From contig DAOVMD010000176.1 of the NCBI GenBank assembly GCA_030630935.1, forward strand, positions 1 to 6,599: a DNA stretch of 6,599 bases. The letters are read 5' to 3'. Origin of the DNA: Candidatus Mcinerneyibacteriota bacterium. GTDB lineage: Bacteria; AUK180; JAQVHJ01. How positions within the stretch are numbered: position 1 is the stretch's first letter; each line of letters opens with the position of its first letter. Shown here piece by piece: positions 1 through 6,599 of this stretch. Both the position numbers and the translations under genes were made by a program. The notes beneath the pieces were generated by a model, which was not told the origin of the DNA, did no database searches, and worked only from the letters and a program-made list of their open reading frames with translations.

Positions 1-716
1 ATCCTAAAGAAGCTAAAGCTCATCCTGTTATATTTTTTGTTCATGGCGGCAGCTGGAGTTTTGGGGATAAGTCCTGGTATAATTATTTAGGTTATTCATT
101 TGCCAGGAAAGGTTTTGTAACTGTAATAATTTCATATCGTTTAGCACCTGACAATGTTTTCCCTTCACAAGCAGAAGATGTTGCAACAGCATTGGGTTTT
201 GTCTTTAACAATATTGAAAGATATAATGGTGATAGGAACAAGATTTTTATTGGAGGTCATTCTGCAGGTGCACATCTTGTATCTCTTGTAATTTTAGATG
301 AAAAGTATAAAAAAATCTATAATTTTGACCGAACAAAAATAAAAGGTGTTGCACTCCTTAGCGGTGTTTATATTATATCAGAAGAATTCTTAATTAAAGA
401 AAGACATAGTAAACTTGCATATAAAGTATTTACAAAAGATAATGAAGTATGGAAAGATGCTTCACCTTTTTACCATATAGAAAAGAAAAAACTTCCACCG
501 TTTTTAATTTGTTATGCAGAAAAAGATTGGCTGTTACTGAAATATCAATCAAAAATCATGCATAAGAAATTAATTAAATTTGGTATTGAAAGTGAGATAC
601 ACGAAGTTCCAACAAAGAACCATTATTCAGAAATAATCTTCGCTCAATTTGCAGATGATCCATTACACAAGGTGCTGATTTCCTTCATTAATAATATACT
701 GGATAAAGAAAAATGA
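1..716 (+). CDS. alpha/beta-hydrolase, carboxylesterase/BD-FAE-like (5' partial)
   Basis: The reading frame is open from the window edge (first full codon at position 3) to TGA at 714-716, giving 237 residues of the C-terminal part; the true start lies outside. An HGGSW oxyanion-hole motif sits near residue 14-18 and is followed by a YRLAP segment typical of esterases of the HSL/BD-FAE/kynurenine-formamidase type. The nucleophile elbow is GHSAG, with the serine codon at 261-263. The expected acid is the Asp of AEKDW (codon 525-527) and the expected base is the His of KNHY (codon 621-623), so the triad is complete and in the normal order. No signal peptide can be judged because the N-terminus is missing. 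The family hydrolyses ester or amide bonds of small molecules; the substrate cannot be inferred. No clear terminator follows. This is the only intact gene here ending in TGA. Confidence 0.9.
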   Translation, partial: PKEAKAHPVIFFVHGGSWSFGDKSWYNYLGYSFARKGFVTVIISYRLAPDNVFPSQAEDVATALGFVFNNIERYNGDRNKIFIGGHSAGAHLVSLVILDEKYKKIYNFDRTKIKGVALLSGVYIISEEFLIKERHSKLAYKVFTKDNEVWKDASPFYHIEKKKLPPFLICYAEKDWLLLKYQSKIMHKKLIKFGIESEIHEVPTKNHYSEIIFAQFADDPLHKVLISFINNILDKEK

Positions 717-767
717 TGGGAAACATCCCTCAACAAAACATAGAGGTTCTTGATAAAATAAAAAACA

Positions 768-796
768 TTGACAATAGATTTTTTCAATGATATAAT
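768..796 (+). promoter_or_regulatory. consensus sigma-70 type promoter without an obvious gene
   Basis: An exact TTGACA at 768-773 and an exact TATAAT at 791-796 are separated by 17 nt, the ideal spacing. Transcription would begin near 803 and run right. The first substantial ORF downstream is the beta-barrel gene at 1365, more than 550 nt away, so either the leader is very long or the promoter serves a short RNA or a lost gene. A short inverted repeat (CATTGA 766-771, TCAATG 784-789) overlaps the -35 box and spacer and could be an operator. Confidence 0.6.
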
Positions 797-851
797 AAAC
801 CTTATTGTTTTAAAGAATATGTTTTCGTACCTATACCGTTTTAGAAGTTCA

Positions 852-1112
852 TTAATAAGATGATTTAATATAAATCAGTTCTTTGAAATATTTACTTCCA
901 TACGATATTATTTGGAGAGTTTCAATACCAATCATCAAAGTATCAATCTTAAGTTTTTTACAGTTCATTAATTCAACTACATTTACTTTGTTCCATGTAT
1001 ACATTCTTCGAAAACCCTAAGGTTGGACTACATTTTTATATGTTTTTTAACATATGCCGCTTCTTTCCTGAGGTTGTTTTTCCAATATACAGTAAGTTAT
1101 GTTATTTGGCAT
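852..1112 (-). other. possible decayed ORF (87 codons, two internal stops)
   Basis: Read on the minus strand from an ATG at 1112, the frame runs to TAA at 854-852 and is broken by one TAA and one TAG in its first 35 codons. The last 50 codons are open from an internal ATG. No Shine-Dalgarno sequence precedes either ATG and I recognise no family. It lies downstream of the leftward promoter at 1192-1163, which is the only reason to consider it. It may simply be AT-rich noise. Confidence 0.12.
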
Positions 1113-1162
1113 AAAAATTGATGTATAAATTTAACAATAGTTCTTTTAAAGAAGTGTAAAAA

Positions 1163-1192
1163 ATATTATGAAAAAATATGAATGATTGTCAA
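1163..1192 (-). promoter_or_regulatory. candidate leftward promoter
   Basis: On the minus strand TTGACA (1192-1187) is followed after 18 nt by TAATAT (1168-1163), a perfect -35 with a 4/6 -10 box. Transcription would start near 1156 and run left toward the promoter at 768-796. The -10 match is imperfect and chance matches are common at this base composition. Confidence 0.3.
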
Positions 1193-1203
1193 TCGTTAAA
1201 ATC

Positions 1204-1260
1204 TATAATCAATATGCCTGTAAGAATTAAACTTGTTTTAGAATTCTAATCAGACAGGCA
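1204..1260 (+). promoter_or_regulatory. leader of beta-barrel gene 1: possible -10 box and hairpin
   Basis: A TATAAT at 1204-1209 is the best -10 box near the gene, but no good -35 stands at 16-18 nt (a TTGTCA lies only 12 nt upstream), so it is a weak candidate. Just after it, TGCCTGT (1215-1221) pairs with ACAGGCA (1254-1260), and inside that AGAATT (1223-1228) pairs with AATTCT (1242-1247). This gives a bulged stem of 13 bp in the 5' untranslated region, about 105 nt before the start codon. It matches no riboswitch class I know. Confidence 0.3.
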
Positions 1261-1364
1261 ATTTGAGGGGACTAAATAGAAATAAAAAGGTTTCTTAAAA
1301 AGGATTTAGAACGATTTTGGCGAAGCATATTTCTTAGAACCTAATTAAAAAAAAGGAGGAGAAG

Positions 1365-1892
1365 ATGAAAAAATCTCTCATCGTTCTAGTTGCAGTATTG
1401 TTCATGTTTACAGCTGTCCCTGCATTTTCACAGTTTATTGTTGGAGCTGATTATTTCAATTTTGAATTTGAAGATGAAACCGCTCCTATGTTTGGTGGTT
1501 ATGTAGGCTATGATATGGGGGACTGGGAACTTTCCCTTTCATATTATATGTGGGAAAAAGAGTATAATTTCAGTTATGGTTCCACCTCATTTTCCTGGAC
1601 TATGAAATTGAAACCGTTACATTTAATAGCAATTTATAAAATTGCTATTCCAAAATCACCTGAATGGGTTCCATTTGCGGGAATTGGTTATGGTCAGACA
1701 GAATTCAGTATTGAAGGTTATGAAGACGATGCTGAAAGTTATGATTCATGGCTCTGGATGATTGGGGTTAGGTATTATTTCAATCAGCAAACTGCAGTAA
1801 ATCTAAAATATGTAAGCGCAGAAGTTGACATTGAAGGAAATACAGGAAACGGTTCCGGGTTCGGAATTGGAGTTTCCTATAAATTTAAATAA
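1365..1892 (+). CDS. outer-membrane beta-barrel protein 1 (OmpW/OMP_b-brl-like)
   Basis: The product is 175 aa. A signal peptide (KK, hydrophobic core, AFS|Q cleavage near residue 22) is followed by about 153 residues of alternating aromatic/polar strands such as WELSLSYYMW, HLIAIYKI, WLWMIGVRYYF and GFGIGVSYKF. The C-terminus ends in an aromatic-rich strand, the usual BAM recognition signal, here with one extra Lys after the final Phe. Size suggests a small barrel of roughly eight strands in the outer membrane. The start is set by AAGGAGG at 1353-1359, five nt before ATG. It is a clear paralogue of the next gene (shared WEWx-LSY, GIGYG, G-RYYF-Q, LKY and GSGF-G blocks). The ligand or role is unknown; pore, adhesin or structural protein are all possible. 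Confidence 0.88.
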   Translation: MKKSLIVLVAVLFMFTAVPAFSQFIVGADYFNFEFEDETAPMFGGYVGYDMGDWELSLSYYMWEKEYNFSYGSTSFSWTMKLKPLHLIAIYKIAIPKSPEWVPFAGIGYGQTEFSIEGYEDDAESYDSWLWMIGVRYYFNQQTAVNLKYVSAEVDIEGNTGNGSGFGIGVSYKFK

Positions 1893-1903
1893 CAATTCTT
1901 TTT

Positions 1904-1930
1904 TGTGGGAGGGTTCTATGCCCTCCCACA
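1904..1930 (+). terminator. strong stem-loop after beta-barrel gene 1
   Basis: TGTGGGAGGG (1904-1913) pairs perfectly with CCCTCCCACA (1921-1930) around a 7-nt loop, starting 12 nt after the stop codon. No U-tract follows directly (the T-run lies before the stem), so it is not a canonical intrinsic terminator for rightward transcription. It may pause or partly end transcription, or protect the 3' end of the abundant upstream mRNA, while the next gene uses its own promoter. Confidence 0.5.
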
Positions 1931-2012
1931 CTCATCAGGAAAAATTTTCTCTATATATTTATTGCAATAAGGGATTAACAATGAATAATTTTTATACTGA
2001 ATCATTCTTTAT

Positions 2013-2041
2013 TTGACAAAAAGAAATAGTTATGATATAAT
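2013..2041 (+). promoter_or_regulatory. consensus promoter of beta-barrel gene 2
   Basis: Exact TTGACA (2013-2018) and exact TATAAT (2036-2041) with 17 nt between them. Transcription would start near 2048, giving a leader of about 22 nt that contains the AGGAGG site. The perfect boxes suggest strong constitutive expression of the following gene, independent of the first paralogue. Confidence 0.8.
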
Positions 2042-2058
2042 AAAAAAGAATTTTAAAC

Positions 2059-2064
2059 AGGAGG
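2059..2064 (+). promoter_or_regulatory. ribosome binding site that fixes the start at 2070
   Basis: AGGAGG lies five nt before ATG 2070. This rules out the upstream in-frame TTG at 2013, which is inside the -35 box, and places the initiator Met directly before a proper signal peptide. Confidence 0.8.
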
Positions 2065-2069
2065 ATTGC

Positions 2070-2645
2070 ATGAAAAGACTTTTCGTACTCTTAGCAGTTT
2101 TCACAATGCTATTAATGACGGTTCCTGCTTCTGCCGGTTGGGTAGGAGAAGCGAGCTATTTCAATTACACATTTGAACTTAGACCTGAATATCCCGGTTC
2201 CTTTAGTGAGAGTGCCTGACAATTCGGCACATATTATTTAGGATATGATACCGGTGGAAATTGGGAATGGGGTCTTAGCTATATGGAATGGACAAAGGAA
2301 CTTGAACCAGCTCCAGGCTATACTGAAAAGCTTACGCTTTATCCTACAATAGTTTATATTACCTATAAGTTTATATCAACAAAATCCCGTGATTGGGAAC
2401 CGATGATTGGAATTGGTTATGGATCAGTTCGAACGGTTTTCAGTGGTAAATATACCGGACTTTATCCATGGTCTTATCACGAAAGTCATCGTTATGATGT
2501 ATTCAGTTTCTTTATTGGAACTAGATATTACTTTCAGCAGAACTGGGGTGTAACGCTGAAATATATGCGCTATGAAGTCTATCCACAACATGGTTTAGTT
2601 CTTGGAAGCGGATTTAATTTTGGAGTAGTTTATAGATTTAAATAA
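2070..2645 (+). pseudogene. outer-membrane beta-barrel protein 2, interrupted by in-frame TGA
   Basis: The frame from ATG 2070 encodes a signal peptide (cleavage after ASA, residue 22) and mature strands closely parallel to the gene upstream, but codon 50 (2217-2219) is TGA. The same frame then continues without any other stop to TAA 2643-2645, for 191 sense positions against 175 in the paralogue. Both sides of the TGA align with paralogue 1 (SYFNYTFE before, YYLGYD and WEWGLSY after), so no frameshift is needed; one base change would restore it (CGA Arg, TGG Trp or GGA Gly to TGA). The stop falls in the first loop near the start of strand 2. The rest looks under selection: GIGYG, GTRYYFQQ, LKY, GSGF and a terminal YRFK are all kept. 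Options are a recent nonsense mutation, a sequencing error, or readthrough/recoding. The part after the stop could not be exported alone. Confidence 0.8.
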
Positions 2646-2657
2646 AATCTAAAAGTT

Positions 2658-2692
2658 AGGGGTTCGAATAATTTCGAACCCCTTAATTTTCT
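2658..2692 (+). terminator. intrinsic terminator of beta-barrel gene 2
   Basis: AGGGGTTCGAA (2658-2668) pairs perfectly with TTCGAACCCCT (2673-2683) around a TAAT loop, followed by TAATTTTCTT. It lies 12 nt after the stop codon. Confidence 0.9.
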
Positions 2693-2717
2693 TATGCAAT
2701 GAAATTTCTCTGCATAC

Positions 2718-2735
2718 CATGCAGTGATCTGCATG
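2718..2735 (+). repeat. small hairpin CATGCAG-TGAT-CTGCATG
   Basis: A perfect 7-bp stem with a 4-nt loop, followed a few bases later by a T-run (2742-2746). It could be a backup terminator behind the one at 2658-2692 or a small operator-like dyad. An extra TGCAT copy lies just upstream at 2711-2715. Confidence 0.4.
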
Positions 2736-2939
2736 TGACTATTTTTGAGTCCTTAGTTAATTAGATATCTAAAGATTTAAAAAATTATATCTTCATTGAC
2801 CAAAGCAATTCTTCAGAAAAAATAATTAAGTTTTTATTAGATCGTGGAAATCTTTAAACGCTGTTCGTAAGTCATTCAATAAGCTAATTATTTAAAAACG
2901 AGATTGCCACAGGACTAATGAATTAGTGCAAGATGCAGG

Positions 2940-3068
2940 CTATATAACTGCGCATACATAATTCGTCACTAAAAAACATTATTTTCAGTTGCACGATTGG
3001 TCAATTGACCAATCGTGCAACTGACATGAATAATAATTATGTCGAAAGACTTATGCGCAGTTATATAG
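2940..3068. repeat. 129-nt nested palindromic element (MITE-like)
   Basis: The outer arms are a perfect 17-bp inverted repeat, CTATATAACTGCGCATA (2940-2956) and its complement (3052-3068). The centre is a perfect 40-bp palindrome (2985-3024). The spacers of 28 and 27 nt are only partly complementary (TTCGTCA against TGTCGAA). Both palindromes share the same centre within half a base, so one strand could fold into a single long hairpin. Ends of TATATAAC...GTTATATA would suit a non-autonomous element inserting at TA, as for IS630/Tc1-type MITEs such as Correia elements; no transposase is present and a longer target duplication is not evident. Other readings are a bidirectional terminator or a recombinase/protein binding site. 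Confidence 0.75.
2985..3024. repeat. 40-bp perfect palindrome core
   Basis: Twenty-base arms, left arm TCAGTTGCACGATTGGTCAA, mirror exactly around the point between 3004 and 3005 with no loop. Long perfect palindromes with no spacer are unstable in many bacteria, so its intactness suggests recent arrival or function. It does not fit the integron attC consensus. Confidence 0.85.
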
Positions 3069-3173
3069 ATCTTCGATTCCCAATGACCCGGAACCACGCG
3101 CTTGCAAGAGATTGTCTGACAACTTGTGGATAAATTAAAACGAAAGTATTGTCATTAACGAATCGAAGATCTA
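3066..3173. repeat. second long imperfect palindrome, 108 nt
   Basis: A perfect 14-bp inverted repeat, TAGATCTTCGATTC (3066-3079) and GAATCGAAGATCTA (3160-3173), bounds it. Inside, AATGAC (3082-3087) pairs with GTCATT (3151-3156) about the same centre, and smaller dyads (CCAC...GTGG, TTGTC-T-GACAA) fill the middle. Its first three bases, TAG, are also the last three of the neighbouring palindrome, so the two elements abut or one inserted at the other's end. It is richer in G+C than the flanks. No coding capacity. Confidence 0.65.
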
Positions 3174-3263
3174 GCGAAGCGTCGGAAAGTGCGATAAACA
3201 GCGCACGAGCTTCCTCATTTTATTCGGAACAGGCTCCATAATCTCGCTTTAAAGAAAAACTTT

Positions 3264-3305
3264 AGATTGCCGCAGTCGTCGCAATACTCCTCCTTCGCAA
3301 TGACA
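3264..3305 (-). repeat. dispersed 'TCATTGCGA...GGCAATCT' type intergenic repeat
   Basis: On the minus strand the unit begins TGTCATTGCGAAGGAGGAG and ends GGCAATCT, with internal GCAAT/ATTGC dyads (3266-3270 against 3281-3285 and 3297-3301). From general familiarity, this pattern belongs to a widespread class of intergenic repeats in many unrelated bacterial genomes whose function is unknown. Partial relatives lie nearby: CGAGATTGCCAC at 2899-2910 and AGAGATTGTC at 3108-3117. Confidence 0.55.
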
Positions 3306-3314
3306 AAATGGAGC

Positions 3315-3411
3315 TATCGGACAGCCTCGCTAGGGTTCCGGGCTGCGCAAATAACGGATTATCGGAGAGCCTTCGCATTTCGCCACGATTATGAGCGCTG
3401 CAAATAATGTC
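3315..3411. repeat. degenerate tandem duplication of a 45-52 nt unit
   Basis: Each half begins TATCGGA[C/G]AGCCT (3315-3327 and 3360-3372) and ends near GC..GC..CAAATAA[C/T]G (3342-3356 and 3395-3409). The middles have diverged. The two copies are head to tail and adjacent. This looks like an old duplicated intergenic repeat; no frame is open through it. Confidence 0.4.
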
Positions 3412-3537
3412 TATTAACACTTTACACTTCGAGAACATGGCTTCCTATAAAACAGCAGCACTCGATTGGTTAAATCCTAACATATATTAGTAAATAGAGT
3501 ATCTATATTAAAATATTAATAATATACAAAAAAAATC

Positions 3538-3566
3538 TTGAAAAACCGTTAATTATATGTTATAAT
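3538..3566 (+). promoter_or_regulatory. extended -10 promoter of the lipoprotein operon
   Basis: TTGAAA (3538-3543), a 17-nt spacer and TATAAT (3561-3566), preceded by TGT, which makes an extended -10 (TGn). Transcription would begin near 3573, leaving a leader of about 26 nt with AAGGAG (3587-3592) six nt before ATG 3599. It appears to drive the genes from 3599 to beyond the window end. Confidence 0.8.
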
Positions 3567-3598
3567 TTCAGAAATGTAAAACTAAAAAGGAGAAGACA

Positions 3599-4612
3599 AT
3601 GAAAAATTGCAAAACCCTATACACCTTAATCGTTTTAGGTATTTTAGCTATTGCTGTCTCATTTAACTTTAGCTGTTCAAACGGCAATAAGTCAAATAAC
3701 TCTACAGAATGGAAAGAAGGAGGTAAGGTTCTGGTTAAATGCGGTGATGTCAAAATGACAGAATCAGAAGTTGAATCAGCCTTATTAACCGTACCAGCTG
3801 CCAGGCGTGATTCTATTAAAAAGAATCCGGAACGTTATGCAGATTTTGCACAAAGACTTCTAACTTTAAAGTTGGGTTCCTCAAAAGCTCTTGAAAAAAA
3901 AGTTCATGAAACCGATGATTTTAAAATGAAATTAAATGAACTGGATGCAATGTACAATTTACAAGTTAAGGTTGCACTACAAGAGGCATATATTAAAAAA
4001 GAAGTAATGGATAGAATTATTATAACAGATAAAGAAGCAAAGACTTTTTATAATTCCAATCTTGCATTGTGGGAAAAACGTGAGGTCTCAGAAATTTTCA
4101 TTTCTGTTTCACCTAATGCTACAAAAAAAGATATTAAAACAAAGGAATCTTTAGCTTTCAAGGTATATTATGAATTGAATGATAAGAAGACACCTTGGAA
4201 TGAAGCTGTAAAGAGATATTCTAATTCGAGTGATTTAATAAAGAATAGAAATGGTTCAAAAGGATTAATCCATAGAAATAGTAGGAAGTTTCCCAATATC
4301 ATAATTGTTGAAGCGTTCAAATTAAATGAAGTTAACAGTTCCACAAAACCGATTTCAACAAAAAAAGGTTTTTATATAATAAAACTTGATAAGAAAATCC
4401 AATTTGAGGAACAGCAGGAACAGATAAAGCGGGTTCTAACCAATAAAAGGGTCAGAAATGATCGGCAAGAGTTTATGGATAATTTAAAGACTGCACCCTT
4501 TGAATTTTTCATTGAAGGTTACGATCCAAATCAACCGCTATTAAAAACCAGACCAAAAAATGGTCCTGGAAAACCTAAAATAAAGAACATAGAAATTAAA
4601 AAAGGAAAATAA
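3599..4612 (+). CDS. SurA/PrsA-like parvulin-domain lipoprotein 1
   Basis: The product is 337 aa. The N-terminus is a signal peptide with a loose lipobox (NFSC, Cys26), so it is probably lipid-anchored on the periplasmic side. Residues about 43-145 form the helical SurA-type chaperone region, and about 160-266 resemble a parvulin (PpiC) domain: REVSEIFIS at the start, AVKRYSNSS in the middle, and the closing FKLNEV..ISTKKGFYIIKL. Both places where active parvulins usually carry His are altered (SEIFI instead of SHIL, GFYIIKL instead of GWHIIKL), and the Gly-rich turn is reduced to NGSKG, so isomerase activity is doubtful and a chaperone role is likelier. The C-terminal 20 residues are Lys-rich and low in complexity. 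It opens the operon; the next gene, a relative, starts 11 nt later. Confidence 0.82.
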   Translation: MKNCKTLYTLIVLGILAIAVSFNFSCSNGNKSNNSTEWKEGGKVLVKCGDVKMTESEVESALLTVPAARRDSIKKNPERYADFAQRLLTLKLGSSKALEKKVHETDDFKMKLNELDAMYNLQVKVALQEAYIKKEVMDRIIITDKEAKTFYNSNLALWEKREVSEIFISVSPNATKKDIKTKESLAFKVYYELNDKKTPWNEAVKRYSNSSDLIKNRNGSKGLIHRNSRKFPNIIIVEAFKLNEVNSSTKPISTKKGFYIIKLDKKIQFEEQQEQIKRVLTNKRVRNDRQEFMDNLKTAPFEFFIEGYDPNQPLLKTRPKNGPGKPKIKNIEIKKGK

Positions 4613-4623
4613 GTTTACTTATT
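4608..4623 (+). promoter_or_regulatory. hairpin over the stop codon, just before the GTG start
   Basis: AATAAGT (4608-4614) pairs with ACTTATT (4617-4623), placing the upstream TAA in the stem and the next start codon, GTG 4624, at its base. The only purine-rich site, AAGGAA (about 4602-4607), is some 17 nt upstream, too far for normal use. Translation of the second lipoprotein is therefore probably coupled to ribosomes ending the first. The stem is A/T-rich with a 2-nt nominal loop, hence weak. Confidence 0.35.
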
Positions 4624-5532
4624 GTGATAAAACGAAATTTTTTATTTTTAATAGCGCTACTTTTAATATTAGGTTCATTCTCTTGTAAACAGAATCACAA
4701 GCTGAAGGACGTAAAACACGAGGTAATCGTAGCAACTTTTAATGGCAATCAAATTACTCAGGCTGAATTTGAAGAACAATTTAATATTCCGGAAGCCTCG
4801 GTTACTGAATATAATTTATATTCACTTAGGTTGGAACTTTTGAATTTACTGATTAATGAAAAATTAATTTTATTAGAGGCAGAAGAGATGAATATTAAAA
4901 TTTCTGATGAGGTCTTAACTGAGGAATTCAACTATCGAATTCACAAAAGATTTCATGCTGAGATTGAAGATAAGGATAAATTATTGAAGACTCTGAAAAC
5001 ACAATTAATAATTCTTGAGTTTATGAAGAGGAAATTTTCTAATATAAGCTTTACAAAAAAGGAATTACGTGAATATTACAATCAAAATTCTGACAGTTTC
5101 TATGAGCCTGACGAAGCTTCAGTTATGCAGATATTTGTATTAACTGAGAATCTTGCATCAGAAATCCATGCTCAACTTAAGAAAGGAAAGAAGTTTGAGG
5201 TAATGGCAAAGGAATTCAATGAACATCCCTATAAGGAGAATGCGGGATCTATCCAAACTTATAGGAAGGGAGAATTACCGCAGGAATTTGAAGTTGTTGT
5301 TTTCAAGCTGCGAAGGGGTAAGTTCTCAAAAGTTGTAAAATCCAATTATGGTTTTCATATTTTCAAACTTAAAAGTAAAAAAATGGCAAGAGTAGTTGAA
5401 TTCAAAGAAGCGGAAAATATGATTAGAAATAAATTAACTGAACAAGCAATTGAAAAGAAATTTAAAATTTGGATTACTAAAGAACGCAGTAAATTTGATA
5501 TAAAAATTAATCATAAATATTTGGAGAAGTAA
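4624..5532 (+). CDS. SurA/PrsA-like parvulin-domain lipoprotein 2
   Basis: The product is 302 aa and starts with GTG; no ATG fits before the signal sequence and the upstream frame offers none. The signal peptide ends in SFSC (Cys21), a plausible lipobox. A SurA-type N-terminal helical region follows (about 34-150, with FNGNQITQAEFE and INEKLILLEAEEMNI), then a parvulin domain at about 158-250. Here the family's hallmarks are better kept than in lipoprotein 1: the NAGSI glycine turn (206-210), ELPQEFEVVVFKL, and YGFHIFKL with His245, although the first His position is Gln (VMQIFV). It may therefore retain isomerase activity alongside periplasmic chaperone function. It is a divergent paralogue of its upstream neighbour, and the next gene begins 4 nt after its stop. 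Confidence 0.85.
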   Translation: MIKRNFLFLIALLLILGSFSCKQNHKLKDVKHEVIVATFNGNQITQAEFEEQFNIPEASVTEYNLYSLRLELLNLLINEKLILLEAEEMNIKISDEVLTEEFNYRIHKRFHAEIEDKDKLLKTLKTQLIILEFMKRKFSNISFTKKELREYYNQNSDSFYEPDEASVMQIFVLTENLASEIHAQLKKGKKFEVMAKEFNEHPYKENAGSIQTYRKGELPQEFEVVVFKLRRGKFSKVVKSNYGFHIFKLKSKKMARVVEFKEAENMIRNKLTEQAIEKKFKIWITKERSKFDIKINHKYLEK

Positions 5533-5536
5533 AGGT

Positions 5537-5971
5537 ATGATTTTAGTCTCCGCATGTTTAGCAGGACAGCAGTGTAGATACGATGGAACTTCGATCCCGA
5601 ATGATGATATAGTTAATATGGTTAAAACTTACCGGGCATTACCGGTGTGTCCTGAAGAATATGGCGGCTTACCAATTCCCAGGTTTCCTTCGGAGATAGT
5701 TGGCGGGGATGGTTTTGATGTAATTGATGGTGGAGCATGGGTAATTGATAAACGTGGGAACAATGTAACAGAAAATTATATTGAAGGAGCAATTAAAGTT
5801 CTGAAATTAGCACTTTCAATGGAAGTAAAGAAAGTGATTTTGAAAACGAATTCCCCGGCATGCGGTTGTGGTTTTATTTATGATGGAACTTTCAGAAACC
5901 GTTTAAAAAGGGGAGATGGAGTTTGCACAGCTTTATTGAAAAGAAATAATATAATAGTTGAAACAAAATAA
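5537..5971 (+). CDS. DUF523 family protein, TudS-like [4Fe-4S] desulfurase candidate
   Basis: The product is 144 aa, normal for a stand-alone DUF523 protein. Family motifs are intact and in order: SACLAGQQCRYDG (residues 5-17), VCPEEYGGLPIPRFPSEI (37-54) and LKTNSPACGCGFIYDG (102-117). Cys7, Cys38 and Cys109 are the likely ligands of a [4Fe-4S] cluster. The family has been linked to desulfuration of thiolated uracil (TudS), with the cluster binding the removed sulfur; whether this member does that is inference, and the annotation 'DUF523/YbbK-like' is safer. No signal peptide, so cytoplasmic, unlike all its operon neighbours. The start is supported by GGAG (5523-5526) inside the end of the preceding gene. 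Its place between export-related genes may be incidental. Confidence 0.9.
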   Translation: MILVSACLAGQQCRYDGTSIPNDDIVNMVKTYRALPVCPEEYGGLPIPRFPSEIVGGDGFDVIDGGAWVIDKRGNNVTENYIEGAIKVLKLALSMEVKKVILKTNSPACGCGFIYDGTFRNRLKRGDGVCTALLKRNNIIVETK

Positions 5972-5984
5972 CAGGAGCATAAAA

Positions 5985-6599
5985 ATGTTTTATAAAGGAA
6001 AAAATCGCGTTAAATTTACAGTCTTTATTTTTTTAATAATGACAATTTTTATTTCTCAATATGTTCATGCAGGTAAAAACAAATCGAAATATTGGCGATT
6101 AGCGGTAAAAGGCGCGATTATTGCATCACCTACCATCGGGGACATTGATAATGATGGAAAGAATGAAATTGTATTTTGTTCATCGGTAGAACCATACATC
6201 TATGTTATAAATGCTGAGATGATGCCTTCATATCGAGAGGACATGGTCAAGTGGCAGAAGAAACTCGGAGAAAATACTGAGTTTTATGAATTATATAAAA
6301 ATGACGACCCGACAGTTGTTTATGCATATCGTTACCCAACCAAGGCAGGATTTATCGCTTCCCCTATCCTTGAAGACCTGGCCGGGGATACTCCTGGAGA
6401 TAAAGGAGACGGAACACTTGATATAATTGCTGTTGACAAGAATGGAACACTTTATATTCTGAATTTTAAAAAGAAGAAGAGACATAAAATTCATACCTCG
6501 AATATGGCAGTCATTGGTACTCCTGCCCTCGGAGACTTCACAAATGATGGTTACCGTGATATTGTTTTTGCTGGTAAGAACGGAAAACTTCTTATATAC
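5985..6599 (+). CDS. exported FG-GAP/VCBS repeat protein (3' partial)
   Basis: The frame is open from ATG 5985 to the last base, giving 205 residues. AGGAG at 5973-5977 lies seven nt before the start, 13 nt after the previous stop. A signal peptide (hydrophobic 11-25, VHA|G cleavage near residue 29) shows export. The mature part carries FG-GAP-like repeats: ASPTIGDIDNDGKNEIVF (calcium-loop DxDxDG at 53-58), ASPILEDLAGD..GDGTLDIIAVDKNGTLYIL, and GTPALGDFTNDGYRDIVFAGKNGKLLIY. The regular S/T-P-x-L-x-D...D-I-V-F...G-L-Y-I spacing points to blades of a beta-propeller, with more blades expected beyond the window. Such proteins are secreted or surface-bound; the role is unknown. The tRNA-like or catalytic residues of a named enzyme are absent, so no gene name is warranted. 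Confidence 0.85.
   Translation, partial: MFYKGKNRVKFTVFIFLIMTIFISQYVHAGKNKSKYWRLAVKGAIIASPTIGDIDNDGKNEIVFCSSVEPYIYVINAEMMPSYREDMVKWQKKLGENTEFYELYKNDDPTVVYAYRYPTKAGFIASPILEDLAGDTPGDKGDGTLDIIAVDKNGTLYILNFKKKKRHKIHTSNMAVIGTPALGDFTNDGYRDIVFAGKNGKLLIY

Follow-up and report, generated by a model that had tools for sequence, protein, structure and literature searches.

An IS630-type MITE probably carrying an ArsR-type operator in a Candidatus Mcinerneyibacteriota genome

The double palindrome and its family of insertions

The window, the whole 6,599-nt stretch analysed here, is contig C349 of an uncultured Candidatus Mcinerneyibacteriota genome (G000; 3.16 Mb in 471 contigs, 80% complete). Positioned 295 nt past one open frame and 531 nt ahead of the next is a 129-nt double palindrome at 2940-3068, in which both inverted repeats reported in a preliminary description, outer arms of 17 bp and a nested spacerless core of 40 bp, were confirmed. 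The element contains no open reading frame of at least 50 aa and gave no Rfam match, and its strand folds at −41.3 kcal/mol versus −10.4 kcal/mol for shuffled sequences (z −11.9; none of 200 shuffles as good). The arm dyad falls on base 3004 and the core dyad between 3004 and 3005, the half-base offset being a consequence of the odd length of the element. Elsewhere in the window, two outer-membrane-like genes stand in tandem, the second of which (2070-2645) is interrupted by a stop (TGA at 2217-2219). The features of the locus are as follows.

2901-2942, + strand: left part of the host repeat entered by the MITE; with 3068-3087 attached, it matches L029:710-771, where the repeat is unbroken, at 92% over 62 nt
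2940-3068, no strand assigned: IS630-type MITE copy of the 129-nt subfamily, identified by its multiple copies, CTAG target and paralogous empty site
2940-2956, + strand: left terminal arm, CTATATAACTGCGCATA, with 17 of 17 positions paired with the right arm
2985-3024, no strand assigned: core, TCAGTTGCACGATTGGTCAATTGACCAATCGTGCAACTGA, a 40-bp spacerless perfect palindrome; putative ArsR/SmtB-type repressor binding site
3052-3068, − strand: right terminal arm, with 17 of 17 positions paired with the left arm; over 33 nt, its end of the element is 88% identical to the IS630 end on contig C22
3068-3087, + strand: right part of the host repeat, in the same joined comparison with L029:710-771

A search of G000 with the window region returned 74 matches, and the 15-nt arm, allowing at most two mismatches, matched 43 times versus 4 times for the reversed control. 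Pairing of these arms yielded 16 two-ended copies of 117-303 nt and about nine one-ended copies, about 25 in total, and all 21 copies checked were intergenic, lying outside open frames. The target C-TA-element-TA-G, with the TA duplicated, was found in 13 of the 16 two-ended copies; in the window copy the strict layout is C, TA (2941-2942), the element proper (2943-3065), TA (3066-3067) and G. A CTAG target with duplication of the TA is the habit of IS630. When the two flanks of each copy were joined by script and compared with the collected DNA, five copies proved to have a paralogous empty site in which CTAG occurs once, namely the window copy (at L029:710-771, as listed above) and those on contigs C458, C433, C4 and C175. 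Positions 3069-3430 of the window, together with L009, L029, L047 and L097, belong to another intergenic repeat family (CTAGATCTTCGATGCGCAATGAC and relatives) that often serves as a landing site of the MITE.

The sole PF13358 (DDE_3) match of G000 lies on contig C22, has a stop inside and is located ~100 bp from the arm sequence CTATGTAACTGCGCATAA. Translation of the fragment gives an IS630-family transposase (NF033545, 107 bits at a cut-off of 100; DDE_3, E = 3.8e-25; HTH_33). At its right end, the window copy is 88% identical to the 33 terminal bases of this insertion sequence copy, and the C458 copy, likewise at its right end, is 91% identical. The arm and the 33-nt end match beside this transposase therefore identify the element as an IS630-type MITE, and we regard its placement as a non-autonomous MITE of the IS630/Tc1-mariner superfamily as nearly certain. 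The small transposable element with TA-targeted insertion proposed in the preliminary description is thereby borne out by the many copies, the empty sites and the transposase gene beside the same arm, while its expectation of a transposase bounded by the same arms holds for one end only, the C22 copy being broken and its other end not found. This transposase, the only one of IS630 type in G000 (L077, 5240-6600), carries a frameshift and stops and is truncated beside what appears to be a fragment of another transposase; near its N-terminus lies GGTGCACGATGTCATG, which has 11 nt in common with a core half-site. Such a transposase would mobilise the element in trans, and present-day mobility is doubtful, since its only copy is truncated and carries stops.

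The core palindrome as a module of its own

Allowing at most three mismatches, a 28-nt core was found at 24 places in G000, versus 0 for the control. Where a two-ended copy has its core intact, 63-76 bp separate the centre of the core from one end and about 59-236 bp from the other. The common centre of the two repeats noted in the preliminary description thus holds, to half a base, for the window copy, where it results from an internal deletion, and it is no design feature of the family, because the core is far off centre in the longer copies. A second core type, CGATTTCGTATATACGAAATCG, sits in the 300-nt copies. A promoter inside the core was considered and rejected, the combination of TTGACC and a −10-like hexamer being not above chance.

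Several cores in G000 stand without arms, 26-82 nt ahead of the start codons of unrelated genes, among which no obvious common pathway was found:

C220: armless core upstream of an epimerase gene
C155: armless core upstream of genes for patatin and WG-repeat proteins
C386: armless core upstream of a gene for a protein with no Pfam match
C454: armless core upstream of a DUF3795 protein gene
C274: armless core upstream of a flavodoxin-like protein gene

Most of these armless cores, at least four in number, are followed by CTGACATATGTAAGTAAATAAAAAAAGG or a near relative and lie shortly before an ATG; this downstream stretch is absent from the MITE copies. The armless cores on C239, C301 and C460 retain MITE flank sequence. 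The core family also occurs without the MITE arms in five of the six relatives (G002-G006, of the same class), where the whole element used as query hit mainly the core, and the core pattern did not find it in G001, which belongs to the same family as the genome of the window. A general bacterial or viral repeat was rejected, as the core pattern was confined to three contigs of two uncultured MAGs in the genome contig collection, with no viral contig. The preliminary reading of ends and core as one recognised unit is thus not upheld, given that the core occurs without arms both in G000 and across the class.

With 29 G000 cores aligned on their centres, 94% of the pairs were intact versus 75% in shuffles, and the cells changed on both sides numbered 78, counted as sequences rather than events, versus a maximum of 34 in 500 shuffles. 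Positions just outside the core were 37% symmetric in MITE copies, the MITE and solo labels of the script being loose and given no weight here. Paired changes were seen even between near-identical copies, the window copy reading GATTGGTC...GACCAATC and the C458 copy GATTTGTC...GACAAATC. Cores remained palindromic in copies whose terminal arms had decayed; the perfection of the core is therefore no sign of youth, contrary to the preliminary suggestion.

Perfect palindromes beside small ArsR-family genes in related genomes

Across the class, the palindromes are associated with small ArsR-family genes, each gene type having its own palindrome. In G004, a 93-aa ArsR-like gene lies between two identical copies of GCACGGTTTCGTAATTGAGAAATCGTGC, and an ArsR gene of G006, 71% identical to its G004 relative, has the palindrome about 10 nt past its stop. 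With the 93-aa G004 protein as query against all seven genomes, 16 closer homologues (E at most 1.4e-9) were present among the fetched loci. Nine of these had a palindrome within about 150 bp, seven of them perfect (at least 18 bp) and those of G004 and G006 hybrid, and three more were accompanied by imperfect palindromes. Beside 14 more distant homologues no palindrome was found, except an unrelated AT-rich 24-mer at the doubtful match L153. As a background, 400 kb of G003, with simple AT repeats left out, contained nine perfect palindromes of at least 20 bp, six of which came from ArsR-linked families, versus none in shuffled sequence.

The palindromes differ among ArsR paralogues and agree among likely orthologues across genera (G003/G005 and G004/G006), and the outer core half GCACGAT is conserved across the class. 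The flanking genes encode HTH_5 winged-helix proteins of 93-99 aa (PF01022; NF033788, ArsR/SmtB family), the nearest solved structure being SmtB (E = 9.1e-11). A palindrome next to an ArsR/SmtB family gene was seen in G002-G006 and not in the genome of the window, where no close ArsR homologue was found (best match, 28% identity) in an assembly only 80% complete. This link of the core to ArsR-type repressor genes, not to a transposase, further counts against ends and core as a single unit. Five compact units of 377-447 bp, in unrelated neighbourhoods, consist of the gene with palindromes to either side:

L140:1374-1820: palindrome-arsR-palindrome unit
L143:1417-1815: palindrome-arsR-palindrome unit; flanking palindromes are direct repeats including their asymmetric flanks
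L148:1438-1814: palindrome-arsR-palindrome unit
L149:1447-1833: palindrome-arsR-palindrome unit; flanking palindromes are direct repeats including their asymmetric flanks
L164:1449-1853: palindrome-arsR-palindrome unit

Another palindrome family, CGTATSTTCGTATATACGAASATACG, is dispersed in G002 (nine), G003 (six), G005 (six) and G006 (one) and absent from G000, G001 and G004. Five of its copies are carried by a 250-bp dispersed repeat of G002 and G003, a second mobile-looking repeat with such a palindrome (at L192, L195, L200, L203 and L204, around 1501-1526; copies 86-98% identical). At L186:5541-5668 in G003, a single intergenic region holds palindromes of two different ArsR-linked families, spaced 62 bp apart. 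Immediately upstream of the core at L046 (C220) and L049 (C454), the stretch AAATATTTGGTAGAGNNTAATTNNTCAG is similar to the 3′ end of arsR from G006, and no longer arsR remnant was detectable beyond it at either place. A profile search for full arsR remnants beside the armless G000 cores gave none (best E = 0.38, at C220); the overall best value of that search, E = 0.013, fell on C20, at a core with MITE-like flanks.

A candidate mobile operator and its alternatives

Taking the family and its relatives together, we favour, as the reasonably probable account, an IS630-driven MITE that carries a probable ArsR-type operator, the core palindrome being most likely the operator of an ArsR-family repressor. 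The MITE arms correspond to the ends of an IS630-family insertion sequence in the same genome; the transposase, acting in trans, would cut at these arms and insert the element into CTAG, whose TA is duplicated. Inside the MITE, 63-76 bp from one end, lies a copy of the class-typical palindrome, of the kind that flanks, often on both sides, small genes for ArsR-family winged-helix repressors, and it is from such an ArsR locus that the MITE would have taken it up.

A local role in terminating transcription or as an RNA control hairpin, which the very stable fold and a T-rich tail at one of the three cores scanned might suggest, is so improbable that we reject it: no terminator-like tail follows the window copy or C220, and a multi-copy element with empty sites is refuted as a terminator in the main, by those empty sites above all. 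The preliminary description had likewise set a terminator aside, a judgement that the empty sites and the missing T-tail at the window copy support, and the single-copy structure with no empty site that it named as the alternative is contradicted by the copy number and the empty sites. It is rather unlikely that the element is a plain IS630-derived MITE with the inner palindrome as an internal hairpin, the armless cores as decayed MITEs and the ArsR link as incidental. Arms, target and transposase all fit such an element, as does the MITE flank sequence kept by some armless cores (C239, C301 and C460), but it does not fit with the armless cores of G002-G006, matched there mainly by their core, with the different common flank just upstream of the ATG at four or more armless G000 cores, or with palindromes that flank ArsR genes far above background.

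The palindromes might themselves be mobile, as palindrome-arsR-palindrome cassettes of about 380-450 bp and dispersed singles in a layout like that of REP/RAYT, with the MITE carrying one of them. That five cassettes in different neighbourhoods have palindromes to either side, that in two of these the flanking palindromes are direct repeats and that arsR 3′-end-like sequence precedes the palindromes at C220 and C454 is consistent with this scheme, which we nevertheless consider improbable, as the cassette proteins consist of 93-99 aa of winged helix only; to our knowledge, ArsR proteins have no catalytic domain. Mutation alone could also keep the core palindromic if replication template switching at hairpins rewrote one half from the other with no protein reader, and template switching is able to create and mend perfect stems (PMC8794818), in keeping with the paired changes between the near-identical window and C458 copies. 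We judge this very improbable as the explanation, because it leaves both the palindromes beside arsR genes and the class-wide conservation of GCACGAT unexplained. Template switching may act together with selection.

The palindrome-flanked genes belong to the same ArsR/SmtB family as the repressors SmtB, BigR and SdpR, whose operators can be compared with the palindromes described here. Known ArsR/SmtB operators are shorter imperfect repeats, whereas the palindromes here are perfect, spacerless and 26-40 bp long and often stand on both sides of the gene. REP/RAYT systems are alike in layout only, with dispersed short palindromes and a gene flanked by the same palindromes; that gene encodes a Y1/HUH transposase, whereas the genes flanked here encode HTH_5 winged-helix repressors and the palindromes are spacerless and few. 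The nearest known systems are RUP and the Correia elements. RUP of Streptococcus pneumoniae, with IS630-Spn1, is an intergenic MITE of about 107 bp with arms resembling an IS630 element of the same genome and TA at the target (PMC2229807, PMC3049150). The present element differs from it in sequence and host and has a 40-bp palindrome in common with repressor-gene flanks, whereas no functional DNA motif has been reported inside RUP. The Correia/NEMIS elements of Neisseria are TA-flanked MITEs of about 105-155 bp with long stems, putative promoters and a protein-binding site, in that case for IHF; here the putative site is of a different kind, a palindrome linked to ArsR-type repressors. The Correia IHF site is of unknown origin, and a review raises the question of chromosomal capture for sites of this sort (PMC2229807); in the present MITE the likely source of the site is visible.

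A literature search of incomplete coverage returned no report of an ArsR-linked set of perfect palindromes or of a MITE with an ArsR site. The main interest of the finding lies in the core, not in the mobile element, and it bears on whether bacterial MITEs capture and spread host protein-binding sites, the question raised for the Correia IHF site. The same palindrome family occurs in three settings, beside a likely regulator gene, alone before genes and inside a MITE, which, with the in-step change of the core halves, opens the mobile-operator idea to a direct test with short DNA probes and a small protein. More speculatively, and with clearly less confidence, the family of tiny ArsR-type proteins, every one with perfect palindromes of its own around it, could be self-spreading regulator cassettes. 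Their palindromes would have been acquired by unrelated mobile repeats, namely the IS630 MITE and the 250-bp repeat of G002 and G003, rewiring or titrating repressors across the genome. As the inner palindrome matches the flanks of ArsR genes in related bacteria, the element probably distributes a gene switch in multiple copies around the genome, and, the palindrome being probably a repressor operator, each insertion would plant a new repressor site between genes, to act as a decoy or, near a promoter, as a new control point.
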